From the NCBI GenBank assembly GCA_902790635.1, contig CADASN010000003.1:1-64000 (forward strand): a DNA stretch of 64,000 bases, written 5' to 3'. Below are positions 1 to 64,000 of the stretch, piece after piece. The notes beneath the pieces are model-generated. The model had not been told where the DNA came from. It searched no databases and worked only from the letters and a program-made list of their open reading frames with translations. Position 1 is the stretch's first letter; each line of letters begins with the position of its first letter. A program made the position numbers and the translations under genes. The stretch is from an uncultured Bacteroidia bacterium (lineage in GTDB: Bacteria > Bacteroidota > Bacteroidia > Bacteroidales > UBA932).

Positions 1-101
1 CGCGCAGCATCTTTGCTTGGGCTCGCTGCATCGCCCGGCAGCTTCTTGCTTCCATTCTTTTTTACCTTTTTTTGGTAAACTTTTTTCAGGACGATACATG
101 T

Positions 102-215
102 CCGTGATAAACGAATTCGTTGATTATCAAAGACAAATGAAAACACGGGTACTTGTTTTGGGTACCCGTGTTTTTGCAATCGGTTGATAGTTAGTTATTT
201 GATCTACTACGCCAC
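102..215. repeat. Hairpin repeat, copy 1
   Basis: Starts ccgtgataaacgaattcg and continues with a tgattatca block, then a strong hairpin with arms aaaacacgggtac (140-152) and gtacccgtgtttt (162-174), then cggttgatag and an AT-rich tail ending near gatctactacgcc. Copy 2 starts exactly 140 bp further on with the same blocks, so 102-241 behaves like a tandem unit. The hairpin has A/T tracts on both sides, so it could also end transcription in either direction. Confidence 0.7.
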
Positions 216-241
216 TCCTTCCCCCTTAACTCTGTTGTGCG

Positions 242-345
242 CCGTGGTAATCGAATTCGCTGATTATCACTAACAAATGAAAACACGGGTTGCTGAAAAC
301 TACACCCGTGTTTACAGTTTGTGTTGATAATGATTCATTTATGTT
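242..345. repeat. Hairpin repeat, copy 2
   Basis: Aligns with copy 1 at a constant offset of 140 bp from ccgtggtaatcgaattcg through aaaacacgggt (280-290). The right arm acccgtgttt follows near 303-312, then gttgataatgattcattta. The loop differs from copy 1 (tgctgaaaacta) while the stem is preserved, which is the pattern expected if the fold is maintained. Confidence 0.65.
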
Positions 346-468
346 GGTACATTTTGCTGCGGCGGGCGCTGGGAAGGAGAGCGTGGGCCTGCGCACGTTA
401 GCCTGTGCGGACGGGGGCCGTGCGTAGGGTGCGAGGGGACGACCGCCGCTATGAGTGGATAGCCGCGA

Positions 469-523
469 AGGGATCGGGTGTGCCCGGGCGGACGTTTTTT
501 CCGAACGGGCACAACCCGGTCCC
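469..523. repeat. Long imperfect inverted repeat in GC-rich island
   Basis: The left arm begins gggatcgggtgtgcccg (469-486) and the right arm is cgggcacaacccggtccc (506-523). They pair over about 17 positions with one mismatch and one bulge, around a loop containing ggcggacgttttttccgaa. The island differs in composition from the AT-rich hairpin repeats on either side. No gene product is apparent. Confidence 0.5.
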
Positions 524-545
524 TGCGGCGCATCAATGCGTAGTG

Positions 546-650
546 TTCAAATAATTAGAAGATCAATAACTTACAAAAACAAGGGTACTGTTTTTGAGTG
601 CCCGTGTTTTTGTTATCGATTGATAATCTATGATTTAATACACCACGTTT
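546..650. repeat. Hairpin repeat, copy 3 (diverged)
   Basis: Contains caataacttacaaaaacaa, then gggtactg and the right arm gtgcccgtgtttttg, followed by ttatcgattgataatc and an AT-rich tail ending caccacg. The central stem and the flanking (c)gattgata block match copies 1 and 2, but the leading cgaattcg block is lost. Copy 3 lies next to the 3' end of the TonB-like gene, so it may also act as its terminator. Confidence 0.55.
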
Positions 651-698
651 TTTCCCAACACAATAACCACAAATACGTGAACTTATGGTGCGGCGGTA

Positions 699-1430
699 TT
701 ATTGGGCAATGAATTCGTAGACGATGTTGCCCTGCTGCTTGGGGGCGGCATCAACTTTGGCGGAGAATTTGGACAGGCGGGCGGCGCGGATGGCGAAGTT
801 CCGCAGGCAGCCGTCCTTGGAGGAGACGGCGTCGTCTACCTTGGCGGCGATGACGGCGCCGGAGGGATTGACGGTGATTAGGACGGTGACCTGACCGCCG
901 CCCAGGCAGCGGTAGGCCGGGATGGGGAGGTGGCTGGCCTTCCGCCCTTCGAGATAATAAGAAACGACCGAAGGGCCGGAATAGACCGGAGCATCCTCCT
1001 GCTTCTTTTCTTCTTTTTTCGGAGGCGCTACAGGGCCTGGATCGGCTACGTCGTCCTCCGGTACCTCGTAGCCCTTGGAGAGCTCCTCCTGGAGCCTTCT
1101 GGCGTCTTCGTAGAGCTTTTCAGCATCCGTGCCGCGGTCATCCTTGAGCGCACCGCGGTCCACGGCCACGCCGCGGATCTCGGAAGTACGGCCCAGCTCC
1201 TGCTCCAATTTCTGGGCGATGCTCTCCTTGAGTTCGGCTTCCTTCTGGAGTTTCTCCACTTCCTGCTGCAGGCGCTCTTTCTCCTCGTAGCCCGAGAAGT
1301 CCAGTACGAAGCTGTTTTCTTTCTTGATCGAATAGTCCAGCCCTGCCAGCAACAAGACAATCACCACCGCGAGATGGACGATCACGGTGGTGTAGATGCC
1401 TGCCTTGTCTTCGCTGGAGAGCCGGCGCAC
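699..1430 (-). CDS. TonB-like energy transducer protein
   Basis: A 243-residue protein with a short cytoplasmic start, one membrane segment at about residues 13-32, a long charged coiled coil at about 48-80 and a proline/lysine-rich stretch at about 130-150. The C-terminal domain (about 165-243, with GGQVTVLITVNPSG) has the TonB/TolA C-terminal pattern. Family knowledge: such proteins span the periplasm and pass proton-motive energy from ExbB/ExbD to outer-membrane receptors. The start is a GTG six bases after the udk stop, so it is probably translated with udk. An exbB/exbD operon lies a few kb upstream on the same strand. It could instead be a TolA-like protein. Confidence 0.75.
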   Translation of the reverse strand: MRRLSSEDKAGIYTTVIVHLAVVIVLLLAGLDYSIKKENSFVLDFSGYEEKERLQQEVEKLQKEAELKESIAQKLEQELGRTSEIRGVAVDRGALKDDRGTDAEKLYEDARRLQEELSKGYEVPEDDVADPGPVAPPKKEEKKQEDAPVYSGPSVVSYYLEGRKASHLPIPAYRCLGGGQVTVLITVNPSGAVIAAKVDDAVSSKDGCLRNFAIRAARLSKFSAKVDAAPKQQGNIVYEFIAQ

Positions 1431-1436
1431 GGGGCC

Positions 1437-2057
1437 TTACTGTTTCTTGGCCAGGGCCTTCTCGATGGTGGCCTTGATCACGTCGATGGCCACCTTGTTG
1501 TGCCCTCCCTGCGGGATGATGATGTCGGCGTAGCGCTTGCTCGGCTCGATGAACTGGAGATACATCGGCTTGACCGTACGGGAGTAGCGCTCAATGACCC
1601 AGTGGACGTCCTTTCCGCGCTCGCTGATGTCGCGTGCCATGACGCGCATCAGGCGGTCGTCGTCGTCGGCATCCACGAAGATCTTGATATCCATCTGCTT
1701 GCGAAGCGCTTCGCAGGTAAAGATCAGGATCCCCTCGATGATGATGACGTCGGCCGGCTCCACGGTCACCGTCTCTGTCTTGGAGCGGGAGCAGGAGATG
1801 TAGGAATAGACCGGCTGCTGGATGGTCTTGCCGCGCTTCAATTCGGCAAGCTGCTCACAGAGCAGTTCCCAGTCAATCGCATCCGGGTGATCGAAATTGT
1901 GTACGCGCTTCTCCTCGTCGGAGAGGTCGCTGGAGTCCTTGTAGTAGGAATCCTGGGGGATGACAACCACCCGCTTGGCGTTGAGCTCTCGCGTGATGGC
2001 CTTGACGACTGTGGTTTTGCCGGATCCGGATCCGCCGGCGATACCGATTACTAGCAT
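1437..2057 (-). CDS. udk: Uridine kinase
   Basis: A 206-residue protein that phosphorylates uridine and cytidine in pyrimidine salvage. A P-loop GGSGSGKTT lies near the N-terminus, followed by the family motifs QDSYYKD and NFDHPDAIDW and by FVDADDDDRLMRV. The start was set at 2057 because MLVIGIAGG is the usual uridine kinase beginning and AAGGAAG precedes it; the open frame extends a further ten codons upstream. It is followed 6 bp later by the TonB-like gene. Confidence 0.93.
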   Translation of the reverse strand: MLVIGIAGGSGSGKTTVVKAITRELNAKRVVVIPQDSYYKDSSDLSDEEKRVHNFDHPDAIDWELLCEQLAELKRGKTIQQPVYSYISCSRSKTETVTVEPADVIIIEGILIFTCEALRKQMDIKIFVDADDDDRLMRVMARDISERGKDVHWVIERYSRTVKPMYLQFIEPSKRYADIIIPQGGHNKVAIDVIKATIEKALAKKQ

Positions 2058-2087
2058 ATTGCTTCCTTTTTTCTTCCTTATTATCAT

Positions 2088-2109
2088 CCTCCCCTACGGT
2101 TAGGGGAGG
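2088..2109. repeat. Short perfect hairpin between asnS and udk
   Basis: cctcccct (2088-2095) pairs with aggggagg (2102-2109) around a six-base loop. It lies downstream of the asnS stop and upstream of the udk start on the minus strand. No T-run follows it, so a terminator or processing role is only a possibility. Confidence 0.45.
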
Positions 2110-2152
2110 ACGGGAGGAGGGGTGATCGAATGATGACGGAACGTCGAGTTCG

Positions 2153-3556
2153 TCAGAACTCGGCGTTTTTAGGAGTACGGGGGAAAGGAATCACATCCCG
2201 GATGTTGGACATGCCGGTGATGAAGAGGAGCAGACGCTCGAAGCCCAGTCCGAAGCCGCTGTGCGGGCAGCTGCCGAAGCGGCGGGTGTCGATGTACCAC
2301 TCGAGGTTCTTGCGGCTCATGTGCAGTTCGTCGATGCGCTTCTCAAGCTTTGCCAGGTCAGCCTCACGCTCGGAACCGCCGATGATCTCGCCGATCTTCG
2401 GGAAGAGGACATCCATGGCGCGGACGGTCTTGCCGTCTTCGTTCTGCTTCATGTAGAAGGCCTTGATGTCCTTGGGGTAACCCGTGAGGATGACCGGCTT
2501 GCCGAAATGCTTCTCCACCAGGTAGCGTTCGTGCTCGCTCTGCAGGTCGATGCCCCAGGCGACCGGATACTCGAACTGGACGCCGTTCTTTGCGGCTTCC
2601 TCGAGGATGCGGATGCCCTCGGTGTATTCGAGGCGCACGAACTCCGTGCCGATGACGCTGCGCAGGCGCTCGACCAGTTCCGGGTCGTAGCGGTCGTTCA
2701 GGAACTGGATATCGTCCATGCAGTGCTCCAGGGCGTAGGAGACGAGGTGCTTAATGAAGTCCTCGGCCAGGTCCATGTTGTCCTTGATGTCGTAGAACGC
2801 CATCTCCGGCTCGATCATCCAGAACTCCGCGAGGTGTCGCGGGGTGTTGGAATTCTCGGCGCGGAAGGTCGGGCCGAAGGTGTAGATCTCGCCGAGCGCC
2901 GTGGCGCCGAGTTCCCCTTCGAGCTGGCCGCTGACGGTGAGGCTGGTCTGCTTGCCGAAGAAGTCCTTGGCGTAGTCGATGCGGCCTTTCTTGTCTTTGG
3001 GGACGTTCTCCAGGTCGAGCGTCGTGACCTGGAACATCTGGCCGGCGCCTTCGGCGTCCGAGGCGGTGATGAGCGGCGTGTGGACGTACACGAAGCCCTT
3101 GCTGTGGAAATACTCATGGATGGCGAAAGCCATCTGGCTGCGCAGGCGGTAGATGGCGCCGAAGGTGTTCGTCCTGGGACGAAGGTGGGCGACGGTCCGC
3201 AGGTACTCGAAAGACGTATCCTTCTTTTGCAGCGGATAGCGCACGGGATCGCAGGTGCCATAGACGGTGATCTCCGTGGCGTGGATCTCGACGGCCTGGC
3301 CGCTGCCCACGGACTCGACCAGATTGCCCAGGACGCCGATGCAGGCGCCCGTGCTGATCTGGGCGAGCACCGGCTCCGTCTCTGCATTCTTGTCCACGAC
3401 GATCTGGACGTTCTTGATCGTGGAGCCGTCGTTGAGTGCGATGAACGCGATTTCTTTGTTCCCTCTCTTGGTCCTGACCCAACCTTTGGCCAGCACCTCC
3501 TGACCTGCTTCCATCCGGAGCAGGTCCTTCACCTTGGTGCGAAGTATTTCCTTCAT
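2153..3556 (-). CDS. asnS: Asparagine--tRNA ligase
   Basis: A 467-residue class II aminoacyl-tRNA synthetase that charges tRNA-Asn. The N-terminal OB-fold anticodon-binding domain covers about residues 1-115. The catalytic domain follows with motif 2 ([15 protein letters not shown]) and the C-terminal motif 3 ([15 protein letters not shown]). Length and motifs are normal for bacterial AsnRS. It lies downstream of the exb operon but is separated from it by a clear terminator. Confidence 0.96.
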
Positions 3557-3570
3557 TTTCGATTGATGCT

Positions 3571-3603
3571 TTTAAAAAAGCAGCCCTCGTTGAAGGGGGC
3601 TGC
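3571..3603 (-). terminator. Rho-independent terminator of the exbB-exbD operon
   Basis: On the minus strand gcagccccc and gggctgc form a stem around ttcaacga, followed directly by a T-run (the A-run at 3574-3579 on the plus strand). It sits just after the last exbD gene (ends 3626) and before asnS (starts 3556). Confidence 0.85.
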
Positions 3604-3625
3604 TCGTATTCAATACTGCCTCAGA

Positions 3626-4093
3626 TTATTTGGCAGGTTTCCTTGCGGAGTACATGATCTTAAGCGCGGAGCAACGTCTGAGCTCCTGCTTAACATCGGT
3701 CACGATACCCATTCTAACATCCTGGTCAGCCTTGATAGACACGGTCATGAGCTGGCGGTCATTCTCGCTAAGGGCGTCACGCTCGGCGGCGATGAAGTCG
3801 CGGATATCGTCCGTGGTGCGGAAGGCGTCGTTCAACTGGATACGGGCATCGGTACCGTACTGGGCCTGATATTGCAGGGTCGGGGAACCGATGTTGATGT
3901 AAGAGTTGAGGTCCTTGCGCTCCAGCTTGACGACTTCGGAAGCTTCCGGCGTGGTGATTTTGACCTTCTGCTCGGTGTCACGCATCTGCGTGGTCACCAT
4001 GAAGAAGAATAGGAGCATGAACACGATATCGGAGAGGGAGCTCGAGGTGATCCCGGGCATCTCCTTCTTGTCGCCTTTTTTAAATCTTGACAT
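3626..4093 (-). CDS. exbD: ExbD/TolR family transport protein (distal)
   Basis: A 155-residue protein with a short cytoplasmic N-terminus, one membrane helix at about residues 17-37 beginning SLSDIVFMLLFFFMV (the Asp is the conserved proton-pathway residue of ExbD/TolR) and a periplasmic domain. It is a component of the ExbB-ExbD proton-driven motor that energises TonB. It is the last gene of the exbB-4TM-exbD-exbD operon, 14 bp after the other exbD, and is followed by a terminator. Two ExbD-type genes in tandem are common in Bacteroidetes. Confidence 0.9.
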   Translation of the reverse strand: MSRFKKGDKKEMPGITSSSLSDIVFMLLFFFMVTTQMRDTEQKVKITTPEASEVVKLERKDLNSYINIGSPTLQYQAQYGTDARIQLNDAFRTTDDIRDFIAAERDALSENDRQLMTVSIKADQDVRMGIVTDVKQELRRCSALKIMYSARKPAK

Positions 4094-4107
4094 AATCTTT
4101 TCTCCTA

Positions 4108-4692
4108 TTATCTTCTTTTGCCGACATCCTTAGGCTCAGCCTCGGAGATGTTCTGCGGGATACAGTCACGGACGATCTTCTGCTGGTCCTCGTTGAGCTG
4201 GGTGTAGTTCTTGCCGAATTCGCGCTGGGAGAACTCGTCACGAAGTTCGTTGACGGCCTTGACCAGTTCGTTCTGGACGGCAATGTACGCCTGGTAGCTC
4301 GTACCGCGGTCGTTCTGCAGGGAGATCACACCCTTCGACACGGGGTAAGTGCCTTTGCTGTAGCCCTCGATCTCCTTCACCTCCTTCTCAGGAAGGTTCG
4401 GGTCGTTGGCAGGGTTGCTGATGAATTCTTTGATCTTGTCTTTAAGCTGAGAGACATCTATGGCATCGGAACCGGCAAGAATCCTATCGGCAGAGTTGAT
4501 CTTCACCACGATGATGTTGCGGCGATTGACCTTCTGGTCCTCGACCTTCTGATTGGGATCAGGCATCGGGGGGAGACGACGGGAAAGTCCGAAGTGCGAA
4601 CCCATCGTTGTGGTCATCAGGAAGTAGCACAACAACAGGAAGGCGATATCGGCCGTAGAACTCGAATTGATTGCTGGTGTTTTCTTAGCCAT
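4108..4692 (-). CDS. exbD: ExbD/TolR family transport protein (proximal)
   Basis: A 194-residue ExbD homologue with the membrane helix SSTADIAFLLLCYFLMTT near residues 11-30, including the conserved Asp. Its periplasmic part is longer than that of the neighbouring ExbD. It starts 2 bp from the end of the four-helix protein gene, which indicates coupled translation. Likely role: second subunit type of the proton-channel motor for TonB-dependent transport. Confidence 0.9.
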   Translation of the reverse strand: MAKKTPAINSSSTADIAFLLLCYFLMTTTMGSHFGLSRRLPPMPDPNQKVEDQKVNRRNIIVVKINSADRILAGSDAIDVSQLKDKIKEFISNPANDPNLPEKEVKEIEGYSKGTYPVSKGVISLQNDRGTSYQAYIAVQNELVKAVNELRDEFSQREFGKNYTQLNEDQQKIVRDCIPQNISEAEPKDVGKRR

Positions 4693-4694
4693 AG

Positions 4695-5135
4695 TTACTT
4701 CTTGTTAGCGATAGCCAGACGGATCTCGCCGACGATGATGGCCAGGATGGCGCCGACACCGGCAAAGAGCGTGAGGTTCAAGATGGTATCAGTAAGTTTG
4801 AGGTCGCCAGGCGTAGCGGTGACCGTCGGGTTGGGGAGCGGAGTGCCCTTGGCAAGCAGGAAGGCGATCAGGACGACCGCAGCGATGCCGACAACCACGA
4901 TACCCATTCTGACAAGGGACTTCGGGTTGTTCGCGACGCTGATGATCAGGCCGATCACAATCCAGCAGAAGAGAGCGATGCCGATCATAATCGCTGCCCA
5001 GGTGAGCAGGACGTTCGTCGGCTGTTTCGCGACGTTACCTTCTGCGAAGCCTGCCGTGAAGCCCCATACCAGGATAGCGAGACTGATCAGGATCAGCACC
5101 ACCATGCCCCACTTGAATATTTTGTTGAGTTTCAT
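4695..5135 (-). CDS. Four-helix membrane protein of the exb operon
   Basis: A 146-residue protein with four predicted membrane helices (about residues 8-31, 43-66, 73-95 and 115-140) and almost no soluble domain. No named family was recognised. It lies between exbB (27 bp gap) and the first exbD (2 bp gap) on the same strand, so it is very probably cotranslated with the motor subunits and may be an accessory membrane subunit. That role is inferred from position only. Confidence 0.75.
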   Translation of the reverse strand: MKLNKIFKWGMVVLILISLAILVWGFTAGFAEGNVAKQPTNVLLTWAAIMIGIALFCWIVIGLIISVANNPKSLVRMGIVVVGIAAVVLIAFLLAKGTPLPNPTVTATPGDLKLTDTILNLTLFAGVGAILAIIVGEIRLAIANKK

Positions 5136-5162
5136 TATTCAGTCTTTTAAACCGGGGTTGAA

Positions 5163-5909
5163 TTATTTCTTCTGGCCGTATTTGGTCAGCACGTCGATCA
5201 GGCTGATGGAGGAGTCTTCCATGTCGATGGTGATGGACTCGATCTTCGCGAGGATGTAGTTGTAGAAGACCTGGAGGATCATGGCGACGATGAGACCGCC
5301 GACCGTCGTGATAAGGGCGACCTTCATACCACCGGCAACAACGTTCGGGGAGATATCACCCGCAGCCTGGATGGCGTCGAAGGCGTTGATCATACCGATA
5401 ACCGTACCGAGGAATCCGAGGGACGGGGCGATGGCGATGAACAGGGAGATCCAGCTCAAGCCGCTCTCCAGCTGGCTCTGCTGCACGGAACCGTAGGAGA
5501 CGATGGTCTTCTCGACAACATCAAGGCCCTGGTCGTAGCGAAGCAGACCCTGGTAGAAGATGCTGGCGACGGGACCGCGGGTGTTGCGGCAAACTTCCTT
5601 GGCCTTCTCGATACCGCCTTCGTTGAGGGCAGCCTCAACCTTCTCGACCAGCTTCTTGGTGTTGATCTTGGAGAAGGAGAGATAGAGAATACGCTCGATA
5701 GCCAGGGCGAGACCGATGATCAAGCAGATGATGATCAGGGACATGAAGGCCGGACCACCTTCGATGAATTTCTGCTTGAGCGCCTGGTTGAGAGGCTGCT
5801 CGCTGCCGCTGAGGAGATCGGCTGCGCTCATCTCTTCCTGGGCGAATGCGCTGGTTGCAGTGAAGGCCATAGAGCCCAAACCTGCCAAAAACATGAAAAC
5901 TTTTTTCAT
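5163..5909 (-). CDS. exbB: MotA/TolQ/ExbB proton channel family protein
   Basis: A 248-residue inner-membrane protein with an N-terminal signal-like segment (residues 1-24, ending TSAFAQ), a first membrane helix at about 55-77 (SLIIICLIIGLALAIERI) and two further helices at about 155-175 and 190-220, with the conserved SLGFLGTVIGMINAF region. It forms the stator-like channel with ExbD. It is the first gene of the operon, and an AT-rich leader (5910-6003) precedes it. An extra N-terminal signal segment compared with E. coli ExbB is usual in this phylum. Confidence 0.9.
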   Translation of the reverse strand: MKKVFMFLAGLGSMAFTATSAFAQEEMSAADLLSGSEQPLNQALKQKFIEGGPAFMSLIIICLIIGLALAIERILYLSFSKINTKKLVEKVEAALNEGGIEKAKEVCRNTRGPVASIFYQGLLRYDQGLDVVEKTIVSYGSVQQSQLESGLSWISLFIAIAPSLGFLGTVIGMINAFDAIQAAGDISPNVVAGGMKVALITTVGGLIVAMILQVFYNYILAKIESITIDMEDSSISLIDVLTKYGQKK

Positions 5910-6003
5910 AATGAATTTAATAATGTATTAGTTGTGATAATTATATGCTTGCTAAATATCTAAAATCGGTGCAATTTAGCAAAAAAAATTCAATTTTCAA
6001 TAC

Positions 6004-7071
6004 TTATTTTGAGATTTCCCCCTTCAGGTTTTTCTCCAACAGGGCTTTGACTTTCTCATTGTCTGCGTGTTCCCCCATCAGGTAAAAAAGTTTGCCGAGC
6101 GCGCTCTCGGTCGTGATGTCGTGTCCGGAGATGACCCCGGCGTCCTTAAGCGCCTTGCCGGTGGCATAGATGTCCATGTTGACGTCGCCGCTCAGGCACT
6201 GGGTGACATTGAGCAGGATTTTCCCGCGCGAAGCGGCTTCCCGGACCAGGGCCAGGAACCAGGGGCGGCAGGGGGCGTTGCCGGCTCCGTAGGTCTCCAG
6301 GATGACGGCGCGCGAGCCGTCCCCGAGCAGGATGTCCCGGACCGCCTGTTCGGTGATGCCGGGATGCAGCTTGAGCACGGACACCCGCGTATCCAGGTCG
6401 GTGTGGATGGAGACGCCCTTGCGCCGGTCGTAGCCGTAGTGGATGAAGCTGTTGTTGTACTTGATGTTGATGCCGGCCGTGGCGAGCAGCGGATAGTTGG
6501 GGGACTTGAAGGCGTCGAAGCCGGTGGCGTTGACCTTGACGCTGCGGTTGCCCCGCAGCAGCTGGGAGTCGAAACAGATGCAGACCTCGGGTACCATCGG
6601 GTGGCCGTGGGAGTCCTTCGCCGTGGCGATCTCGACGGCGGAGATCAGGTTTTCCTTGCCGTCGGTGCGCGGCCGTCCGATCGGGAGCTGGCTGCCGGTG
6701 AAGATGACGGGCTTGCCGAGATTCTCCAGCATGAAGCTCAGTGCGGAGGCACTGTAGGCCATCGTGTCGGTGCCGTGCAGGATGACGAAGCCGTTATAGT
6801 CGTCGTAACGTTCCCGGATCAGGCGTGCGAGGGCCTGCCAGAGCGAAGGTTCGACGTCCGAGGAGTCGATGAGCGGGTTGAAGGTGTAGGAGTCGATCTT
6901 CATCGCGAACTTCCGCAGCTCGGGCACCTCTTCAAGGATCCCGCTGAAGTCGAAGGGCCTGAGGGCTCCGTCTCCGGGGTCTTCCTTCATCCCGATGGTG
7001 CCGCCCGTGTAAATCAGCAGGACGGCCGTTTGGCTTGTTTTTTCCGGGAACAATTTGAAACTCAGCTTCAT
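6004..7071 (-). CDS. ansA: Type I L-asparaginase
   Basis: A 355-residue cytoplasmic-type asparaginase that hydrolyses asparagine to aspartate and ammonia. The first active-site threonine motif is IYTGGTIGM (about residues 20-28) and the second is ILHGTDTMAYSASALSFM (about 100-117). No signal peptide is seen, which fits type I. The ATG overlaps the tatD stop by 4 bp (ATGA), so it is the last gene of dprA-tatD-ansA. Confidence 0.92.
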   Translation of the reverse strand: MKLSFKLFPEKTSQTAVLLIYTGGTIGMKEDPGDGALRPFDFSGILEEVPELRKFAMKIDSYTFNPLIDSSDVEPSLWQALARLIRERYDDYNGFVILHGTDTMAYSASALSFMLENLGKPVIFTGSQLPIGRPRTDGKENLISAVEIATAKDSHGHPMVPEVCICFDSQLLRGNRSVKVNATGFDAFKSPNYPLLATAGINIKYNNSFIHYGYDRRKGVSIHTDLDTRVSVLKLHPGITEQAVRDILLGDGSRAVILETYGAGNAPCRPWFLALVREAASRGKILLNVTQCLSGDVNMDIYATGKALKDAGVISGHDITTESALGKLFYLMGEHADNEKVKALLEKNLKGEISK

Positions 7072-7838
7072 ATCGAAAACAATCTTTTGGCGTTGGCAGT
7101 GGTCGCGGCGGCGACTTCTTCGAGGCTGATGCCTTTCTGCCGGGCGACGAAAGCGGCGATGAGGGGGATGTAGGCGCTCTCGTTACGCTCGCCGCGGTGC
7201 GGCACGGGGGTCAGGTAGGGGGCGTCGGTCTCCAGCAGGATGCGGTCCAGCGGGATGCGCTTGATGTCTTCGCCGATGGAGGCTTTCTTGAAGGTCACCA
7301 CGCCGCCGATGCCCACGTACCAGTCCCCGCCGAGGCGCCGCAGGCGGTCGAAGGTCTCAGCGCTGCCGCTGAAAGCGTGGAGATTGCCCCGCAGGGGGAG
7401 GTGCCGGCAGTCGCGCAGGATGGCGAAAAAGTCCTCCGTGGCCTCCCGCAGGTGGATGTTGACGGGCAGGTCCCAGGCGGCGGCGAGCTCCAGCTGGACG
7501 CGGAACGCCTCCTTCTGCTCCTCTTTGGTGTCCGCACCGTAGTGGTAGTCGAGCCCGATCTCGCCGACGGCGACGATCCCCCGTCCGCGCCAGGCTTCCA
7601 GCGCGTCGATCTCGCGCCGCCAGTCCTTGTCCACGGAGCCTGGGTAGAGCCCGAGCATCGGCCGCAGCACACCCGGATGGCGCTCCACGAGCGCGAACAT
7701 CCGCTCCCGCTCCCGCGAATCCACGTCGGCCTGCAGCTGGACGGAAACCCCGGCGGCCAGGGCACGCGCGATAATCTCGTCCTCGCACCCGTCGAAAGCT
7801 TCGTCGTAGGTATGGGTATGCGTGTCGATGAACTCCAT
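7068..7838 (-). CDS. tatD: TatD family metal-dependent hydrolase
   Basis: A 256-residue TIM-barrel nuclease-type hydrolase. The metal-binding N-terminal motif is DTHTHTYDEAF, followed by GEIGLDYHYG, NIHLREA, HAFSG and the C-terminal LETDAPYL, in the order seen in TatD DNases. It starts 10 bp after the dprA stop and overlaps ansA by 4 bp. The likely activity is a 3'-5' exodeoxyribonuclease; adjacency to dprA fits a DNA role but does not prove it. Confidence 0.9.
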   Translation of the reverse strand: MEFIDTHTHTYDEAFDGCEDEIIARALAAGVSVQLQADVDSRERERMFALVERHPGVLRPMLGLYPGSVDKDWRREIDALEAWRGRGIVAVGEIGLDYHYGADTKEEQKEAFRVQLELAAAWDLPVNIHLREATEDFFAILRDCRHLPLRGNLHAFSGSAETFDRLRRLGGDWYVGIGGVVTFKKASIGEDIKRIPLDRILLETDAPYLTPVPHRGERNESAYIPLIAAFVARQKGISLEEVAAATTANAKRLFSI

Positions 7839-7848
7839 AAGTACAAAG

Positions 7849-9018
7849 TTAACAATTTTTAACGTTAATGGAGCACCGTTGGAGCAGATCGATGTGGATA
7901 AAACCTTCTTCCTCCAGCAGTCCGGCCGCCCGGGCGGTCCGGGCGTAGTCGAGCCGGGTCTCCCGGCACAGCTCGTCGAAGCAGATGCCGCGCCGCTCCC
8001 GGATCAGGGAGGCGATCCCGACCAGCGTCTCCACATCCTCCGGCGGAAGCGCCGGAGAAAAGCGTACGCGGACGGCATCGGCAAGTCCGGCCTGCCGGGT
8101 CAGGCGCCGGCGGCCCAGTCCGAGTGCGACCGGCAGGGCCTCGGGCGTGGCGACGGGGGCTGCGACCTGCTCCTTGAGCAGCTGGTTGCAGCCCTGGGAG
8201 CGCACATCGTCGATGCGTCCCGGGACGGCGAACACGTCGCGCCCATAGTCGGCGGCCATCCGTGCGGTGATCATCCCGCCGCCTTTGATCCGGGATTCGA
8301 CGAGGACCGTGGCCCCGGCAAGCCCGGCGATGATGCGGTTGCGTCGCAGGAAAGTATAGGCCACCGGTGCCGTCCCGGGCGGGTAGTCCGTGACCAGGGC
8401 GCAGCCCGGGGTCGCGGCCATGCGCTCCACGAAGGCCGTATGCCGCCTCGGATACACGTCCTCGACGCCTACCGGACTGACGCCGACCGTGGGCAGGCCG
8501 CAGTCGAGTGCGGCGGCTTGTGCGGTGATGTCCACCCCGAGCGCGAGCCCGCTGACGATCAGCGGACGGGCCGGCGCTTCGCCCAGGGCGCGTACGATGC
8601 GCTGGCAGCATTCCCGTCCGTAGAGGCTTTGGTCCCGCGTCCCGACGATGGCGACGGCAGGGCGGCCGTCGAAGATTTCCGCGGCCGGCGTCGTGCTGCG
8701 CACATAGAGCAGCAGCGGCGCGTCGGGACACTCCCGGAGCGCCTCCGGATAGCCTTTGTCGAAGATGCTGAGAAATTGGATCCCGCGCCCGGAGAGGCGC
8801 TCGAATTCGGCCTGCGCGTCCTCCAGGATCGCCGGACCGATCTGCGCGGCGCGGGGGTTATAGGGCCCGAACAGCTCCAGGCGCTCCTGTGCGGAAAGCG
8901 CAAAAACCGCCTCGGCGGAGCCGAGTGTGTCGATGAGGTGGTGGGAAAACTTCGGCTCGTTGCCGAACAGGGTGTTGAGCGCGAGGGCGCACACCAGGGG
9001 AGAAAGGTCTTTGTCCAT
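7849..9018 (-). CDS. dprA: DNA-processing protein DprA
   Basis: A 389-residue DprA/Smf protein that binds incoming single-stranded DNA and loads RecA. The Rossmann-like core has VAIVGTRDQSLYG (about residue 125), the SGLALGVDITAQAAAL motif and the GRIDDVRSQGCNQLL segment. The C-terminus (about 320-380) is a winged-helix domain. A TATATTTG box lies 24 bp upstream of the start (9042-9049). It is the first gene of dprA-tatD-ansA. Confidence 0.93.
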   Translation of the reverse strand: MDKDLSPLVCALALNTLFGNEPKFSHHLIDTLGSAEAVFALSAQERLELFGPYNPRAAQIGPAILEDAQAEFERLSGRGIQFLSIFDKGYPEALRECPDAPLLLYVRSTTPAAEIFDGRPAVAIVGTRDQSLYGRECCQRIVRALGEAPARPLIVSGLALGVDITAQAAALDCGLPTVGVSPVGVEDVYPRRHTAFVERMAATPGCALVTDYPPGTAPVAYTFLRRNRIIAGLAGATVLVESRIKGGGMITARMAADYGRDVFAVPGRIDDVRSQGCNQLLKEQVAAPVATPEALPVALGLGRRRLTRQAGLADAVRVRFSPALPPEDVETLVGIASLIRERRGICFDELCRETRLDYARTARAAGLLEEEGFIHIDLLQRCSINVKNC

Positions 9019-9041
9019 TTTTCATCGTTTAAGTTCTGGTA

Positions 9042-9049
9042 CAAATATA
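9042..9049 (-). promoter_or_regulatory. Bacteroidetes -7 promoter box for dprA
   Basis: TATATTTG on the minus strand matches the phylum consensus TAnnTTTG and lies 24 bp upstream of the dprA start codon. Confidence 0.6.
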
Positions 9050-9075
9050 AAACAAATTTGGTTTTTTCCAGAGGT

Positions 9076-9151
9076 CCGGAACGCAACTGTCCCCCGAAAG
9101 CTTTTCCCGGGTGGGGATTTTTCAGCTTTCGGGGGACAGTTGCCGTTCCGG
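9076..9151 (-). terminator. Long hairpin downstream of queA
   Basis: The arm ccggaacgcaactgtccccc and its continuation gaaagct (9077-9102) pair with 9124-9151 over about 27 positions with one bulged base, around a 21-base loop. It begins about 10 bp after the queA stop on the minus strand. No strong T-run follows the stem, so it may protect the 3' end or slow polymerase rather than be a classical terminator. It could also be a palindromic mobile repeat. Confidence 0.6.
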
Positions 9152-9161
9152 CCGGGAAGAG

Positions 9162-10232
9162 CTATACGATCAGCAGCGCATCGCCGTACGGGCCGAAGCG
9201 GTAGTTGTTGTCCAGGGCGCTCTGGTAGGCGTTCATCACCTTCTCATATCCGCCGAACGCGGCGACGGACATCAGCATGGTCGACTGCGGAAGGTGGAAG
9301 TTGGACACGATGGCGTCCGGGATGGAGAACTCGTAGGGCGGGAAGATGAATTTGTTGGTCCAGGTGTCGTTGGCCCGTACCTCATGGTCCGTGGTGACGT
9401 AGGTCTCCAGGGCCCGGATCACGGTCACGCCCACGGCGCAGATCTTGTGCCCGCTGCGCTTGGTCCGGTTGATCTCCTCCGCAGCCTGCTCGCTGATGAT
9501 GATGCGTTCCCCGTCCATGCGGTGCTTGGAGAGGTCCTCGACGTCCACGGTACGGAAATGCCCGATGCCCATGTGGACGGTGATGAAGGTCTTGTCGATG
9601 TCGTGGAGGATCATGCGGTTGAGCAGCTCCCGGCTGAAATGCAGGCCGGCCGCCGGAGCGGAGACGGCGCCTTCGTGGGTGGCGAAGATGGTCTGGAACT
9701 CCTCGGCGTCGCGGGCCGTCGGGGTCTGCTTGACCCACTCGGGGACGGGCGTCTGCCCGAGGGCGAAGAGGGCCGCCTTGAACTCGTCGTACGGACCGTC
9801 GTACAGGAAACGCAGGGTGCGGCCGCGGGACGTCGTGTTGTCGATGACCTCGGCCACCATGCTCTCGTCGTCGCCGAAGTAGAGCTTGTTGCCGATGCGG
9901 ATCTTGCGGGCGGGGTCCACGATCACGTCCCAGAGGCGCTGCTCGCGGTTGAGCTCGCGCAGCAGGAACACCATGATGTCCGCACCGGTCTTCTCCTTCT
10001 TGCCGAAGAGCTTGGCCGGGAAGACCTTGGTGTCGTTGAACACGAAGCGGTCGCGCTTGCCGAAATACTCGATGATGTCCTTGAACTGGCGGTGCTCGAT
10101 CTCACCGGTGTCCTTGTGCAGGACCATCAGTTTGCATTCATCCCGCCACTGGACGTGCCCGTCGACTTCGGGCATCAGTTCCGTGGCGATTTTCTCCTGC
10201 GGGAGTTCGAAATCGAATTGAGAGAGTTTCAT
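9162..10232 (-). CDS. queA: tRNA preQ1(34) S-adenosylmethionine ribosyltransferase-isomerase
   Basis: A 356-residue QueA that transfers the ribosyl moiety of SAM to preQ1 in tRNA, forming epoxyqueuosine. It begins MKLSQFDFELPQEKIA, contains DKTFITVHMGIGHFRTV and SNFHLPQSTMLM, and ends within the normal length. The start was set at 10232 because the longer open frame upstream runs into the palindromic leader and has no family similarity. It stands alone between two long hairpins. Confidence 0.94.
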   Translation of the reverse strand: MKLSQFDFELPQEKIATELMPEVDGHVQWRDECKLMVLHKDTGEIEHRQFKDIIEYFGKRDRFVFNDTKVFPAKLFGKKEKTGADIMVFLLRELNREQRLWDVIVDPARKIRIGNKLYFGDDESMVAEVIDNTTSRGRTLRFLYDGPYDEFKAALFALGQTPVPEWVKQTPTARDAEEFQTIFATHEGAVSAPAAGLHFSRELLNRMILHDIDKTFITVHMGIGHFRTVDVEDLSKHRMDGERIIISEQAAEEINRTKRSGHKICAVGVTVIRALETYVTTDHEVRANDTWTNKFIFPPYEFSIPDAIVSNFHLPQSTMLMSVAAFGGYEKVMNAYQSALDNNYRFGPYGDALLIV

Positions 10233-10288
10233 ACGTTCGGAAATGCCAATGCTTTTCTTATACGGAGAAGTATAGAAAAAAGTTTCAG

Positions 10289-10384
10289 CGTCGGCGACGG
10301 AAAGCGGAGCGGAAATTGGTTTTTCGGCAAACCTGTCCGAAAAATAATTTCCGTCCGCCCGTCTGGAAGACTCCGTCGCCGACG
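10289..10384 (-). terminator. Long terminator-like inverted repeat between the TPR gene and queA
   Basis: On the plus strand cgtcggcgacgga (10289-10301) pairs with tccgtcgccgacg (10372-10384). Inside this, gcggagcggaaattgg with tttttcgg pairs with ccgaaaaataatttccgtcc. The hairpin starts 3 bp after the TPR gene stop, and on the minus strand the stem is followed by CTGAAACTTTTTTC. It therefore fits a large terminator for the SRPBCC-rsmF-TPR operon. No preQ1 riboswitch motif was recognised in it. Confidence 0.6.
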
Positions 10385-10386
10385 TA

Positions 10387-11232
10387 TTACTTCTTTTTTG
10401 AAGATTGTTTTTTCTTCTCGATGATCTGCAGGTTGCGCTTGGCCGCATAGTCGTCCGGGTCGAGCTTGAGCGCTTTCTTGTAGTACTTGACGGCCTGCTT
10501 GTCGTTGCCCATCGCCACCTGCCAGTAGGAGCCGATGTTGTCGATGAAGACGGGATTCTTCGGGTAGAGTTTGTTCATCCGCTCGGAGATGTCGCGGAAA
10601 TACTCGTAGCCGTCCGGACTGGCGATCTGGAAAAACATATAGCAGTATTCTCCAACTCCCTGCTGGAAGATCTCCTCGTCAGCGGCCGTACCGTCCAGGG
10701 TCCAGGCCGGATGGCTGGAAGACTGGAGCTGGATCAACTTCTTCAGTTCGGAGGCGGCCATGTCCGGGTGCTCCTTCTCGTAAGAGAGCAGCGCCGAGAT
10801 CTTGAGGTAGCGGAAGCGGAGCTCATCGGGATGCGCGGCGATCTGCTGGTCCAGCACGTGCATGGCCTCGCCGAAGAGTTCATCATCGTAGAAATTCTCT
10901 TCGAAATAGGGCACGTCCTGCCCTTCGGGGTCCTTCAGGGTCATGGCCGGGGGATTGCCCATGAAGCGCTTCTGGCCGGGTCTGGCGACCATCTCCGTCT
11001 TCTCGGCTTTGGAGAAATAATAATTGAACCGGGCCACGGGGACATTCATATCGTCCGGATAGGCTTCCTCCCAGCGGTCCAGCAGGGTCTCCACCCCGAC
11101 GCCGGCGTAGCCGACGTTGCGCACGAGCCGTTCGTAGCGGGCCAGGAATTCTTCTGCGGTGAAGTCCTGCGCGAACGCTGCCGCGCTGAAGAGAACCGAG
11201 ACGGTCAGCAGGATCAGTCTTTTCATTTTCAT
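10387..11232 (-). CDS. Secreted TPR protein
   Basis: A 281-residue protein with a signal peptide (MKMKRLILLTVSVLF, cleavage after AAAFAQ) and a C-terminal tetratricopeptide-type helix pair (about residues 235-270, with KQAVKYYKKALKLDPDDY). The remainder is helical and of unknown family. The ATG at 11232 overlaps the rsmF stop by 4 bp; a second possible start is two codons on. It probably acts in the periplasm as a scaffold; no catalytic motif is seen. Confidence 0.75.
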   Translation of the reverse strand: MKMKRLILLTVSVLFSAAAFAQDFTAEEFLARYERLVRNVGYAGVGVETLLDRWEEAYPDDMNVPVARFNYYFSKAEKTEMVARPGQKRFMGNPPAMTLKDPEGQDVPYFEENFYDDELFGEAMHVLDQQIAAHPDELRFRYLKISALLSYEKEHPDMAASELKKLIQLQSSSHPAWTLDGTAADEEIFQQGVGEYCYMFFQIASPDGYEYFRDISERMNKLYPKNPVFIDNIGSYWQVAMGNDKQAVKYYKKALKLDPDDYAAKRNLQIIEKKKQSSKKK

Positions 11233-12365
11233 ACGTTCATCAAAATCCGGCGGGCTTTCGGCAGGAGGTTGTTGCATCGGGAGCCGATGTTCTTGACAAA
11301 CCCCAGCGGGTGGCCCAAATAGGTGATTACATTGTAGCCGGGGGCGGCCTGCGACAGCACGAGCGCATCCCGGTGGAGGAAGCGCAGGGCCGTCTGCCGG
11401 TCCACGTCCACGGCCGGATAGTCCTTGCTATCAAATATTATGCTCAAAGCATAGTCGGGATCCGGTACGAAATCCTTTCCCTTCGCCTCGCCCTTGCGGA
11501 CGCCGGACCGGAGCGGATGCAGGGCGGCCAGGTCCGCGTGTGCTGCGGGGCGCTGCGGGGCGGTTTTCCGCAACACGCCAGCCCATTGCCCTTCGCCGGG
11601 CACGACGCCGGCTTCGAGCAGGTGCCCGTGCGGGGTGCGGCGGACGCCGTATCCGCCGAAGACATCCTCCGGCGGCAGGATCCTGCCGCCGAGCGACTCC
11701 GCAGCCCAGGCGAGGTTGTCGTCATTCTCCGCCGTCTCGTAGGTGCAGGTGCTGTAGAGGAGGAATCCTCCCTCGCGCAGGGCAGGCCAGACGTCCGCGA
11801 GGATGCGGCGCTGCCGTGCGGCGCACAGTTCCACGACCGCGGGGCTCCACTCCTCGCGCGCCCGGGGGTCCTTGCGGAACATCCCCTCGCCACTGCAAGG
11901 TACGTCGGCGACGATGATGTCGAAAAAGCCTTCCAGCCGCGCGAACGCCGCCGGGTCCACGCTCGTGACGACCACATTCGGATCGCCCCAGCGCGCCACG
12001 TTGTCGTCCAGCACCGCCGCGCGTGCCTTCATCACCTCGTTCGCCACCAGCAGGAACCCGTCCCCGACCGCCTCGCGCAGCGACGCCGCCAGATCCGTCG
12101 TCTTCCCACCCGGCGCCGCGCATAAATCCAGAACCCGTAAAGCTCCTTGCGAAGCGGAAAGGAGTTTTCTGAAGAGGTAGCCGACGAACATCGCGGAAGA
12201 GTCCTGGACATAGTAGCAGCCGGCGTGCCAGAGCGGGTCAAGGGTGAAATTGGGCCGCGTCGGGAGGATGCGGCCGTAAGAAGACCAGGGCACGGGAGCG
12301 CCCTCGGGACCCGCCAGTCCCTTGAATGGGTGGAGGCGGACCGAGACGGAAGCCTCGTCCATCAT
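11229..12365 (-). CDS. rsmF: rRNA cytosine-C5 methyltransferase, RsmF/NOL1-NOP2-sun type
   Basis: A 378-residue SAM-dependent RNA m5C methyltransferase. The SAM motif is LDLCAAPGGKTTDLAA (about residues 85-100). Both catalytic cysteines are present, in DVPCSGEGMFRKDP and STCTYETAENDDN. A C-terminal RNA-binding-like region follows. The N-terminus begins almost directly at SVSVRLHPFKG and so lacks roughly 30-40 residues found in typical members. The start overlaps the upstream gene by 4 bp, so this short form seems genuine rather than a mis-set start. Confidence 0.85.
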   Translation of the reverse strand: MMDEASVSVRLHPFKGLAGPEGAPVPWSSYGRILPTRPNFTLDPLWHAGCYYVQDSSAMFVGYLFRKLLSASQGALRVLDLCAAPGGKTTDLAASLREAVGDGFLLVANEVMKARAAVLDDNVARWGDPNVVVTSVDPAAFARLEGFFDIIVADVPCSGEGMFRKDPRAREEWSPAVVELCAARQRRILADVWPALREGGFLLYSTCTYETAENDDNLAWAAESLGGRILPPEDVFGGYGVRRTPHGHLLEAGVVPGEGQWAGVLRKTAPQRPAAHADLAALHPLRSGVRKGEAKGKDFVPDPDYALSIIFDSKDYPAVDVDRQTALRFLHRDALVLSQAAPGYNVITYLGHPLGFVKNIGSRCNNLLPKARRILMNV

Positions 12366-12805
12366 GGGCGGAACGCGTCCGGCATCTGCGGCATCCGGCC
12401 CTCGGAAGCATCCACGAGGCCGTCCACCATCTTGTCGAGCATCTGCTGGAGCTTGCCGCCCAGCATCGTCTTCATCATGAAATTGAGATTCGCATCCAGG
12501 TCGATCCAGAAATCGGTCCGTCCCGGGATGGCAGACACGTCGAAATGCAGCACCGCCACGAACTCCACCGGAGACTCGGTACTGCCCAGCCGGATCAGGC
12601 GATAGGGCTCCCGGTCATCGACGCGGACACCGATCCTGAAGCCCTGCACCACGACGGAGAGGGTGTCGAAATCCGCCTGGATCTCGGCCTGGACCTGGCC
12701 CTGCGGGACCATCTGCGCGAAATTGCGCAGATCGGTGAAGGCCATATAGAGCTCCTCAGGCCGTTTGGCCACCTGGCCGTGCTTGCTGGTATAGTGTGCT
12801 GTCAT
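12362..12805 (-). CDS. SRPBCC-like hypothetical protein
   Basis: A 147-residue cytoplasmic protein. It begins with a short hydrophilic segment followed by RPEELYMAFTDLRNFAQMVP, which resembles the first helix of START/SRPBCC ligand-binding folds, then alternating beta strands and a C-terminal helix (MMKTMLGGKLQQMLDKMVDG). It is the first gene of a coupled operon with rsmF and the TPR gene. No catalytic function can be assigned. Confidence 0.7.
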   Translation of the reverse strand: MTAHYTSKHGQVAKRPEELYMAFTDLRNFAQMVPQGQVQAEIQADFDTLSVVVQGFRIGVRVDDREPYRLIRLGSTESPVEFVAVLHFDVSAIPGRTDFWIDLDANLNFMMKTMLGGKLQQMLDKMVDGLVDASEGRMPQMPDAFRP

Positions 12806-12821
12806 AGTCGAAAAATATCAT

Positions 12822-12829
12822 TACCTTTG
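12822..12829 (+). promoter_or_regulatory. -7 promoter box for the NUDIX gene
   Basis: TACCTTTG matches TAnnTTTG and lies 29 bp before the start codon at 12859. It faces the divergent box at 12839-12846, so the two promoters overlap. Confidence 0.65.
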
Positions 12830-12838
12830 TATCAATTG

Positions 12839-12846
12839 CAAAGATA
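12839..12846 (-). promoter_or_regulatory. -7 promoter box for the SRPBCC-rsmF-TPR operon
   Basis: TATCTTTG on the minus strand lies 33 bp before the start at 12805. It is arranged divergently with, and partly across, the NUDIX promoter. Confidence 0.65.
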
Positions 12847-12858
12847 GGCAAAATTCTG

Positions 12859-13470
12859 ATGCACAAAATATATTTCGAGAAACGCTGCATCATCATCTGC
12901 AGTCCGGACGAACAGGCGCTGGCCGATCCCAATGCCGTGGAGTTCCACTTCGGCGAGAGTATCAACATCCACACCCTCGTGGCGATGTTCAAGGCCTCCG
13001 AGTCGCTCTCGCGCATCTACATCCCCACGGACAACACCGCCTGGATGTACCGGCGCGTCTGCGCCGAATTCCGCGAGGTGGATGCCGCGGGCGGACTGGT
13101 GTCCAACCGGCGCGGGGACTATCTGCTCATCCAGCGGAATGGCCTCTGGGACCTGCCCAAAGGGCACCGGGAGGCAGGGGAGGACATCAAGCTGACCGCC
13201 CTGCGCGAAGTGCAGGAAGAGACCGGGGTGGACCAGCTGGAGCTCCGGGACCTGATCTGCGTGACGGACCACTGCTACCTGCGCGGGGGCATCTGGCACC
13301 TCAAACACACCTGGTGGTACGACATGCTCTACACGGATCCCGTCAACCTGACCCCGCAGCGTGAAGAAGACATCACACGGGCCGCCTGGGTGGCGCGATC
13401 CAGCCTGCCGCCCTATCTCAAGAACACCTATCCTTCGATCCAGGAGGTTTTCCGCGAAGCGAAGGTCTAG
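12859..13470 (+). CDS. NUDIX hydrolase
   Basis: A 203-residue protein with an N-terminal extension of about 75 residues and a C-terminal Nudix domain. The Nudix box is GHREAGEDIKLTALREVQEE followed by TGV, with the full GX5EX7REUXEEXGU pattern, so it is likely active on a nucleoside-diphosphate-linked substrate. The substrate cannot be told from sequence. It is transcribed alone from a divergent promoter and is convergent with the lipoprotein gene that ends at 13477. Confidence 0.88.
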   Translation: MHKIYFEKRCIIICSPDEQALADPNAVEFHFGESINIHTLVAMFKASESLSRIYIPTDNTAWMYRRVCAEFREVDAAGGLVSNRRGDYLLIQRNGLWDLPKGHREAGEDIKLTALREVQEETGVDQLELRDLICVTDHCYLRGGIWHLKHTWWYDMLYTDPVNLTPQREEDITRAAWVARSSLPPYLKNTYPSIQEVFREAKV

Positions 13471-13476
13471 CGCGGA

Positions 13477-14721
13477 TTATTCCCGCCAGAGGTAGATGGA
13501 TGTGATCCTGGCGTCGGGTTTGAATTTCGCGTTTTCGAGGATCTGGGGGCCGTTGAAAGAAGGCTCGACCGGCTTCACGAGGGAGTCAGCCGTCGTACGG
13601 AAGGCGATCGTGCTGTTCCAGATGGGGATTTCGATCTGCACGGTGCCGTCCATCAGCATCTTGATCACCAGGGAATCGTTGTCGAAATCGATGCAGTCGT
13701 TGATGCGCGCCCCTACGCGGGGCTGGATCTGCCCGGCTGCGGGTTCGTAGGCGTAGCTGGCCACGCAATATCTCGGGGACCAGGTCTCGATGGAATACAC
13801 TTTCTTGTTTTCCATCTGCACCTGGAGGGTCTCCTCCTCGCCGAGGTTGATCAGCCAGAGGTCGCCGCCCTGGGAATAATTGACGCCGTAGCCCAGCGGG
13901 TCATAATCGAAATAGAAGTCGGGCACCGGCTCACCCAGCATGATGTTGGCGAAGCCGTCCTGGTGGATGCAGGCATAGCGGTAATCCCCGTTGCGCACGA
14001 ATTCGGAGCCGTTCCACAGATAGTCCACGGCCAGGTCGCCATGATAGACTTGTTCCTCGAAATCCATCGGATCATTGAGGACGACCTTCACGCCGTCGGC
14101 CCGGTACTGATAATTATACAGCCCGGCTTGCATCGCATTGCGCAGGGAAGCGACATCGGCGCCTGCCAGGCGGACCTTGTCCTCGAAATCATCCCGGCCC
14201 GTCGGGGGATTGAAAGGAAGCTCGATCTCACGGGCGTCGTTGGTCTCCGGATTGTATTCATAGGCGCGGATATACTTGATGGAAGAGACGTCGCAGCCGC
14301 CGTTCTCGGAGAGCAGTACAAGCACGTGGCCGTCAGCCTTGTAGCGGTAGCAGGCCATCTCGAAACCGTCGTAGCAGTCGCCGTCGAACAGCGTATGGGC
14401 CAGGTAGTTGCACGGACCGACAAACTCAAGGTAGTTGGAGTAGTTCTCTTTCAGGTCGTCCTTGATGCCGTCCTTGAAGCTCTGCGAAGCGAATTTCTCC
14501 GACAGGATGTTGTCCCCGAAGATGGAGAGGATGCGGAAGAGCTCGTCGAAGCTAAACGCGTCGCCGGCGTCGGCCTTGGTGGCCGCAGCGGCTGCCTCGG
14601 CTGTCTCCGCCGGCTGCTTGTCCTGATTGGCGGCGCTGCCCTGGTTGCCGCCCTTGCAGCCCGTCGCGACAAGGACGAAGGCTGTCAGAAGAAGAAATAG
14701 TCTTTTCATCATTTTTGTCAT
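13477..14721 (-). CDS. Hypothetical lipoprotein
   Basis: A protein of up to 414 residues with a lipoprotein signal (MKRLFLLLTAFVLVATGC, Cys at about residue 22) followed by an Ala/Glu-rich linker at about 24-50 and a long beta-rich domain of unknown family. Three in-frame ATGs occur at 14721, 14712 and 14709; the promoter box at 14730-14737 is so close that the first would be almost leaderless. It is probably anchored in the outer membrane or periplasmic face. No enzymatic motif was recognised. Confidence 0.75.
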   Translation of the reverse strand: MTKMMKRLFLLLTAFVLVATGCKGGNQGSAANQDKQPAETAEAAAAATKADAGDAFSFDELFRILSIFGDNILSEKFASQSFKDGIKDDLKENYSNYLEFVGPCNYLAHTLFDGDCYDGFEMACYRYKADGHVLVLLSENGGCDVSSIKYIRAYEYNPETNDAREIELPFNPPTGRDDFEDKVRLAGADVASLRNAMQAGLYNYQYRADGVKVVLNDPMDFEEQVYHGDLAVDYLWNGSEFVRNGDYRYACIHQDGFANIMLGEPVPDFYFDYDPLGYGVNYSQGGDLWLINLGEEETLQVQMENKKVYSIETWSPRYCVASYAYEPAAGQIQPRVGARINDCIDFDNDSLVIKMLMDGTVQIEIPIWNSTIAFRTTADSLVKPVEPSFNGPQILENAKFKPDARITSIYLWRE

Positions 14722-14729
14722 TATTCAAA

Positions 14730-14737
14730 CAAAGGTA
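14730..14737 (-). promoter_or_regulatory. -7 promoter box for the lipoprotein gene
   Basis: TACCTTTG on the minus strand ends 8 bp before the first possible ATG at 14721, leaving little or no leader. Confidence 0.6.
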
Positions 14738-14757
14738 ACAAATAATCCGATAGATTC

Positions 14758-14789
14758 GCCGGTCAGGCCGGCGATGGTGGAAGACTCCG
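14758..14789 (-). repeat. Short hairpin plus motif shared with the TPR-gene terminator
   Basis: cgccgg (about 14758-14763) pairs with ccggcg around tcagg. Next to it lies TGGAAGACTCCG (14778-14789), the same 12-mer found at 10364-10375. Both 12-mers sit a few bases past a minus-strand stop codon, here that of the permease gene. Confidence 0.45.
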
Positions 14790-14794
14790 CCGCC

Positions 14795-15955
14795 TTATTC
14801 AGCTTTTACGGTCTTTGCCGGATCGACGCGGGAGATGAACAGCGTCGGGATCAGCAGCAGGAGCAGGATGCCGGCAAAGGCGGCGGCATCCGCCAGCAGG
14901 ATGGCCGGCAGGTCCACGTGGACCGGCACGAAGGAGACGAAATAGCTCTCCGGGTTGAGTTTGATCCAGTGCGTGGTGCCCTGGACCAGGCAGAACAGCA
15001 GGGCGGCTGCATTGCCGATGGCCATGCCGATGGCGACCGTCCGGGCGCCGACCCGCAGGAATACCCGGGCAATGGCCCGGTCACCCATCCCGAGGGTCTT
15101 GAGGGTGCCGATCGTGGAGACGTGCCGGAAGAGCAGGATCAGCAGGCCGGAGATCATGTTGAAGCCTGCCACGACGGTCATCAGCAGCAGGATGGCGTAA
15201 ACGTTGAAATCGATTAGTTCCAGCCAGTCGAACAGTTGGGAGAAGCGCTCCGTGGCCGCGACCGCGCGCAACGGGTCTTCATCTTCCCGTGCGCCCAGGT
15301 TGGCGCGCCAGCCCAGCTCGTCGGTGATCCGCTGGAGGGCCTTGCGAGCGCGGAAGCGCGGCGCGACGCTCACCTCGAGCAGCGACGCCTGGTCGCTCTC
15401 CCATTCGTTGAGGCGCCGCAGGTCCCCGATGGGGACATAGAGCAGCAGCCCTTCTTCGGTGTCCATAGCACTGTCGTACAGGGAGAGGATGTGCCATTTA
15501 CGGATCTTGACTTTCTCCCCGATGAACCAGGCGGTCAGGTCGTCCCCGGGCGCGAGTCCGAGACGGTCCGCCAGCGTGGCGGGCAGCCGGACGCCGAGCG
15601 GGATGGTGTCGGCCTGCGTGCCCTTGAAAAGTGCACCGTGGATGTCGTCCCCGATCTTGAGGATGCCGGGCTGGTAGATGACCGGCTCGATCCGTTCCAC
15701 ACCGTCCACCGCTTCCAGCTGCGCCAGGTAGGAGGGAGCGGTGCGGACGGGATCGGAACTGCCGGACAGGTCGGCGGAAGCATTCGTCAACAGGACGTCG
15801 CCCGTGACCGCGGACACGCCGCCCCGGATCTCCCGGCGGAACCCGCCGGAAATGGCGACGGCCACGATGATCACGAAGAAAGAGATGGCTATCGCGACGA
15901 TAGCCATCTTCTCTTTGACGTGCAGACGCCCGGCGAGAAAGCCTTCCGCCTGCAT
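14795..15955 (-). CDS. ABC transporter permease, LolC/LolE-like (FtsX fold)
   Basis: A 386-residue protein with the N-terminal membrane helix at about residues 17-39 (MAIVAIAISFFVIIVAVAIS), a large periplasmic domain to about 245, and three C-terminal helices (near 255-280, 305-330 and 355-375), the MacB/FtsX permease arrangement. LolC/E homologues release lipoproteins from the inner membrane. The start at 15955 is 4 bp after the M13 peptidase stop; a longer frame starts inside that gene and is not used. No ATPase gene is adjacent. Confidence 0.85.
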   Translation of the reverse strand: MQAEGFLAGRLHVKEKMAIVAIAISFFVIIVAVAISGGFRREIRGGVSAVTGDVLLTNASADLSGSSDPVRTAPSYLAQLEAVDGVERIEPVIYQPGILKIGDDIHGALFKGTQADTIPLGVRLPATLADRLGLAPGDDLTAWFIGEKVKIRKWHILSLYDSAMDTEEGLLLYVPIGDLRRLNEWESDQASLLEVSVAPRFRARKALQRITDELGWRANLGAREDEDPLRAVAATERFSQLFDWLELIDFNVYAILLLMTVVAGFNMISGLLILLFRHVSTIGTLKTLGMGDRAIARVFLRVGARTVAIGMAIGNAAALLFCLVQGTTHWIKLNPESYFVSFVPVHVDLPAILLADAAAFAGILLLLLIPTLFISRVDPAKTVKAE

Positions 15956-15959
15956 CGGA

Positions 15960-17972
15960 TTACCAGATATGGACGCGCTCGGACTCCGGACGCCACATCG
16001 GGTCGCCTTCCTGGATGCCGAAAGCATCGAAGAACTCGCCGAAGTTGCGCAGGGTCACGTTGACACGGTTGTTGCCCAGCGAGTGCGGGTCGAGGTTGGT
16101 CAGGCGGGCCTTCTCCTCATCGGTGATGTTCTGCGCCCAGACGCGGGCGTAGCCGAGGAAGAAGCGCTGCGCGGCGGTGAAGCCGTCGATCGGCGCGGGC
16201 TCCTGTCCGCCGAGGGCGTTGTGCAGGGCTGACCAGGCCACGCTCAGGCCACCCTGGTCTGCGATGTTCTCACCGAGGGTGAGTTCACCCTTGGCCTTGA
16301 CGCCCGGCAGGACCTCTACCTGGTTGAACTGCTCGACGAGCGCCTGGGTCTTCTCCACGAAAGCGGCACGGTCCTCTTCGGTCCACCAGTTGACCATATT
16401 GCCGTCCTTGTCGAACAGGCTGCCCTGGTCGTCAAAGCCGTGGGTCATCTCGTGGCCGATCACCACGCCGATGGCGCCGTAATTGACCGCGTCGTCAGCC
16501 TCCGGGTTGAAGAACGGCGGCTGCAGGATGCCGGCCGGGAAGCAGATCTCGTTGGTGGTCGGGTTGTAGTAGGCGTTGACCGTCTGCGGGGTCATGCCCC
16601 ACTCGGTCGGATCCGTCGGTTTGCCGAGTTTGGAGAGGTTGTCCTGCACGTACCAGGCACTGGCGGCGCGGAGATTCTCATAGTAGCTCAGCTGCGGATC
16701 CACCTGCAGGGAGCTGTAGTCCTTCCACTTGTCGGGATAGCCGATCTTGACCATAAAGGTGGAGAGCTTCTCGCGGGCCTTGGCCTTGGTGGCGTCGGAC
16801 ATCCAGTCGAGCGCGTCGATGTGCTCGCCCAGGGCGACCTGCAGGTTCTTGACGAGCTCCAGCATCTGCTGCTTGGAGGACTCGGGGAAGAACTTGGCGA
16901 CATACATCTGGCCGACGGCCTCGCCGAGGATGCTGTTGGGCACGCTCATCGCGCGCTTCCAGCGCGGCTTCTGCTCGGTCACGCCGCTCATCTGCGTGCT
17001 GAAGAAGTCGAAGGAGGCGGCATAGAAATCGTCGGACAGGCTGCCGGCGGCACTGCTGAGCAGCTGCCCGGCCAGGTAGTCCTTGATGGCGTCCAGGCTG
17101 GTGGCCTTGAAGAGCTTGCTGAAGCCCTGGAAGTAGGAAGGCTGCTCCACGATGACCTTGTCCATCTCGGGGAGACCCATCGCCTGGGCGAAGCCCTGGA
17201 AGTCAAAGCCCGGATAGGCCTTGTAGATCTGCTTGGAGCTCATCGGGTTGTAGAGCTTGGGGATATCGCGGTTCTGCACGCTGGACCAGGAGAAAGCGGC
17301 GAGCTTGTCCTCGATCCCGGCGGCGTTGGCGGCGCGCTTTTCGGGATTGTCCAGGCCGGCGAGGGCGAAGAGCTTGGCGAGCATCGCCTCATAGCCCTTG
17401 CGCAGTTCGGCGTTGGCCGGGTCCACGTAGTAGTCGCGGTCGCGCATACCGAGTCCGCCCTGGCCCAGGTAGAAGATCTGGTTGTTGCTGTCCATCAGGT
17501 CGGCCTCGACGCCGCCTCCGAAGAAGCCGCCTTCGCCGACGAGGTTGAGCTTGCCGAGATAGGCCGCGAGGGCCTTCTTGTCAGGGACGGCGTATAGCTC
17601 GTCGAGGTATTTCTTGACCGGGGCGGCACCCTCTGCGTTGAGACGGGTGGAGTCGAGTCCCTGCTTGTACAGGTCCACGATCTTCTGGTCGATCGTGCCG
17701 GGCTCCGGGTTCATCTCCGTCATCTCGGCGAACAGGGCGTTGAGGTTCTCCTCGTTCTGCTCACGCAGCACGTCGAACGAACCGAAACGGGCGTATTCGG
17801 CCTTGAGGGGGTTCTTCTTCATCCAGCCGCCGTTGGCATAGCGGTAGAAATCCTCACCGGGCTTTACGCTGAGATCCATGTCGGTCGGATCCAGGACCGG
17901 CGCTTTCGTTTCCTTGGGCTGGCAGGCCGCCAGCATCATCACAGGAATCATGATAGCAAAAAACTTTTTCAT
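15960..17972 (-). CDS. pepO: M13 family zinc metallopeptidase (PepO/neprilysin type)
   Basis: A 670-residue lipoprotein peptidase. The signal ends in LAAC (Cys at about 17). The catalytic domain has the zinc motif VIGHEMTHGFDDQG and the second zinc ligand motif LGENIADQGGLSVAW. The C-terminus is RVHIW rather than the usual CxVW. It is likely a periplasmic or surface oligopeptidase. Promoter box TATCTTTG lies at 18008-18015. It is followed closely by the LolC/E-like permease. Confidence 0.93.
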   Translation of the reverse strand: MKKFFAIMIPVMMLAACQPKETKAPVLDPTDMDLSVKPGEDFYRYANGGWMKKNPLKAEYARFGSFDVLREQNEENLNALFAEMTEMNPEPGTIDQKIVDLYKQGLDSTRLNAEGAAPVKKYLDELYAVPDKKALAAYLGKLNLVGEGGFFGGGVEADLMDSNNQIFYLGQGGLGMRDRDYYVDPANAELRKGYEAMLAKLFALAGLDNPEKRAANAAGIEDKLAAFSWSSVQNRDIPKLYNPMSSKQIYKAYPGFDFQGFAQAMGLPEMDKVIVEQPSYFQGFSKLFKATSLDAIKDYLAGQLLSSAAGSLSDDFYAASFDFFSTQMSGVTEQKPRWKRAMSVPNSILGEAVGQMYVAKFFPESSKQQMLELVKNLQVALGEHIDALDWMSDATKAKAREKLSTFMVKIGYPDKWKDYSSLQVDPQLSYYENLRAASAWYVQDNLSKLGKPTDPTEWGMTPQTVNAYYNPTTNEICFPAGILQPPFFNPEADDAVNYGAIGVVIGHEMTHGFDDQGSLFDKDGNMVNWWTEEDRAAFVEKTQALVEQFNQVEVLPGVKAKGELTLGENIADQGGLSVAWSALHNALGGQEPAPIDGFTAAQRFFLGYARVWAQNITDEEKARLTNLDPHSLGNNRVNVTLRNFGEFFDAFGIQEGDPMWRPESERVHIW

Positions 17973-18007
17973 CTTATAAGATTGGAATTAATGTTCAAAC
18001 CAATCTA

Positions 18008-18015
18008 CAAAGATA
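18008..18015 (-). promoter_or_regulatory. -7 promoter box for the M13 peptidase
   Basis: TATCTTTG on the minus strand, 36 bp upstream of the start at 17972. Confidence 0.6.
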
Positions 18016-18065
18016 TGGTTTTTCTGCAATATCTGCCCCTGCTTCCGTGAAAAGAAACGCCGATC

Positions 18066-20681
18066 CTACAGCGATGCGCGCACACTCAACAGGAACTGCC
18101 GTCCGCACAGGCGGGAGATGGTAGAGATGCTATGCCAGGCATTGAAGCTTTCGCGGATGAATTCCTGGCAGCCGAGCAAGTTGCGGCATGTGAGCACAAT
18201 CTCAAACCGCTCGAATTCCCAAAGCGCGGATGCATCCAGCAGGGGCGTGTTGGAAATCTGTGCGCCGGGGACCTGCTGCCAGAGCCCGTAGCCCAAGATA
18301 TTGAGGCTGAGCTTTTGGACAGGGCGGAGGGTGATTTCGCCTTTGAGCTGGATAGTCCGGGCGCGGACGGGTACCTCTCCCCGGATGTCGGTCAACGTGT
18401 GGACCCCATTGAGGCTGGCGGCTAGCCATTGCACTGGATGGAAGCGCAAGGAAAGTTCGCTGGTGAGTGAGAAATCTTGATAGTGGACCGCCCGGCCCTG
18501 CAAGTATTCATCTGAATCAGTCCAGAGAGCGCCACTGGACAGTTCGGCGACAAATACGCTGGCTCCGAAGTATTTGGACAGCTTGCCCGTAACGGAATAG
18601 CTGTCGGAGGCGAGCACGACGGGCAAGAAACTCCGCAAAGTCAGCTGTTCGGAATACAGGTGGGCGGAAACGCGGTTCCTGCCCAGACGGGCATATTGTC
18701 CCGCGAGGGAAGCGAAGAACATGTTAGAGTTGTCCGAATAGCGGATTTGCGCGGAGGTGGAAATGCGTCTGCTGCGCCGCAGGCTGTCCCTTTGGGCGAG
18801 CGTGCGCCAGTCCTGCATGATGAAAGCATCCATCAGCGATTCCGGTGCAGAATGGGATTGTGCGAATGATGCCGAAGTGCTGATATCCCAGGAAGGACTG
18901 AGCCGCAAGGCGACTGTGAGGGAAGGGGAATAAACCGGAACGCACAGTAACTGCCCCCGGACGGCAATCAGGGACAGGGCGGCTGGCAGGGATGCCGTCC
19001 ATTGGCTCGCGCCCAGATAGAAGCTGCTACGCAGGCTCAGGTGCGGCTGGGCACTGAACACGCCGAATTCCTGCCGGGTTTGCGGAATGCCTTGCCCGGA
19101 GAGTCCGGACAGGCTGGCGCAAGTGCTGTTGTAGGTGAGATCCAACCCTGCTGTACCGTTCCATCGCAGCGCACCTGTGCGGAAGTCCAGCCCGGCCGCA
19201 TTCTCGGAGCGGAAAACACGCTCGGTAAGCTCCTGGTCTGCCTGGTACGAGGCTGTCTTGTATTTCGCCTGGTGGGCGTTCCGGACGAACTTGGTGTCGG
19301 AGGTGAAGGTTAAGGCACGGCTTTCCCGGCGGCGCGTCGTGAGCCGCAGTTGGTTCTCCAGTTTGAAGGACGGGAGGCTGTATTGCTGGGAGTAGGAATT
19401 GTCAGTCGACAGGGAAGACAGAGCATCCCGCCACTGGCCGGCGGCCTTAAACTCTTCCGAGAAGAATCTTTCTGCACCGTTATGCTCAAAGGAAGCGGAC
19501 AGATCGGCATAGTAGCGGAGGTCAGACAGGGAGCGCTGCTCCTCGATCGAGAAGACCTCTGCGCCGTCAAGCCGGATTTCCTCCCGGGTCAGGGACGTCT
19601 CACGGAAACGCTCTGCGGCGCCGTTAAGGCTTAGCTTGACCTGGCTGTCCGGGCCTGTTTTCGATAGGTGGTTGAGGGAAGCGAGTCCCGATAGGTTGTC
19701 GTACCAGTAACGTTGCGGCAGGGGCAGTTCCGTCCTGCCCGGTCGCAGTTCCGTGGCGAAGTCCGCATCGGCGTTCTGCGTGTCCACCACGAACCAGCGG
19801 GCTTTGCCAAAGTACTGCTGCTCCTGAAGTTCGCGTAGGATGTCGTTTCCGATATTGTTGCCTTTTATCAAAAAGAGATCTTGGGAGGATTTCGCGAAAC
19901 GGGTCAGCATGGCCTGGGCACTGAATAGCGGCACCGGGGGTGCACCAAGCAACCCGTTCAATCCGAGGGACCAGACATTCCGTTCACTTTCCTTGAGGAT
20001 GATGTTAATGGCGCTTTGGTCAGGACGGTCAATGCTTTGCAGTGCCCGGATTGGCTGGTGTCTCCGAAAGATTTCCACGCGAGCAATCTGGTCGGAGGAA
20101 AGATTCTGGGTGACTACGCCGTAGCGGTTGCCCATCAAGTCCATACCCTCAACGTAGAATTTGCTGATGGGACGACCGTTATGATAGATAGTGCCCGAAG
20201 AAGGGTTGATGGAGATTCCTGGAAGCTTTTGCAACAATTCGCCCAGTACACGCTCCGTCCCATCGGAGAATGATTGGGCTATGTAGGACAATGTGTCTCC
20301 GTGTTCCTGGACGGCACGTTCCGAGACTTGAGCTGCCTGAAGCTGCAACTTCGCAGGTGTAAGTCGCAATTCAATGCGCTTTGATCCAGACGCCACTTCC
20401 AAACGAGTGATTTTATAGCCCAGCAAAGTAGCGCTGACTGCCGTGACCGGACGGGTGCATTTCAATGAAAAACAGCCGTTTTCATCGGTATATACCGAAG
20501 CACAGGTCTTCTCGCCATGAAAAGCGGTCACGAACACCCCCGGTAAAGGACGGCTCGTAAGATCAGAGAGAACCTGCCCTTCGATGGTCCATATCTCCTG
20601 GGCCATGGAAATGCCTTGCTGCAGGAGAAGGAGATGGCATAGCAGGATAGCTGCTGACCGGATATGAAAAGGGATTTTCAT
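18066..20681 (-). CDS. TonB-dependent-type outer-membrane beta-barrel protein
   Basis: An 871-residue protein with a signal peptide (cleavage near ISMAQ), a carboxypeptidase-regulatory-like Ig domain at about residues 32-110 (EGQVLSDLTSRPLPGVFV), a plug-like region at about 115-225 (LSYIAQSFSDGTERVLGELL, IYHNGRPISKFYVEGMD) and a long beta-barrel. It belongs to the receptor-like barrels of Bacteroidetes that pair with GLPGLI proteins. Its ATG overlaps the GLPGLI stop by 4 bp. The ligand is unknown; no SusD-type partner is present. Confidence 0.85.
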   Translation of the reverse strand: MKIPFHIRSAAILLCHLLLLQQGISMAQEIWTIEGQVLSDLTSRPLPGVFVTAFHGEKTCASVYTDENGCFSLKCTRPVTAVSATLLGYKITRLEVASGSKRIELRLTPAKLQLQAAQVSERAVQEHGDTLSYIAQSFSDGTERVLGELLQKLPGISINPSSGTIYHNGRPISKFYVEGMDLMGNRYGVVTQNLSSDQIARVEIFRRHQPIRALQSIDRPDQSAINIILKESERNVWSLGLNGLLGAPPVPLFSAQAMLTRFAKSSQDLFLIKGNNIGNDILRELQEQQYFGKARWFVVDTQNADADFATELRPGRTELPLPQRYWYDNLSGLASLNHLSKTGPDSQVKLSLNGAAERFRETSLTREEIRLDGAEVFSIEEQRSLSDLRYYADLSASFEHNGAERFFSEEFKAAGQWRDALSSLSTDNSYSQQYSLPSFKLENQLRLTTRRRESRALTFTSDTKFVRNAHQAKYKTASYQADQELTERVFRSENAAGLDFRTGALRWNGTAGLDLTYNSTCASLSGLSGQGIPQTRQEFGVFSAQPHLSLRSSFYLGASQWTASLPAALSLIAVRGQLLCVPVYSPSLTVALRLSPSWDISTSASFAQSHSAPESLMDAFIMQDWRTLAQRDSLRRSRRISTSAQIRYSDNSNMFFASLAGQYARLGRNRVSAHLYSEQLTLRSFLPVVLASDSYSVTGKLSKYFGASVFVAELSSGALWTDSDEYLQGRAVHYQDFSLTSELSLRFHPVQWLAASLNGVHTLTDIRGEVPVRARTIQLKGEITLRPVQKLSLNILGYGLWQQVPGAQISNTPLLDASALWEFERFEIVLTCRNLLGCQEFIRESFNAWHSISTISRLCGRQFLLSVRASL

Positions 20682-21577
20682 CGTCCGGAAACATCTTCCT
20701 TCCAGTATTTCTCTGGGATAATAGGAATATAGGGCCTGTTTTTGGGCGTATTGTGTCTTATGCCATTTTTATCGATAAAATACCCGTCAGCCGTGTGGGC
20801 CCCGGTCAGGTTGTCATACAAAGTGACGTTCTGCCACAGATTGGCAACCATCCGGTCGGCATCCTGCAAGGAATGACTATATAAGCGATTGCTTCCATTC
20901 TTGGATATCTTTTCGAGAAGAGGGGAGTAATAATCAAATCGGCTCTCGTTGATCTCCTCAATGTAGCGCATCTTGAAATAAAAATACTTGTTGCTGTCGA
21001 TGGCTGCGATGATGAGTCCCGGCAAGCCTCGAAGGAGCCACGGACCGGCGCTGGCAGGAATATCCTCGGTGTACCACACATACCAGTCCCTTCCCATAAA
21101 CCGGGACCGGGCTCGTTTGCAGTTGTACCCTAATATAATCTGTTCTTCTTTAAGCAGTTCCCATTGCGGGACGGGAACAGTCCCGTCACCTTTTACATTC
21201 AAATTGATATATCGGTACCAATGGGTGACGTGCCCTTGCACATAGTCGTGGAAGATTGTCCAATGGTATAAAAAACCATCACCGGCCAAATCGGTAATTT
21301 GTGCATAAGATACATCATCGTTTATCTTACCGGATCGGTCAAAAGCATACTGCCGAAGAGAGTCTTTCGTGAAGTTGACCTGATCATAAAAAACTGCTTT
21401 TGTGCCGTCAAAATCCAAGATCATGTCTGGCGCTAGCCGATATGCTTTTCCCGTGCGGGTGGAATCCATTTTGAAATAAAACAAATAACCCGCCCTCAAG
21501 GCATCTTGAGCAGGACACAGGGCCTCTGATATAAGAAAAAAGAGACAAAGGAATAAAACAGCCGATGGTTTATTCAT
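20678..21577 (-). CDS. GLPGLI family protein
   Basis: A 299-residue secreted protein with signal peptide MNKPSAVLFLCLFFLI and the name-giving motif LLRGLPGLIIAA near residue 185. The family is Bacteroidetes-specific and of unknown molecular function. It is usually encoded with a TonB-dependent-type barrel, as here. The start at 21577 was chosen because its ATG overlaps the upstream 67-codon gene by 4 bp; another ATG is two codons upstream. Confidence 0.9.
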   Translation of the reverse strand: MNKPSAVLFLCLFFLISEALCPAQDALRAGYLFYFKMDSTRTGKAYRLAPDMILDFDGTKAVFYDQVNFTKDSLRQYAFDRSGKINDDVSYAQITDLAGDGFLYHWTIFHDYVQGHVTHWYRYINLNVKGDGTVPVPQWELLKEEQIILGYNCKRARSRFMGRDWYVWYTEDIPASAGPWLLRGLPGLIIAAIDSNKYFYFKMRYIEEINESRFDYYSPLLEKISKNGSNRLYSHSLQDADRMVANLWQNVTLYDNLTGAHTADGYFIDKNGIRHNTPKNRPYIPIIPEKYWKEDVSGR

Positions 21578-21777
21578 TCCCATTTGGAATTTGAAGTGGT
21601 GTTTCCTAAATCGTACATTGCAACGTAATACTCTGGATCCATACCAGATTCAACTTCTACATAATGTAGTCCGCACGAAAGAAAAAAACCTCGAATTTCT
21701 GCTTTAGCGAGCCAGATTGTGGTCAACAAAAGAATTGATGACAGAAAGGATACAAGTAAAGATTTCCTTTTAGTCAT
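21574..21777 (-). CDS. Small secreted or membrane-anchored peptide upstream of GLPGLI
   Basis: A 67-residue protein with basic start MTKRK, a hydrophobic segment at about residues 7-24 (LVSFLSSILLLTTIWLAKA) and a short acidic C-terminal part containing one Cys. No family was recognised. Support for being real: a 4-bp ATGA overlap with the GLPGLI gene, and a TATTTTTG promoter box at 21809-21816 just upstream. It may be a secreted peptide or a small membrane subunit working with the GLPGLI/barrel pair. Confidence 0.6.
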   Translation of the reverse strand: MTKRKSLLVSFLSSILLLTTIWLAKAEIRGFFLSCGLHYVEVESGMDPEYYVAMYDLGNTTSNSKWE

Positions 21778-21808
21778 AAGAATGTGTAATAATAGTGGAT
21801 TATAAACA

Positions 21809-21816
21809 CAAAAATA
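21809..21816 (-). promoter_or_regulatory. -7 promoter box for the small peptide-GLPGLI-barrel operon
   Basis: TATTTTTG on the minus strand, 31 bp upstream of the 67-codon gene. Confidence 0.5.
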
Positions 21817-21840
21817 GAAAAAAAAACGATCTTTGCAAAT

Positions 21841-22578
21841 ATGAACAGGTATGCAAGAATAAAAGATATCCTCGTCCGCTACGGCATCGCTACCGTAGGG
21901 TTGGTGTTCGTGGCGCTGGGTGTTGCGTTGTCGATCATATCCAACCTCGGGACGGCGCCGCTGTCATGCCCCGCCTATGTGCTGAACCTCAAGTGGCCCG
22001 TGCTGTCGGTTGGGACTTTCACCCTGCTGGTCAACATGACCTACCTGATCATCCAGTATGCCCTGCTGCGCAAGGACTTCAAGGCTAAGTACCTGATGCA
22101 GATCCCGGCCTCCGCGATCTTCGGCTATCTCATTGACGGTTGCCTGTGGGCCCTGGGCTGGCTGCATCCCGAGACCTTCGCCTTCCGGGTCTTCCTGACG
22201 GTGCTCGCTGCCCTGGTGACGGCTTTCGGCGTCAGCATCGAAGTGGCGGCGAATGCCTGGATGCTCTCCGCGGAGATGACGGTGGGTGCCATCTCGCAGG
22301 TATTCAAGAAGTCTTTCTCCGGGGTGAAGATCGTGATGGATTCGCTGACGGTGGTGATCGCCGCGGCGCTGGCCTGGGTGTTTTTCGCCAATCCTTTCGG
22401 ACACGGCGCCTACACCGGTCTGGCGGATGTCCTGCTGGCGCGGACGGAAGGCATCGTGATCGGTCTCGGTACGATCCTGCTGGCTTTCCTGCCCGGCTGG
22501 ATGATGCGCCTGACGGATCCGTGGGTGGCCCGCCTGCTCAAGGGCAGATCTGGCAAAAGCGGTTGTACACCGCAATGA
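21841..22578 (+). CDS. YczE/YitT-like membrane protein
   Basis: A 245-residue integral membrane protein with five to six helices (about 15-35, 52-78, 83-105, 115-140, 165-185 and 205-230). The N-terminal ALGVALSIISNLGTAPLSCPAY resembles the YczE family, which lacks the C-terminal DUF of YitT. Function is unknown. The last 41 bp overlap convergently with the transglycosylase gene. Confidence 0.8.
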   Translation: MNRYARIKDILVRYGIATVGLVFVALGVALSIISNLGTAPLSCPAYVLNLKWPVLSVGTFTLLVNMTYLIIQYALLRKDFKAKYLMQIPASAIFGYLIDGCLWALGWLHPETFAFRVFLTVLAALVTAFGVSIEVAANAWMLSAEMTVGAISQVFKKSFSGVKIVMDSLTVVIAAALAWVFFANPFGHGAYTGLADVLLARTEGIVIGLGTILLAFLPGWMMRLTDPWVARLLKGRSGKSGCTPQ

Positions 22579-23584
22579 CGCTTTCCACGTTGCGCCCCAT
22601 CTCTTCCCCATTGAAGGGGCCTATTTTGACGGCTCCCGTCTCCATGACCGCTTCGTCCGACATCAGGGGCAGGACCCGGTCGACGATGTTGGACCAGCAG
22701 CCGGGATCCACGCCCAGGTGGCGGGCCAGGCTGATGCAGTCGTCGATGCGTCCGATGCCGGCATTGTAGGCGGCCAGGGCGTATTGGTAGCGCTCGGTCA
22801 TGTCGTCTCCGATCTTGTAGTAGCGCTTGATGAGGTTGCCGAGCGACTGCGCCCCGGCGGCGATGTTCATTTCCGGGTCCAGCGGGTCGGTCACGCCATA
22901 ACGGGCGGCCGTCTCGGGCATCATCTGCATCAGCCCGGCGGCGCCGCGCTTCGAGCGCGCCTCGATGTGGAAGCGGGACTCCGAGTAGATCAGGGCGGCC
23001 AGCAGGCGCCAGTCCCAGCCGAGGGTGTCGGCGTGGGCGCGGATGAGGCTGTCGTAGGGGCTGAGCTGGGCGCGCGGCCCGCTGCGGAAGGCGTTGTAGC
23101 GCTTGAGGTAGAGCTCCCGGCGCACCGGAAATTCTTCCGAGGCGTGCCAGCGGTCGATCCAGTCGTTGAGTTCCTGCATCCCGGCGTGGTCATCCTCGCG
23201 CATCAGCCAGACGCTGAGGCTGTCCACGGGGCGGGAGACAAGCAGGCTGTCCGCGGCGAAGCTGTCGTCCCAGGGGACAACTACGAGGTCCACGGCGCCG
23301 GCACGCAGCGAATCCAGGTAGCTGCGGTCGCGCCCGGTCAGGGCGATGGAGACGCGCTGGCCGTTGGCCTTGGCGAAGCGCTGGACCAGCTCATAGTGGT
23401 ACCCGATCATCAGGGCCTTGGAGGTGTCCGCGAGCGGAGCGAGCTCGAGGATGGCGCGGATGTGTGCGGGTTTGTCGCGAGATGCTTCCGGCCGGGGGCC
23501 GAACAAGGCAGCCAGTCCCGTAGCGAGGAGCAGCAGGACGGTGAGGGTCAGGGCGATGATCGCGGGTGTATCTCTTCTCTGCAT
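22538..23584 (-). CDS. mltF: MltF-like membrane-bound lytic transglycosylase
   Basis: A 348-residue protein with an N-terminal membrane anchor (about residues 10-30), a periplasmic solute-binding-like domain at about 40-140 (GYHYELVQRFAKANGQRV) and a C-terminal SLT goose-lysozyme-like domain. The catalytic Glu is in YSESRFHIEARSKRGAAGLM. It cleaves peptidoglycan between MurNAc and GlcNAc and may be regulated by a ligand through the N-terminal domain. Its 3' end overlaps the YczE-like gene by 41 bp. Confidence 0.9.
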   Translation of the reverse strand: MQRRDTPAIIALTLTVLLLLATGLAALFGPRPEASRDKPAHIRAILELAPLADTSKALMIGYHYELVQRFAKANGQRVSIALTGRDRSYLDSLRAGAVDLVVVPWDDSFAADSLLVSRPVDSLSVWLMREDDHAGMQELNDWIDRWHASEEFPVRRELYLKRYNAFRSGPRAQLSPYDSLIRAHADTLGWDWRLLAALIYSESRFHIEARSKRGAAGLMQMMPETAARYGVTDPLDPEMNIAAGAQSLGNLIKRYYKIGDDMTERYQYALAAYNAGIGRIDDCISLARHLGVDPGCWSNIVDRVLPLMSDEAVMETGAVKIGPFNGEEMGRNVESVIAVYNRFCQICP

Positions 23585-23588
23585 GGGC

Positions 23589-26093
23589 TTAGCGGCGCCG
23601 GCCGGTCGGTTGGGTGTAGAAGGGCCAGAAGACGCCGAACTTGAGGCCGTCCATGCCGCCGGACGTCACGATGTAGCGGTCCGCGCTGAAGTAGTCCAGC
23701 TTGCGCATCGGCCAGCCGCCTCCTGCATTCTGGTATTTGACGAAGACGCAGGCGCGCTTCCACTGCACGTTGACGAAGATATCGAAGAAGGGGCCGTTGC
23801 GGTAGGTCAGTTCGTTCTGGTTGTAGAAGACGCCCAGGTTCGGATTCCACGCCGGGGAGTACCATCGGGTGTTGCAGTAGGCGTCGCCGCCGATCTGCAT
23901 GACCATCACGTTCTGGTTCTGCTCGTTGCGCTGCACGACGAACTGGATGTAGTAGCGGAGGTTGAGCGCCACGGCCGGGACAGGTACGACCGCCGGGTTG
24001 GAGGAGACCTGGAAGAGCGCCCGGTTGTCCAGGTGCAGGGGGCCCAGCACGAACTCCTTGCGGAGGCTGGCGGACAGGACGCTCATCGCGCCGGTATTCT
24101 GGCGGATGATGCCACGGTTGTCGTAGTAGAGGTTGTTGCCCAGCAGGGCATAGCCCACTTCCGCCGAGAGTTTCCAGTACGGGATGTCCAGCCGGCCCTG
24201 CAGGCGGGTCGTGGAGACTTTTGCGAAGTCGTTGTCCCAGCTGAAATGGTTGAGGTTGAGGTGCTGCTGGTAGTAGGTCGGCCGCTCGAGCGCGGTCTCG
24301 AAATGGGCGGAGAGGCTGACCGGGCTCTTGCGTGCCCGCCGGAACGGGTAGAAGCGGAACTCGGCGTTGGCCTCGACGTTGAAATCGGCGAAGTCGTGTC
24401 CGAGCAGGACATAGCGGGCCTTGGCGTTCCAGAAGGCGTTGTTCCGCAGCTGTCCTTCGGCGCCGGCATACAGATAGACGGAGTTCTCCGTGTGCTTGGT
24501 CGGCCGGACCGTAGTGCTGTCGAAATATTGCTTGAGATAGTCTCCGATGCCGATGTCCAGCTTGGAGACCACGGCTTCGCTGGACCAGGGCTGGAGGCGG
24601 ATGTAGAGCTTGTTGTCAAGTTTCATCACGCGCATGGAGTCGGCGCTGGCGTTGCCGTAGCGGAACAGGTCGTAGAATTCCGTGCCCGGGCTGCCGGTGA
24701 TCTGGTCCGTGTATTCGCGGGTATAGGTGGAGAATTCGCTGCTGTGGCCGATGAAGGTGGTCGTGATGTCACGGTCGAGGCTGTCGGCGTTGAAGTGGTA
24801 GCTGGTGTCCCGCCGCGCCTTGAGCTTGTTGATGAAGGTAAAGGGGATGCGGAGCTGCTGGTCGAGGAAGAAGGTGTTCTTGACGATCTTGGATTTGGCC
24901 CCGGAGAGGTTGACCTTGATATCGCGGGCGTCCACCGTCGTGTCCCGGATCCAGCTGATGTCCGCGATGCCGCCGTTTTCCTTGCGGGAGACCAGGTTGC
25001 GGATATAGCCGGCGTGGGCGGTGTAGCGCTTGCCGAGGTAGTTGAGCCGGATCGTGGAGGTCTTGTTGATGGTCTCCTCGCTCTCCAGGATGCCCCCGCC
25101 GCCGAAACGGTCGAAACTGAGGGCGAAGTTCAGGGCCGGGGTGATGTTCTGGGTCGTGAAGATGTGGAGGTTGTCGGACTCCTTGTCCCGGTTGGAGAAG
25201 AGGGTGCCGAAGTAGCCGAGTTCGGTGTAGGGGACCTTGGTGTTGTAGTTCGGCAGGGTCCGGTGCGAGAAGCTCCAGGACTCCTGCGCGTCGTAGAACT
25301 CCACGCCTTCGCCGCTGCGGCGCAGGAACCAGTTGTAGTATTGTACCGGGGAGCCGGCGACACCCAGCCAGGTGGCGTTGACATCGGCCCGGTGGAAGGG
25401 ATAGTCGTGGAAATGGTAGTTGAAGGTGGTGTCCGGCACATAGGGGGACAGCTTGCCGAAGTCGGGATCGAGCGTCCAGGCCACAAACCGCTTGTAGTAG
25501 AGCGAATCGGGCAGGGCGTAGGTCTCGAGGATGCGCGGCGTGGTCTCCACGATGCTGTCGCGGACGTTCTGCCGCTCCTCCTTGACCTTGCGAAGGGAGT
25601 CCATCTGGGCCATCTTGAGCTGCGTGCGCTGCTCCATGTCGTATTGGCGGCGCTCCTTCGGAGGGAGGCCGGCGTACCAGGCCTCGAAAGCGGCCTTGGC
25701 CCTGGCCAGGGAGTCGGCGAGGTAGAGGGAGTCGAGCTGGCTCCACAGCGAGGTGTCGAGCAGGGCCTTGAAGGAATCCCGCGGGCTGATGCGCACGACG
25801 GTGTCGATGGTGACGTCCATCGTGTCCACGGGTTCGGTGGCCGACGTATCCTGCACGGTGATCTCCTCCAGCGAGAGGGTCCTGCGCAGCTTGTACCCCG
25901 CCACCGGGTAGGTCACGGTGTCCTTGACGGGACCCTGCGTCATTCCCGGCAGAGACCGGGAATCTCCGTCCATCCGACCGAAATCGAAGGACCCGGCAGC
26001 GACGACGGCCGTCACGGCAATGGGAAAAGCTATGCGCGAGAACAAATTCACAATCAACAAAGATAACGACTTTTGGGGGATTCTCAAAAACAA
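23589..26093 (-). CDS. Putative porin, large outer-membrane beta-barrel
   Basis: An 834-residue protein with an N-terminal hydrophobic segment (about residues 9-35) and then a long region of amphipathic strands rich in Tyr, Trp, Asn and Asp, typical of the Bacteroidetes putative porin family (Porin_10 type). Residues 60-200 form a mixed region with a basic, coiled stretch. It sits 4 bp before the MltF-like gene, so the two are probably cotranscribed. The substrate is unknown. Confidence 0.75.
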   Translation of the reverse strand: MFLRIPQKSLSLLIVNLFSRIAFPIAVTAVVAAGSFDFGRMDGDSRSLPGMTQGPVKDTVTYPVAGYKLRRTLSLEEITVQDTSATEPVDTMDVTIDTVVRISPRDSFKALLDTSLWSQLDSLYLADSLARAKAAFEAWYAGLPPKERRQYDMEQRTQLKMAQMDSLRKVKEERQNVRDSIVETTPRILETYALPDSLYYKRFVAWTLDPDFGKLSPYVPDTTFNYHFHDYPFHRADVNATWLGVAGSPVQYYNWFLRRSGEGVEFYDAQESWSFSHRTLPNYNTKVPYTELGYFGTLFSNRDKESDNLHIFTTQNITPALNFALSFDRFGGGGILESEETINKTSTIRLNYLGKRYTAHAGYIRNLVSRKENGGIADISWIRDTTVDARDIKVNLSGAKSKIVKNTFFLDQQLRIPFTFINKLKARRDTSYHFNADSLDRDITTTFIGHSSEFSTYTREYTDQITGSPGTEFYDLFRYGNASADSMRVMKLDNKLYIRLQPWSSEAVVSKLDIGIGDYLKQYFDSTTVRPTKHTENSVYLYAGAEGQLRNNAFWNAKARYVLLGHDFADFNVEANAEFRFYPFRRARKSPVSLSAHFETALERPTYYQQHLNLNHFSWDNDFAKVSTTRLQGRLDIPYWKLSAEVGYALLGNNLYYDNRGIIRQNTGAMSVLSASLRKEFVLGPLHLDNRALFQVSSNPAVVPVPAVALNLRYYIQFVVQRNEQNQNVMVMQIGGDAYCNTRWYSPAWNPNLGVFYNQNELTYRNGPFFDIFVNVQWKRACVFVKYQNAGGGWPMRKLDYFSADRYIVTSGGMDGLKFGVFWPFYTQPTGRRR

Positions 26094-26161
26094 TGCATCC
26101 TAGCCCCGACAACTCCGTTTTTCGGGACCATTCCCCTTCCTGAAGCCTGGCGGAAAAATGT

Positions 26162-26169
26162 TATTTTTG
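26162..26169 (+). promoter_or_regulatory. -7 promoter box for sigma cassette 1
   Basis: TATTTTTG matches TAnnTTTG and lies 25 bp before the first ATG at 26195. Confidence 0.5.
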
Positions 26170-26194
26170 CCAGCGAGGCTGTAATATTTCAAGA

Positions 26195-26683
26195 ATGGTT
26201 CCGTCTAAAGGGCAGATGACACCCGAAGAATTCATACGCGTGTACCTCCCGCTGGGAGACGGCTTGTATCGGGTCGCTTTCCGGCTGCTTGGCAAGCGGG
26301 AGGAGGCGGAGGATGCAGTCCAGGACCTGTATGTCAAGATTTGGAACAATCTTGACGGCCTGGACCGGGTGGACAACCCCGAGGCCTGGTGTCTGGTCGT
26401 GCTGCGGAATCTTTGTATCGACCGGCTGCGGACCAAAGGTGCGCAGCGGGCGGTCCGGGCGGGCGAAGAACTTCCGGACGAGGTCCCGCCGGAGCAGAGT
26501 GGACGTCTGGAACAGACCCTGTCCGCCGTCCGGTCCTTGCCGGCCAGAAGCCGGGAGTTGCTTCACCTGCGCCTGGTCGAGGACCTTTCCTATGCGGAGA
26601 TTTCCCGGGAGACGGGCCTCTCGGAGAACGCGCTCCGCGTCACTTTTCATCGAATCAAACAACAATTGAAAAAGAAGATATGA
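26195..26683 (+). CDS. ECF-type RNA polymerase sigma factor (cassette 1)
   Basis: A 162-residue sigma-70 family protein of the extracytoplasmic-function type. Region 2 has AEDAVQDLYVKIWNNL (about residues 37-52) and NPEAWCLVVLRNLCIDRLR. Region 4 is the C-terminal helix-turn-helix LSYAEISRETGLSENALRVT. An alternative start is the ATG at 26216 (MTPEEF), preceded by AAGGGCAG and matching the second cassette's sigma factor. Its stop overlaps the next gene by 4 bp (ATGA). Confidence 0.9.
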   Translation: MVPSKGQMTPEEFIRVYLPLGDGLYRVAFRLLGKREEAEDAVQDLYVKIWNNLDGLDRVDNPEAWCLVVLRNLCIDRLRTKGAQRAVRAGEELPDEVPPEQSGRLEQTLSAVRSLPARSRELLHLRLVEDLSYAEISRETGLSENALRVTFHRIKQQLKKKI

Positions 26684-27102
26684 CACCCGAAGAAATAGAA
26701 AGGCTCAGCCTCGACGACCTGAAGCGGATGATGACCGATCCGCAGACCGTTGTCCCCGAAGAAATGCGGACGCGGCTGCGGGATATCGCCTGTGCCGCCA
26801 GGCTGGACGCCGGCGGGATGGCGTCCCTGGACGGACACCGGCATGAGTCCGTGCGCCGCAAATACCTCTGGCTCCGGGGGCTCGTGCCGGCGACGGCGCT
26901 GGCCGCGCTGGCCGCCGTCCTGCTGCTGAACCGCCGCTCGCCGCAGCCGAAAGACACCTTCACCGACCCCAAGCTCGCGTATGCAGAATTGACGCAGGCG
27001 TTTGCCCTGTTCGGAGAAGCCCTGCAAACAGGCTCCGCCGATGCGGCAACGGCTTTCTCCGAACTCGGTCAACCCTTTGCAGAAATCCAAGAAAACCTTT
27101 GA
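26680..27102 (+). CDS. Membrane-anchored putative anti-sigma regulator (cassette 1)
   Basis: A 140-residue protein with a cytoplasmic N-terminal part (begins MTPEEIERLSLDDLKRM), one membrane helix at about residues 65-85 (GLVPATALAALAAVLLL) and a short periplasmic tail. It overlaps the sigma gene by 4 bp, and two other sigma genes in this window are followed by the same type of single-helix protein. The anti-sigma role is inferred from context; no zinc-binding ASD motif is seen. Confidence 0.75.
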   Translation: MTPEEIERLSLDDLKRMMTDPQTVVPEEMRTRLRDIACAARLDAGGMASLDGHRHESVRRKYLWLRGLVPATALAALAAVLLLNRRSPQPKDTFTDPKLAYAELTQAFALFGEALQTGSADAATAFSELGQPFAEIQENL

Positions 27103-27104
27103 AT

Positions 27105-27905
27105 ATGAAACGGCTCCTTTTACTCTTCTGCTTCCTCTGTACGCTGATTCCTTCGGCGCGTGCGGACCGCGATGACTGGGTTCTGACGATGCAGGAATTC
27201 AAGACCCTCAAGATCATCGACGTGGATGGAAAGGCGGTTACGGACTTCCGCTGTGAAACGACGATCCACGCCAATAGGGATGAAATCCTTGGTTTCTATG
27301 TCGAACCGGACAGTCCTTCCATGAAAGGGTATTACCTCGTAGTCCGGCCGGTCGGAGGCAAGCCAATCCGGTCCATCTCCTGGGAGGATGAGAACGGAAT
27401 CGGCCACACGTGGGCGCTTAATGGCAAGAAAATCAGCGAATTATTCCATAGTCGCGACGAGGTCCTTCAGAAGCCGGACCTGCCTTCCCTTTTCGCCAGA
27501 TGGTCCGGAAAGAGTGGGGTAACGGGCACTTACATCTCTTCCGCCATGCTCAGGATGATGGAGAAAATGCCGGAGGTCCGGTTGAACAAGAACGTCGATT
27601 TCTCCCCGCTGATTATAAACATGGACGGACTCTACAAGTTGGAAATCGCCCCGGGATATTCCACCCTCCCGCTTTGTGCGGACATTGACGAAGTCCTGAA
27701 AGCTGGGAAATACGAGCCGTTGTTGCAGAAACGGGACGAACACGGCTACATGCAGCTTTATCTAAAGGCCAAAGATAACGTGGTGACCGGCTTTGCGCTG
27801 GTCCGGATGGATGACCATTATCACAACGGCGGACAGTTCATCTGCATTGAGGGCAAGTTCCCTCGGGAGCGCTTCGAAAAGATCATTTCGGAGGGGATGA
27901 AGTAA
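27105..27905 (+). CDS. Secreted DUF4252-like protein (cassette 1)
   Basis: A 266-residue protein with signal peptide MKRLLLLFCFLCTLIPSARA. The C-terminal half (GTYISSAMLRMMEKMP, then FSPLIINMDGLYKLEI, then a helix-strand pattern ending GKFPRERFEKII) resembles DUF4252. The start at 27105 is the first ATG; the open frame begins two codons earlier with TTG. It starts 2 bp after the regulator stop. It has a homologue in cassette 2 (36189-36926). Confidence 0.7.
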   Translation: MKRLLLLFCFLCTLIPSARADRDDWVLTMQEFKTLKIIDVDGKAVTDFRCETTIHANRDEILGFYVEPDSPSMKGYYLVVRPVGGKPIRSISWEDENGIGHTWALNGKKISELFHSRDEVLQKPDLPSLFARWSGKSGVTGTYISSAMLRMMEKMPEVRLNKNVDFSPLIINMDGLYKLEIAPGYSTLPLCADIDEVLKAGKYEPLLQKRDEHGYMQLYLKAKDNVVTGFALVRMDDHYHNGGQFICIEGKFPRERFEKIISEGMK

Positions 27906-27937
27906 GGAACGGACTTGGAATAATCGGGCCGTTTTTT

Positions 27938-27945
27938 TACTTTTG
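27938..27945 (+). promoter_or_regulatory. -7 promoter box for amgK, almost leaderless
   Basis: TACTTTTG matches TAnnTTTG and ends 5 bp before the ATG at 27951, so transcription would begin at or near the start codon. Confidence 0.6.
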
Positions 27946-27950
27946 TGAGT

Positions 27951-28979
27951 ATGGAAATACTCAGCTCTCTGTACCGCGGCTGGTTCGGCGAAAATGCGGA
28001 CCGATGCGATCTGCTGCCCCTGTCGGGCAGCGCCCGCAAATACTACAGGATGTCCGGCCCCGGCGGGACGGTCATCGGCTGCATCGGCACCAACCCGGCC
28101 GAGAACCGGGCCTTCCTAGCCCTGGATGCGCAGTTCTGTGCCCACGGCCTCCACGCCCCGGCAGTGTACGCCGTGTCGGAGGACGGCATGGCCTATCTCC
28201 AGGAGGACCTGGGCGAAGGCCAGCTCTTCGAGCTCCTGAAGCCGGCGCTCGCCGACGGCAGTTTCTCGCAGGAGCAGCTGGACTGGCTGCACGATACGGT
28301 CAGCCTGCTGCCCGCCGTGCAGTTCAAGGTGGGAGCGGGGTTTGACTGGAGCGTCTGCTTCCCCGACCGGGAGTTCAACGCCCGGATGGTGGACTTCGAC
28401 CTGAATTATTTCAAATATGATTTCCTGAAGCTGACCGGCCTGGAGTTCAACGAGATCCGCCTGCAGGACGATTTCGACAGACTGCGGGAGGATGCTCTCG
28501 ATTTCGAGGGGGACACTTTCATGTACCGCGACTTCCAGGCGCGCAACATCATGATCAAGGACGGCGAACCCTGCTTTATCGATTTCCAGGGCGGTCGCCG
28601 GGGCCCGGTGGAGTACGACCTCGCGTCGTTCCTGTGGAACGCGGGGACGCATTTCAGCGCGGCGCTGCGCCGCGAGCTGGAGACGGCCTACCTGCGCGCG
28701 CTGGATGCCTTCCGTCCGGTGGACGAGGACGCCTTCTACCGCCGCTACCGGCTGATCACGCTGGTGCGCCTGCTGCAGGAGACGGGGGCCTACGGCTTCC
28801 GCGGGCTGGTGGAGCGCAAGCAGCTCTTTATCGACTGCATCCCGACGGTGCTGGGCTGCTTCCGCGAGTTGACGGACAAGCCTTTCGTGCGCTATCCTTA
28901 CCTGACGGAAGTCCTGCAGCGGCTTGCCGGGGAATGGGACGGGCGGACGATCCTGCCCGGAATGACCGTGGCCTTATGA
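27951..28979 (+). CDS. amgK: N-acetylmuramate/N-acetylglucosamine kinase-type phosphotransferase
   Basis: A 342-residue protein of the aminoglycoside-phosphotransferase fold. The catalytic loop is MYRDFQARNIMIKDG and the metal-binding motif IDFQGGRRGPVEYDL (about residues 190-215). It overlaps by 4 bp with a MurU-type nucleotidyltransferase, the arrangement of the AmgK-MurU peptidoglycan recycling pathway described in Pseudomonas, in which MurNAc is phosphorylated at C1. The start is ATG at 27951; a GTG two codons earlier is possible. Confidence 0.85.
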   Translation: MEILSSLYRGWFGENADRCDLLPLSGSARKYYRMSGPGGTVIGCIGTNPAENRAFLALDAQFCAHGLHAPAVYAVSEDGMAYLQEDLGEGQLFELLKPALADGSFSQEQLDWLHDTVSLLPAVQFKVGAGFDWSVCFPDREFNARMVDFDLNYFKYDFLKLTGLEFNEIRLQDDFDRLREDALDFEGDTFMYRDFQARNIMIKDGEPCFIDFQGGRRGPVEYDLASFLWNAGTHFSAALRRELETAYLRALDAFRPVDEDAFYRRYRLITLVRLLQETGAYGFRGLVERKQLFIDCIPTVLGCFRELTDKPFVRYPYLTEVLQRLAGEWDGRTILPGMTVAL

Positions 28980-29704
28980 AAGCGCTGATTTTCGCCGCCG
29001 GCCTGGGTACCCGGCTCCGCCCCCTGACGGACACGATGCCCAAGGCGCTCGTCCCCGTGGCGGGCGTGCCGATGCTGGAGCGCGTGCTGTGCAAGCTGCG
29101 CGACGCGGGCTTCGGGCCGATCGTCGTGAACGTCCATCATTTCGCTTCGCAAATCGAAAACTTCCTCGCGTCCAAGGATTTCGGCGTGCAGGTATCCATT
29201 TCGCACGAAGTGCGCGAGCCGCTGGAGACGGGGGGAGGCATCCGGCATGCGGCCCCGCTGCTCGCCTCGCCGGAAGGCCGCTTCCTCGTGCACAACGTGG
29301 ACATCCTCAGCGACCTGGACATGCGCTGGTTCCTGGAGCAGGACGATCCTTCGACCCTCGCCACCCTGCTGCTGATCGACGCCCCCGCCGACCGCTACCT
29401 GCTCTTCGACGAGCAGATGCGGCTCGTCGGCTGGACGAACGTGCGCACGGGCGAGGTCAAGAGCCCGTACCTGCCGGACTTCGATCCGGCGAACTACCGC
29501 CGCTACTCCTTCTGCGGCATCCACGTCGTCTCCGACGCCGTCTTTGAGAAGATGGCCTCCTGGCCGGAGAAATTCTCCATCATCGACTTCTATCTGCAGC
29601 AGTGCGCCGCCGGGACGATCCGGGGCATCGTGGCCCCGGACCTGCACCTGATCGACATCGGCAGCCCGGAGAAGCTGGCCGAAGCTAACGCTCGATGGAG
29701 ATGA
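28976..29704 (+). CDS. murU: N-acetylmuramate-1-phosphate uridylyltransferase-type protein
   Basis: A 242-residue nucleotidyltransferase. The N-terminal signature MKALIFAAGLGTRLRPLTD with KALVPVAG contacts the nucleotide, and HNVDILSDLD is the metal-binding region. With AmgK it would convert MurNAc-1-phosphate to UDP-MurNAc, bypassing de novo synthesis. A hexose-1-phosphate substrate other than MurNAc is possible. The last 20 bp overlap convergently with the glycoside hydrolase gene on the other strand. Confidence 0.87.
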   Translation: MKALIFAAGLGTRLRPLTDTMPKALVPVAGVPMLERVLCKLRDAGFGPIVVNVHHFASQIENFLASKDFGVQVSISHEVREPLETGGGIRHAAPLLASPEGRFLVHNVDILSDLDMRWFLEQDDPSTLATLLLIDAPADRYLLFDEQMRLVGWTNVRTGEVKSPYLPDFDPANYRRYSFCGIHVVSDAVFEKMASWPEKFSIIDFYLQQCAAGTIRGIVAPDLHLIDIGSPEKLAEANARWR

Positions 29705-31850
29705 TCTTGCTCTCCCATTTCTTCAAGCTGAGGCCCAGGCGGACCTTGCCGTCCACGGTCTCTGCCGGGAGGGTGCGGATGGTGCCCGTCGCGGCATCCC
29801 ATTCCCTGACGATGCCGGCAGCATCGAATTCAGCCTCGAAGGCAGCATCCTTTTCCCCTTCGTTGAAAAGGAAATAGACCACGCCGTCCGGCATCACGCG
29901 GCGGGTGTAGCGCACGGCATAGGTGGCCGGCTCTTCCACCGGACCCTGGCGCCGGGGATCACGCATCCTGTAGTCCACCGGTCCCGGCAGGATGCTCATC
30001 TCGGGCACGTCCGGCATCGCTGCAACGAGGTTGCCGGTCCAGCTGACGGACGGCTCTTCGAGCCAGTCCGGGGTGTCGGGCAAGGGCTTGGGATCCAGGA
30101 AGCTGCGGCCCGCGAGCATCGTGGGCTTGCGTCCCCAGAAGAGTACTTTCCCGCCCGTGCGGGCGAAATCACTGATCACCGCGAAGGCCTCTTCGGAAAG
30201 GACGTCGGAAGACGGGATGATGAGGGTCTGGTAGCGCTGGCCGCTGCGGTTCACGAGCGTGCCGCCGCTGACGGTAAGGGCTTCCTTGAAGGCGTCGTCA
30301 TCCAGCCAGTCGAAGTCGTACTGATGCTTGAGCAGGAGCTGCGCCATCTGGACGAGGTCCGGGTTGACCGACTGGTCGTTGAGCCAGAAGGTCATGGTAG
30401 GATAATACACCGCCACACGGGCGCCCGGCTCACCGAGGGCCATCAGGTAGGTGGCGCGGTTGGTGTAGTCGTTCAGGCCCTTCATCCCCGGGTCGGTCAT
30501 CCAGTTGGGGCGTTCCGATCCGGCCATCCAGAACATGAATTCGAAGAAATTGATACCGCGCACCACCTGATAGTCCACCGCGTATTTGGCCGTAGGGATG
30601 GTGGGCGGGGTATTGTAGGCGGCGAAACTCTCGCTGAAGGCGCGGGGCTTGCCGTAAGCGTGGCTGACGGAGGAGGCGAACTTGGGATAGTCGTTGACCG
30701 TCTCCGGCCAGATCTGGTTCCAGATGGCGTCCACGCCGGGCACCTGCACGCGGCTGAGGTCGCGGAAGAAATTGCCCTCGGCCCGGATGCACACGGGCAT
30801 GTTGTGGTCGTTGTTGAGGTGGGTGATGTGCGCGAGCCCGTTCGCCTCGCACCATTCGGCTTGCTGCTGGAAGAAGTTGGTGGCGAAGAGCTCGGACCAC
30901 ACGTCCCAGTAGTCGGCCCGGAAACGGCGCTCGCGCACGGTCTGCGTGCGCGTCAGCAGGCTGGCGAGCCAGGGGGTGGGGTCGTAGCCCTTGCGGGCCT
31001 TGAACTCCTCGACCATCTTCGGGGTCCAGGGGGTATAGGCGAAGTCCGGCTCGTCTCCGCGGAAGCCGAGCAGCGTCTTGCCGAACTCCTCGCCGAGATA
31101 CTTCTTGTACTGCTCGTGGGTCCAGTCGATGAACTGCCGGACCGCTTCGGGGCTGAGGTAGTCGCAGATGGAGTTGGAGGTGTCCTTGCCGCCGGTGGGG
31201 TTGTTGACCGCACGGGTCTGCCCGGTGCGGTAGTCCGTCCCGGCAAACACGATATCCCACTCGTCCAGGCCGGCGGTGAAGCTGATCTTGCCGTCGTGGA
31301 TCTCCACCGTGCGGTTGGGTGCGCCGGAGCGGCTCACGGCCACGGCGCTCAGCGCCTTCGGCGACACGGGAACGTCGCGCAGGACCGCGGCGCGCTCCAC
31401 GTGGAGGGTGTCCACGGCGACGACGGCCTTCATGCGCAGGTCAGGCCGCTCGCGGGTGAATTTGCCCCCGGCGAAGCCGCTGGGGTATTTGCCTTCGTCG
31501 ATGAGCCAGACTTTCAAGCCGCGGGCCTTGGCCTCCATCACCCCGGTGCGGATGCCTTCGAACCACTGGTCGGAGAGATATTCGTACGGAAGCCGGTAGC
31601 CGGCTTCGAAGATAACGGCGCGGAAGCCCTTGGTCTTGATGGAGTCCAGGTCGTGGCGGATGGTCTCGAGGTCCATCGGACCCTCCCAGCCCCAGATCAC
31701 ATGGCTGGCGAACTCGGCGGGCGGATTGTCGAACTGCCTGGCCGCTTCGGCGAGCGGCACGCGGTGGATGCCTTCCCATGCGTGTCCCTGGGCGAAAAGC
31801 GCTTGCCCTGCCAGAAGCAGGGCAAGGCACAGGATGAGCATTCTCTTCAT
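29685..31850 (-). CDS. Large secreted glycoside hydrolase, GH106-like
   Basis: A 721-residue protein with signal peptide MKRMLILCLALLLAGQALF. It opens with a TIM-barrel-like region (IWGWEGPMDLETIRHDLDSI, then KVWLIDEGKYPSGFAGGKF) resembling N-terminal parts of GH106-type alpha-L-rhamnosidases, continues with FRGDEPDFAYTPWTPKMVEEF, and ends in a beta-rich part. It starts 3 bp after the GH105 stop. The combination points to rhamnogalacturonan or a related rhamnosylated glycan. The family assignment is tentative and the protein is shorter than classic GH106. Confidence 0.65.
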   Translation of the reverse strand: MKRMLILCLALLLAGQALFAQGHAWEGIHRVPLAEAARQFDNPPAEFASHVIWGWEGPMDLETIRHDLDSIKTKGFRAVIFEAGYRLPYEYLSDQWFEGIRTGVMEAKARGLKVWLIDEGKYPSGFAGGKFTRERPDLRMKAVVAVDTLHVERAAVLRDVPVSPKALSAVAVSRSGAPNRTVEIHDGKISFTAGLDEWDIVFAGTDYRTGQTRAVNNPTGGKDTSNSICDYLSPEAVRQFIDWTHEQYKKYLGEEFGKTLLGFRGDEPDFAYTPWTPKMVEEFKARKGYDPTPWLASLLTRTQTVRERRFRADYWDVWSELFATNFFQQQAEWCEANGLAHITHLNNDHNMPVCIRAEGNFFRDLSRVQVPGVDAIWNQIWPETVNDYPKFASSVSHAYGKPRAFSESFAAYNTPPTIPTAKYAVDYQVVRGINFFEFMFWMAGSERPNWMTDPGMKGLNDYTNRATYLMALGEPGARVAVYYPTMTFWLNDQSVNPDLVQMAQLLLKHQYDFDWLDDDAFKEALTVSGGTLVNRSGQRYQTLIIPSSDVLSEEAFAVISDFARTGGKVLFWGRKPTMLAGRSFLDPKPLPDTPDWLEEPSVSWTGNLVAAMPDVPEMSILPGPVDYRMRDPRRQGPVEEPATYAVRYTRRVMPDGVVYFLFNEGEKDAAFEAEFDAAGIVREWDAATGTIRTLPAETVDGKVRLGLSLKKWESKIISIER

Positions 31851-31853
31851 AAG

Positions 31854-33209
31854 CTATTTACCGATGGAGAAGATGGGACCCTTGTCGGAATAGTCCTCGT
31901 AGTAGAACTGGATCGCGCTGTCGTTCATGCGCGGATGGTACTGGTCCAGCAGGCGGATCACCTCGGCGCCTGCGAAGATGGCCGGACCGTAGGCGTGCGC
32001 GGCATACGGGCTGACCGGGCGGTAGTAGTAGAACGCCGGGTCAAAGGCCATGCCGGTGCCGACGCAGGTGCCGTTCACCATGCCTTTCTCGTCGATGACG
32101 GTCGAGATGGCGTCCCAGGCCAGCAGGGTGGCGGGACCGTACTCGAGCGGATGGATCCAGCCCTCGCAGATGCCGTGGGCGAAGCAGTACGCGTAGATGG
32201 CGGTGGCGGAGGACTCCAGGTAGGAATCGTTGCGGTCCAGCAGCTGGTGCCAGAAACCTTCGCTGCTCTGCAGGGCGGCCAAGCCCTTCACGTGCTTGCG
32301 GTAGAGGTCGAGCACCTCGGCGCGGCCCGGATGGTTCTCCGGCAGCGCGTCCAGCACGTCGCACATCGTCAGGATGGCCCAGCCGTTGGCGCGGCCCCAG
32401 TGGAAAGCGGGATGCTCGTCCATCGCCTCGACCCAGCCGTGGCGGAAGAGGTTCTTCTCCGGGACCCACATCTTCTCCTTGAAGAGGCGGATCTGCCGGA
32501 CGGCCTCGTCGAAATACTTCTTGTCGCCGGTGAGCTTGCCGTACCAGGCGAGGGCGGGGATGCCCATGAACATGTCGTCCAGCCAGACGGTGTTCAGCTG
32601 CGGCCGGTTGCGGGCGAGCGTGCCGTCCTGCAGACGGAACTCCTTGTTCATGATATAGTCGGCATAGAGGTCGATCAGCGGGCGGAGCTGAAGCTCGGGA
32701 TGGGCGACCTGGTCCTTGATCATCGACACGCAGACGGCGCCGCAGTCGTCGAGCGCGTGCGGCGTCATCACGACGCTGAGCTTGTGGGCCGGCTTGCCGC
32801 CGCTGGCGCGGTATTCTTCCGCTTGCGCGGCAAGCAGGGCATGGCGGTTATAGACATAGTCGGTGTAGGCCTTGTCGCCGGTGGCGGCCGCAGCCGCGAG
32901 CATCGCCGAATAGGTCACGCCCCATTCGTAGCTGGTCAGACGGAAAGCGCCGCGGGGGATCTCCCCGTCCTCGCCCGGCTGCCAGGGTGTCTCGGCATCC
33001 ACGAACTTGAGGATGCGGTCCAGGTCGGCCTTGACATCTTCCTTGGCGGGAACGCCGTAAGGGATGTTGTAATCAGGCTGCAGCAGGTGCAGGGGGGTGT
33101 TGGAGTCGTTCTGGACGACAGGTTCATCGACGGGCTGCTTCGGGGTGCAGGCACACACGCCTGCCAGCAGGGCGCAAGCAGCGGCAATAAGGAAAAACGG
33201 GTGTCTCAT
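31854..33209 (-). CDS. GH105/GH88-type unsaturated glycuronyl hydrolase, lipoprotein
   Basis: A 451-residue lipoprotein (signal ends GVCAC, Cys at about 21) with an (alpha/alpha)6-barrel pattern. Key segments are YEWGVTYSAMLAAA, DDMFMGIPALAWYGKLTGDK, HPAFHWGRANGWAILTMCDV and GFWHQLLDRNDSYLESSATA. These enzymes release unsaturated galacturonic acid from rhamnogalacturonan or related lyase products. It lies downstream of the TonB-dependent barrel and upstream of the GH106-like enzyme on the same strand. Confidence 0.88.
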   Translation of the reverse strand: MRHPFFLIAAACALLAGVCACTPKQPVDEPVVQNDSNTPLHLLQPDYNIPYGVPAKEDVKADLDRILKFVDAETPWQPGEDGEIPRGAFRLTSYEWGVTYSAMLAAAAATGDKAYTDYVYNRHALLAAQAEEYRASGGKPAHKLSVVMTPHALDDCGAVCVSMIKDQVAHPELQLRPLIDLYADYIMNKEFRLQDGTLARNRPQLNTVWLDDMFMGIPALAWYGKLTGDKKYFDEAVRQIRLFKEKMWVPEKNLFRHGWVEAMDEHPAFHWGRANGWAILTMCDVLDALPENHPGRAEVLDLYRKHVKGLAALQSSEGFWHQLLDRNDSYLESSATAIYAYCFAHGICEGWIHPLEYGPATLLAWDAISTVIDEKGMVNGTCVGTGMAFDPAFYYYRPVSPYAAHAYGPAIFAGAEVIRLLDQYHPRMNDSAIQFYYEDYSDKGPIFSIGK

Positions 33210-33279
33210 TATGCGATAGTTGTATTGGTTTGCGGCAAAAGTCCTTGCAAGTTAAGCATAATTGCCGAGAAAACCTACA

Positions 33280-36192
33280 CTACAGCATATTGTACATCGC
33301 GCTTTGGACGCGGGCGTTCTTGGCGGGGTTCATCTTGCCGAAGTTCCACTTCACGGAGAACATCGCATAGCGGCCCATCACGAGGTAGATGCTGTCTTCG
33401 ACATACTCCGCACTGACCGAGCGCTGCTGGGAGCGCTGCTGGTTCAGCAGGTCGGAGACGCCCAGGCTCAGGGTGAAGGCCTTGATGTTCTTGCTGACGG
33501 AAAAGTTCCAGATGAAGTACGGGTCGTTGAACCCGGCCGTGTAGCCCCGGAAAGCATAATACGTCGCTTCCGTCTTGAACTCCCAGCCGTGCGGGGTTTC
33601 GTACAGCAAATCCAGGTTCTGGATGAATCGCCAGTAATCCGTGTTGGCGGAAGCGTCCAGGCTGTACCGGCTGCGCTCGTTTTCGAATACGGAGATGAAA
33701 GACGCGGAGAAGCGGTCCAGCCGGTAGGTGGCGCCCACTTGTGCTTCCAGGAAGATCTGGTCCGTCCGGCTCTCGGCGAAACCGCTCTGTCCGTCATAGA
33801 AGCGGCTGCCGGAGGCGTCTCCCCAGAAATCCGCCATGAAGGCATTGTAGTCGAAGGTCAGCAAGTCCATCCCGGCCCGCCGGGAAGTGGCCTGGTAGCC
33901 GGTGCCTCTGGAGAGACCGCCCTGGACGCCCGCCTGGAAGGTCAGGCGCTTTTTCTGCCCGACCGGCTGGCGCCAGACGAGGTAGCCGCTCCAGGTGCTG
34001 GACGGCCGCCGGGTGTTGACGGGCACGGAATAACGGATGCCGTCCGCGTCGAACCACGAGGCCGTCTGGATGCCCCGCTGGGTCATCGACCAGCTGAGGT
34101 CCACGCTGATGTAGGAGAGGGTCTCCCGGTTGTTGTAGCTCCAGTCCAGATAGGCGTAATGCCTGAAGGTGGGCCGGAGATAAACGTTGCCGGTCGAGAT
34201 GTGAAGCGGGTCGGAAATGTCCAGCACGGGCAGGATCCGGCTGCCGGACACCTGGCTGGAGCTGCCTTCATACCGGGCGGAGAGGCTGTGTCCCTGCTTG
34301 CTGGAATAACGGAAATTGACGTACGGCGACCAGTCGTGCATCCACTCCCCGATGCCGGACTCGGTATCTTTCCCGAGCGAGCGGGAGCGGACCTCGTTGC
34401 GGGTCTGGTCGTGCTGCAGGCCGAAGTAGAACTGGTTGCTCTCCTTGCGCCACTGCATCTGCAGGCGTTCGCGGAGCAGGAGGTAGTCGCTACGGGAAGA
34501 TGACGAATAGTAGTCGTTGGCGCTGCCGTCCTGGTTGAAGGCGGCCTTGCCGCTGCTGCGCTGCTGCCACATCGGGGAGAACTGGGCCGAGACGCCCCAG
34601 TTTTTCCCGAAGGGCTCCAGGTAGCTCAGGGTGCTGGAAACCATGCGACCGCCGCCGGCGTTGTCGTAATGCAGGTCGCGTGGGGTGACGTCCGTCCCGT
34701 AGCGGGTCTGCGAGCGTTCCAGGCTGGTGCCCTGGTTCTGGGAGAAATTGTAGTTGAAGGTCAGGGTCATGCTGCGCCGTTCCTTGCCGATGTCCTTGAT
34801 GCCGCCGGAAATGCGTCCATTGGCCTGGAAACTGCGAGAATCGGCGGACTTGAAAGCGTCCGTGCCGTTGAGTTCCGCCCCCTGCGCGTCCGTCGTGGCG
34901 GAGCGGTTATGGGATGACGAACTGCCGCCGCTGAAGCGGAACGAGGGCGTGAACACGAAGTTGTATTTCTTCGTATCCTTCTTCTCCATCTCGAAATTGA
35001 CGCCGACCCGGTGGGTGCGGCTGGTTCCTTCCGTGCGTCCGTCCGTGAACAGCGGGCTCTCGCCCACCAGCGCCGACTGGCGCCTGGTCCGCTGGCCCGA
35101 TACCCGGTCGGAGAAATTGTAGCTGACGCTGGCGGTGGATTCCATCCCCTTGATCCGGTCGGAGTTGAGGTTGGCGCCCGCCATGGCGGAAGTGGAGAGT
35201 CCGCCGCGCAGGGACCCGAGGTCCACGTCGTCCAGGTCGTCCGCCGACACGGCCACGAATACACTGCCGCCGCTTCCGGGGTCGGTGGCGTTCTGCCCGT
35301 TCGCCAGCAGGGTCAGCTGGTCGGTCTCGTTGTAGCCGCTGAGCAGGAGGTTGCCGCCCCAGAGGGCGTGCCGGTCGTCGCTGAGACCCTCATCCACGCG
35401 GCCCTGGCGGTAGCCGCCGGCCAGTTTGGCGTTGCCGAACCAGCCCTGCTTGTATTCTTCCTTGAGCTGCAGGTCCATCACCTTCTCGCGGCTGTCCTCA
35501 GCGGCGACGCCCGAGAACGCAGCCTCCTTGTTCTCCCGGTCGATGACCTGGATCTTGTCCACGATCTTGGCCGGGAGGTTCTTCAGGGCGGCCGAAGGGT
35601 CATTGAAGAAGAAAGTCTTGCCGCCCACGGTGATCTCGTCCACGGGCTCCCCGTTCACCTTGACCGTGCCGTCTTCGCCGACCTCCATGCCCGGCATCTT
35701 CTTGATCAGTTCTTCCAGCATCGCGTTGTCTCCCACGTGGAAGGCCGCCGCGTTGTAGATCAGCGTGTCCTGCCGGACCTCGATGGCGTTGCCCACCGCC
35801 GTGATGGATGCGGCGTCGATGATTTCGGGGTTCTCCTCAAGTTTGATCACGCCGAGGTCCTCCGTGTAATTGCGGAAGTTGTAGTCCTTGGCGAACGGCG
35901 TGTAGCCGATCATCTCCACGTTCAGCCGGTAGCGGCCCACGGGCACGTCCGGGATCTCCACGGCGCCCTTCTGGTCGGACAGGGCGAAGTGGGTGATGGT
36001 GGTGTCTCCCTGGGGGTTGAGATAGACCGTGGCGAAGGGCAGCGGCTCCGCGGATTTCGCATCCTGGACGGAGAGCCGGACGCGGATGTTGCGGTTGCTT
36101 TGGAACATGTCGTAGTCCATGACCACGACCTGGGCGTGGAGGGCTCCGGCGGCGAATAGGATAAAGACGAGGGCCAGGAGTGTTTTTCTCAT
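33280..36192 (-). CDS. TonB-dependent-type outer-membrane receptor barrel of sigma cassette 2
   Basis: A 970-residue protein with signal peptide MRKTLLALVFILFAAGALHA, a carboxypeptidase-regulatory-like domain at about 30-120 (EPLPFATVYLNPQGDTTITH), a plug at about 140-260 (IYNAAAFHVGDNAMLEELIK, VNGEPVDEITVGGKTFF) and a long C-terminal barrel. It is of the outer-membrane-barrel (OMP_b-brl) receptor type rather than SusC. Its ATG overlaps the DUF4252-like gene stop by 4 bp, which puts the receptor under the same sigma operon. Confidence 0.85.
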   Translation of the reverse strand: MRKTLLALVFILFAAGALHAQVVVMDYDMFQSNRNIRVRLSVQDAKSAEPLPFATVYLNPQGDTTITHFALSDQKGAVEIPDVPVGRYRLNVEMIGYTPFAKDYNFRNYTEDLGVIKLEENPEIIDAASITAVGNAIEVRQDTLIYNAAAFHVGDNAMLEELIKKMPGMEVGEDGTVKVNGEPVDEITVGGKTFFFNDPSAALKNLPAKIVDKIQVIDRENKEAAFSGVAAEDSREKVMDLQLKEEYKQGWFGNAKLAGGYRQGRVDEGLSDDRHALWGGNLLLSGYNETDQLTLLANGQNATDPGSGGSVFVAVSADDLDDVDLGSLRGGLSTSAMAGANLNSDRIKGMESTASVSYNFSDRVSGQRTRRQSALVGESPLFTDGRTEGTSRTHRVGVNFEMEKKDTKKYNFVFTPSFRFSGGSSSSHNRSATTDAQGAELNGTDAFKSADSRSFQANGRISGGIKDIGKERRSMTLTFNYNFSQNQGTSLERSQTRYGTDVTPRDLHYDNAGGGRMVSSTLSYLEPFGKNWGVSAQFSPMWQQRSSGKAAFNQDGSANDYYSSSSRSDYLLLRERLQMQWRKESNQFYFGLQHDQTRNEVRSRSLGKDTESGIGEWMHDWSPYVNFRYSSKQGHSLSARYEGSSSQVSGSRILPVLDISDPLHISTGNVYLRPTFRHYAYLDWSYNNRETLSYISVDLSWSMTQRGIQTASWFDADGIRYSVPVNTRRPSSTWSGYLVWRQPVGQKKRLTFQAGVQGGLSRGTGYQATSRRAGMDLLTFDYNAFMADFWGDASGSRFYDGQSGFAESRTDQIFLEAQVGATYRLDRFSASFISVFENERSRYSLDASANTDYWRFIQNLDLLYETPHGWEFKTEATYYAFRGYTAGFNDPYFIWNFSVSKNIKAFTLSLGVSDLLNQQRSQQRSVSAEYVEDSIYLVMGRYAMFSVKWNFGKMNPAKNARVQSAMYNML

Positions 36193-36926
36193 TGCAGCGA
36201 TTGTCTGATAAGTTTATCAAATTTTTTTTGCGGGATACGGCCTTCCAGGCAGATGAAACGACCGTAATCGAAGGAGTCATCAAGTTCGACCAGTACGAAT
36301 CCCGAGACTGTCTCACCGTCGGTGGCGACATACAGGCGGGTGTACTGACCGTTCTGGCGCATATCCATCAGCGTGACGTAGTGCCCTTTGTCCAGGAAAT
36401 CGCGGATATCCTTTCGCAGGCCATCCTCTGTGGTATTGCGGCAGTACCGGACATTGACGTCTCCTTTGCGGTAGCGGGCGAAATCCAGCAGATAGACTCC
36501 TTTGAGCTCTGTGACGATGGGAGATAAGTCAATCTGTCGATTCCGGATGTTGAGTTTGGGCAGTTTCTTGGTCATCCGGAACAATTCAGGGGAGACGTAA
36601 GTGGAGTTGACGTCCGTCATATCGCTCCAGCGGCTGAAGACATAGTTCCCTTCCGGCGGTGCCTGCCGGTCGCGGGCTGTCTGGATGAAGACGCTGCCTT
36701 CCGGCTCGTAGTAATAATACTTGCCGTCCTCTACCATCAGATGGCCATTTTCTCTCTGGATAGCGGTCTTTTTAGCAGCCTGTCCTATGAGTTCCACGAT
36801 CATCTTGTCGAGTTTGTCCCTGACCTCAGGTGAAATACTGTTCCATTCTTCCTCGGTGAGGGTGGTCTGTCCATAGCTGACGGCCGACAGCAGCAGGGCG
36901 GCGGCCAAAAGAAGCAAGCGTTTCAT
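36189..36926 (-). CDS. Secreted DUF4252-like protein (cassette 2)
   Basis: A 245-residue protein with signal peptide MKRLLLLAAALLLSAVSYG. The C-terminal half repeats the pattern seen in the cassette 1 protein: TYVSPELFRMTKKLP, SPIVTELKGVYLLDFA and a final FICLEGRIPQKKFDKLI. The N-terminal half (TEEEWNSISPEVRDKLDKMI) is specific to this copy. It overlaps both neighbours by 4 bp. A role in envelope sensing is inferred from context only. Confidence 0.7.
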   Translation of the reverse strand: MKRLLLLAAALLLSAVSYGQTTLTEEEWNSISPEVRDKLDKMIVELIGQAAKKTAIQRENGHLMVEDGKYYYYEPEGSVFIQTARDRQAPPEGNYVFSRWSDMTDVNSTYVSPELFRMTKKLPKLNIRNRQIDLSPIVTELKGVYLLDFARYRKGDVNVRYCRNTTEDGLRKDIRDFLDKGHYVTLMDMRQNGQYTRLYVATDGETVSGFVLVELDDSFDYGRFICLEGRIPQKKFDKLIRQSLQ

Positions 36927-37270
36927 ATCTTCGGATTTGGTGCCAGATCATCATTGGGAATGGAGAAAGAATCATAGCCGTTCCGCATAGCTTCGGAGAA
37001 GCTGTCGAAAATGCGTTCTATTTCGGCGTATGTCGATGACACCTCTGGCGGGAGCGGCCGGGGCTGGCCTGTGAGGAGCACGGCGGCCAGCGAAGCCAGC
37101 GCCGCAGCGGGCACGGCGGCCCAGATCCAGCGGCGGGGGCTCCGGCGGCGCGGTTCCGGGTCCAGGCAGTCCGGCCCTTTTTCGGCCAGGACGGCCGCCA
37201 GGATGGCGTCTTCCGCGGCCTTGTCCAGGCCGTCGGGCAGGCGGTATTCTTCGTTCATAGCTTCTTTCAT
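36923..37270 (-). CDS. Membrane-anchored putative anti-sigma regulator (cassette 2)
   Basis: A 115-residue protein with a cytoplasmic part of about 46 residues, one membrane helix at about 47-67 (RWIWAAVPAAALASLAAVLL) and a short periplasmic tail. Size and layout match the regulator of cassette 1, with little sequence identity. It overlaps the sigma gene and the DUF4252-like gene by 4 bp each. The anti-sigma function is inferred. Confidence 0.7.
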   Translation of the reverse strand: MKEAMNEEYRLPDGLDKAAEDAILAAVLAEKGPDCLDPEPRRRSPRRWIWAAVPAAALASLAAVLLTGQPRPLPPEVSSTYAEIERIFDSFSEAMRNGYDSFSIPNDDLAPNPKI

Positions 37271-37749
37271 ATCATTCGTTTCAGTTTGTTCTTCAAGCGG
37301 TGGAAAGCCACGCGCAGGGCGACTTCCGACTGCCCCTTGCGCTGGGCGATCTCCTCATAGCTGCACCCTTCAATCAGCCGCAGACGGACCAGTTCCCGCT
37401 CCTGCGGGGTCAGGCGCCGGATGGCCGCCAGCGCCCGTTCCTGCCGCTCCGTCGGTCCGCTCTCCGTTTCCGGCTCCGGGGTTTCCGGATCGGGATTGCC
37501 GGCTGCGGGGGGCGTCGCGGCGCGCAGCCGGTCGATGCACAGGTTCCGCATCATCGTGGCGCTCCAGGCCTTCGGGTTTCGGACGGCGTCCAGCCTGTCC
37601 CGGCTGTCCCACAGTTTGAGGTAAACGTCCTGCACGGCATCTGCCGCTGCTTCTTCTGAAGCGAGCAGCCTGCGGGCTATGCGGTAAAGTTCACCTTTGA
37701 ACGGCAGGAATGTGCGTGAGAATTCTTCCGGAGCCATATCTTCTATCAT
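37267..37749 (-). CDS. ECF-type RNA polymerase sigma factor (cassette 2)
   Basis: A protein of about 160 residues related to the cassette 1 sigma factor (MAPEEFSRTFLPFKGELYRI against MTPEEFIRVYLPLGDGLYRV). Region 2 has AADAVQDVYLKLWDSRDRLD and NPKAWSATMMRNLCIDRLR. Region 4 is CSYEEIAQRKGQSEVALRVA. Possible starts are 37767, 37749 and 37737. It is probably the controller of the regulator, DUF4252-like and receptor genes that follow without gaps, and perhaps of itself. Confidence 0.88.
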   Translation of the reverse strand: MIEDMAPEEFSRTFLPFKGELYRIARRLLASEEAAADAVQDVYLKLWDSRDRLDAVRNPKAWSATMMRNLCIDRLRAATPPAAGNPDPETPEPETESGPTERQERALAAIRRLTPQERELVRLRLIEGCSYEEIAQRKGQSEVALRVAFHRLKNKLKRMI

Positions 37750-37787
37750 ATAGACGGAAGGAAGCAAAAAAAGTTACACGTCCGGGC

Positions 37788-38723
37788 CTAATCGTTTCCG
37801 GGATGCACGTGTACGTCGAGCTGCGGGAACGGGAATTTGATTCCGGCCTGCGGCAGTTCGGTGTAGATGCGCTCGTTGAGGTCGAAGCTCACCGGCCAGT
37901 AGTTGACGCCCTTCACCCAGACGCGCACGATGAAGTTCACGGAGCTGTCGCCGAGTTTCTGCAGGGCGACGAAGGGGTCGGCGGCACCGGGCGTACCGGC
38001 GTCCAGGATGCGTTCGTCCTCCCGGATGATCTCCAGGATCTTCTCCTTGCAGGCTGCCGCGTCGGTGCCGTATTCGACGCTGACGGGCAGGTCGATGCGA
38101 CGCAGCGGGAAGCTGCTGTAGTTGACGATGTTGCCACCGGACAGGGCGCCGTTGGGCAGGATCACCTTTCGGTTGTCGATGGTGGTGAGGTGCGTGCCCA
38201 CGATGGTAACTTCCGTGACGAAGCCGGCATAGCCCAGCGCCTCGATGTAGTCGCCTGCCTTGAAGGGCTTGAAGGCCATGATCATCAGGCCTCCGGCGAA
38301 ATTCTGCAGCGTGCCGCTGAGTGCCATGCCGACGGCCAGGCCGCCCGCGGCCAGCAGGGCGGCGAGCGAGGAGGTGTTGACTCCGAGCGTGCCGATCACC
38401 ACGACGATCAGCAGGATGGTCAGGGCGATGGAGACGAAACTGGAGATGAAAGTCGCCATCGCCTTGTCGGTCTTCTTGCGCTCGAAGGCACGGCCCATCG
38501 CCCGCTTGATCCGGCGGATCAGCCAGGCACCCACGATATAGATGAGGATGGCTGCCAGCAGCTTGAGACCGAACTGCAGGGCCTGGCGGCCCAGGTTCTG
38601 CAGGGCGGTGCCGGGGTCTGCGGCCAGCATCTCGGTGAACTGCTGGAAGGCGGCGCGGGCGGAATCCGCCCGGCTGACGAGCTCCTCCTCCTTGATGGGA
38701 TTCTGTATCTGCAACGGCAACAT
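37788..38723 (-). CDS. mscS: MscS-type mechanosensitive channel
   Basis: A 311-residue protein with membrane helices near residues 45-65, 83-108 and 115-145. The pore helix is LAVGMALSGTLQNFAGGLMI, followed by the beta domain (IEALGYAGFVTEVTIVGTHL, VILPNGALSGGNIVNYS) and a C-terminal alpha/beta region. It opens under membrane tension during hypo-osmotic shock. TATATTTG (38728-38735) lies only 4 bp upstream of the ATG, so the transcript is expected to be leaderless. Confidence 0.92.
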   Translation of the reverse strand: MLPLQIQNPIKEEELVSRADSARAAFQQFTEMLAADPGTALQNLGRQALQFGLKLLAAILIYIVGAWLIRRIKRAMGRAFERKKTDKAMATFISSFVSIALTILLIVVVIGTLGVNTSSLAALLAAGGLAVGMALSGTLQNFAGGLMIMAFKPFKAGDYIEALGYAGFVTEVTIVGTHLTTIDNRKVILPNGALSGGNIVNYSSFPLRRIDLPVSVEYGTDAAACKEKILEIIREDERILDAGTPGAADPFVALQKLGDSSVNFIVRVWVKGVNYWPVSFDLNERIYTELPQAGIKFPFPQLDVHVHPGND

Positions 38724-38727
38724 GTTG

Positions 38728-38735
38728 CAAATATA
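38728..38735 (-). promoter_or_regulatory. -7 promoter box for mscS, almost leaderless
   Basis: TATATTTG on the minus strand ends 4 bp before the start codon at 38723. Confidence 0.6.
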
Positions 38736-38740
38736 AAAAA

Positions 38741-41110
38741 TTATTCCGTCACGACGAACATGCCGCTGCGGGCGGGGAGGTCCAGCGGGAACTGCGTCGC
38801 CGGGTCCAGGCGGGGCCTGGCGGAGCCCCGCGGACGGACGTCATCCGTGTCACTGATGAGGAACTCTGCAGGCAGGCTCCGCTCCCCGGTTTGCGGGTCC
38901 CAGAGTTCGACCTGCTTCTTCGCGCCGCGCAGGGAGACCTGCAGGCTGACCGGGTTGTCGGTGGAGTTGGCGATGAAGTAGATGTCCTTGCCGCCCCGGA
39001 CCTTGTGGATGTAGGTGACGGCGCCGGCGTAGTCATGGTCCATGCGGACATAGTAGTCCGGATCCAGTCCGAGCTCGATGTCCCGCTGGGGCAGGATGTC
39101 CGCCAGGATCTCCTCCAGGGCGGAGGTGTAGGGTTTGGCGATGAACCAGCCGCTGCCGCCGGCTTCATTGCGTTTGGTGAAAATATTGAGGAAGCGGTAG
39201 CGGGCGTGGCGCACGCTGCAGGTCATGGGCTTGATGTCCGACATCCCGAAGACCTCATAGACCATGTCGCGCACCTCCTGGTCCCGGCCGGCCTCGGCGG
39301 CGTATTTCGGGAGCTTGCTGGTCGCGATCACGGAGCCGCCGGCGCGGTAGAAGGCGAGGATCTTCGCCGCCGCGTCGGCGGAAAGGACCTCGCCGCCGGG
39401 CAGGACGAGCACCTTGTACTGCTCCCAGTTGTTCTCATTGTTCAGGCGGAGTTCGCGGCCCTCGACGGTGCATTTCTCCGCGAGGACTTCCGGGTGGAGG
39501 TAGGTGTAGTCCACCCGCAGGCCGCGGAAGAGGCTTTCGCCCACGTCCATGTAGTCCGTTTCCGGCGGGACGATGCCGCCCATGTAGGCGTAGTAGTGGC
39601 CGTTCTGGGCCTTGGACGGGAAACTGTAGGCCGCCTGGAGGGAGGCGATGGGGTAGAGCACCGCCACGTCGGCGACGTGGCGCCCGCCGCGGAGCATGTA
39701 GCCGCCGCGTCCCAGGAAGCGGTCGATGCCGTCGATCTTCTGCTCGAACTCGATCTGGATGTTGGTGCCCATGGTCAGCTGGTCCAGCGACACGCGCCAA
39801 TAGTTTTCCGGGGTGAGTGCCGCGTACTGCGGACGGCTGTAGGCGGCGAAGGTCTCCGTGAACATCTCCGGCTTGTCCCAGTTGAAAGCCGACGAGGAGA
39901 CGATCTTGTAGCCCACGTTCGATCGGCCCGGGTAGTAGATGTCGTCCGTGGCGGGGATGTCCTGGTATTTGAAGGCTTTCATCAGGTCGCCGTTGGGACC
40001 GACCGGGTTGCGCGTTTCCTCCTGGTCGAGGTGTCCGCCGCTCTTGATCCCGTGTGCGTGGCACCACTGCGCCACCTGGCCGATGTAGTTCTCGGCAAAC
40101 AGGTCCGCGCGGTAGCCGAACAGGGCGTTACGGGCGGAGGCGGTCCCGGGTCCGATGTCGTACCACAGGGCAGGGTAGAGGGTCATCGGGTCGTAGCCGT
40201 ATCGGGCCTGGAATCCTTCGTTGAAGCGCGGCGTCCACATCCGGCCGTTGTTGAGCATCATCGTGGGCTCGTCGTAGAAGGTGCGTTCGATGACGGTCCC
40301 GAAGAATTCGCTCAGGTGCGCATAGTAGGCGCCGAAACTCATGTCAATGTACTTGGCGACGGCGTCGCGGTCCAGGTAGTCCACGAAACCTCCTTTGCTG
40401 GAGCGCGGGGCGAAGGCCGGATCCAGCCAGAAAAGCATCACCTTCCAGCGGCCGGCCGGGACCTTGCAGCGCAGCTTGCCGTCCCGGAAATTCCGGCTGA
40501 CGTCGCGCCGCTCGTAGGTGTCCAGGTTCATGGCCACGGCACCCACATAGATGCCTTGTTCCGGCATCTCGAGGACGACTGTCTGCGCCCGCCCGCTGAC
40601 GTCCTGCTCCTCCATCTCAAGGCTCTTGGCGCAGTCCTGCGGGTAACGGGTGTAGAAGAGGCCTTCCACCATGCCGCTCGGATACTCCCATTCGTCATAA
40701 AGCGTGGAGCATTTGAAACCGAGTTCCAGGCCCTTTTCGATGGCGGCGCGGTAGAGCTTGAAATAGTTCTCGCTCAGGTACGCGGTCCCTTCCGTCTTCG
40801 GCTTGCGGCCGGAGAATTTCAGATAATCTTCGGACAGGCCTTCGGTGCTGCCGCCCCCGGCGATCAGCACGAAAGTGCCCCATTTGTCCGTCAGGAAGTC
40901 GCGTTCGACCGCTTCGCGCATGGACGCTTCGGTGGCGCGGTCGAGCGGCAGCGCGATGAAGCGCACGCCGCGGAACGCCCGGGCGGGTTCGCGGAATTGC
41001 TCATATTCGACGCGGGTCATGTCGATCCCGTCAACTTCGTATTTCTGCTGCGCGGTAGCGGGGGCCAGGGAAGCGGCCAGCAACAGGCCGGCCCAAAGGA
41101 ACTTGTTCAT
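38741..41110 (-). CDS. Large secreted glycoside hydrolase (GH106-like, second copy)
   Basis: A 789-residue protein with signal peptide MNKFLWAGLLLAASLAPATA. It shares its overall plan with the enzyme at 29685-31850: KCSTLYDEWEYPSGMVEGLF, FYDEPTMMLNNGRMWTPRFN (a likely catalytic acid region) and a beta-rich C-terminal region. It belongs to the group of glycosidases annotated near GH106/GH2 in Bacteroidetes; the substrate is not known. The ATG at 41110 gives the best signal peptide; 41119 is possible. It is transcribed alone from a box at 41131-41138. Confidence 0.65.
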   Translation of the reverse strand: MNKFLWAGLLLAASLAPATAQQKYEVDGIDMTRVEYEQFREPARAFRGVRFIALPLDRATEASMREAVERDFLTDKWGTFVLIAGGGSTEGLSEDYLKFSGRKPKTEGTAYLSENYFKLYRAAIEKGLELGFKCSTLYDEWEYPSGMVEGLFYTRYPQDCAKSLEMEEQDVSGRAQTVVLEMPEQGIYVGAVAMNLDTYERRDVSRNFRDGKLRCKVPAGRWKVMLFWLDPAFAPRSSKGGFVDYLDRDAVAKYIDMSFGAYYAHLSEFFGTVIERTFYDEPTMMLNNGRMWTPRFNEGFQARYGYDPMTLYPALWYDIGPGTASARNALFGYRADLFAENYIGQVAQWCHAHGIKSGGHLDQEETRNPVGPNGDLMKAFKYQDIPATDDIYYPGRSNVGYKIVSSSAFNWDKPEMFTETFAAYSRPQYAALTPENYWRVSLDQLTMGTNIQIEFEQKIDGIDRFLGRGGYMLRGGRHVADVAVLYPIASLQAAYSFPSKAQNGHYYAYMGGIVPPETDYMDVGESLFRGLRVDYTYLHPEVLAEKCTVEGRELRLNNENNWEQYKVLVLPGGEVLSADAAAKILAFYRAGGSVIATSKLPKYAAEAGRDQEVRDMVYEVFGMSDIKPMTCSVRHARYRFLNIFTKRNEAGGSGWFIAKPYTSALEEILADILPQRDIELGLDPDYYVRMDHDYAGAVTYIHKVRGGKDIYFIANSTDNPVSLQVSLRGAKKQVELWDPQTGERSLPAEFLISDTDDVRPRGSARPRLDPATQFPLDLPARSGMFVVTE

Positions 41111-41130
41111 ATCGGTCAAAATGGTTTATA

Positions 41131-41138
41131 CAAACATA
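41131..41138 (-). promoter_or_regulatory. -7 promoter box for the glycoside hydrolase at 38741
   Basis: TATGTTTG on the minus strand, about 20 bp before the start at 41110. It is divergent from the rsmG box at 41162-41169. Confidence 0.6.
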
Positions 41139-41161
41139 GGGATTATTTTGCTTTTTTTGAA

Positions 41162-41169
41162 TATCTTTG
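41162..41169 (+). promoter_or_regulatory. -7 promoter box for rsmG-rpmH
   Basis: TATCTTTG on the plus strand, 68 bp upstream of the rsmG start. A leader of about 65 bases would result. Confidence 0.55.
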
Positions 41170-41237
41170 TTCAAACCAATTAAGCATAAGCATGACGAGA
41201 TTGTTCCGTTGTCCGGAAGTAAGTCCTTGAATATCAG

Positions 41238-41936
41238 ATGATACCTAAAACAGCTGCACAATACGCCCCGATGACGGCGCTATACCGCGAGTGGAACGAG
41301 CGCATCAACGTCGTGTCCCGCAAGGACATCGACGCGCTCTACGAGCACCACATCCTCCACTCGCTGGCCATTGCCGAATATTTGCGCCGGTATTACCCAG
41401 CCGAGTATCGTGCGTGGGCGCCGGTTCGCGTGAGCGAACATCCGGCTATGCCCCTTGAGGGGGTGCAGGGGGTGGAGGGAGAGGGTCCCCGGATCCTTGA
41501 TCTGGGAACCGGCGGCGGCTTCCCCGGCATCCCGCTGGCAGACGTATTTCCCCGGGCGCATTTCACCCTCTGCGACTCCATCGGCAAGAAAGTCCGGGTG
41601 GCGCAGGCGGTCGCCGAAGGCCTCGGACTGCAGAACGTCACTTGCGTCAATGCCCGGGCGGAGTCGCTCGCGGGTCCCTTCGACTGGGTGGTCTCCCGTG
41701 CGGTCACGTCGCTGGACAATTTCTATCCTTGGGTCAAGGGCAAATTCCGCCGCAGCATCCTCTATCTGAAGGGGGGCGACGTCAACGCGGAGATCTCCGA
41801 CCTGGTCCGGAAATGCCGTGTGGATCCCGGCCGGATCCGCTGCTGGCGGATCGATGAATGGCTGAAAGATGAATATTTTGCAGAAAAATTTGTAATTGAA
41901 ATCGGAAAAGATTACCTTTGCCCTCCCAAAATTTGA
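41238..41936 (+). CDS. rsmG: 16S rRNA (guanine-N7) methyltransferase RsmG
   Basis: A 232-residue SAM-dependent methyltransferase for G527 of 16S rRNA. The N-terminal part has WNERINVVSRKD and HHILHSLAIAEY, and the SAM motif is ILDLGTGGGFPGIPLADVFP. Residues about 53-83 form an extra linker that other family members lack, encoded partly by G-rich repetitive DNA (about 41448-41490). It is followed 18 bp later by rpmH, an unusual partner. Confidence 0.9.
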   Translation: MIPKTAAQYAPMTALYREWNERINVVSRKDIDALYEHHILHSLAIAEYLRRYYPAEYRAWAPVRVSEHPAMPLEGVQGVEGEGPRILDLGTGGGFPGIPLADVFPRAHFTLCDSIGKKVRVAQAVAEGLGLQNVTCVNARAESLAGPFDWVVSRAVTSLDNFYPWVKGKFRRSILYLKGGDVNAEISDLVRKCRVDPGRIRCWRIDEWLKDEYFAEKFVIEIGKDYLCPPKI

Positions 41937-41954
41937 AAACTAAAAATCGAAGAT

Positions 41955-42107
41955 ATGAAAAGGACTTTTCAACCCTCCAACCGCAAACGTGTCAACAAGC
42001 ACGGTTTCCGCGAGCGCATGAGTACGCCGAACGGCCGCCGGGTTCTCGCATCCCGTCGTGCGCACGGTCGTAAGAAGCTGACCGTCTCCTCCGAGGATCG
42101 CTGGTAG
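41955..42107 (+). CDS. rpmH: 50S ribosomal protein L34
   Basis: A 50-residue ribosomal protein beginning [20 protein letters not shown] and containing [20 protein letters not shown], the standard L34 sequence. It is too short to appear in a usual ORF list at 60 codons but is unmistakable. It sits 18 bp after rsmG and is followed by a strong terminator. Confidence 0.97.
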
Positions 42108-42125
42108 GATATCCAGTCGATCGGA

Positions 42126-42163
42126 AAAAGATGCCGGAACCAAATGGTCCCGGCATCTTTTTT
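42126..42163 (+). terminator. Terminator after rpmH
   Basis: aaaagatgccgg and ccggcatctttttt form a stem around a short loop (aaccaaatggtc), followed by a T-run to 42163. The A-run on the left side makes it usable from the minus strand too, for clpP. Confidence 0.88.
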
Positions 42164-42206
42164 CTGTTTATCCATTGGGGGAAGAATCCCCAGACCCCCT
42201 CGGTCG

Positions 42207-42231
42207 CTTTGCTCCGAACCCGGGAGCAAAG
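42207..42231 (-). terminator. Hairpin immediately after clpP
   Basis: ctttgctcc (42207-42215) pairs with ggagcaaag (42223-42231), a 9-bp stem with a 7-base loop, three bases past the clpP stop. No T-run follows directly, so the rpmH terminator further on may do the actual stopping. Confidence 0.4.
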
Positions 42232-42233
42232 AA

Positions 42234-42908
42234 CTACTTGTCCGACCGGGTCAGGATCTTGTCGATCATCCCGTAGGCCAGGGCTTCTTCGGAATTCATC
42301 CAGTAGTCCCGGTCGGCATCGGCGAAGACCTTGTCGTAGGCCTGGCCGCTGTGCGAGGCGATCAGGGAGATCAGCTCGCTGCGGGTCTTCTCGATCTCCT
42401 TGGCGGCGATCAGGATGTCGGATGCCTGTCCGTGCGCACCGCCCATCGGCTGGTGGATCAGCACGCGGGCGTGCGGGAGGGCGGAGCGCTTGCCGTGCGC
42501 ACCGGCGCAGAGCAGGACCGAAGCCATCGAGGCCGCCATGCCCGTGCAGATCGTGGCCACGTCGGGCCGCACCAGCTGCATGGTGTCATAGATGGCCAGG
42601 CCGCTGGACACCTGTCCGCCCGGGCTGTTGATGTAGAGGGAGATGTCCCGGGACGCATCCGTGGACGAGAGGAAGAGCAGCTGGGCCAGGATGATGTTGG
42701 CGACGTCGTCGTCGATCCCGACACCGAGGAAGATGATGCGGTCCATCATCAGGCGGCTGAACACATCCATCGACGCCACGTTGAGCGGGCGCTCCTCGAT
42801 GATGGTCGGGTTGATGTAATCGTCAACGGCCGTGCGGTAGGCATGCAGGGTCATCGGGTTGATCCCGCGGCCCAGGGTGGCGTATTTTTCGAATTCAGTC
42901 TTGGACAT
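42234..42908 (-). CDS. clpP: ATP-dependent Clp protease proteolytic subunit
   Basis: A 224-residue serine peptidase that forms the ClpP tetradecamer. The catalytic Ser lies in TGMAASMASVLLCAG, the His in LIHQPMGGAHGQASD and the Asp in DADRDYWMNSEEAL. The length and oligomerisation regions are standard. The gene is not next to clpX or tig as is common; it starts 12 bp after a kinase-AAA+ fusion gene. Confidence 0.95.
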   Translation of the reverse strand: MSKTEFEKYATLGRGINPMTLHAYRTAVDDYINPTIIEERPLNVASMDVFSRLMMDRIIFLGVGIDDDVANIILAQLLFLSSTDASRDISLYINSPGGQVSSGLAIYDTMQLVRPDVATICTGMAASMASVLLCAGAHGKRSALPHARVLIHQPMGGAHGQASDILIAAKEIEKTRSELISLIASHSGQAYDKVFADADRDYWMNSEEALAYGMIDKILTRSDK

Positions 42909-42920
42909 AGGCTGGGAAGT

Positions 42921-44699
42921 TTAATTGTCGAAACCGATTTTGGGCCGTTTGACAACGGCGGCAAGTGAGGAAGGATTGGCTTTGATGGAGTCCTCCAGGA
43001 TGCGCTGGGAGAGGGGCTCGTCGGCGAGTGCCGCCACCATCGCCGATTCGTTGACGATGAAGGCGATATCGGACGAAGCGTAGTTGTCGGTCAGGGCCGC
43101 CAGGCGCTTGATGTCGATGTCGTCGGACAGCGGCCGGCCCTTGAGGTGCAGCTTGAAGATGGCCGCGCGCGTCTCGGGGTCCGGTGCGGGGATCTCGTAT
43201 TTGAGGTCCATGCGCCCCTTGCGGAGGACGGCCGGATCGATCATGTCCAGGCGGTTGGTGGTGCCGATCACGAAGATGCCGCGTTCGGCGCAGTTGTTCA
43301 GCTGCGAGAGGAATTCATTGACTTCTTCGGCGCGGTTGCGGGCCGAGTCCGAACCGCGGGCGGGGACGAAGGAGTCGAATTCGTCGAAGCAGATCACGGA
43401 CGGAGCGTTCTCCTCGGCTTTCTTGAACAGGTCGGCGATCTTGCCCTGGGTACCGTGGATATAGGTGCTGCCCAGGTCGGAGCCGTTGACGAGGTAGTAG
43501 TTGAAGCCCGACTCCTCGGCGAATTTCTTGGCGAAGAAGGTCTTGCCGCAGCCCGGAGGCCCGTAGAGCAGCATGCCGTTGGGGGGCAGCAGCCGGTACG
43601 CGGCGGCCTTCTTGCGGTCCCGCAGGACCCAGATCACGCGGTTGAGCAGCTCCTGTTTGAGCCCGTCCATCCCGGCCACGTCGGCGAAGCCTCCCTCGCC
43701 GGTCTTGTTGATGCGGGCGGCCAGCCGGACCTGGTCCTCCCGGGGCTCCTGCTTTTCCTCCGGCTTGCCGGTTCCGTCGGCAGGCTCGGCGGGTTTCTTC
43801 CGCGGCGGAGCGGCCTGCTCCCGCGTGACGGACACGCTGTCCGGCGTGAAATTCTCCGACAGGACGTCCAGCAGCACGGAAGCGTCCGGCCGCCGGCTCG
43901 GATCGAGATCCAGTCCCGCTTGCAGGATGGCCTCCATCTCCGGGTCGGCGAGGGTGCCCCGGGGGAAGGACAGCGCGGCCTCGCGGGCGTGGCCGACGCT
44001 GATTTTCTTCGAGTAAAAAGAATCGCGCAGCGAGATGGGACAATGCCAGGGCGCGCGGCCGTAGAGCAGGGTGTAGAGGATCGCCGACACGGCGAAAACG
44101 TCACTCTTGCCGGTGAAAGTCCCGGTCAGCGCCTCCGGGGCCACGTACAGTACATTGAGGTCTTCCAGGGGGAAGGGGACGGCATCCGTCACGTCGGGGG
44201 CGGTGTGGCCCAGGTCGATGATCTTGGGCGTTACGCTGCCGTCTTCTTGGGACTCCAGCAGGATGTTGCGGGGCGTGAGGTCATTGTGGTTCAGGCCCTT
44301 CTCATCATGCAGGTAGGTGATACCCTTGAGGATGGGGATGATGATGGCCTTGGCTTCCGGGGCGGTGAAGGTGCGCCCTTCGCGCAGTACTTCCGACAGG
44401 AGTTTCCCGTTGAAGAAACGGGCGAGGAGGTACTGGAAATCCTTGCCGTTGATCTTGCCCGAGCCGTGCCCGACATGCTGGATGATATTGGGGTGGTCCA
44501 GGTTGCTGCAGAACACGATTTCCGTGACCTGCCCGGCCGTTATCATCTTGGAGGGCATGCGGGTCAGGTCGAAGAATTTCATGAAGAAGGGCTCGCCGTC
44601 GGCGTTCTTGACGAGATAGCTGTCGTTGTACAGGCCTTCCTTGATGAAGCGCTGGACGGTGTATTCCCCGAAGGGGGTATTGTCTGGGAGTCGGATCAT
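42921..44699 (-). CDS. Protein kinase-AAA+ ATPase fusion protein
   Basis: A 592-residue protein with two domains. Residues 1-280 are an STK-type kinase: a degenerate Gly-rich loop (IKEGLYNDSYLV), Lys41 in FFMKFF, catalytic HNDLTPRN (138-145), metal motif DLG in place of DFG (162-164) and an APE motif at about 187. Residues 282-330 are a Pro/Lys/Glu linker. Residues 335-592 are a classic AAA domain: Walker A GPPGCGKT (380-387), pore-type loop STYIHGTQ, Walker B VICFDE (435-440), GTTN sensor and Arg finger RKGRMD. It ends RPKIGFDN. The start at 44699 was preferred to an upstream frame that overlaps alr. It lies 12 bp upstream of clpP. Confidence 0.85.
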   Translation of the reverse strand: MIRLPDNTPFGEYTVQRFIKEGLYNDSYLVKNADGEPFFMKFFDLTRMPSKMITAGQVTEIVFCSNLDHPNIIQHVGHGSGKINGKDFQYLLARFFNGKLLSEVLREGRTFTAPEAKAIIIPILKGITYLHDEKGLNHNDLTPRNILLESQEDGSVTPKIIDLGHTAPDVTDAVPFPLEDLNVLYVAPEALTGTFTGKSDVFAVSAILYTLLYGRAPWHCPISLRDSFYSKKISVGHAREAALSFPRGTLADPEMEAILQAGLDLDPSRRPDASVLLDVLSENFTPDSVSVTREQAAPPRKKPAEPADGTGKPEEKQEPREDQVRLAARINKTGEGGFADVAGMDGLKQELLNRVIWVLRDRKKAAAYRLLPPNGMLLYGPPGCGKTFFAKKFAEESGFNYYLVNGSDLGSTYIHGTQGKIADLFKKAEENAPSVICFDEFDSFVPARGSDSARNRAEEVNEFLSQLNNCAERGIFVIGTTNRLDMIDPAVLRKGRMDLKYEIPAPDPETRAAIFKLHLKGRPLSDDIDIKRLAALTDNYASSDIAFIVNESAMVAALADEPLSQRILEDSIKANPSSLAAVVKRPKIGFDN

Positions 44700-44722
44700 G
44701 GCAGGTGGGTTATCTTCTCTTA

Positions 44723-44730
44723 CAAAGATA
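44723..44730 (-). promoter_or_regulatory. -7 promoter box for the kinase-AAA+/clpP operon
   Basis: TATCTTTG on the minus strand, 24 bp before the start at 44699. It is divergent from the alr box at 44771-44778. Confidence 0.6.
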
Positions 44731-44770
44731 GGGAAAAAACGGCAATATGCGACCTTGCCCGAAAAATTCG

Positions 44771-44778
44771 TATATTTG
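44771..44778 (+). promoter_or_regulatory. -7 promoter box for alr
   Basis: TATATTTG ends 9 bp before the ATG at 44788, so the leader is only a few bases. Confidence 0.6.
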
Positions 44779-44787
44779 TAAATTGGT

Positions 44788-45903
44788 ATGTCGAAAGGGG
44801 AAAACGATTTTTCGCGTCTCGAGCTGCGCCTGCCTGCCTGCAGGAGCAACTACCGCTATTTCCGCGGGCGGCTGAAGCCTTCCACGAAACTGCTCGTGCT
44901 TGTCAAGGCCAACGCCTACGGACACGGAGCCGTGGAATTCGCCACGATGATGCAGCAGGAAGGGGCGGACTACCTGGCCGTCGCACTTCCGCTGGAGGGG
45001 GTCGAACTGCGCCGCAGCGGTATCTCCCTGCCGATCCTGGTCCTGACCTCCGGGACCGATTTCTTCCCGGAGATGATCGAGTACCGCCTGGAGCCGGGCA
45101 TCCCGAACCTCTACACCCTGGAGGCCCTGTGCGCGGAGCTGCGCAGCCGCGGGATCCGGGATTTCCCCATCCATATCAAACTTGACACGGGCATGCACCG
45201 CCTGGGCTTCATGACGGCGGAACTGCCGGCCCTGCTGGACTTCCTCCGGGAGCATCCCGAGGTGCGGGTCAAGTCCATTTATTCCCACCTTGCTGCCGCC
45301 GAGGATCCGGCCGAAGACGCCTTTACCCTGGGGCAGATCGCGATGTTCGAGGCCAATGCCGGGACGGTCACCGAAGCCCTCGGTTACAAGCCGATGTGGC
45401 ACGTCCTGAACTCCGCCGGCATCGAGCGCTTCCCCCAGTACCAGCACGACATGGTGCGCCTGGGCATCGGTATCTACGGGATCAGCGCCCTGCCTGACGT
45501 GCACTTGGCGCCGGTCGCTTCGTTGAAAGTCAAAGTATTGCAAGTCAAGACCCTGGGTCCGGAAGACGGTACGATCGGCTACGGCCGTCACGGCCATGTG
45601 GCGCCGGAAGGCACCGTCATCGCCACCATTCCGGTCGGCTATGCCGACGGGCTGGACCGCCACTTCGGCTGCGGGGTCGCCTCGTTCAATGTCAATGGCC
45701 ACCGGGCTCCCACCATCGGCAACATCTGCATGGACATGTGCATGATCGATGTCACGGGCATCCCCGTGCAGGTCGGTGACACCGTGACCATTTTCGGCGA
45801 GGACCCGACGGTCGGGGAGCTCGCCGCCATCCTGGGGACCATCCCCTACGAGATCCTGACCTCGGTGCCCCGCCGCATCGAGCGGGTAATCCTTCGTAAA
45901 TAA
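44788..45903 (+). CDS. alr: Alanine racemase
   Basis: A 371-residue PLP enzyme that makes D-alanine for peptidoglycan. The PLP lysine is in LVLVKANAYGHG, GMHRLGF is typical of the barrel, the C-terminal tyrosine region is TIGYGRHGHVAPEGT, and NICMDMCMID follows. A normal full-length enzyme. It is followed 13 bp later by the C1 peptidase. Confidence 0.95.
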   Translation: MSKGENDFSRLELRLPACRSNYRYFRGRLKPSTKLLVLVKANAYGHGAVEFATMMQQEGADYLAVALPLEGVELRRSGISLPILVLTSGTDFFPEMIEYRLEPGIPNLYTLEALCAELRSRGIRDFPIHIKLDTGMHRLGFMTAELPALLDFLREHPEVRVKSIYSHLAAAEDPAEDAFTLGQIAMFEANAGTVTEALGYKPMWHVLNSAGIERFPQYQHDMVRLGIGIYGISALPDVHLAPVASLKVKVLQVKTLGPEDGTIGYGRHGHVAPEGTVIATIPVGYADGLDRHFGCGVASFNVNGHRAPTIGNICMDMCMIDVTGIPVQVGDTVTIFGEDPTVGELAAILGTIPYEILTSVPRRIERVILRK

Positions 45904-45916
45904 CTGATAACCAAAT

Positions 45917-47287
45917 ATGAAGAAGACCATTTCTATCCTTGTCGTGGCCCTTTTCGGCCTCGCCGCAGCCGCCCAGCAGACGGGCAGCATCACCCTGGAG
46001 ATGCTTACCGAGATCCGGGGAGGCTATGCCGGAACGCCTGCTGACAAAGCGATCCGCAACGCCCTCAATGCCGCTTCCATCACGGTTCTGGCCGCCAATG
46101 CGGAGAATGCCGGGATGATCGACACCCAGTTCACCGACCGCGTCAAGACCTGGGGCATCACCGACCAGAAGTCCTCCGGCCGCTGCTGGCTCTTCACCGG
46201 GCTGAACGTGCTGCGCGCCGCGGCTTCGGAGAAGCACAATCTCGGGGACTTCCGCTTCTCGCAGAATTACAATTTCTTCTACGACCAGCTCGAGAAGGCC
46301 AACCTCTTCCTGCAGGCCGTCATCGACACGCGGGACAAGCCCTTCGACGACCGCGAGGTGGACTGGCTGTTCAGCAACCCGATCAGCGACGGCGGCACCT
46401 TCACCGGCGTGGCGAACCTGGTGATGAAATACGGTGTCGTCCCGGCGGACGCGATGCCCGAGACCCTCTCGGCCAATAGCACCTCCGCCATGGCCACCCA
46501 GCTCAAGACCCTGCTGCGCCGCGACGGGCTGCAGCTCCGGCAGACGCCCGCCGGCGTCAAGGCCAAGGATCTCCCGGCCTACCTGCAGCAGCAGAAGGTC
46601 GCGATGCTGAAAGATGTCTATCATGTCCTGGCCCTCTGCCTCGGCGAGCCGCCGGCAGAATTCACCTGGAAGGGCCGGACCTATACCCCGAAGGCCTTCT
46701 ACCAGGAACTGCTCGGCTATGACCTGGAGCACAACTACGTGATGCTGATGAACGACCCCTGCCGCGAATACGGCAAGGTCTATGAGATCCAGTACGACCG
46801 CCACCTCTACGACGGCCAGAACTGGCTCTATGTCAACCTTCCCGTCGAGCGCATCAAGGAGATGGCCATCGCCTCCATCAAGGCGAACAAGGCGATGTAT
46901 TTCTCCTGCGACGTGGGCAAGTTCCTCGACCGGGCCAAGGGCGTGGCCGACCTGAACAATTTCGACTACGAGTCCCTGCTGGGCGTGGACCTGTCGATGG
47001 ACAAGCGCCAGCGCGTGATGACCCACGCCAGCGGCTCCTCCCACGCGATGACCCTCATCGCGGTGGACCTCCAGGGCGGCAAGCCGCAGAAATGGATGGT
47101 GGAGAACAGCTGGGGCGCGTCCTCGGGCTACCAGGGCAACATCATCATGACCGACGAGTGGTTCGATGAATACATGTTCCGCCTCGTGGTGGAGAAGCAG
47201 TTCGTCCCCGCCGACGTGCTGAAGATGCTCGACCAGAAGCCCATCCTGCTCCCTGCCTGGGATCCCATGTTCCTGGGGGAAGAGTAA
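45917..47287 (+). CDS. pepC: C1 family cysteine aminopeptidase (PepC/bleomycin hydrolase type)
   Basis: A 456-residue papain-fold aminopeptidase. The N-terminal signal MKKTISILVVALFGLAAAAQ means export, unlike cytoplasmic PepC. The catalytic Cys is in SSGRCWLFTGLN, the His in SGSSHAMTLIAV and the Asn in MVENSWGASSGY. It likely trims peptides in the periplasm or at the surface. It is cotranscribed with alr and followed 3 bp later by addB. Confidence 0.9.
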   Translation: MKKTISILVVALFGLAAAAQQTGSITLEMLTEIRGGYAGTPADKAIRNALNAASITVLAANAENAGMIDTQFTDRVKTWGITDQKSSGRCWLFTGLNVLRAAASEKHNLGDFRFSQNYNFFYDQLEKANLFLQAVIDTRDKPFDDREVDWLFSNPISDGGTFTGVANLVMKYGVVPADAMPETLSANSTSAMATQLKTLLRRDGLQLRQTPAGVKAKDLPAYLQQQKVAMLKDVYHVLALCLGEPPAEFTWKGRTYTPKAFYQELLGYDLEHNYVMLMNDPCREYGKVYEIQYDRHLYDGQNWLYVNLPVERIKEMAIASIKANKAMYFSCDVGKFLDRAKGVADLNNFDYESLLGVDLSMDKRQRVMTHASGSSHAMTLIAVDLQGGKPQKWMVENSWGASSGYQGNIIMTDEWFDEYMFRLVVEKQFVPADVLKMLDQKPILLPAWDPMFLGEE

Positions 47288-47290
47288 GGC

Positions 47291-50137
47291 ATGACCCCTT
47301 TCCTCGACCAGGTCGCGCGGCATTATTATGCGGAAGGGGACGTAGAGCGGCTCTGCTTCATCGTTCCGAACCGGCGCGCGGCCGTGTTTTTCCGCAAGTA
47401 CCTCGGCCAGTGCGTGGCCCGGGGCAGCCGTCCGATGCGTGCTCCGGAGTTGTTCACGATGAACGACTTTTTCTATGCGTGCGCGGGCGTGAAGCACCCG
47501 ACCGACCCGGTGCATCTGCTGCTTGCGCTCTACGAGTGCTACAAGCCGCTCTATGAGGCTTCCGGGGGCCGGGCGGAAGAGTTGGACGACTTCATCTTCT
47601 GGGGCGGTGTGTTGCTCTCGGATTTCGGAGACGTGGACAAATACCTGGTGGACCCGGAGCGGCTCTTCACCAACATCGCCGATTTCCGCGCCCTGCAGGA
47701 TGATTTCGAATACCTCGAAGCGGGGCAGGTGGAAGCCATCCGCCAGTTCCTCTCGCATTTCCGGACCGGAGGCAGGTACAAAGAGGCGTTCCGGCGCATC
47801 TGGGACATCCTGCTCCCGCTGTACAAGCGTTTCAATGCGTACCTGCGCGAGAAGGGGATGTCCTGCGAAGGGCAGGTGTACCGCAGCTTGGCGGAGCGTC
47901 TGAAAGCGGAGCCTGCCGCGGATGTACTCGCGGCGCGATTCCCGGAAGTCCGCAAATATGTCTTCGTCGGGCACAATGCCTTGAACGAGTGCGAGAAACG
48001 CCTGATGCGCCGCCTGCGCGACGCGCATCTGGCCGAGTTCTGCTGGGACTACGGCAAGGGCTGGATCAGCGATCCGCACAACAAATCCTCGCTCTTCCTG
48101 TCGCAGAACGTGCTGGAGTTCCCGCAGGCTTTCGAACCGGATCCGGAAGGGCTTCCGGCGCCGCGGATCCGCGTGCTGGGCGTTCCCTCGGGCGTCGGGC
48201 AGGCCAAACAGCTTCCCGCCATCCTGGAGGAGCTCGGCGCCGGCGGCATCGAGACCGCCGTCGTCCTGCCGGACGAGAATCTCCTGATCCCGGTGCTGAA
48301 TTCGGTTCCGGAGGAGATCCGGGACATTAACGTGACGATGGGCTACCCGATGTCGGGCAGTGCCCTGAGCGCGCTGATGGACGACGTGGCCGCCCTGCAG
48401 ATGCACCTGCGCGGGAAGGACGGCCGGTGGATGTTTTATCACCGGCAGGTGTGGAGCATCTTTTCCAACAGCATTTTCAAGCAGCTTGCCGGACCGGAGG
48501 GGCTGGCCCTGGCCGATGCCGTGCGCAAGGAGCGGCAGTACTATATCCCGCAGGAGAAGCTGAACGGGATTCCGCTGTTTGACCGGATCTTCCAGCCGGT
48601 GGTCAAAGCCCCCGGGGAACGGGATGCGTCCGCCGTCCGCGCGCTTGCGGATTACCAGCTCGGCTTGCTTTCGTATCTGGGCGATCAGCTGCGGGACCTG
48701 CCCGGGATGGCCCTGGAGCTCGATTTCGTCCGCGAATACTACCTCGCCGTGGGGCGGCTGCGCGACTGCAGCCTGCCTGTCCTCCCGGCGACCTATTTCC
48801 GCCTGCTGGGCAAGCTGCTGGGCGCGGCGGCGGTGCCTTTCCGGGGCGAACCGCTCAAAGGCCTGCAGATCATGGGACCGCTGGAGACGCGTGCCCTGGA
48901 TTTCGACAATCTCATCGTGCTGAGCTGCAACGAGGGCGTCTTCCCGCGCCGCAATGTGGCGGCCTCGTTCGTGCCGGCGGAGCTCCGCCGCGGCTTCGGC
49001 CTGCCTACCTATGAGTTCCAGGATGCGGTCTGGGCGTACTATTTCTACCGGATGATCCGGCGCTCGAAGCAGGTCTGGCTGCTCTGCGACACCCGCACGG
49101 AAGGCGTGCGGAGCGGGGAGGAGAGCCGCTACATCAAGCAGCTCGCCCTGCATTTCGGCGCTCCGCTGGAGCGTTATGTCCTGCGCGCGGAGATCGGAAG
49201 CAATGACTCCGCGGAAGCGGTCCCGAAGACGGAAGAACACGTCCGTACCCTCCGGGAAAAGTACCTCTCCGCCTCCGCCCTGCAGAACTACCTCGCCTGC
49301 CCGGCGAAATTCTACTACGCCTCCGTCTGCGGCCTCAAGGAGCAGGAGGAGGTATCCGAGTCGCTGGAAGCCAACGACATCGGCAATGTCTTCCACCTGG
49401 CGATGCAGGAACTTTACGGCCCCGCCGGGGATCCGCAGGCCCGGGAATGGACCGTCCCGCGCGGGTATCTGCAGTCGCTCCTGAAGGACGGCCGCATCCG
49501 GCAGACCGTCCGCCGTCACATGCTGGAAACGCTGAACAGCGACGAAATCACCGGCCGCAACATCATCTTCGAAGACCTGATCGGGCGCTATGTGCGCAAG
49601 ACGGTCGAGCGGGATATCGAACTGCTCGACGTCCGCAGGGCAGACGGATTCCGGATGCTCGGCACGGAGCTGAAGCGGACGGCCGGCATCGACGGTTTCA
49701 ATTTCGTGGGCTACATCGACCGGCTGGACAGCGTCAGCCCCGGGGAAGTGCGGGTGGTCGACTACAAGACCGGCAAGGTCACGGACGAGGATTTTCGCAT
49801 CACGGAAGAGAATGCCGATGCCGTGGTGGAGGCGCTGTTCGGCCCGGACAATGCCAGGCGTCCCAAGATCGCCCTCCAACTTTACCTCTACGACCGCTTC
49901 ATCTCGGGCAGCCCCGTTACGCTGGGTTGCCGGATCGTCAATTCTGTCTACCAGCCCTCGCGCCTGTTCGTCCAGGGGGTGGAACATGTGGCGGTGGGCG
50001 GACGTTTCGTCGAGCTGATGGAGGAGCGCCTCCGCGGACTGCTCGCCGAGATCGCCGACCCGTCCGTACCCTTCCGGCGTACGGAGGACGCGAATACCTG
50101 CAAGTGGTGTGATTTCAAAAACATCTGCGGCCGATGA
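47291..50137 (+). CDS. addB: AddB-type helicase-nuclease subunit
   Basis: A 948-residue protein with a degenerate N-terminal helicase part (FIVPNRRAAVFFRKYL) and a C-terminal PD-(D/E)XK nuclease (RVVDYKTGKVTDEDF). Four cysteines fit the AddB iron-sulfur cluster: one in NYLACPAKFYYAS and three in CKWCDFKNIC at the end. It acts with AddA in end resection and double-strand break repair. It overlaps addA by 4 bp. Confidence 0.88.
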   Translation: MTPFLDQVARHYYAEGDVERLCFIVPNRRAAVFFRKYLGQCVARGSRPMRAPELFTMNDFFYACAGVKHPTDPVHLLLALYECYKPLYEASGGRAEELDDFIFWGGVLLSDFGDVDKYLVDPERLFTNIADFRALQDDFEYLEAGQVEAIRQFLSHFRTGGRYKEAFRRIWDILLPLYKRFNAYLREKGMSCEGQVYRSLAERLKAEPAADVLAARFPEVRKYVFVGHNALNECEKRLMRRLRDAHLAEFCWDYGKGWISDPHNKSSLFLSQNVLEFPQAFEPDPEGLPAPRIRVLGVPSGVGQAKQLPAILEELGAGGIETAVVLPDENLLIPVLNSVPEEIRDINVTMGYPMSGSALSALMDDVAALQMHLRGKDGRWMFYHRQVWSIFSNSIFKQLAGPEGLALADAVRKERQYYIPQEKLNGIPLFDRIFQPVVKAPGERDASAVRALADYQLGLLSYLGDQLRDLPGMALELDFVREYYLAVGRLRDCSLPVLPATYFRLLGKLLGAAAVPFRGEPLKGLQIMGPLETRALDFDNLIVLSCNEGVFPRRNVAASFVPAELRRGFGLPTYEFQDAVWAYYFYRMIRRSKQVWLLCDTRTEGVRSGEESRYIKQLALHFGAPLERYVLRAEIGSNDSAEAVPKTEEHVRTLREKYLSASALQNYLACPAKFYYASVCGLKEQEEVSESLEANDIGNVFHLAMQELYGPAGDPQAREWTVPRGYLQSLLKDGRIRQTVRRHMLETLNSDEITGRNIIFEDLIGRYVRKTVERDIELLDVRRADGFRMLGTELKRTAGIDGFNFVGYIDRLDSVSPGEVRVVDYKTGKVTDEDFRITEENADAVVEALFGPDNARRPKIALQLYLYDRFISGSPVTLGCRIVNSVYQPSRLFVQGVEHVAVGGRFVELMEERLRGLLAEIADPSVPFRRTEDANTCKWCDFKNICGR

Positions 50138-52923
50138 AGATCCTCAAAGCCAGCGCCGGATCGGGCAAGACCTACCGGCTGTCCAAGACCTATATCGACC
50201 TGCTGCTGTCGAGCCGCGAGCCGCATCCCTACCGGCACATTCTAGCCGTGACCTTTACCAACAAGGCCACGGCCGAGATGAAGAACCGCATTCTCAAGGA
50301 CCTGGCGGTCCTGGCGGAGACCGACCCCCGGGCGAAGGCCCTGCTGACGGACCTGCTGCACGATTATGGCGCCTTCTCCGTCAGCACCATCGACAAGTTC
50401 TTCCAGCAGGCGCTGAAGGCTTTCTCGCGCGAGATCGGCCAGTTCGCCGACTACCAGATCGAGCTGGACAAGGACTCGCTGATCGCCGAGACGATGGACC
50501 GCATCTTGGATTCGCTGACCGAGGACAGCCGCGAACTGCTGCTCTGGATCCGGGACAGCCTGCAGACTACCCTGGAGAGCGGACGCAGATATACCGTGGA
50601 CGAAGGCCTGCTGGAGACGGGCCGCCTGCTGGGGAACGACGAGTTCCGCGAACTGGCGGAGCGCTACGGCATCTCCGGCAGCGAGGCTTTCAGCAAGGAG
50701 CGGCTGGGCCGGATCCGGGAGGACTGCCGTGCCAGGATCAAGGACTTCGAGTCCCGGGTCGCGGCGCTGGGCTTCCCCGTGGTCCCGGGGGAGCCGGTCA
50801 GCCCGAAAAACAAGAAGAAACTGATCCGTGCCACGCCCGGCCTGGAGGATCTCTTCGGGGAGCCGTACCGCATCTACTGCACGGCCCGGATCCTGGACAA
50901 ACTCATCTTCCAGCTCGGTCTCGCGGGGGAATTCTACCGGGAGTTCGACGCGTTGCTTGCCGAGAAGAACGTGATGTGCCTGGACGAGTCCAACACGCTC
51001 CTGCGCGACATCATCGCCGGGTCCGACGCGCCGTTCGTGTACGAGAAACTGGGCGTGCGCTTCGAGCACTTCCTGCTTGACGAGTTCCAGGACACCTCCC
51101 ATATCCAGTGGGACAATTTCCTGCCGCTGCTGCGGGAGAGCGAGTCCAAGGGCGGGCACAACCTGATCGTGGGTGACGTCAAGCAGAGTATCTACCGCTT
51201 CCGTGACTCTGACTGGGAACTGCTGGGCAGCGAGGTGGGGAAGACCTTCCCGGGGGCGGAGGTGGAGCCGATGCAGGGCAACTGGCGCAGTACCCGCGTC
51301 GTCATCGATTTCAACAACCGCTTCTTCGGATATGCCGCCGCGCAGACCGGCCTGTCGGATATCTATGCCGACGTCCGGCAGACGCCGAAGCGCCACGAGG
51401 AGCAGGACGGCTCGGTGCAGGTCAGTTTCACGGACGAGCAGCCGGAAGCCGTGCTGGAGTCGGTGCGGACGGCCCGCGACAGCGGTGCAGAGTGGGGCGA
51501 CATCGCCGTGCTGGTGCGCAACAAGAAGGAGGGGGCTGCCCTGGCGTCTTTCCTGATCGGGGCGGGGATCCCGGTGATCTCCGACGATTCGCTCCTGCTC
51601 AAGTCCTCGCCCGTGGTGCGGCGCCTGGTGTCGCTGCTGAGCTGCTATGAGAACCCGGACGACCGGATCGGGCGCTTCCTGGCGGACACGATGAACCTGG
51701 CTTTCCCGCAGGAGTATCATTCCCTTGTGGACTTCTGCGAGGAACTGCTGCGCGAGATGCGCGCCTGGGACCCGCAGTCCTTCGAGGGACAAGTGCTCTT
51801 CATCCAGGCCTTCATGGATGACCTCCAGGGCTGGGTGCAGACCAACGGCAACAACCTCCGCTACTACCTCCGCCACTGGGAGGAAAAAGACATCTACATC
51901 GGCTCGCCGGAGAATGCTTCCTCCGTGCGCATCCTGACCATCCACAAGGCCAAGGGCCTGGAGTTCCCGTATGTGATCTTCCCCTACGCCGACAAGGTGG
52001 AGCTCTACAAGCACGGCGTGCACTGGAGCCGTCTGGAGACGGACCACACCCCGTTCGGGGAGGAGGTCGGCGGGATCTACCCGGTCGATCTGGGCAGCCA
52101 GGCCGAGACGAGCCTGTTCGACGGGGCGGTGGAGCACGAGCGGCACCAGCAGCTGGTGGACAACATCAATCTCTTCTATGTGGCGTTCACCCGGGCGGGT
52201 AAATGCTTGCATGTCATCGCGAAACAGCCTTCGAAGAAGGTGCGGGAAGCCGTGCAGAAGGGGAAGGCGCCGGAGTTCGGCAATTTCTCCGAGATCCTCT
52301 ATGCCTTCCTCGGCGGCCAGGAGGAGCACCTGGCTGGAACCCGCTACGATTTCACCCGCATGGAGCGCAAGGATGCCCCGGCGGAAATGGATTTCCCGGC
52401 GGCGTATCCGTCTTTCGCCCTGGACGGGCGCCTGGCCCCTTCGCAGGATGCCGCCGATTTCTTCGGCGAAGACGGGACCGTCGGCCCCGGGGCTTCGCCG
52501 CGCCTGCGCGGCATCGTGCTGCACGACATCCTGTCGGGAGTCCGCACGCCGGAGGACCTGGACGCCGCCGTGGCCGCCGCCGTGCTGGACGGCCGCTTGA
52601 ACGCGGCGGAAGGCGACAGCGCCCGTGCGCTGCTGCGCGGCCGGATCGCCGCACATCCGGAGTGGTTCCCGGCTGCCCTGGAGGAGGACATGCAGGTGTA
52701 CAACGAGCGGGCTCTTTTCGATGCCGACGGCTCGGAGCACCGTCCCGACCGCGTGATCCTGCGCGGACGGGAGGTGACCGTCATCGATTATAAATTCGGG
52801 CACGAAGAGGAGCGTTACCGCTACCAGCTCCGCCGTTACGCGCGCCTCTACCGCGCCCTGGGCTATGAGGTGACGGGCGCCTGGATCTGGTATGTCGAAG
52901 AAGACCGGACCGTCCCGGCCTGA
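50134..52923 (+). CDS. addA: AddA-type helicase-nuclease (UvrD/RecB family)
   Basis: A 929-residue superfamily 1 helicase with Walker A SAGSGKTYRLSKT at the start, motif II DEFQDTSHIQ, VGDVKQSIYRFRDSDWELL, GNWRSTRV, ILTIHKAKGLEFP and FYVAFTRAGK. A C-terminal PD-(D/E)XK nuclease domain ends VTVIDYKFG. Together with AddB it forms the AddAB double-strand break processing enzyme. All the SF1 motifs appear intact. Confidence 0.92.
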   Translation: MKILKASAGSGKTYRLSKTYIDLLLSSREPHPYRHILAVTFTNKATAEMKNRILKDLAVLAETDPRAKALLTDLLHDYGAFSVSTIDKFFQQALKAFSREIGQFADYQIELDKDSLIAETMDRILDSLTEDSRELLLWIRDSLQTTLESGRRYTVDEGLLETGRLLGNDEFRELAERYGISGSEAFSKERLGRIREDCRARIKDFESRVAALGFPVVPGEPVSPKNKKKLIRATPGLEDLFGEPYRIYCTARILDKLIFQLGLAGEFYREFDALLAEKNVMCLDESNTLLRDIIAGSDAPFVYEKLGVRFEHFLLDEFQDTSHIQWDNFLPLLRESESKGGHNLIVGDVKQSIYRFRDSDWELLGSEVGKTFPGAEVEPMQGNWRSTRVVIDFNNRFFGYAAAQTGLSDIYADVRQTPKRHEEQDGSVQVSFTDEQPEAVLESVRTARDSGAEWGDIAVLVRNKKEGAALASFLIGAGIPVISDDSLLLKSSPVVRRLVSLLSCYENPDDRIGRFLADTMNLAFPQEYHSLVDFCEELLREMRAWDPQSFEGQVLFIQAFMDDLQGWVQTNGNNLRYYLRHWEEKDIYIGSPENASSVRILTIHKAKGLEFPYVIFPYADKVELYKHGVHWSRLETDHTPFGEEVGGIYPVDLGSQAETSLFDGAVEHERHQQLVDNINLFYVAFTRAGKCLHVIAKQPSKKVREAVQKGKAPEFGNFSEILYAFLGGQEEHLAGTRYDFTRMERKDAPAEMDFPAAYPSFALDGRLAPSQDAADFFGEDGTVGPGASPRLRGIVLHDILSGVRTPEDLDAAVAAAVLDGRLNAAEGDSARALLRGRIAAHPEWFPAALEEDMQVYNERALFDADGSEHRPDRVILRGREVTVIDYKFGHEEERYRYQLRRYARLYRALGYEVTGAWIWYVEEDRTVPA

Positions 52924-52962
52924 GCGCCGGGCTCTGGCATTATTTTTTCAAGCGATTGAGGT

Positions 52963-53400
52963 ATGATGAAAAAATGGCTTCTCCCCTTGTTGGCTCTGCT
53001 GCTGCCGTTTGCCCTTGCGGCACAGGAGCGGCAGATCTCCGACATCGCGTCGCGTCTGCACGCGAACCGGGTCACGCTGCATTATGACTGCGTGTTCACC
53101 CAGGATACGCCGGTGCACCTGACGGGTGTGCTGACCATCCAGGCTCCCTGCTACCGGGCCGAGGGCAACGGCATGAAGATCTACAACGACGGCATGACCC
53201 GCTGGACCGTGGATCCCGAGTCCCGGGAAGTCTATATCGAGGACGCCGAGGGACTCGAAGAGCTGGTCGCCTGGCAGGAGTCCCTGTCCGAATTGAAAAT
53301 CACCGATGTCAGTTACCTGCCCTTGCAGGAGGACCTTTCAGATTTCCGCTTCGATACCGCCGCCCTGGATGCGTCGTGGGTCGTGACGGATCTCCGCTGA
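52963..53400 (+). CDS. LolA-like periplasmic lipoprotein carrier
   Basis: A 145-residue protein with a signal peptide (MKKWLLPLLALLLPFALAAQ) and a short beta-sheet domain of the LolA type (VTLHYDCVFTQDTPVHLTG, MKIYNDGMTRWTVDPE). It is shorter than E. coli LolA (about 180 residues). It may chaperone lipoproteins or another hydrophobic cargo across the periplasm. It starts 40 bp after addA. Confidence 0.75.
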   Translation: MMKKWLLPLLALLLPFALAAQERQISDIASRLHANRVTLHYDCVFTQDTPVHLTGVLTIQAPCYRAEGNGMKIYNDGMTRWTVDPESREVYIEDAEGLEELVAWQESLSELKITDVSYLPLQEDLSDFRFDTAALDASWVVTDLR

Positions 53401-53437
53401 TTTGCGGAGATACAGGATTTTTTGCATATTTGTCACC

Positions 53438-54337
53438 ATGAACAAACCGTTAGTCTTTTTCCTTTTGGCCTGCTGCCTGGCAGCGCCCGTCCCTGCATGT
53501 GCGCAAGTTTCCTATTTCCAGGAGAATACCGAAGATCCAGCGCTCCATTTCCCGGCTCCGCGCGTGCCCGCCTTCGTTGAATTTGCGGGGCAGACCTACC
53601 GTTTCGACCGCCCGGACCTCTATGAGCGCATGGACCGCGAACTGATCGCCTTTACCTACAGCCACACCAATTCGATCCTGATGCTCAAGCGCGCGGAGCG
53701 CATTTTCCGCCAGGTGGTCCCCATCCTGCAGAAGAACGGCGTCCCCGAGGATCTCAAGTACCTGATGGCCATTGAGAGCAACCTTGATCCCAAGGCCGTG
53801 TCCACGGCCGGGGCGGCCGGCCTGTGGCAGTTCATGAAAGCCACCGGGCGCGGCTATGGCCTGGAGGTGGCGGACGAGGTGGACGAGCGCTACAACATCG
53901 AGAAAGCGACCGTCGCGGCGTGCAAGTACCTGAAGGAAGCGTACGCGAAATACGGCGACTGGATGACGGTCGCGGCCAGCTACAATGCCGGCCAGGGCGG
54001 TATCTCCAAGCGTCTGACGGACCAGAAGCAGAAGAAGGCCATGGATCTCTTCCTGCCCACGGAGACTTCCCGCTACATGTTCCGCATCCTGACGGCCAAG
54101 TATTTCTTCGAGAATCCGGAGGAGTTCGGCTTCCAGGTGACCGACAGCTACCCTTACCTGGAGCCCAAAGAGACGGTCACGGTCAGCGAGGCCATTCCCA
54201 GCCTGACGGACTTTGCCATCGAGCACGGCACCACCTACTTCTTCCTCAAGGAAGCCAACCTCTGGCTGCGCAGCGACAAGCTGACCAACAAGGCCGCCAA
54301 GACCTACCAGATCATCATCCCCACCTCGGAATACTAG
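53438..54337 (+). CDS. mltD: MltD-type lytic transglycosylase
   Basis: A 299-residue protein with a signal peptide (MNKPLVFFLLACCLAAP) and an SLT domain at about residues 95-220: the catalytic Glu is in MAIESNLDPKAVSTAGAAGL and WQFMKATGRGYGL follows. No LysM repeats follow, unlike E. coli MltD. The start at 53438 gives the signal peptide; the frame extends 12 codons upstream without one. An imperfect box CATATTTG precedes it. Confidence 0.9.
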   Translation: MNKPLVFFLLACCLAAPVPACAQVSYFQENTEDPALHFPAPRVPAFVEFAGQTYRFDRPDLYERMDRELIAFTYSHTNSILMLKRAERIFRQVVPILQKNGVPEDLKYLMAIESNLDPKAVSTAGAAGLWQFMKATGRGYGLEVADEVDERYNIEKATVAACKYLKEAYAKYGDWMTVAASYNAGQGGISKRLTDQKQKKAMDLFLPTETSRYMFRILTAKYFFENPEEFGFQVTDSYPYLEPKETVTVSEAIPSLTDFAIEHGTTYFFLKEANLWLRSDKLTNKAAKTYQIIIPTSEY

Positions 54338-54357
54338 CAGCCGAGTTCCTAACAGCC

Positions 54358-54388
54358 TGTCATCCTGAGCGTCAGCGAAGGATCTCTC
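54358..54388. repeat. Copy of a widespread intergenic motif (cctgagcg...agcgaaggatct)
   Basis: tgtcatcctgagcgtcagcg followed by aaggatct. A second copy in the other orientation occurs at 57753-57780. The same motif is scattered through intergenic DNA of many Bacteroidetes; that statement rests on general knowledge. Confidence 0.6.
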
Positions 54389-54410
54389 CCGCCTGCCTGT
54401 CTGCACCCCG

Positions 54411-54520
54411 CCGTCCGTTCGCGCGGGAGCGGCAGGTAACTGTAAAGAAGCCACCCTGGCGGATGGCTTCCGGGGCAGAACCCCTAAGACGGACGAACGG
54501 AGAAGCACCAGTTACGAGAA
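54411..54520. other. Candidate structured RNA region, no gene
   Basis: gtaactg (about 54437-54443) pairs with cagttac (54510-54516), enclosing two smaller hairpins: gaagcca/tggcttc around ccctggcgga, and gggg/cccc around cagaa. The ccgtccgttcg and acggacgaacgg blocks outside are related but do not pair cleanly. Three nested stems suggest a folded RNA or a mobile-element remnant. On the minus strand it lies just downstream of the 46-codon candidate gene. Confidence 0.4.
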
Positions 54521-54536
54521 CCGGTCAAGGCTTTCG

Positions 54537-54677
54537 CTAACGCCGATAATAGCGCCAGTGAGCCTTCACAAATTCTGTTTTACCGTTTCGGACACGCTTG
54601 AAGGCGTGGACGCGAACACGTTTGACACATGCACCTTGTACAATGATGCCAACGAGGATCATTTTGTTGTTAGTCAT
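54537..54677 (-). CDS. Candidate small basic protein
   Basis: A 46-residue frame, MTNNKMILVGIIVQGACVKR followed by a strongly basic stretch ending FVKAHWRYYRR. A hydrophobic segment covers about residues 6-15. No family was recognised and there is no strong ribosome-binding site. A longer version of the frame runs through a terminator hairpin and is not likely. It is listed because the frame is compact and its composition is protein-like, with low confidence. Confidence 0.35.
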   Translation of the reverse strand: MTNNKMILVGIIVQGACVKRVRVHAFKRVRNGKTEFVKAHWRYYRR

Positions 54678-54730
54678 TATGTTTGAGATAGTGTGTGGGG
54701 ACCCTGTCGGGTAGAGTACATCGTCCGCTT

Positions 54731-54773
54731 TAAAAAAGAAAAGAGCGCCACGCCTTCGCAGGAATGGCGCTCT
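54731..54773 (-). terminator. Terminator of sigma cassette 3 operon
   Basis: On the minus strand agagcgcca and tggcgctct form a 9-bp stem around ttcctgcgaaggcg, followed by TTTTCTTTTTT. It is about 90 bp beyond the stop at 54863. A promoter-like TATCTTTG lies at 54827-54834, so the interval could alternatively be a small RNA. Confidence 0.8.
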
Positions 54774-54826
54774 CCATAGTTTGACTAAAAACAAGGCCGA
54801 ATCTCGTCGGCGTCACTATCTCAATG

Positions 54827-54834
54827 CAAAGATA
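54827..54834 (-). promoter_or_regulatory. -7 box upstream of the terminator (possible small RNA)
   Basis: TATCTTTG on the minus strand with about 85-90 bases to the terminator at 54731-54773. The interval includes a second hairpin (gccga/tcggc). It may be a small-RNA promoter or coincidental. Confidence 0.35.
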
Positions 54835-54862
54835 ATGACTTTCTCAAGAAAAACAAGGATGA

Positions 54863-55684
54863 TTAATACCGGATCGAGAGCCCGGCGCTGATGGTCGTGT
54901 ACTCCGGGCCGCCGCCGTTGTAGCCTGTGTGGGCGGGGCGGACGGACACGAAGGCGCCGAAGGCGCGGTACCACACGTCAGCCCTCGCTCCAAAACGAAG
55001 GCCCAGCTGTCCGATGGCATCATCCCGGCGATGAGGGAATTTCCCTCCCCTATGCAAGTCAATACCTTCTTCTCCTCCCATATAGGCGCCCATCGAATCA
55101 TAGTTGTTGCGGTATAAGGAATGACCGATTCCCGGAAGCAACTGCAGGCCGAAGGACCAGTCTCCCATTTCCCGGACGTATCCAATCTCAAGGGAAAGCA
55201 TACGCTCTTTATAACTGGCCAAGGCAACATTTGTCATACGGACCAGGACGGGCTCATTGTCCTTGTTGAACAAGTAGCCCGAGGGCAGTGAATGGCTTTC
55301 GAAGCCCAGGTTCAGTCCGCAGAAAAACAGATTTCCGTCCCGCCACGGGCGCAGGCGCAGCTCCAGCAGGGAGAGGTCCCCGCTGATTCCGCCGGAATGC
55401 AACTTGACAGCATAATCGGCATATTCAACTATGTCGCCGGTTCCCGTGGTTCCTTGTTCGATATGGGTCTTTCCCGGGACATTCAGTGCATAGCTGTATC
55501 CCAGGTTCACCTCCCCGAAGACCACGAGCGACCAGGTCGGCTTGACATTCTTCACCGTCACGCCGAACAGCGGCGCTTCAAAATTCAGTTTCTTCCCAAT
55601 CACGGTCGAGGTGGTATCGGACCGCTGAGCAGTGGCCGAAAAACAGGCTATGACTGCCATCGTTGAAAACAGGATCTTTTTCAT
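54863..55684 (-). CDS. Outer-membrane protein paralogue B of the DTTSTV pair
   Basis: A 273-residue protein with a signal peptide (MKKILFSTMAVIACFSATAQ), then RSDTTSTVIGKKLNFEAP, then strands typical of small outer-membrane barrels (FCGLNLGFESHSLPSGYLF, and GLSIRY at the end). No family was recognised. The N-terminal segment is shared with its neighbour (paralogue A), 10 bp upstream. It is likely under the control of sigma cassette 3. Confidence 0.7.
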   Translation of the reverse strand: MKKILFSTMAVIACFSATAQRSDTTSTVIGKKLNFEAPLFGVTVKNVKPTWSLVVFGEVNLGYSYALNVPGKTHIEQGTTGTGDIVEYADYAVKLHSGGISGDLSLLELRLRPWRDGNLFFCGLNLGFESHSLPSGYLFNKDNEPVLVRMTNVALASYKERMLSLEIGYVREMGDWSFGLQLLPGIGHSLYRNNYDSMGAYMGGEEGIDLHRGGKFPHRRDDAIGQLGLRFGARADVWYRAFGAFVSVRPAHTGYNGGGPEYTTISAGLSIRY

Positions 55685-55694
55685 ATTCAATTCT

Positions 55695-56306
55695 TTAAAT
55701 TGCCAAACCAAGGTGTAGTCCCAATATCCTATTTCGACTGATGCCGATGCTGGGGCCCAGGAAAATGTTGGATTTGCCCCACAAACGAACCGACAGGCCC
55801 GGCTCCCACATGAAATAGCCTTTCCAAATACCGGCTTTCGGTATGTCGTTCTGGATGTTCCCGGTGACTTTGTACGTGTATGAGCAACCTCCTATCAGAT
55901 CGCTGTACAAGGAGAAGCGACGCTTCCTGTCCAACGGGATATAGTGACGGTGATAGAGAAAGAGATTCATCCTGTACGCTGATGCAGGATTTGCGTCATA
56001 GAAGGTCTCGGCATAGCCCACGCCCAGCCCGAACACTTTGTTCGGACTGGTCCGGATGCCGCCCGTCAAATCCAGCGAACTATTATAAAAAAAGGCGTTG
56101 GTCCTCAAACTGAATTCCGGCCTCCATTCTTTCCGCCCCTCTGCGGACAGGTGCGCCTTGACTGACTCGAAATAGTCCTCGATCATGAAATTCGGTGAAT
56201 CAAAGTCCAGTTTTTTCCCTACAACGGTAGAAGTCGTGTCGACTTCCTGCGCAGCCGCAGGCAGCAGGATTATGATGGACAAAAGGGTAGTTATCAGGTG
56301 TTTCAT
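55695..56306 (-). CDS. Outer-membrane protein paralogue A of the DTTSTV pair
   Basis: A 203-residue protein with a signal peptide (MKHLITTLLSIIILLPAAAQ), then EVDTTSTVVGKKLDFDSPNF, followed by barrel-like strands (TNAFFYNSSLDLTGGIRTSP, GYFMWEPGLSVRLWGKSNI). It shares the DTTSTV(V/I)GKKL(D/N)F block with paralogue B and starts 9 bp after the secreted protein of sigma cassette 3. Likely a surface or porin-like protein; the ligand is unknown. Confidence 0.7.
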   Translation of the reverse strand: MKHLITTLLSIIILLPAAAQEVDTTSTVVGKKLDFDSPNFMIEDYFESVKAHLSAEGRKEWRPEFSLRTNAFFYNSSLDLTGGIRTSPNKVFGLGVGYAETFYDANPASAYRMNLFLYHRHYIPLDRKRRFSLYSDLIGGCSYTYKVTGNIQNDIPKAGIWKGYFMWEPGLSVRLWGKSNIFLGPSIGISRNRILGLHLGLAI

Positions 56307-56315
56307 AGGCTGGGA

Positions 56316-56762
56316 CTATTGCTTTTCAAACATGGAACGAAGGTCCTCGAGGGTGGCGCGGCCCTCCAGGTATAGGATGGTGATAACCCAGGCGGGGCCT
56401 GCCGGACGGGCCTGGTAGCAGAGGTAGCGGCGCGTCTTGCCTTTCGGAGTCGGCTGGATCAGGGCATAGGTCAGGAGGTCTCCCACCATCTCCGTCTCCG
56501 CCGATTCCGCCGACGCGGCATCGGCCCGGACCAGCGCAGCCACCTCCAGGGCCGTCTTCTCATCCACCTGGAAGCGGACGCCCCGGTAGTAATCCAGCTT
56601 GTAGGTATTCATACCCCCGCCGCGGACTTCCGTGACGACCATCTGCTTTTCGGGGACGACCTTGCCCTCGAACACGGGGCGGCAGTTCAGCCCCCGTTGG
56701 GCCAGGGCTGCTCCGCTGAACAGGAGCAGCGCCAGGATACACAGGAGAATCTTTTTCTTCAT
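56316..56762 (-). CDS. Secreted protein of sigma cassette 3 (DUF6108-like)
   Basis: A 148-residue protein with a signal peptide (MKKKILLCILALLLFSGAAL) and a compact domain (RPVFEGKVVPEKQMVVTEVR, KLDYYRGVRFQV, ending YLEGRATLEDLRSMFEK). It resembles small Bacteroidetes proteins that I associate with DUF6108, from memory only. It overlaps the regulator gene by 4 bp and takes the position that DUF4252-like proteins have in cassettes 1 and 2. Confidence 0.6.
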   Translation of the reverse strand: MKKKILLCILALLLFSGAALAQRGLNCRPVFEGKVVPEKQMVVTEVRGGGMNTYKLDYYRGVRFQVDEKTALEVAALVRADAASAESAETEMVGDLLTYALIQPTPKGKTRRYLCYQARPAGPAWVITILYLEGRATLEDLRSMFEKQ

Positions 56763-57181
56763 CGCCGGAACATTTCAATGAGGTTCGTCTCAGCAGGCGT
56801 ATCGCCTGCAAAAAAGTCGGACAGCGAAGCATCCACGGACGCCATGATCTGCTCGCTGTCCGTGGTCGGCTCGCCGTACGAATAACGGATGCACAGGTCG
56901 CGGGCGGTCCCGTGTCCGCCGATGCGGGTGGCGAGGCCGACGGAGACAAAGACAACCAGGGCGGCAGCTGCGGCGGCCCAGGAATACAAGCGGTAGGCCC
57001 GCACCCGGTGCTGCTTTTGCTTCCTGCCCAGGGAAAGGTACCCGAGTACGCCCCGGAGTGCTTCGAAATCGGGATCGTCCACCCCTGCGACGTACCGGGC
57101 CAGGTCCCGCTCCTCGTCCGGAGTGGTTCCGGCCTCCCAGTAGCGCTGCATCAAGGCTGTGTATTTCTCTTTATCTGTCAT
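56759..57181 (-). CDS. Membrane-anchored putative anti-sigma regulator (cassette 3)
   Basis: A 140-residue protein from the ATG at 57181, overlapping the sigma gene end by 11 bp; a start four codons earlier is possible. It has a cytoplasmic part to about residue 65, one membrane helix (LYSWAAAAAALVVFVSVGLA, about 66-85) and a periplasmic tail. Same layout as the regulators of cassettes 1 and 2. The anti-sigma role is inferred. Confidence 0.7.
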   Translation of the reverse strand: MTDKEKYTALMQRYWEAGTTPDEERDLARYVAGVDDPDFEALRGVLGYLSLGRKQKQHRVRAYRLYSWAAAAAALVVFVSVGLATRIGGHGTARDLCIRYSYGEPTTDSEQIMASVDASLSDFFAGDTPAETNLIEMFRR

Positions 57182-57662
57182 CTTCCAGTGCATTTCTAAG
57201 GGTTTTTCGGGCGCGGGAAAGTTGCATCCTCACTGCGGCGCTCTCCATGCCCAATTCTTTGGCTATGTCCTCCAGGGTCCGCCCGCCGTATTCTTTCTCT
57301 TCCAGTATATATCGTTGGGTAGCTGTGAGTTCCGACTCTATCTTCCGGCGCATGGCGGCATAGGCTGCTTCCTTGTCTTCGATGTCCGGAGGATCGTCCG
57401 CAATGTCCGTTTCCAACGGAAATGCCCTTTTTCGACGGCGCTCATTGAGACTGGCATTGCGGACCGTTCGCGCGAGCAGGGCTTCGGCCTCCTGCTCCGA
57501 GCGCAGCGGATACTGGCGCCGCCAGAGCCGCACGAAGCTGTCCTGCAGGATATCCTCCGCGCCGTCCGCGTCCGGAAGTATCCTCCCGGACGCCGCCTTC
57601 AGCTTCTGCCGAAGTCTCACGAACGCCTCTACCAGAAAGTCTTTTGCCATCGCAGCTGCCAT
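57171..57662 (-). CDS. ECF-type RNA polymerase sigma factor (cassette 3)
   Basis: A 163-residue sigma factor. Region 2 has GAEDILQDSFVRLWRRQYP and ARTVRNASLNERRR; region 4 has RTLEDIAKELGMESAAVRMQ. It diverges from the sigma factors of cassettes 1 and 2, which resemble each other more. The linker between regions is acidic (TDIADDPPDIEDKEAAY). It leads an operon of regulator, secreted protein and two outer-membrane paralogues. Confidence 0.88.
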   Translation of the reverse strand: MAAAMAKDFLVEAFVRLRQKLKAASGRILPDADGAEDILQDSFVRLWRRQYPLRSEQEAEALLARTVRNASLNERRRKRAFPLETDIADDPPDIEDKEAAYAAMRRKIESELTATQRYILEEKEYGGRTLEDIAKELGMESAAVRMQLSRARKTLRNALEDDR

Positions 57663-57716
57663 TCAGCATTTTCCGTGCCGTCTATCTTATTAACACGGAG
57701 TTGGTTGAAATGTAAC

Positions 57717-57750
57717 AAAAAAAATCGCCTCCCGTACAGCACGGGAGGCG
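57717..57750 (-). terminator. Terminator of the ackA-pta operon
   Basis: cgcctcccgt (57726-57735) and acgggaggcg (57741-57750) form a 10-bp stem around acagc, followed on the minus strand by a T-run (57717-57724). It lies between pta (ends 57813) and the sigma gene of cassette 3 (starts 57662). Confidence 0.9.
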
Positions 57751-57752
57751 GG

Positions 57753-57780
57753 AAATTCTTCGCTGTCGCTCAGAATGACA
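57753..57780. repeat. Second copy of the intergenic motif, reversed
   Basis: aaattcttcgctgtcgctca followed by gaatgaca. Its reverse complement, tgtcattctgagcgacagcg followed by aagaattt, matches the copy at 54358 except at a few positions. Confidence 0.6.
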
Positions 57781-57812
57781 AGTGGGCGGCAGACATGCAG
57801 GCGGAAGCGGAC

Positions 57813-58820
57813 TTATTTTGCGTCCATCGCCTGGCAGGCGGTGATGGCGATCATCTTGTAGACGTCATCCACGGAGCAGCCGCGGCTCAGGTCGTTGACC
57901 GGACGGGCGATACCCTGGAGGATGGGGCCGATGGCATCGGCATTGCCGAGACGCTGCACCAGTTTGTAGGCGATGTTGCCGACCTCGAGGTTCGGGAATA
58001 CGAGGACATTGGCGTTGCCGGCGATCTCGGAGCCGGGGGCCTTCTTCTTGCCGACGGAAGGGACCAGGGCGGCATCCGCCTGGAGTTCACCGTCGATCTT
58101 GAGATCGGGTGCGAGCTCCTTCGCGAGCGCCAGCGCCTCGACCACCTTGTCCACGACCTCATGCTTGGCGGAACCCTTGGTGGAGAAGGAGAGCATCGCC
58201 ACGCGCGGATCCTCGAATCCGGCCACGCTCTTGGCGGTCTGTGCCGTGCAGACGGCAATCTGGGCCAGCTGGTTGGCGTCCGGAGCCGGAGTCACGGCCA
58301 CGTCGCCGATCACCAGTACGCCGTTCTCGCCGTACTGCGGGGTCTGGGTGATCATCAGCATGGCGCCGCTCACGCAGGTGATGCCGGGCGAGCACTTGAT
58401 GATCTGCAGGGCCGGACGGAGGGTCTCGCCGGTGGTGGAGAGGGCCCCGCTGATCTGGCCGTCGGCATCGCCGCTCTTGATGATGAGGCAGCCGAAGTAG
58501 AGGGGATCGAGGACCGTCTTGCGGGCCAGTTCGATGGTCATGCCCTTCTTCTGGCGGAGCTGGAAGAGCAGCTGGGCATACTCTTCGGTCTTCTCGCTGG
58601 TCTCGGGATCGACGATGGTTGCCTGGTCGATGTGCTTGAGACCGAGTTCGGCGGCATAGGCGAGGACTTTCTCGCGGTTGCCAATGAGGATGATGTCGGC
58701 GAGGCCGTCCGCCAGGGCGCGGTCGGCCGCCGTGATGGTGCGCTCCTCGAAGGATTCCGGGAGCACGATGCGCTGCCGGTTGGATTTGGCACGCGCTACG
58801 ATCTGATCTATCAGGGACAT
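57813..58820 (-). CDS. pta: Phosphate acetyltransferase
   Basis: A 335-residue enzyme that converts acetyl-CoA and phosphate to acetyl phosphate. The start at 58820 (MSLIDQIVARAKSNRQRIVL) was chosen because the frame beyond it overlaps ackA. Typical segments are PESFEERTITAADRALADGL, FGCLIIKSGDADGQISGALS and NVLVFPNLEVGNIAYKL. It is the short Pta form without N-terminal regulatory domains. It follows ackA by 16 bp and ends at a terminator. Confidence 0.94.
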   Translation of the reverse strand: MSLIDQIVARAKSNRQRIVLPESFEERTITAADRALADGLADIILIGNREKVLAYAAELGLKHIDQATIVDPETSEKTEEYAQLLFQLRQKKGMTIELARKTVLDPLYFGCLIIKSGDADGQISGALSTTGETLRPALQIIKCSPGITCVSGAMLMITQTPQYGENGVLVIGDVAVTPAPDANQLAQIAVCTAQTAKSVAGFEDPRVAMLSFSTKGSAKHEVVDKVVEALALAKELAPDLKIDGELQADAALVPSVGKKKAPGSEIAGNANVLVFPNLEVGNIAYKLVQRLGNADAIGPILQGIARPVNDLSRGCSVDDVYKMIAITACQAMDAK

Positions 58821-58836
58821 ATTGTGGGTATTAGCT

Positions 58837-60054
58837 TTAGTTTTCGAGTTCGGAGACAATGTGCATCGTGTCGCGGGCGATCACCAGCTCTTCGTTGGTC
58901 GGGATGAGGGCCACCTTGACCGTGGAGTCGGGGGCGGAGATGATGGTTTCGGTGCTGCGGGCGCTGTCATTGACGTCGGCGTCGATCTTGACGCCCATGT
59001 AGGAGAGGTTCTCGCAGACGCGGCGGCGCAGGCGGGGATTGTTCTCGCCGATGCCGGCGGTGAAGACGATCAGGTCCACGCCGTTCATCTCGGCGATGTA
59101 GGCACCCACGTTCTTGATGGTGTCGTAGGTGAGCTTCTTGAGGGCGATCTTGGCGCGGGCGTCGCCGGCCTTGGCGGCGGCATCCATGTCGCGGAGGTCG
59201 GAGCTCTTGCCGGACAGGCCGAGGAAACCGCTCTTCTTGTTCATCACCGTGGTCATCTCGTCTGGAGTGAGGTTCTCCTTCTTCATGATGTACGGGACGA
59301 TGTTGGCGTCGATATTGCCGCAGCGGGTACCCATGATCATACCCTCGAGCGGGGTGAAGCCCATCGAAGTGTCCACGACCTTGCCGTTCTGGATCGCTGT
59401 CACGGAGCTGCCGTTGCCGAGGTGGCAGGTGATGATCTTGGAATGCTCGAGATCCAGCCCGGCCAGCTTGGCGCCGCGCTGGGAGACGAACTGGTGGGAG
59501 GTGCCGTGGGCGCCGTAGCGGCGGACGCGGTACTTCTCATAATATTCGTACGGCAGGGCATACATATAGGCATACGGCTCCATCGTCTGGTGGAAGGCCG
59601 TGTCGAAGGTCACGACCTGCGGAACTTCCGGAAGGACGTGGGAAATGGCATCGATGCCGAGCAGGTGGGCGGGGTTGTGCAGCGGGGCGAAGTCACAGCA
59701 GATGCGGATCTTCTTGAGCACGTCTTCATCGACCAGGGTGCTCCCGGAGAAGAAATCCGCACCCTGCACGATGCGGTGGCCGACCGCCTCGATGTCGTCG
59801 AAGCTGGAAAGCACGCCGTGCTCCGGATCGACGAGCGCGTCGAGCACGAGCTTCATGCCGACCTTGTGGTCGGGGATGGGCTGGGTCACCGTGAAGGGCT
59901 CCTTGCCGGTCGGTTTGTGGGTGAGGCAGCCGTCGGGCAGTCCGATCTTCTCGACCAGGCCCTTGGCCAGCAGGTCATAGACGTCGTCGTTCTTCATGTC
60001 GAGCAACTGGTACTTCACAGAAGAACTTCCGCAATTGATAACAAGGATGATCAT
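58837..60054 (-). CDS. ackA: Acetate kinase
   Basis: A 405-residue ASKHA-fold kinase that makes ATP and acetate from acetyl phosphate. It begins MIILVINCGSSSVKYQLLDM and contains VTFDTAFHQTMEPYAYMYAL, ITCHLGNGSSVTAIQNGKVV and VFTAGIGENNPRLRRRV. The start at 60054 replaces a nine-codon longer frame. A TAAATTTG promoter box lies at 60087-60094. Confidence 0.95.
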   Translation of the reverse strand: MIILVINCGSSSVKYQLLDMKNDDVYDLLAKGLVEKIGLPDGCLTHKPTGKEPFTVTQPIPDHKVGMKLVLDALVDPEHGVLSSFDDIEAVGHRIVQGADFFSGSTLVDEDVLKKIRICCDFAPLHNPAHLLGIDAISHVLPEVPQVVTFDTAFHQTMEPYAYMYALPYEYYEKYRVRRYGAHGTSHQFVSQRGAKLAGLDLEHSKIITCHLGNGSSVTAIQNGKVVDTSMGFTPLEGMIMGTRCGNIDANIVPYIMKKENLTPDEMTTVMNKKSGFLGLSGKSSDLRDMDAAAKAGDARAKIALKKLTYDTIKNVGAYIAEMNGVDLIVFTAGIGENNPRLRRRVCENLSYMGVKIDADVNDSARSTETIISAPDSTVKVALIPTNEELVIARDTMHIVSELEN

Positions 60055-60086
60055 ATTTTGTACTTGGTTATGAATTCTCAATCATG

Positions 60087-60094
60087 CAAATTTA
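60087..60094 (-). promoter_or_regulatory. -7 promoter box for ackA-pta
   Basis: TAAATTTG on the minus strand, 32 bp before the ackA start at 60054. Confidence 0.55.
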
Positions 60095-60130
60095 AGAAAT
60101 AATGCGTATTTTGGCAAAAATTCGATTGAA

Positions 60131-61189
60131 ATGGTCGTGCGGAAAGATATCGTGGCGATTTCAATCCCTTTTTCAGCAGGAGTGGTGACGGCGGCCCTGT
60201 GGCCGCCCGGGAGCGATGCGCTTTGGTTCGTCGCCGGAGGTGCCTGCCTCGGTGCGACGGCCCTGCTGTGCCTGGCCTGCCGTCCCGGCGGGCAGGTTCC
60301 GGCGCTGGCCGGACTCTTTTTCCTGCTGGGCCTGTCCTGCTCGGCCAACGCCGCGCTCGCTTTTGCGCCTCCGGGGCAGGCGGCCCTGGCCCGGAAAGCC
60401 CTTTCCGCCCTGACGGGCGCCATCGACGGCGCCTCCTTTCCCCACGAGAGCACGACCGCACTGCTCAAGGCGCTGCTCGCCGGGGAGCGGGAAGGGTTGG
60501 ACCGCGGGACGGTCGCTGCTTTCCGTGCCGCCGGCGCTTCCCACCTGCTTGCCCTGTCGGGCCTGCACCTGGGCATCCTCTACGGAATCCTGCAGAAGGG
60601 CCTGTCGGTGCTGGGCCGGAGTCCGGCCGCCCTGCTGCTACGCAGCGCCGCCGGGATTGGCGCGTCTGCATGCTACCTGGCGATGACGGGCGCGCCGCCC
60701 TCGCTGGTTCGCGCCTTCCTGTTCATCTGCCTGTATGAGGCGTCCCGGCTGTTCCCTGGGCGGAAGCGCCGTCCGATCAATATCTTCTGCGCGGCACTGA
60801 CCATCCAGCTGGCCGTCTCGCCCGGCGTCGTCCGCAGCCTCGGGTTCCAGCTCTCCTACCTCGCCATGCTGGGCATCTTGCTGGTATTCCCGTGGCTGGA
60901 CGGCTGGTATCCCCGGGGGCTGCGGGTAGATCCGGTGCGGCGGATCTGGAGCGCCGTCGCCCTCACCCTCTCCTGCCAGGTTTTCACGGCTCCGCTCGTC
61001 TGGGTGCATTTCCGCCAATTCCCCCGTTACTTCCTGCTGACCAACCTCGGCGCCCTGCCGCTGACGGAGGCTTTCGTGGTGTGCTCCCTGCCCGCGCTGC
61101 TTCCGGGCTGCCCGGCGGGCATAAAAAACCTGGCCGACATGCTCGGCCAGGTCTTGATTTCCTTTCTGACGACGGTGGCTGCCCTCTAG
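60131..61189 (+). CDS. comEC: ComEC/Rec2 family protein, channel domain only
   Basis: A 352-residue inner-membrane protein with several helices. The ComEC core motif HLLALSGLHLGILYGIL is present (about residues 140-156), with ALLAGEREGLDRGTVAAFRA before it. Both the N-terminal OB-fold and the C-terminal metallo-beta-lactamase domain of full-length ComEC are missing. It would move single-stranded DNA across the inner membrane. Its last codons overlap the stop of the FISUMP gene on the other strand and contain that gene's terminator. Confidence 0.85.
   Translation: MVVRKDIVAISIPFSAGVVTAALWPPGSDALWFVAGGACLGATALLCLACRPGGQVPALAGLFFLLGLSCSANAALAFAPPGQAALARKALSALTGAIDGASFPHESTTALLKALLAGEREGLDRGTVAAFRAAGASHLLALSGLHLGILYGILQKGLSVLGRSPAALLLRSAAGIGASACYLAMTGAPPSLVRAFLFICLYEASRLFPGRKRRPINIFCAALTIQLAVSPGVVRSLGFQLSYLAMLGILLVFPWLDGWYPRGLRVDPVRRIWSAVALTLSCQVFTAPLVWVHFRQFPRYFLLTNLGALPLTEAFVVCSLPALLPGCPAGIKNLADMLGQVLISFLTTVAAL
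61123..61152 (-). terminator. Terminator of the FISUMP gene, inside comEC codons
   Basis: acctggccga (61128-61137) and tcggccaggt (61143-61152) form a perfect 10-bp stem around catgc, followed on the minus strand by TTTTTTATGCC. It lies beyond the stop at 61186 and is translated on the plus strand as part of comEC (NLADMLGQV). Confidence 0.88.
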
Positions 61190-62196
61190 TCGATGATGCA
61201 GCGCACGGAGGCGGCGAATTCCGTCTTGGACATCTTGCCGCGATAGACGATATCCTTGTTGTGGAAAATGTAGCGGCACACGCCCAGTCCGTCCTCCTCG
61301 TCAGCCGTCCAGAAGGCGGCATAGGTATAGAGGCCGTCGAAGTAGTACTCGCCCTCGCCGAGGGTGGCGTAGCCCACGGGCATCACGGAGAGCCGGAACT
61401 CGTCCGTGATGGGCACCTCGCGCCAGTACTCCCACATCTTGGTCCCGTTGAAATAGAGATCCGCCATCACCCGGCCGGCGAGGCCGGGGAGGTCCTTGCC
61501 GGGCTGGGCGCCCGTCATCATGGAAGTCCACTCCGCATCGGAGGGCAGATGCCAGCCCTCCGGGCAGGCGGTCTGCGCTTCCTCCCAGGTGTAGAAACGG
61601 CCGAAGACGTCCGTCATCGCATCGCACAGGTGGAAGGGCTTGCCGGCCCCCGTCCACGCCAGGTTCTGGCGCATCCAGACCGCACCTCCCACGGTGGTCC
61701 AGTAATAGGAACGTCCGTCCCGGGGATCCACGGCGGGCAGCATGGAATCTTTCGTATCGAAATTGGAAATGGAAGCACCGCTGCCCACACCGGGGCGCAC
61801 GATGGTGAAAGGAGCCTTGGCGGTGGTCCCGTAATAGGGAGAGTCAGCCGGCGTAAAAGCCTCGAATGACAAGGTCTGGCTCGCCGTCTTGTTGGCGGCC
61901 GTAAACGTATAGTGGTGCTTCTTGATCACGCCGTCGGCAGTGACCAGCGTATCGGGGACGCCGGTATCCGGATCGACGAAACGATATCCGATCGTCCCGT
62001 GGTCCGAACGGGTGACCGTCATCATCGTATCGACCATGAAGGTCTTGGTATAGCCCGGTTCGACATACTCGGGAAGCGACAGGCGGAGACTCCCGTCCAG
62101 GGCCTCCGAACTCTCATCTTCTTCCTTTTTGCAGCCGGTCGTCAGCGCGAAGCCAAGCAACAGGGCCGCCGGGACCAACCATCTGTACATCTTCAT
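61186..62196 (-). CDS. FISUMP-domain lipoprotein
   Basis: A 336-residue lipoprotein (signal ends LTTGC, Cys at about 20). After a beta-rich N-terminal half comes the Fibrobacter succinogenes major-paralogue domain: PAVDPRDGRSYYWTTVGGAV, WMRQNLAWTG, DVFGRFYTWEEAQTACPEGW and HLPSDAEWTSMM. Function is unknown; these are surface proteins. The start at 62196 gives the signal; the frame extends eight codons further. It ends at the comEC stop, convergent. Confidence 0.85.
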   Translation of the reverse strand: MKMYRWLVPAALLLGFALTTGCKKEEDESSEALDGSLRLSLPEYVEPGYTKTFMVDTMMTVTRSDHGTIGYRFVDPDTGVPDTLVTADGVIKKHHYTFTAANKTASQTLSFEAFTPADSPYYGTTAKAPFTIVRPGVGSGASISNFDTKDSMLPAVDPRDGRSYYWTTVGGAVWMRQNLAWTGAGKPFHLCDAMTDVFGRFYTWEEAQTACPEGWHLPSDAEWTSMMTGAQPGKDLPGLAGRVMADLYFNGTKMWEYWREVPITDEFRLSVMPVGYATLGEGEYYFDGLYTYAAFWTADEEDGLGVCRYIFHNKDIVYRGKMSKTEFAASVRCIID

Positions 62197-62248
62197 ACTT
62201 TCTGCTGTTACAATTTGCAAATATGCGCAATTTTGCGCGAAAAACCGC

Positions 62249-62256
62249 TAACTTTG
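62249..62256 (+). promoter_or_regulatory. -7 promoter box for apbE
   Basis: TAACTTTG on the plus strand, 21 bp before the ATG at 62278. Confidence 0.55.
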
Positions 62257-62277
62257 TGCAAATACTTTGCCGAACTC

Positions 62278-63228
62278 ATGTACCGCAAACTTTTTTTCCC
62301 GTTTCTGCTCTCCCTCTGCTTCCTGGCCGGATGCCGCCAGGGGAGCTATGCCGTTTTCACCGGCTACGCCCAGGGGGGCACCTATACCGTCAAGGCTGAC
62401 CTGAAGGGGATCAGTACCCCCGCGGAGACCATCGGAGCCACCATCGACTCCCTGCTCACCGGCATCGACTTCAGCCTGTCGGGATACAACAAGAACTCCC
62501 TGCTGACCCGCTACAATGCCGGCGAGGCCATCGAGCCGGACCGCTATTTCCGCGAGGTCCGCGAGCTTTCGGAGCGCTACAAGGCCGAGACCGGCGGTGC
62601 CTTTGACGTCACCGCTGCTCCGCTGTTCGACATCTGGGGTTTCGGCTTCACTTCCGACAGCCTGCCGGATCCCGACCGCGTCGCCGCCGCCCTGGCCGCC
62701 TGCAAAGAAGAAAAAGTCCTGAATTTCAATGCAATCGCCCAGGGATACACCTGTGATGTGGTCGCCGGATACCTCCATTCGCTGGGCGTCACCAATATGC
62801 TGGTGGACATCGGGGAGATCTTCTGCGAAGGGGTCAACCCTTCCGGCAAGGGCTGGACCATCGGGGTGGATAATCCCACGGATGACAACGACACGCCCGG
62901 CCGGGACATCCGGGGCATCTGGCAGTCCGACGGCGGCGCCTACGGCATCGTCACGTCCGGAAACTACCGGAAATTCTATATCAAGGACGGCAAGAAATAC
63001 GCGCACACCATCGACCCCCGGACCGGCTATCCGGTCACGCACGGCCTGCTGAGCGCGACCATCGTCGCCCCGACGGGGGCGGAGGCCGACGCCCTGGCGA
63101 CCGCCTGCATGGTCATCGGCCCGGATCCGGCGCGTGCCCTGATCGAGTCCCGGCCGGACATCGAGGGCTATCTCATCATGGATGACGGGACCTGGATGTC
63201 CGAAGGCTTCGCGGCGCGGGCGCGTTAA
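62278..63228 (+). CDS. apbE: FAD:protein FMN transferase
   Basis: A 316-residue lipoprotein (signal ends FLAGC, Cys at about 18). It attaches FMN to target Thr residues, for example in Rnf or Nqr. Typical segments are GGAFDVTAAPLFDIWGFGF, FNAIAQGYTCDVVAGYLHSL, NMLVDIGEIFCEGVNPSG and HTIDPRTGYPVTHGLLSATI. The target proteins are not in this window. The start at 62278 was chosen for the signal; the frame upstream reads through antisense of the FISUMP gene. Confidence 0.92.
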   Translation: MYRKLFFPFLLSLCFLAGCRQGSYAVFTGYAQGGTYTVKADLKGISTPAETIGATIDSLLTGIDFSLSGYNKNSLLTRYNAGEAIEPDRYFREVRELSERYKAETGGAFDVTAAPLFDIWGFGFTSDSLPDPDRVAAALAACKEEKVLNFNAIAQGYTCDVVAGYLHSLGVTNMLVDIGEIFCEGVNPSGKGWTIGVDNPTDDNDTPGRDIRGIWQSDGGAYGIVTSGNYRKFYIKDGKKYAHTIDPRTGYPVTHGLLSATIVAPTGAEADALATACMVIGPDPARALIESRPDIEGYLIMDDGTWMSEGFAARAR

Positions 63229-63250
63229 TGGGATTTCCCGCGAAAATCAT

Positions 63251-63258
63251 TATCTTTG
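63251..63258 (+). promoter_or_regulatory. -7 promoter box for the DUF4290 gene
   Basis: TATCTTTG on the plus strand, 24 bp before the ATG at 63283. Confidence 0.6.
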
Positions 63259-63282
63259 CCATTCATCATTCTTTTGAAGACT

Positions 63283-63957
63283 ATGGATCGAAACGAAATC
63301 TCCCATACCCTGGATTACAACACCGCCCGCGAACGGCTTGCGATGCCCGAATACGGCCGCAACGTCCTCAAGATGGTCGAGCAGCTGAAAGAGATTCCCG
63401 ACAAGGCCAAGCGCACCGAACAGGCCCGCGCCGTGGTCAAGGTGATGGAGCTGCTCAACCCGCAGGTGCATACCCAGGACAACTTCGAGCAGAAGCTCTG
63501 GGACCATCTCTATATGATTGCCGGCTATGACCTGGACGTGGATTCTCCCTATCCCTGCCCGGTCGCCGAGGAGTTTGCCACGAACCCCGTCCCCATCCCG
63601 ATGAAGGGGACCCGGATCAAGGCCTTCCACTACGGACGCAACATCGAGAGCATCATCAACCTGCTCTGTGAGCAGCCGGACGGTGAAGTCAAGACCGAGA
63701 TGATCCGTGCGCTGGCCATCTACATGCGCCAGCAGTACCTGATCTGGAACAAGGACAGCGTCGCGGACGAGACCATCTTCGCCGACATCGAGAAGCTTTC
63801 CGACTACAGGCTCCGGATCCCCGAGGGGATCAGCCTCAGCAAGATCGCGGGCGACGCCAACTTCTCGCGTCCCGGCATGGGCATCAACGTCGGCCAGCCG
63901 GGCGGCCAGCGGAATCGCTCCAAAAAGAACTACAAGCGTCCCTTCAAGAAAAAATGA
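63283..63957 (+). CDS. DUF4290 family protein
   Basis: A 224-residue cytoplasmic protein of a Bacteroidetes-specific family. Typical features are LDYNTARERLAMPEYGRNVL near the start, a predominantly helical body and a basic, Asn/Arg-rich C-terminus (QRNRSKKNYKRPFKKK). The function is unknown. The start at 63283 replaces a frame that begins nine codons earlier. Its stop overlaps the next ATG by 4 bp. Confidence 0.9.
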   Translation: MDRNEISHTLDYNTARERLAMPEYGRNVLKMVEQLKEIPDKAKRTEQARAVVKVMELLNPQVHTQDNFEQKLWDHLYMIAGYDLDVDSPYPCPVAEEFATNPVPIPMKGTRIKAFHYGRNIESIINLLCEQPDGEVKTEMIRALAIYMRQQYLIWNKDSVADETIFADIEKLSDYRLRIPEGISLSKIAGDANFSRPGMGINVGQPGGQRNRSKKNYKRPFKKK

Positions 63958-64000
63958 GAATCTGGAAATCCTGGGATGAAGAAGAGCGGGCCTCGGCGGT
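63954..64000 (+). CDS. Start of an unidentified gene, cut by the window edge
   Basis: Only 15 codons are visible, reading MRIWKSWDEEERASA. The ATG overlaps the DUF4290 stop (ATGA), which shows translational coupling. In many Bacteroidetes murA follows DUF4290, but these residues do not look like the usual MurA start, so no name is given. Confidence 0.6.
   Translation, partial: MRIWKSWDEEERASA

Follow-up and report, generated by a model that had tools for sequence, protein, structure and literature searches.

Gene arrangement at the locus

The window, that is, the whole stretch of 64,000 nucleotides from an uncultured Bacteroidia bacterium that was analysed, carries on its minus strand a single uninterrupted frame of 592 amino acids (aa), which begins with an ATG at position 44699 and in which the Pfam scan found both a protein kinase domain (Pkinase) and an AAA domain. 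An alternative upstream TTG start would extend the product, referred to here as the kinase-AAA, to 642 aa; the alignment of the homologues favours the ATG start. The features of the locus are as follows.

42921..44699, minus strand: kinase-AAA coding sequence, 592 aa (open frame, Pfam, homologues)
43869..44660, minus strand: protein kinase domain, residues 14–277 (PF00069, 7.4e-29; catalytic residues present, GxGxxG absent)
43725..43838, minus strand: Pro/Lys/Glu-rich linker, residues 288–325 (pLDDT < 50 in the structure model)
42978..43688, minus strand: classical AAA module, about residues 338–574 (PF00004 at residues 376–504, 8e-35; PDB sequence and fold matches)
42930..42938, minus strand: C-terminal tripeptide I588-G589-F590, proposed ClpP-docking motif (homologue conservation; low model confidence at residues 582–592)
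42234..42908, minus strand: clpP, 224 aa (PF00574, 8.4e-76; begins 12 bp after the kinase-AAA)

The initial annotation had described a kinase and an AAA+ ATPase joined in one continuous frame, and this is borne out by the open frame, by the two Pfam domains and by full-length relatives. The motifs that it had named (HND, DLG, APE, a degraded Gly-rich loop, Walker A and B, the sensor and the Arg finger) could be read off directly. A fusion of two genes by an assembly error is ruled out by the occurrence of the same architecture in many Bacteroidota genomes, at about 31–79% identity, and the fusion protein is confirmed as real. Far from being missing in all relatives, the kinase was detectable in 69 of the 82 distinct homologues; one of the 13 in which it was undetectable is present as a contig fragment only.

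The genome of the window is an 83% complete bin of 39 contigs with one copy of the kinase-AAA, and the next-best match in it (36%, AAA part) lies in a 691-aa frame that is probably FtsH. Full-length copies were found in 7 of 61 close genomes, including its own (the others being G008, G034, G021, G053, G055 and G039, the last matched in two pieces). The scan of named genomes gave at least about 20 full-length copies among the best 80 loci, the remaining loci being AAA proteins at large, and 21 such copies were aligned with the window protein; the carriers include Empedobacter sedimenti, Salegentibacter salarius, Plebeiobacterium marinum, a Daejeonella bin and one bin labelled Clostridiales. A full-length gene also lies on a plasmid of Haliscomenobacter hydrossis. 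A match was found in 20 of the 393 genomes drawn at the level of the order (E ≤ 1e-45) and in 42 of the 400 drawn at the level of the genus (E ≤ 1e-55), some of the latter without the kinase. Short relatives consisting of the AAA part without a kinase were also found (L209–L211, of 340, 331 and 311 aa).

The gene was also considered as cargo of mobile elements. As phage cargo in general it was rejected, with none of the 29 phage records at E ≤ 1e-20 covering 80% of the query; the 10 phage records among the matches listed align to the AAA part only. As plasmid cargo in general it was likewise rejected, with just one of the four plasmid records at E ≤ 1e-40, that of H. hydrossis, covering the query.

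The kinase half

The catalytic residues of a Ser/Thr kinase, namely the β3 Lys, the helix-C Glu, the HxD..N and DxG motifs and APE, are all present in the window protein, where they are K41, E60, H138-N-D140 with N145, D162-L-G164 and residues 187–189, along with D200. The GxGxxG motif is missing; residues 20–30 read KEGLYNDSYLV, and none of the aligned relatives has GxGxxG at this place.

In an alignment of 22 diverse homologues, 14 carry the canonical residue at each of K41, D140 and D162. Of the eight that deviate, seven have another residue at position 140 (Glu four times, Asn twice and Gly once), and in L042 the loss is confined to the Asp of the DFG motif. The alignment of the close relatives has 23 rows, one of which (L232) is split over two frames and unreadable in the kinase. 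K, E, HND, N145 and D162 are conserved throughout the remaining 22, where the last of these motifs reads DLG in 21 rows and DMG in one; this conservation suggests selection for catalysis in the group. In a further branch, whose members lie in an operon with Hsp70 (see below), catalytic residues are replaced in five of the seven aligned members (L044, L045, L048, L050 and L081) and intact in L049 and L055.

The initial annotation had proposed either an active kinase or a pseudokinase, and the answer is split between branches of the family. Judged by its residues, the kinase of the window clade is more probably active than inactive, and activity in most of the Hsp70-operon branch appears doubtful. 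Because the aligned relatives are without GxGxxG, there is also room for a nucleotide-binding pseudokinase.

The AAA half

The window protein belongs to the classical AAA family, its score against PF00004 being 120.6 bits at a cut-off of 21.2. Walker A (GPPGCGKT), Walker B (FDEF), a pore loop (TYIHGT), the sensor Asn N482 and the two Arg fingers R493 and R496 were identified. None of the 22 diverse homologues has a change in Walker A, Walker B, N482 or R493, and 20 of them also keep R496. The best PDB matches to the AAA part by sequence are VCP/p97-like chains, and the best fold matches are FtsH-like, p97 and PAN chains; all 50 fold matches listed are AAA proteins. A separate observation concerns the kinase-AAA of L219 (G497:C4), which reads GPPGCGNT, so that the lysine of Walker A is replaced by Asn, through a base error or in an inactive copy.

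Several curated families were tried as an identity for the protein and rejected. Its NCBIfam scores were 170.9 bits for FtsH (cut-off 600, with no M41 peptidase found by Pfam), 184.3 bits for CDC48 (cut-off 802.65), 161.3 bits for the proteasome-activating nucleotidase PAN (cut-off 500), 66.4 bits for MAD6 (NF047741, cut-off 460) and 85.1 bits for IetA (NF042959, cut-off 510). ClpX (TIGR00382, cut-off 370.75 bits) was not among its NCBIfam matches at E ≤ 0.001, and the ClpX scan of the genome gave no match at this locus, so that membership of ClpX was also rejected.

The C-terminal tail

According to PMC8745299, Clp ATPases dock into the hydrophobic pockets of ClpP through loops tipped with (L/I/V)-G-(F/L). 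The window protein carries a tripeptide of this type, I588-G589-F590, which stops two residues short of the C-terminus in a segment (residues 582–592) of pLDDT < 50 in the structure model. It is located at the C-terminus, whereas in ClpX, ClpA and ClpC the tripeptide belongs to a loop inside the ATPase domain. The motif [IVM]G[FY] occurs within the final 14 residues in 71 of the 82 distinct homologues, often as [RK]x[IV]G[FY] (RPKIGFKP in H. hydrossis), and the preceding stretch varies in length and in letters. The named homologues come from genomes in which the docking loop of ClpX reads [LIVM]G[FY] at 21 of the 21 ClpX loci over the cut-off. Since the short relatives without a kinase (L209–L211) retain the tail as AIGFH, it is the AAA domain, and not the kinase, that the tail accompanies.

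In a rough control, the motif was found within the last 12 residues of 3 of the 265 other open reading frames of at least 200 aa at the same loci, a set that includes spurious frames. The three are a divergent ClpP (ClpP2) of L039 and two proteins of some interest in themselves. At L046, a protein of 1097 residues with AAA and AAA_lid_6 matches (4168–7461, plus strand) lies two genes upstream of the kinase-AAA and ends in RIGFGA, so that the IGF tail is found on one more AAA protein besides the kinase-AAA. At L053, a protein of 250 aa (14107–14859, plus strand), apparently membrane-bound and YbjN-like by eye, has the C-terminus KPRRPVGFTQSYE; its Pfam scan gave no match.

The 11 homologues without the motif fall into several kinds. 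L242, L243 and L052/L259 come from ClpX-negative genomes; L244/L245 and L248 are short copies from genomes in which ClpX is present; the acidobacterial L057 and L058 end in -RGF and -RGL; and L212 and L213 are remote AAA proteins. The remaining two, L006 and L039, lie beside ClpP2 and are described below.

Docking tails at the C-terminus are known from another group of ATPases: PMC7226402 and PMC5515868 state, respectively, that proteasomal ATPases dock by a C-terminal HbYX tail and that Mpa docks by a C-terminal QYL. The kinase-AAA can therefore be likened to a ring of the proteasomal kind that carries a plug of the ClpX kind.

Gene pairing with clpP

The clpP gene next to the kinase-AAA is the sole ClpP match found in its own genome. 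The Ser, His and Asp stretches of its product align with those of solved ClpPs, and the protein groups with the canonical ClpP clade of the genus (23 rows, 100/99). Scans around the gene pair gave no informative signal: there was 1 promoter-like site as against 0.6 expected, and 6 terminator-like sites, all on the plus strand, as against 2.8 expected.

The clpP gene directly follows the kinase-AAA in nine genomes of the genus (G000, G008, G525, G621, G497, G723, G674, G475 and G717), the kinase-AAA frame being in two pieces in G717 and G475; the split gene of G475 (L261, G475:C65) is followed by an intact clpP. The nine kinase-AAAs fall in one clade of 11 rows in the AAA tree (100/96), together with those of G593 and G699, which have no adjoining clpP, and the ClpPs of the nine genomes form one clade (100/98) inside the canonical ClpPs of the genus. 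Most homologues are not beside clpP. Adjacency was seen in 11 genomes, and because these belong to just two clades, it counts as two evolutionary events.

In the second clade, represented by L006 (G021) and L039, the gene directly downstream of the kinase-AAA encodes ClpP2. The two ClpP2 proteins share 79% identity with each other and 41–43% with the window ClpP, and their Ser, His and Asp stretches appear intact by eye. The kinase-AAA tails beside them are VSGL (L006) and VVQGLS (L039), and these -GL tails lie outside the strict [IVM]G[FY] motif. The L039 genome has ClpX and no other good ClpP match, and the gene preceding its clpX is not clpP.

Plain co-occurrence with ClpP is weak evidence because ClpP is present in most relatives, and the one informative case for the link is the genus in which ClpX losses occur. 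Within this genus, the presence of ClpXP is itself uneven. No ClpP above 200 bits was found in 13 of 37 genomes, and G023 (97% complete) and G019 (91%) had neither a ClpP above 200 bits nor a ClpX over the cut-off; ClpXP seems to have been lost in part of the genus. At L190 (G019:C28) there is a frame for a Clp ATPase with a GSGIGF loop, and ClpP was not found in G019.

In one clade, the tail is lost along with the protease system, which speaks for the link. Neither ClpP nor ClpX gave a meaningful score in the L052 genome (G078), whose kinase-AAA ends in PINDKILN; similar ends occur in the clade mates G617 (PINDKILN) and G591 (PVNNKILN), in which ClpX was not found. As counter-cases, L037 retains the tail PPIGFR although neither ClpP nor ClpX was detected in its bin, and the tail is lost in G529, G772 and G479 with ClpX present, the kinase also being undetectable in these copies. 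ClpP was not found in the L036 genome, where the contig ends 226 bp past clpX; the contig end may account for the missing ClpP.

Distribution of ClpX

ClpX over the cut-off was found in none of the nine genomes with the kinase-AAA directly before clpP (0/9), that of the window included. Among the 32 remaining genomes of the genus with a kinase-AAA, it was found in 28 (Fisher p = 2e-6, without correction for shared ancestry). The 32 comparison genomes are those with no ClpP in the flank examined, G021, which has both ClpP2 and ClpX, being left out. The nine ClpX-negative genomes are bins of 56–94% completeness, and if each of them did have ClpX, the chance of missing it in all nine through incompleteness would be about 2e-7, assuming independence. 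Since the AAA tree unites the nine in a single clade, their lack of ClpX counts as one event in evolution, observed repeatedly. Two of the 28 positive genomes, G499 and G699, are counted by short divergent ClpX copies (434 and 450 bits, respectively), and G499 has in addition a ClpX broken into two pieces below the cut-off.

The two members of the window clade without adjoining clpP differ from each other. ClpX was not found in G593. G699 has a divergent ClpX, with 53% identity to the canonical one, directly before a ClpP that groups with that of G009; at this locus (L256, G699:C19, 2604–4443) the order is clpX-clpP, and the ClpP is of another lineage of the genus. This pair looks like a replaced cassette that was brought in. 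In the genome of the window, one ClpB_D2-small protein was found, which resembles ClpB, and no IGF-type docking loop was seen in the part of it that was examined.

We consider it somewhat more likely than not that ClpX was displaced by the kinase-AAA in the window clade. A ring of this kind working with ClpP would, if confirmed, also account for the survival of ClpP in some Bacteroidales in which no ClpX was detected.

Other neighbourhoods and alternative readings

In one branch of the homologues, the kinase-AAA lies in an operon of the order Hsp70, kinase-AAA and TerB-like gene. By Pfam, Hsp70 passed for L050, and TerB was just below the cut-off for L045 and not found for L050. On the H. hydrossis plasmid pHALHY02 (L273), an operon of this kind adjoins the annotated BREX genes brxL and pglZ. 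YbjN-like genes for about 125 aa adjoin the kinase-AAA, by eye, in at least eight loci (L036, L038, L039, L041, L042, L047, L054 and L030); of two that were scanned with Pfam, the one at L039 passes the cut-offs of YbjN and TY-Chap1, an entry described as a peptide-binding chaperone, and the one at L036 is just under. Just upstream of the kinase-AAA at L046 (7462–7983, plus strand) lies a gene whose product we take to resemble a low-molecular-weight tyrosine phosphatase. The Hsp70/TerB-like and YbjN/TY-Chap-like neighbours suggest a role in protein quality control, in which the recognition parts would differ between branches and ClpP would be the shared outlet.

These neighbours also allow the tail to be read differently. 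It could dock another hub, such as a YbjN/TY-Chap-like or TerB-like neighbour, with clpP in the window clade being a chance neighbour, which would fit the number of YbjN-like loci, the peptide-binding description of TY-Chap1 and the YbjN-like-looking membrane protein of L053, which itself ends in RPVGFTQSYE. However, the tail is retained in the window clade and in the Hsp70/TerB-like operons, where no YbjN-like neighbour was seen, it is lost in a clade without ClpX, and it matches the docking motif of ClpX of the same genomes, so that we regard this reading as unlikely. It is quite unlikely that the protein acts with Hsp70 as an independent ATPase for remodelling or disaggregation, in which the kinase would serve as a substrate adaptor and ClpP would be used rarely or never. 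The Hsp70 operon and the replaced kinase residues in most members of that branch would be expected of such a protein, but its members retain the IGF tail, whereas the plastid ClpB3, of the disaggregase type, lacks the docking motif and is unable to dock according to PMC7966870; the use of ClpP is, moreover, compatible with a link to Hsp70.

The best PADLOC matches of the two halves, mad6 for the kinase (3.7e-40) and IetA for the AAA part (1.5e-26), and the position of the H. hydrossis copy beside brxL and pglZ would point to a component of phage defence. The scores of 66.4 and 85.1 bits against MAD6 and IetA indicate kinship of the halves only, and the window locus lies among genes that we take to be clpP, rsmG and alanine racemase, in an order that is also present in G008, which makes a defence role very improbable.

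Proposed function

The kinase-AAA is probably the ATPase (unfoldase) partner of ClpP in the window lineage. In the mechanism that we infer, the AAA domains would assemble as a hexamer with aromatic-hydrophobic pore loops, and the kinase domains would sit on flexible linkers at the entry side, where they would select or modify substrates. The ring of ClpP would receive I-G-F of the disordered C-terminal tails in its hydrophobic pockets, and the unfolded substrate would be threaded into ClpP. That the putative kinase phosphorylates the substrates that are subsequently degraded is conceivable, and we put it forward as a tentative part of the model. The idea of an unfoldase controlled by a kinase or pseudokinase was already contained in the initial annotation and stands with the fusion itself; the adjoining clpP, the IGF tripeptide, the undetected ClpX and the operon partners of the relatives had been overlooked there.

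Taken as one joint claim, the results may possibly describe a new class of ClpP protease, in which a classical AAA ring with a C-terminal IGF dock brings its own kinase to phosphorylate the substrate or, where the kinase is inactive, simply to recognise it before it is threaded into ClpP. In one Bacteroidales lineage this protein would have displaced ClpX entirely, and in another it would have gained a ClpP of its own, the tail having changed to match. If true, this would show that the two large families of protease motors can exchange their docking code, with a p97/PAN-like ring using the tripeptide of ClpX where proteasomal ATPases have HbYX, and a kinase domain would be tied directly to degradation by ClpP within one chain. 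No kinase-AAA partner of ClpP was described in the titles and opening lines of abstracts listed from the open literature searched, most subscription journals lying outside it.

Comparison with known systems

To our knowledge, each of the established ATPases of ClpP (ClpX, ClpA, ClpC and ClpE) belongs to the Clp/HSP100 proteins and has its docking loop in the interior of the chain; the N-domain of ClpX binds zinc. The kinase-AAA resembles FtsH in having an AAA domain that matches it by NCBIfam, and differs from it in scoring below the cut-off and in having no M41 match. In PADLOC, the kinase half is best matched by the MAD6/PD-T4-6 kinases and the AAA half by the IetA ATPase, although the window protein is far below both NCBIfam cut-offs. 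Cpa, an actinobacterial Cdc48-like AAA protein, is a further bacterial ATPase of this type with a compartmental protease as its partner. According to the accessible text of PMC6017811, this partner is the 20S proteasome, the interaction is unchanged when the final five residues of Cpa are removed, and no kinase is reported there for Cpa.

PAN, Mpa and Rpt share with the kinase-AAA the classical AAA ring and a short C-terminal docking tail; they have 20S as their partner, N-domains of their own and an HbYX or QYL tail, whereas ClpP, a kinase and IGF are proposed here. The likeness to ClpX in ClpXP lies in the proposed job of unfolding substrates and feeding them to ClpP, in the same class of tripeptide and in the gene pairing with clpP. 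ClpX, however, is of another AAA+ group and carries its tripeptide in an internal loop, whereas the protein of the window combines a classical AAA module with a kinase as its N-domain and a tripeptide at the C-terminus.
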